From Gammaproteobacteria bacterium (GTDB lineage Bacteria; Pseudomonadota; Gammaproteobacteria; GCA-001735895), in contig QNFD01000094.1 of the NCBI GenBank assembly GCA_003645435.1, positions 1 through 8,918 of the forward strand: 8,918 nt of DNA, in the 5' to 3' direction. Position 1 is the stretch's first letter; each line of letters opens with the position of its first letter. Shown here piece by piece: positions 1 through 8,918 of the stretch. Below the pieces are notes generated by a model. It worked only from the letters and a program-made list of their open reading frames with translations, was not told the DNA's origin and searched no databases. The position numbers were made by a program, and so were the translations under genes.

Positions 1-377
1 GTATCGTGCGGGAGGGTGATCGGGTTAAATTAATTGAGCACGCCTACATCCCTGGAAGCGATCCCGTCGACAAGATCAATATTCTTGGTACTGATGTAGC
101 CGAGTTAATTGAAACGATCGACCACAATTTATTGTCACCGGCAGATCAACTTTTGTTTCAGAGGAAAGTGTCCAATACACGCGTAAAGCCGGACGCCATA
201 CCTGCTTTCAAAAAATTGGCTGCACAAAAGTCGCAGGAGTTACTGGAAGAGTTGGACAGTTTTTTATCGAATAATGAAACCACGGACGCTAATGGAAACT
301 ACGTTGCGTTAGGAATTTATTACGCAGAGGAAGTATCTTTTTCTGCTACCCCGGAGAATAAACATGAAGCTAGCTAA
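1..377 (+). CDS. DUF6502-like protein, C-terminal part
   Basis: This is the 3' end of a gene that begins before the window. The reading frame is open to the first base, so the GTG at position 6 is probably an internal valine. About 124 residues are visible. The segment resembles the C-terminal half of DUF6502 proteins: a basic stretch (REGDRVKL), then a Y-I-P-G turn, ILGTDVAELIETIDHNL, FQRKVS, and a helical part ending before LGIYYAEE. I recognise this from the family pattern only, and its biochemical role is unknown. It is soluble-looking, with no membrane segment in the visible part. Its stop (375-377) overlaps the ATG of the next gene (364-366). A Shine-Dalgarno-like GGAG (354-357) lies inside its last codons, so the two are probably translationally coupled. 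DUF6502 genes often precede DUF5666 genes, which supports both calls. Confidence 0.72.
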   Translation, partial: IVREGDRVKLIEHAYIPGSDPVDKINILGTDVAELIETIDHNLLSPADQLLFQRKVSNTRVKPDAIPAFKKLAAQKSQELLEELDSFLSNNETTDANGNYVALGIYYAEEVSFSATPENKHEAS

Positions 378-1832
378 ACATTTAAAGCTAAACATTTAAA
401 CCTGATATTTCTTACTGCGATTTTAACCTCTTTCGGAGGTGGTGGTACGGATACGACTGCTGGCATTGGCGGCACTGGAATTTCGTCAGGCACAGTCACG
501 GGATTTGGTAGTGTATTTGTTAACGGCGTTGAATTTGAAACAGGCAGTACCACTTTTGAGGTCGAGGATTCAGCTTCGACCGAAGCGGGACTAAAACTTG
601 GTATGCGGGTAAGGGTTGAGGGTTCAGTAAATCCAGACGGCGTCACCGGAACCGCGATCAGGATTAAGTCCGAAGACCAGGTGGAAGGCCCGATCAGCAG
701 TGCGGTCATACGAGATGCGGATTTTGCAACCGGTAGTTTCAGCGTTTTGGCGACCACGGTCATTATGGATAGTGCAGATACCTTCTTTGAGGGTACCAGC
801 TATGACACCTTGTCAACGGGTGAGAATATTGAGGTTAATGGCTTCTTTGACGGTGCAGGTGTTGTGCATGCAACAAGAATAGAGAAGAAAGCTGAATTTG
901 TTGCCGGGATTACCATTGTCGAATTGAAAGGTAACCTGAGCAGCCTTGCTGGCACAACATTTACCCTGGGGGCGATGACTGTTGAAGCTGCACTGGCCGA
1001 TCTTTCTGGTGTGCCCGGTGGTCTGTTGGCTAATGGCCAGTTTATTGAGGTTAAGGGTACTTTGGCCAGTGCGGGTGCTATGACATTAACCGCGACTATA
1101 GTTGAGTTAGAAGACAATGGTCTGGGTGATGACGGCAATAAAATCAGTATTGAAGGCATAATTACCCGCTTTGTTTCAATCGCAGATTTTGATGTGGATG
1201 GCAATACTGTCAATGCTTCTTCGGCAGTTTTATCGCCTGCTAATTTAGTGCTTGCGGCAGGGATGCGTGTTGAAGCGGAAGGTACGGTCAACGGTGGTGT
1301 TTTGCAGGCCATCAGTGTCGAATTAAGAGGGGGTGATATCAAAATCCATGCGGTAGCATCTAATGCTAATGCCGCGGCCGGGACCTTTGATCTCACTCCG
1401 GTTGCGGGCCAGGCTGCGATAAGCGTGACGGTAACTTCGGCAACACGCATGGAAGATAAAGTGTCGGGGGCCTCGCCATTTACTGTTGTAAATATTTCAG
1501 ATGGTGATTTCATAGAAGCACGCGGTTTTGCTGATAGTACGGGCACGGGCATTATTGCGACACGCATACGTCGTGAATTAGCAGATGATATTATTCTTGA
1601 AGGTGTTGTAACGGCAGGTACTGCAAGTAGTACGTCGGTCACAGTTCTCGGCGTGGCAGTACCGGTTGATGCCAACACCGAATTTAAGAATCTGGCTAAT
1701 GCCGATATCACACAAGCCCAGTTTTTTGGGTTAACTACTCTCGGCACTAGTGTAATCAAATTAAAAGACAGGGAGGATATTAATAAAAATGCGGTGGGTA
1801 TCGCGGATGAGGTGGAATTTCAAACTCCCTGA
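364..1832 (+). CDS. Secreted DUF5666-repeat protein, frameshifted 5' end (possible pseudogene)
   Basis: The natural start is ATG 364, preceded by GGAG (354-357) with a 6-nt spacer. Reading from it, a stop (397-399) comes after 11 codons because of a 14-bp tandem duplication (372-399). Removing one copy restores a 484-residue protein that begins MKLAKHLNLIFLTAILTSF and then has Gly-rich GGGG. That is a lipoprotein-type signal peptide except that Phe stands where the lipobox Cys is expected. The rest of the frame is intact to TGA 1830-1832. The mature part is low in Cys and rich in Gly, Val, Thr and Ala. It has about six DUF5666 units, recognisable by a repeated core such as GMRVRVEGS, GENIEVNGF, GQFIEVKGT, GMRVEAEGT and GDFIEARGF, each followed by an A-x-x-I/V-E-type strand. 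DUF5666 is a predicted OB-like beta fold of unknown function, usually exported. In the present frame the first standard start is ATG 603, inside the first unit and without a signal peptide. The gene may be dead, rescued by frameshifting, or misassembled. Confidence 0.7.
372..399 (+). repeat. 14-bp perfect tandem duplication
   Basis: AGCTAAACATTTAA occurs twice in direct succession (372-385 and 386-399). It lies a few bases after the ATG of the DUF5666 gene. Since 14 is not a multiple of three, it moves the rest of that gene out of frame. It does not change the upstream DUF6502-like gene, whose stop codon falls within the first copy. Confidence 0.97.
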
Positions 1833-2150
1833 TAAAACCACGTCCTGTGCACAAGGATGTGCATTGCGATCTGACCCTGGGTTACGCATTTGGATGCATG
1901 TTCAAACTCCTGTAAAAGCCGTTGTCCTGGTGAAAACGCTAGAGATGTAATACCTCCTGGCCATTTCCCCACTTCTCTAACAGGCCCTGATATTGTACTG
2001 ATTCGCCCTTGAAGCCTCGGGAAAATTGGTGCTATTATTGACCATAGCCAATCATTTCGAGAATCAATATCATCGATGTTGGACAGCGAGGGACTCGTCA
2101 AATTCATCGAATCTCGATTTGTAGGTGGTAGTACAGTCAGGGGATAGGGG
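1833..2150. other. Intergenic region, mostly without recognisable content
   Basis: This is 318 bp between the DUF5666 gene and the 83-codon gene. A short hairpin with six paired bases (TGCACA/TGTGCA, 1848-1863) follows the DUF5666 stop but has no T-run, so it is not a convincing terminator. A promoter candidate sits near the right end. I see no gene here; the open minus-strand frame that crosses it has no family features and no ribosome binding site. Confidence 0.5.
2009..2038 (+). promoter_or_regulatory. Candidate sigma-70 promoter for the 83-codon gene
   Basis: TTGAAG (2009-2014, 4 of 6 matches to TTGACA) and TATTAT (2033-2038, 5 of 6 matches to TATAAT) are separated by 18 bp. Transcription would start near 2045, giving a leader of about 105 nt before ATG 2151. 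This rests on pattern match only. Confidence 0.35.
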
Positions 2151-2402
2151 ATGAGTGTCGAAAAAATAAAGCGCTTGCGCGAGTTAGTTAAAGAAGTAGC
2201 AAGGGGATCCTGTAAGAACGAGCCCCTGCATATTCCGCCGGATTACGAGCACGATGCCGACCTGGTGATATCCTGGGCGGCAGATCATATCGAAGACCTG
2301 GAAGAGATCGTCAATGGCAAAGCTAGTTGTACCAGGAATGGAGTAACTTACCGGATGCAGCCAGTGGAAAGAAGGTCGGGAGGAAGGCGCGCAAAAGATT
2401 AG
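2151..2402 (+). CDS. Small acidic hypothetical protein
   Basis: This encodes 83 residues that I do not recognise. ATG 2151 is preceded by AGGGGA (2139-2144) at a good spacing of 6 nt, and a second AGGGG abuts the start. The N-terminus is a charged amphipathic helix (KIKRLRELVKEVARG). The middle is acidic and contains PPDYEHDADLVISWAADHIEDLEEIV. The tail is basic (ERRSGGRRAKD). There are two cysteines, no signal peptide and no membrane segment. The layout suggests a small cytoplasmic helical protein, possibly one that binds a partner. It stands alone with its own promoter candidate and converges on the oxidoreductase gene, with only 21 bp between the two stops. Coding is supported by the start signals and by residue composition; no function is proposed. 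Confidence 0.6.
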   Translation: MSVEKIKRLRELVKEVARGSCKNEPLHIPPDYEHDADLVISWAADHIEDLEEIVNGKASCTRNGVTYRMQPVERRSGGRRAKD

Positions 2403-2423
2403 TAAGTCATTTTATCTGAAATT

Positions 2424-3527
2424 TCAGCCAGTCATATCTTTAACATAGTCGGCTAACGCCAACGACGAAGTCAATCCCGGCGATTCGATACCAAATAAAT
2501 TGATCAACCCGGGCACACCATGCTCGCTTTCACCCTGTATGGTGAAGTCAACGGCGGGCAAGCCCTCGCCATTAATCTTTGGACGGATCCCCGCATACGC
2601 GGGTATCAACGAGCTGTCGGTTAGTTCCGGCCAGTAACTGCGGATCGCCTCATAGAATACGTCGCCTCGGCTAGGGTTGACCTCGTAATTTATTTTATCA
2701 ATCCATTCAACATCCGGACCGAAGCGCAGGTTGCCGGCCATATCAAGAGTGACGTGAACCCCCAGTCCGTATTCGTTCGGTACCGGGTAAATGAGCGAGG
2801 TAAATGGGGACTTACCGGAATAGCTGAAGTAATTTCCCCTCGCATAACTATAGGTTGGAAGTGTCTTGGTGTTGATACCATCGATAGCCCATGCCAGTTT
2901 GTCACCGCCAAGACCAGCACAGTTGACGACGGTATTCGCTGCCATGCGGAACGAACTGTCATCGCTTTGTACGGTTAGTTGCAGCGATCCGTTAGATATA
3001 GTTCCGCCGGTCACCATTGTGTTAAACACGATAGTGCCGCCGGCGTCCTCCAGATCACCCTGCAAGGCTAGCATGTACGAATGGCTATCGATAATACCCG
3101 TGGACGGTGACCACAGGGCCGAAATACACTGTACCTGTGGCTGTTTGCGTTGAATCCCGGTTTTATCAATAGCGACTATATCGTCTACACCGTTAGCCCG
3201 CGCATTTTCCAGCATAGTCTGCAGTTGCGGCCGTTGCCGCTCGCTGGTCGCGATGATGAATTTTCCGCAGCGTTTGTAGGCTACCCGGTGCTCATCACAG
3301 TAGTGATACAATTGCCTGCGGCCCTGTACACAGAAACGCGCCTTGAGGCTTCCGGTCGGGTAGTAAATCCCAGCGTGGATGACCTCGCTATTGCGGGAAG
3401 ACATTTCACTACCTGTACAATCCCGCGCTTCGAGTATGATGACTTCACGCCCGGCAAGCGCCAATGCCCTGGCAACCGCCAGGCCGATGACACCAGCACC
3501 GACGACTACGCAATCCACTTTTTCCAT
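2424..3527 (-). CDS. FAD-dependent oxidoreductase, L-2-hydroxyglutarate dehydrogenase family
   Basis: This is a 367-residue flavoprotein of the DAO superfamily. A Rossmann FAD-binding start is clear: GAGVIG at residues 10-15, and E33 at the end of the second strand for the ribose. It is followed by the pattern that marks the L2HGDH/LhgO group: SSRNSEVIHAGIYY, then GSLKARFCVQG. The C-terminal part has YAGIRPKI and GIESPGLTSSLALADY, the second FAD-contacting segment of this family. Characterised members oxidise L-2-hydroxyglutarate to 2-oxoglutarate and pass electrons to the quinone pool. The substrate of this one is not proven by sequence; other 2-hydroxy acids are possible. No membrane helix is visible, so membrane contact would be peripheral. 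It is slightly shorter than E. coli LhgO (about 420 residues). It is monocistronic as far as the window shows. The ribosome binding site is weak (AGGTT upstream of ATG 3527). Confidence 0.88.
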   Translation of the reverse strand: MEKVDCVVVGAGVIGLAVARALALAGREVIILEARDCTGSEMSSRNSEVIHAGIYYPTGSLKARFCVQGRRQLYHYCDEHRVAYKRCGKFIIATSERQRPQLQTMLENARANGVDDIVAIDKTGIQRKQPQVQCISALWSPSTGIIDSHSYMLALQGDLEDAGGTIVFNTMVTGGTISNGSLQLTVQSDDSSFRMAANTVVNCAGLGGDKLAWAIDGINTKTLPTYSYARGNYFSYSGKSPFTSLIYPVPNEYGLGVHVTLDMAGNLRFGPDVEWIDKINYEVNPSRGDVFYEAIRSYWPELTDSSLIPAYAGIRPKINGEGLPAVDFTIQGESEHGVPGLINLFGIESPGLTSSLALADYVKDMTG

Positions 3528-3942
3528 ACATGGGAACCTGGGGTTATGTTTTATGCCCTGATTTCAAAACCAAGGTAAGCTATAGGGAGTATTAGGACAA
3601 TTCCTTCAAATAACAAGCGCCGATAAAACCGTATTCAGATCGCATACGGGGTACCCTGTCCCAATGTTAGAAAGGTGTTACCACCAGCGGATTTGGAATC
3701 AGAGTCAGTCAATACTTGGTAATATAAAAATATATAAATATCAATAACTTACAAGTGACTGAGTAGGGCAGGGGTGTTGCCATTTACTGCCCCTTGGTGG
3801 ACTAAATTTGGTACCCGTCCTTTGTTTGGTTTTAGAATCGTTGCTAGGATAACTTCCGTGGTCATCATGACCATTAATTTATATCAAATAGATTACATAC
3901 CACAAAAAGATCTGTAAGACAGCCTTTCGGGGTTGAAAAGAT
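3528..3942. other. Intergenic region with an AT-rich tract
   Basis: This is 415 bp with no convincing gene on either strand. It lies upstream of the minus-strand oxidoreductase gene and downstream of the prepilin-like gene, so it should hold the oxidoreductase promoter and the prepilin terminator; neither is clear. Positions 3721-3747 are almost pure A/T and could be a promoter or an intrinsically bent segment. A dyad is annotated separately at 3859-3873. GGGCAG (3766-3771) pairs with CTGCCC (3787-3792) across a 15-nt loop but has no T-run. Confidence 0.5.
3859..3873. promoter_or_regulatory. Perfect dyad, possible operator
   Basis: TGGTCAT-C-ATGACCA is a 7+7 bp palindrome around a single central C in an otherwise featureless spacer. 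The short centre suits a dimeric DNA-binding protein better than an RNA hairpin. No regulator gene is nearby and no promoter is clearly attached to it. Confidence 0.25.
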
Positions 3943-4614
3943 TCATCGGCTTAGTAGCCGGAAGGCCATGTGGAAAATCCCCGTGTCAATGTACTCAATA
4001 GCTGCTGGCGTTGTGTTCGCGTCCATAGCGGTGCCTCCGCTAGCTAGCGCTGACCTGGTTCTACCAGTATTTAAAACACCATCATCCAGGCGCCTGTCAA
4101 GAATTCTGGCTATAGATCCGTCGATACTTCCTAAAATGACAACCTGACCAATCATTTCAAGAGAGCCCTGCTGAATACCGATCTCACCACCAAAAGCATT
4201 GATAGGCCGGTTTCTGTCGAAAGCACTACCAGTGATCAAACCTGCCGCCCTTAAATGTCCAAAAAATTTGGTAGTTTCCGAATCACCAGCGACCGCCCAG
4301 GCAGTATTGGAACGCCAGTCAGTACCGTCGCCAATTAATCCATCACCGTCTCCATTGTTGAGGGTGGCACCGGCATAAACTGTAAACCGATCCGAGGCAG
4401 TGCTATCATCACCGGGCAGTTGTAAGTAGCGATCCTGGTAAGAATAGAGCGCGGATATTAATCCCGCATTATCACTTTCAACGCGCTTCAGTTTTGTATT
4501 GGTAATCATTCCCTGGACTTTCAGTATTCCGCCGATCAGCAACCCAATAATGACCAGCACAATCGCGATTTCTACCAGGGTGAAACCTGCTTGTTCCTTT
4601 TTTAGTATATCCAT
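3943..4614 (-). CDS. Type IV prepilin-like protein (prepilin-type N-terminal domain)
   Basis: This encodes 223 residues. The short leader MDILKKEQAG ends in Gly10, followed by Phe11 and a hydrophobic helix FTLVEIAIVLVIIGLLIGG with Glu15 at position +5. This is the class III signal cut and N-methylated by prepilin peptidase (PilD), with the helix then packing into a pilus or pseudopilus. The globular part has YQDRYLQLPGDD (residues 59-70), NNGDGDG (86-92) and FFGHLRAAGLI (117-127), features of a minor pilin or pseudopilin subgroup. It has no cysteines, so the usual C-terminal disulfide loop is absent. The frame stays open to 4806, but I place the start at ATG 4614: a 10-residue leader is normal, whereas the longer version would begin inside the tRNA terminator. 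The ribosome binding site is poor. No other pilus gene is nearby, so its machine is encoded elsewhere. Confidence 0.85.
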   Translation of the reverse strand: MDILKKEQAGFTLVEIAIVLVIIGLLIGGILKVQGMITNTKLKRVESDNAGLISALYSYQDRYLQLPGDDSTASDRFTVYAGATLNNGDGDGLIGDGTDWRSNTAWAVAGDSETTKFFGHLRAAGLITGSAFDRNRPINAFGGEIGIQQGSLEMIGQVVILGSIDGSIARILDRRLDDGVLNTGRTRSALASGGTAMDANTTPAAIEYIDTGIFHMAFRLLSR

Positions 4615-4785
4615 ACGTCTACGCTCTACCAACTGATCTAACCCCGCATTCACCATAACAACAGGCACCAATCCACACATCACCCGTATAGGGTAAATCC
4701 ATACAGCTATTATGGTAATTGGGGTAGTGGGCTGGAACTGAAAAGAACCCCGCTCAGTGGCGAGGCTGCCGTTGACAAGGTTCTT
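4615..4785 (-). other. Leader region between the tRNA-Leu terminator and the prepilin gene
   Basis: This is about 170 bp. Just after the tRNA terminator, AAGAACC (4785-4779) can pair with GGTTCTT (4749-4743) followed by two further T, a possible weak second terminator. The prepilin promoter must lie here if the gene is independent. CATAAT occurs at 4709-4704 on the minus strand, but its -35 partner is poor. The tRNA-like stretch lies at the lower end. Confidence 0.3.
4622..4647 (-). other. tRNA-like 5' half (acceptor strand plus D-arm), probable remnant
   Basis: On the minus strand this reads GCGGGGT (acceptor strand), TA (positions 8-9), GATC, AGTTGGTA, GAGC, G, which is the layout of tRNA positions 1-26. 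AGTTGGTAGAGCG is identical to the D-loop region of many bacterial tRNAs. The D-stem has one mismatch (A11 opposite G24). No anticodon stem, T-arm or matching ACCCCGC acceptor strand follows; instead the prepilin gene starts 7 nt further on. It is therefore not a working tRNA gene. It may be a remnant of a tRNA recombination event or a chance likeness. Confidence 0.4.
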
Positions 4786-4820
4786 AAAAATGTAGCTAGG
4801 GGACAATTCCCCTAGCTAAA
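4786..4820 (-). terminator. Rho-independent terminator of the tRNA-Leu gene
   Basis: On the minus strand an 11-bp perfect stem, TAGCTAGGGGA (4818-4808) with TCCCCTAGCTA (4803-4793), closes a 4-nt loop. CATTTTT follows (4792-4786). It begins 4 nt after the tRNA CCA end. The T-run is on the minus-strand side, so it acts on the tRNA transcript and should isolate the prepilin gene from it. Confidence 0.85.
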
Positions 4821-4822
4821 AA

Positions 4823-5133
4823 TGGTAGCGGGAGGGGGACTTGAACCCCCACTCTGTTGCCAGAACTGGATTTTGACATTTATCTATCTACTTTCGCAGT
4901 AGTCGGACTATATCATCAACCTTATTGCTAAGGTGTTGGACGCTAAACCCTGTTATTAAGCAATCTCGCAATCGCTCAGGTAGTCTCTGAACCTTCCTAC
5001 TCCGTAGGCTTGGCTGCTGATTGGCATATTCTTACGAACTTAGCTTTCCAGCAATTCATCCAATTTAATCGACACAATTACTCATGAAGTGGACCCAACG
5101 ATCCAGCGTGTCTACCAATTCCACCATCCCGCC
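4823..5133 (-). tRNA. tRNA-Leu(CAA), interrupted by a group I intron
   Basis: The 5' exon is 5133-5101 (33 nt) and the 3' exon is 4876-4823 (54 nt). Together they give an 87-nt tRNA, the normal length for a class II tRNA-Leu. The acceptor GGCGGGA pairs with TCCCGCT (G1-U72 wobble, as in E. coli tRNA-Leu(UAA)), then A73 and an encoded CCA. The D-arm GTGG-AATTGGTAGA-CAC is of Leu type. The anticodon stem CTGGA/TCCAG closes the loop TTCAAAA once the exons are joined. This is the same loop as in E. coli leuX, with anticodon CAA reading UUG codons. The long variable arm is TCTG-GCAA-CAGA and the T-arm is GGGGG-TTCAAGT-CCCCC. Without splicing, the loop lacks U33 and the anticodon, so the tRNA would not work. 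The gene has its own promoter and terminator. Confidence 0.95.
4877..5100 (-). ncRNA. Group I intron in tRNA-Leu(CAA), 224 nt, no endonuclease gene
   Basis: This is a self-splicing ribozyme that removes itself with a guanosine cofactor. Pairings found by eye on the minus strand: P1, exon TGGAU (5105-5101) with GUCCA (5094-5090), giving U-G at the 5' splice site. P10, UUGG (5098-5095) with 3' exon UCAA (4876-4873). P3, UUGGAU (5063-5058)/GUCCAA (4941-4936). P4, UUGCUG (5054-5049)/CAGCAG (5019-5014). P6a, CCUAC/GUAGG (5008-4996). P7, the guanosine site, GACUA (4985-4981)/UAGUC (4910-4906). P7.1, CCUG/CAGG (4980-4949). P7.2, AGCGAU/AUUGCU (4976-4959). P8, ACCUUA-GCAA-UAAGGU (4934-4919). P9, CUACU/AGUAG (4902-4888). 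The R element GUUCAGAGACUA and S element GAUAUAGUCC are near consensus. The last base is G4877, the terminal G of this class. P7.1/P7.2 point to subgroup IA; that assignment is inference. Confidence 0.93.
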
Positions 5134-5146
5134 ATGTGAGGTGCGA

Positions 5147-5175
5147 ATTCTAAATCAAAATAAATCACAGTGATA
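5147..5175 (-). promoter_or_regulatory. Promoter of the tRNA-Leu gene
   Basis: On the minus strand TAGAAT (5152-5147) matches TATAAT at 5 of 6 positions, and transcription would start about 7 nt before the tRNA. The sequence after it, TCGCACC, is a GC-rich discriminator typical of tRNA promoters under stringent control. The -35 region (around 5175-5170) is poor. It overlaps the dyad ATCAC-A-GTGAT (5164-5174). Confidence 0.45.
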
Positions 5176-5236
5176 GCATTTGTAGCCTAATAGTTACTGC
5201 CCTGGCAGAATCGATGGAATTCTCGCAATAGCGCGG

Positions 5237-5249
5237 TATGATACGCGCC
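5237..5249 (+). promoter_or_regulatory. Promoter -10 and discriminator upstream of queA
   Basis: TATGAT (5237-5242, 5 of 6 matches) is followed by ACGCGCC. The start of transcription would be near 5249, giving a leader of about 20 nt. The -35 is weak (ATGGAA at 17 bp spacing). The same ATACGCGCC block recurs in the yajC promoter. Confidence 0.45.
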
Positions 5250-5269
5250 ATTTCCCGTCTGAACCTGCA

Positions 5270-7422
<2,153 letters not shown>

Positions 7423-7455
7423 CCGGATAATTCTCTAATCCAATGCCCATCTGCC

Positions 7456-7491
7456 TTGTGAGAACCTCGGGCTAGTGCCATAATACGCGCC
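7456..7491 (+). promoter_or_regulatory. Promoter of yajC-secD
   Basis: TTGTGA (7456-7461, 4 of 6 matches) and CATAAT (7479-7484, 5 of 6 matches) are exactly 17 bp apart. ACGCGCC follows (7485-7491), a GC-rich discriminator. The leader would be about 70 nt. A Shine-Dalgarno-like AAAGG (7550-7554) lies 9 nt before the yajC ATG. Confidence 0.6.
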
Positions 7492-7563
7492 GCCTCAGGG
7501 GGGCGAATGGTAATCGGTACTCCTGATAAGACTTTTTAGACATAACCTTAAAGGTAAGCAACC

Positions 7564-7893
7564 ATGAGTTTTTTTATTAATGACGCTCTCGCACAGGGCG
7601 CTGGTGAATCATCCGGATTTGATATTGCCGCAATTCTGCCACTTATCCTTATGTTTGGTATTTTCTATTTTTTGCTGATTAGACCCCAGCAGAAAAAGGC
7701 CAAGGAACATAAAAACCTGGTCGCGGCCCTCACAAAAGGTGACGAAATAATTACCAATGGTGGATTATTGGCGAAGGTTACCAACGTCGGAGACAATTTT
7801 CTCACCTGTGAAATCGCCGATAAGGTTGAAGTTAAAATTCAAAGTCATGCGGTTAGCACAGTTCTGCCCAAAGGCACGATCAAGAGTCTGTAA
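7564..7893 (+). CDS. yajC: Sec translocon accessory subunit YajC
   Basis: This is a small inner-membrane protein that joins SecD and SecF as an accessory complex of the SecYEG translocon. It has 109 residues (E. coli 110). A short N-terminal part (MSFFINDALAQ) precedes one membrane helix (about residues 21-39, IAAILPLILMFGIFYFLLI). The invariant RPQQKK follows at 40-45, which by the positive-inside rule is cytoplasmic. The soluble part has GDEIITNGGLLAKV and ends in a strand with LPKGTIKSL. ATG 7564 has AAAGG 9 nt upstream. The secD start lies 6 nt after the stop, so the two genes share a transcript. Its loss is tolerated in E. coli. Confidence 0.97.
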   Translation: MSFFINDALAQGAGESSGFDIAAILPLILMFGIFYFLLIRPQQKKAKEHKNLVAALTKGDEIITNGGLLAKVTNVGDNFLTCEIADKVEVKIQSHAVSTVLPKGTIKSL

Positions 7894-7899
7894 ACCCTT

Positions 7900-8918
7900 A
7901 TGGTTAATCAATACGCTCCATGGAAGTATGTTCTTCTCTGCCTGGTAGTGCTGCTTGGCATGCTGTATGCGACACCTAATTTATACGGGGAAGATCCAGC
8001 GATACAAATTTCGCACCGGGTAAACCTGATGGATGAAGAACAGCTCACCTATGTCAACGATTTGTTGAAGAGAGAGGGTGTCGAATATCGTTCCATCGAT
8101 CTCGAAACTGGTTTTATCCTGATTCGTTTAGACTCGGAAGAGCAGCAACTCAAGGCGGCGACACAAATTCAGGAGATATTAAGCAAGGCCGATAAGCGAT
8201 ACGGTGTCGCATTGAATCTTGCACCGGCCACGCCAGAATGGCTATCTGACCTCAATGCATTACCGATGTATCTTGGACTGGACCTGCGTGGTGGTGTTCA
8301 CTTCCTCATGGAAGTCGACATCGAAGCGGCCATCGAAAAATCACTCGAGCGCCTGTCTGGTGAATTACGCACCTTCTTACGGGGCGAGAAAATTCGTTAT
8401 AAATCTGTTCAGATCGGCAAGCAAAAAGTCAGCGTTCGGTTCAGCTCTGAGGCCGCGCGCAATGAGGCAAGGTTGATACTGGAAGATGAGTATCGTGATT
8501 ATCTTTTTAACGATAGTAATAATGATAAAAACTGGTTCGTTGAAATGAGTTTCAGTGCGACCGCGCTGCTTGCCGAAAAGAAATCTGCAATCGAACAAAA
8601 TATTTCAACATTGAGAAATCGTGTTAACGAACTCGGGGTTGCGGAACCGGTGATCCAGCGTCAGGGCGATGATCGGGTAGTGGTCCAGTTACCCGGTGTA
8701 CAGGATACCGTACGCGCCAAGGAAATTCTCGGCGCTACCGCCACACTCGAATTTCGTCTTGTGCACGGCAGCTATACCGACTGGAGTGCGGCCGCGGCAT
8801 CGGGCAGGGCGCCCATAGGTACGAAACTATATCAACGCAGCGACGCTAGTCCGGTTCTTTTGAAACGAGGTGTAATCGTCACCGGCGATCAGATAGTCAA
8901 CGCTGCTTCCGGTATAGA
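7900..8918 (+). CDS. secD: Protein translocase subunit SecD, N-terminal part
   Basis: The frame is open from ATG 7900 to the window end without a stop, giving 339 complete codons of a protein usually about 615 residues long. SecD with SecF uses the proton gradient to help pull proteins through SecYEG on the periplasmic side. The start MVNQYAPWKYVLL and first membrane helix (about residues 8-24) match E. coli SecD (MNRYPLWKYVML). Next come YATPNLYGEDPAIQIS, ALNLAPATPEW, the signature LGLDLRGGVHFLMEVD (from residue 125), LRNRVNELGVAEPVIQRQG, and AKEILGATATLEFRLV of the periplasmic P1 domain. The window stops in VIVTGDQIV, before the C-terminal membrane helices. No Shine-Dalgarno sequence is present in the 6-nt gap after yajC, so initiation probably depends on yajC translation. 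secF is expected next. Confidence 0.97.
   Translation, partial: MVNQYAPWKYVLLCLVVLLGMLYATPNLYGEDPAIQISHRVNLMDEEQLTYVNDLLKREGVEYRSIDLETGFILIRLDSEEQQLKAATQIQEILSKADKRYGVALNLAPATPEWLSDLNALPMYLGLDLRGGVHFLMEVDIEAAIEKSLERLSGELRTFLRGEKIRYKSVQIGKQKVSVRFSSEAARNEARLILEDEYRDYLFNDSNNDKNWFVEMSFSATALLAEKKSAIEQNISTLRNRVNELGVAEPVIQRQGDDRVVVQLPGVQDTVRAKEILGATATLEFRLVHGSYTDWSAAAASGRAPIGTKLYQRSDASPVLLKRGVIVTGDQIVNAASGI

Follow-up and report, generated by a model that had tools for sequence, protein, structure and literature searches.

Group I introns interrupt a small set of bacterial tRNA genes. The host tRNAs named in the passages retrieved from the literature are tRNA-Leu(UAA), tRNA-fMet, tRNA-Ile(CAU), tRNA-Arg(CCU) and tRNA-Arg(UCU) (PMC8450103, PMC3984707, PMC11835236, PMC5733544, PMC4033280, PMC4853749), and retrieved text on giant sulfur bacteria gives tRNA-Leu(UAA) and tRNA-Arg(UCU) as the hosts there (PMC4853749). 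Much shorter 'introns' of 22-49 nt appear, in the text retrieved, in cyanobacterial Arg, Gly and Lys tRNA genes (PMC5733544). Phage introns, according to the retrieved part of a 2014 review, occupy protein genes even though phages carry many tRNAs (PMC3984707). In the retrieved passages, tRNA-Leu(CAA) is not named among the bacterial hosts of group I introns, which is weak evidence of novelty because most subscription journals lay outside the search.

We analyzed a bacterial DNA stretch of 8,918 nucleotides, hereafter the window, in which a tRNA-Leu(CAA) gene is split by such an intron. Introns of the phage genes terL, nrdA, DNA polymerase and psbA, for example those of Vibrio phage 424E50-1, Shewanella phage 1/4 and Synechococcus phage S-PM2, resemble it in the core P3-P8 and group with it in a tree (99/99) whose alternative an AU test does not reject, but they interrupt protein genes where annotated, whereas the window intron interrupts a tRNA. 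The tRNA-Ile(CAU) introns of gammaproteobacteria and betaproteobacteria, of which we take that of Azoarcus to be the type case, resemble it in lying in the anticodon loop, in length and in the P7-P8 stretch; they differ in being inserted at 36|37 (29 of 31 as scored), in carrying a guide for CAU and in being at most 62% identical to it. The best-scoring bacterial relative, at 59 bits, is a tRNA-Lys(CUU) intron (L105), but this is inserted at 36|37 and is 59% identical overall. The tRNA-Leu(UAA) introns also lie in the anticodon loop of a leucine tRNA, but they are inserted at 34|35 (15 of 15 in the first survey set) and are no more than 48% identical. The insertion at 34|35 or 36|37 that characterizes the Ile(CAU), Leu(UAA) and Arg lineages is not found in the window, where the intron lies at 32|33.

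Results

The window is a piece of bacterial chromosome in which queA (5270-6319, plus strand; Pfam PF02547), tgt (6319-7422, plus strand; Pfam PF01702), yajC and the start of secD run rightwards, queA and tgt being conserved neighbours. To the left of this run, and divergent from it, lies the tRNA-Leu(CAA) gene at 5133-4823 on the minus strand, with a 224-nt group I intron at 5100-4877. The 5' exon (5101-5133, 33 nt) has U32 as its last base, and the 3' exon (4823-4876, 54 nt) extends from U33 to CCA. A terminator-like hairpin with a T run, read from the sequence, follows directly downstream of the tRNA on the same strand (4788-4818).

A reading made earlier from the letters of the window (the sequence-only reading) had claimed that a complete group I intron splits this gene, and had proposed a search with the Rfam model Intron_gpI. 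That search succeeded: the whole window at E <= 1 gave one match only, Intron_gpI at 4885-5173 on the minus strand, with 85.4 bits, an E value of 3.4e-21 and the full length of the model (positions 1-253 of 253). ARAGORN at default settings reported no tRNA in the window. With introns allowed (-i), it returned a tRNA-Leu(caa) of 87 bases and a 224-nt intron, both at precisely the positions stated above. The expectation that a standard scan would miss the gene therefore held for the default settings and failed once introns were allowed. The joined exons alone gave ARAGORN a complete cloverleaf with a CAA anticodon, a long variable arm and the loop TTCAAAA, in agreement with the 87-nt tRNA-Leu that the sequence-only reading had obtained by removing 4877-5100. 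No open reading frame of 60 aa or more in the window list overlaps the intron.

The intron is absent from the same gene in two relatives. In genomes G022 (locus L289) and G013 (L290, also L252), the tRNA-Leu(CAA) gene adjoining queA runs without a break and matches the joined exons at 87 of 87 positions, including 54 of 54 in the 3' exon for L290. This empty site is the strongest, model-independent proof of the boundaries, and together with the full-model Rfam match and the ARAGORN -i call it bears out the claim of a complete intron in this gene. It also places the insertion after position 32, between U32 and U33 and thus upstream of the whole anticodon. Among the best 80 loci with QueA homologues in GTDB genomes, 36 carried a tRNA-Leu(CAA) found by ARAGORN, and in none of these 36 was an intron called.

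The boundaries also have the form expected of a group I intron. Among nine junction shifts of the same length, only this one has a U before the intron and a G at its end. The last five bases of the 5' exon, UGGAU (5105-5101), pair with GUCCA (5094-5090) to form P1, with five pairs and a U.G at the splice site, and UUGG (5098-5095) pairs with UCAA of the 3' exon to form P10, with four pairs. Both intron strands belong to a single guide at 5090-5098 on the minus strand, the only one that a scan along the intron returned by the P1/P10 criteria. When the first 25 nt of the intron were shuffled, 309 of 200,000 shuffles matched the observed P1 and P10. The sequence-only reading had already pointed out the U-G pair in P1 and the P10 pairing.

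We then considered the ribozyme fold on an alignment of 13 sequences (A1), made up of the window and 12 viral introns (11 phage records and one IMG/VR contig). Nine helices, including the P7 pseudoknot, were 93.6% paired on A1 versus 79.5% in shuffles and 29.7-38.2% when helix partners were slid, a high pairing that is favoured because the structure was derived from A1 itself, with P7 added by hand. The conserved core helices P3, P4, P5, P6, P7 and P8 are present, as judged from the full-model Intron_gpI match and from the helices counted on A1. The window keeps 36 of the 41 A1 pairs; the missing ones are three in P2, one in P5 and one in P8. In P2, three of the six aligned pairs fail, and the stretch folds at only -0.9 kcal/mol; the P9 stretch forms a small hairpin. 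The guanosine-binding helix P7 consists of GACUA (4981-4985) and UAGUC (4906-4910), both on the minus strand, and its pairing on A1 is 100%, while two phage rows carry two-sided changes there. Folded without constraints, the precursor was more stable than shuffled sequences (z -2.46, 1 of 100 as good) and did not show the group I fold.

Matches to RF00028 were found in 55 of 369 genomes of the class, 9 of 41 of the order, 33 of 398 of the phylum and 2 of 8 reached through loci; these sets overlap, and in the large ones only about five candidates were scored per genome, so that misses are possible. We classified 77 places of the class, order and locus-reached sets, 69 of the class plus L081 and L083-L089, leaving out L090 and L091. 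Fifty-three of the 77 are tRNA anticodon loops, namely Ile(CAU) (31), Leu(UAA) (15), Thr(UGU) (4), Arg(CCU) (2) and Lys(CUU) (1), and Leu(CAA) is not a host at any of the 77. The phylum set gave 35 places, 30 of them with loci, and all 30 were classified: 26 score as tRNAs, namely Leu(UAA) (16), Arg(CCU) (6), Ile(CAU) (2), Arg(UCU) (1) and an unclear case (L260), again with no Leu(CAA) host among the 30. The doubt, voiced in the sequence-only reading, that a tRNA-Leu(CAA) case was known agrees with both surveys and with the literature passages retrieved.

Insertion sites were assigned by full stem scoring, which presupposes a U before the intron and a G at its end and which replaced an earlier, too permissive splice scoring. 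As scored, the 53 other tRNA introns lie at 36|37 (35), 34|35 (15), 33|34 (2) and 37|38 (1), and 32|33 was assigned to none of them. An apparent tRNA-Gln(CTG) host reported by ARAGORN -i in L081, L083 and L085-L088 is really tRNA-Ile(CAU), mislabeled because the junction was misplaced by two bases. The survey also turned up group I introns in tRNA-Thr(UGU) (L094, L096, L099 and L102) and in tRNA-Lys(CUU) (L105) of other gammaproteobacteria, and the literature passages retrieved do not mention group I introns of such length in either tRNA. A further group I intron lies inside a 23S rRNA gene in a genome of the same order (L084).

Searched with the intron, 50,697 phage records gave 170 matches at E <= 1e-3, and the best likeness among the 60 of these 170 that were listed was 86% over 119 nt (135 bits) in the ribozyme core P3-P8. 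We fetched 19 phage loci and examined the annotation at the intron match. The match lies in or beside pieces of terminase (L321, L324, L327, L330), ribonucleotide reductase (L320, L326), DNA polymerase (L328, L329, L333, L335), RNA polymerase (L332, L334) or psbA (L319, L323); L331 adjoins an endonuclease, and the annotation of L318, L322, L325 and L336 is uninformative, the gene labels of L318, L325 and L336 in the tree being guessed from likeness. Eighteen of the 19 loci pass the Intron_gpI cut-off, with L333 below it, and ARAGORN found no tRNA anywhere in the 19. One of them, L321 (Vibrio phage vB_VpaM_R16F), has four Intron_gpI matches in one terminase large-subunit region that is annotated as five pieces.

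In its sequence, the core of the window intron is much closer to phage introns than to any bacterial intron of the survey. Phage loci and 109 bacterial survey loci were ranked together in a single database; phage places took the first 20 ranks (135 to 69.8 bits), and the best bacterial places were the Lys(CUU) intron L105 (59.0 bits) and an Ile intron, L106 (56.3 bits). A direct search of the 369 class genomes reached a ceiling of 59 bits, with 8 genomes at E <= 1e-5. A P6-P7 motif, derived from the window and the phage introns, was absent from all 369 class genomes with up to 2 mismatches; its exact form occurred in 10 IMG/VR stretches and a second motif in 17, and none of the 26 viral loci bearing the motifs had an ARAGORN tRNA at the intron. 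A search for the same junction in viral contigs, by the P7 3' strand and a 3' exon pattern, yielded 89 IMG/VR stretches, and the 80 that were inspected by eye held no tRNA. The precursor had no match among plasmids at E <= 1e-5, nor did the intron among E. coli genomes at E <= 1e-3.

A joint tree of 76 introns used 22 of the 27 phage Intron_gpI matches, each without its first 20 nt. The window fell among the 22 phage introns, which had been chosen by similarity to it, with support 99/99, and the Lys(CUU) intron L105 branched off basally to them (96/97). Another account, which we consider possible but rather doubtful, is that a resident intron of the tRNA-Ile(CAU) type diverged and moved to tRNA-Leu(CAA), so that the phage likeness would reflect old shared ancestry. 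The P7-P8 stretch common to the window and the Ile(CAU) introns fits such an origin, and a grouping that unites the window and the bacterial rows was not rejected by the AU test (p 0.285, with lnL lower by 12). Without the phage rows, moreover, the window joined Lys(CUU) (92/87) within a clade of Ile plus Lys introns (97/90), on a branch of 1.36 that shortened to 0.32 once the phage rows were added. Set against this are the bit scores, in which the best Ile(CAU) intron and the best bacterial intron fall far below the best phage match, the top identities (62% over 222 columns to an Ile intron in the tree without phage rows versus 70% over 204 columns to a phage intron in the joint tree) and the lack of the P6-P7 motif in the class genomes.

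Two further QueA relatives stand at 99% (P0002) and 93% (P0003). In L001, the nearest of the 80 QueA loci (QueA 81% identical), the tRNA-Leu(CAA) is of another sequence type and is uninterrupted up to the contig end in the variable arm; similarity to L001 resumes at window position 5107 and continues rightwards at 80%. On the left, positions 3672-3700 on the minus strand hold 29 nt of a tRNA-Leu(CAA), from the anticodon loop to the variable arm, that match the L001 tRNA at 27 of 29 bases versus 20 of 29 for the window's own tRNA, and L291 matches this scar at 93%. Between this scar and the intron-bearing tRNA lies a pilin-like gene (PF07963; 3943-4614, minus strand). Because the scar matches L001 and L001 similarity resumes at 5107, we infer that about 1.4 kb, comprising the pilin-like gene and the intron-bearing tRNA, stands where one intronless tRNA was. 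The arrangement looks as if this segment had entered the old tRNA at the anticodon loop. The intron-bearing gene appears to have taken the place of an older tRNA-Leu(CAA) with a different sequence type. Positions 4768-4876 are 86% like L289, from which we infer that the window tRNA probably came from a relative like G013 or G022, both of which are intronless.

We also considered 3700-4822 as an obvious integrative element and set this idea aside: only the pilin-like gene could be read there, and no integrase is among the window ORFs. The pilin has matches in 34 of the order's 41 genomes, in some cases only to the N-terminal motif, and ARAGORN found no tRNA in 12 fetched pilin loci. The FAD oxidoreductase gene to the left has counterparts of 73-76% identity in five relatives, whose fetched stretches contain no tRNA.

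The scar, as a sign that the lineage once had a different tRNA-Leu(CAA), could also mean that the intron is degenerate or its gene silent and that a second, intact tRNA-Leu(CAA) elsewhere does the work. This is improbable, given exons that match the intact genes of two relatives at every position, core helices that are kept, and the state of the order of L001, in which an exact Leu(CAA) pattern has one match in 34 of 41 genomes, two in none and none in seven. tRNA-Leu(UAA) may also read UUG, and so absence of tRNA-Leu(CAA) need not be lethal. A chimeric contig, fused at a conserved tRNA gene, as might be hinted by the likeness of the right flank to L001 but of the tRNA and its 3' flank to G013 and G022, and by the listing of the window protein from contigs no longer than 8918 bases, is very hard to believe, since the guide fits exactly these exons, and the left scar and the right flank match the same relative with order and orientation kept.

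Discussion

We hold with good confidence that a chromosomal tRNA-Leu(CAA) gene in the window is interrupted by a group I intron that is complete and ORF-less, is predicted to splice and has a phage-like core, and that this gene seems to have displaced an older tRNA. It is a real group I intron, apparently new in its tRNA species and site, and likely new in lineage as well. The boundaries and the fold come from computation, and the splicing chemistry is taken from what the family does. By that analogy, the guide would form P1 by pairing with the 5' strand of the anticodon stem, and a guanosine bound in P7 would cut after U32. The freed U32 would then attack behind the last G of the intron, positioned by P10, to give the 87-nt tRNA.

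As to origin, the core is most like introns of phage protein genes, and for this reason we think it fairly probable that the intron descends from one in a phage and reached a new target, perhaps via reverse splicing or recombination. We lean slightly toward the fuller scenario, in which a ribozyme of a phage protein gene crossed to a bacterial tRNA and was re-aimed, with a new guide, the site 32|33 and a new host tRNA, while the mature tRNA would be left unchanged.

With this locus, the range of bacterial tRNA introns grows by one tRNA species and one insertion site, and its clean empty site makes the case directly testable. If the phage kinship is true, the locus would argue for phages as a source of ribozymes for host tRNA genes. 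If such a crossing took place, it would link two intron populations that have been described apart, and it would mean that a short intron lacking an ORF can switch both host genome and target.
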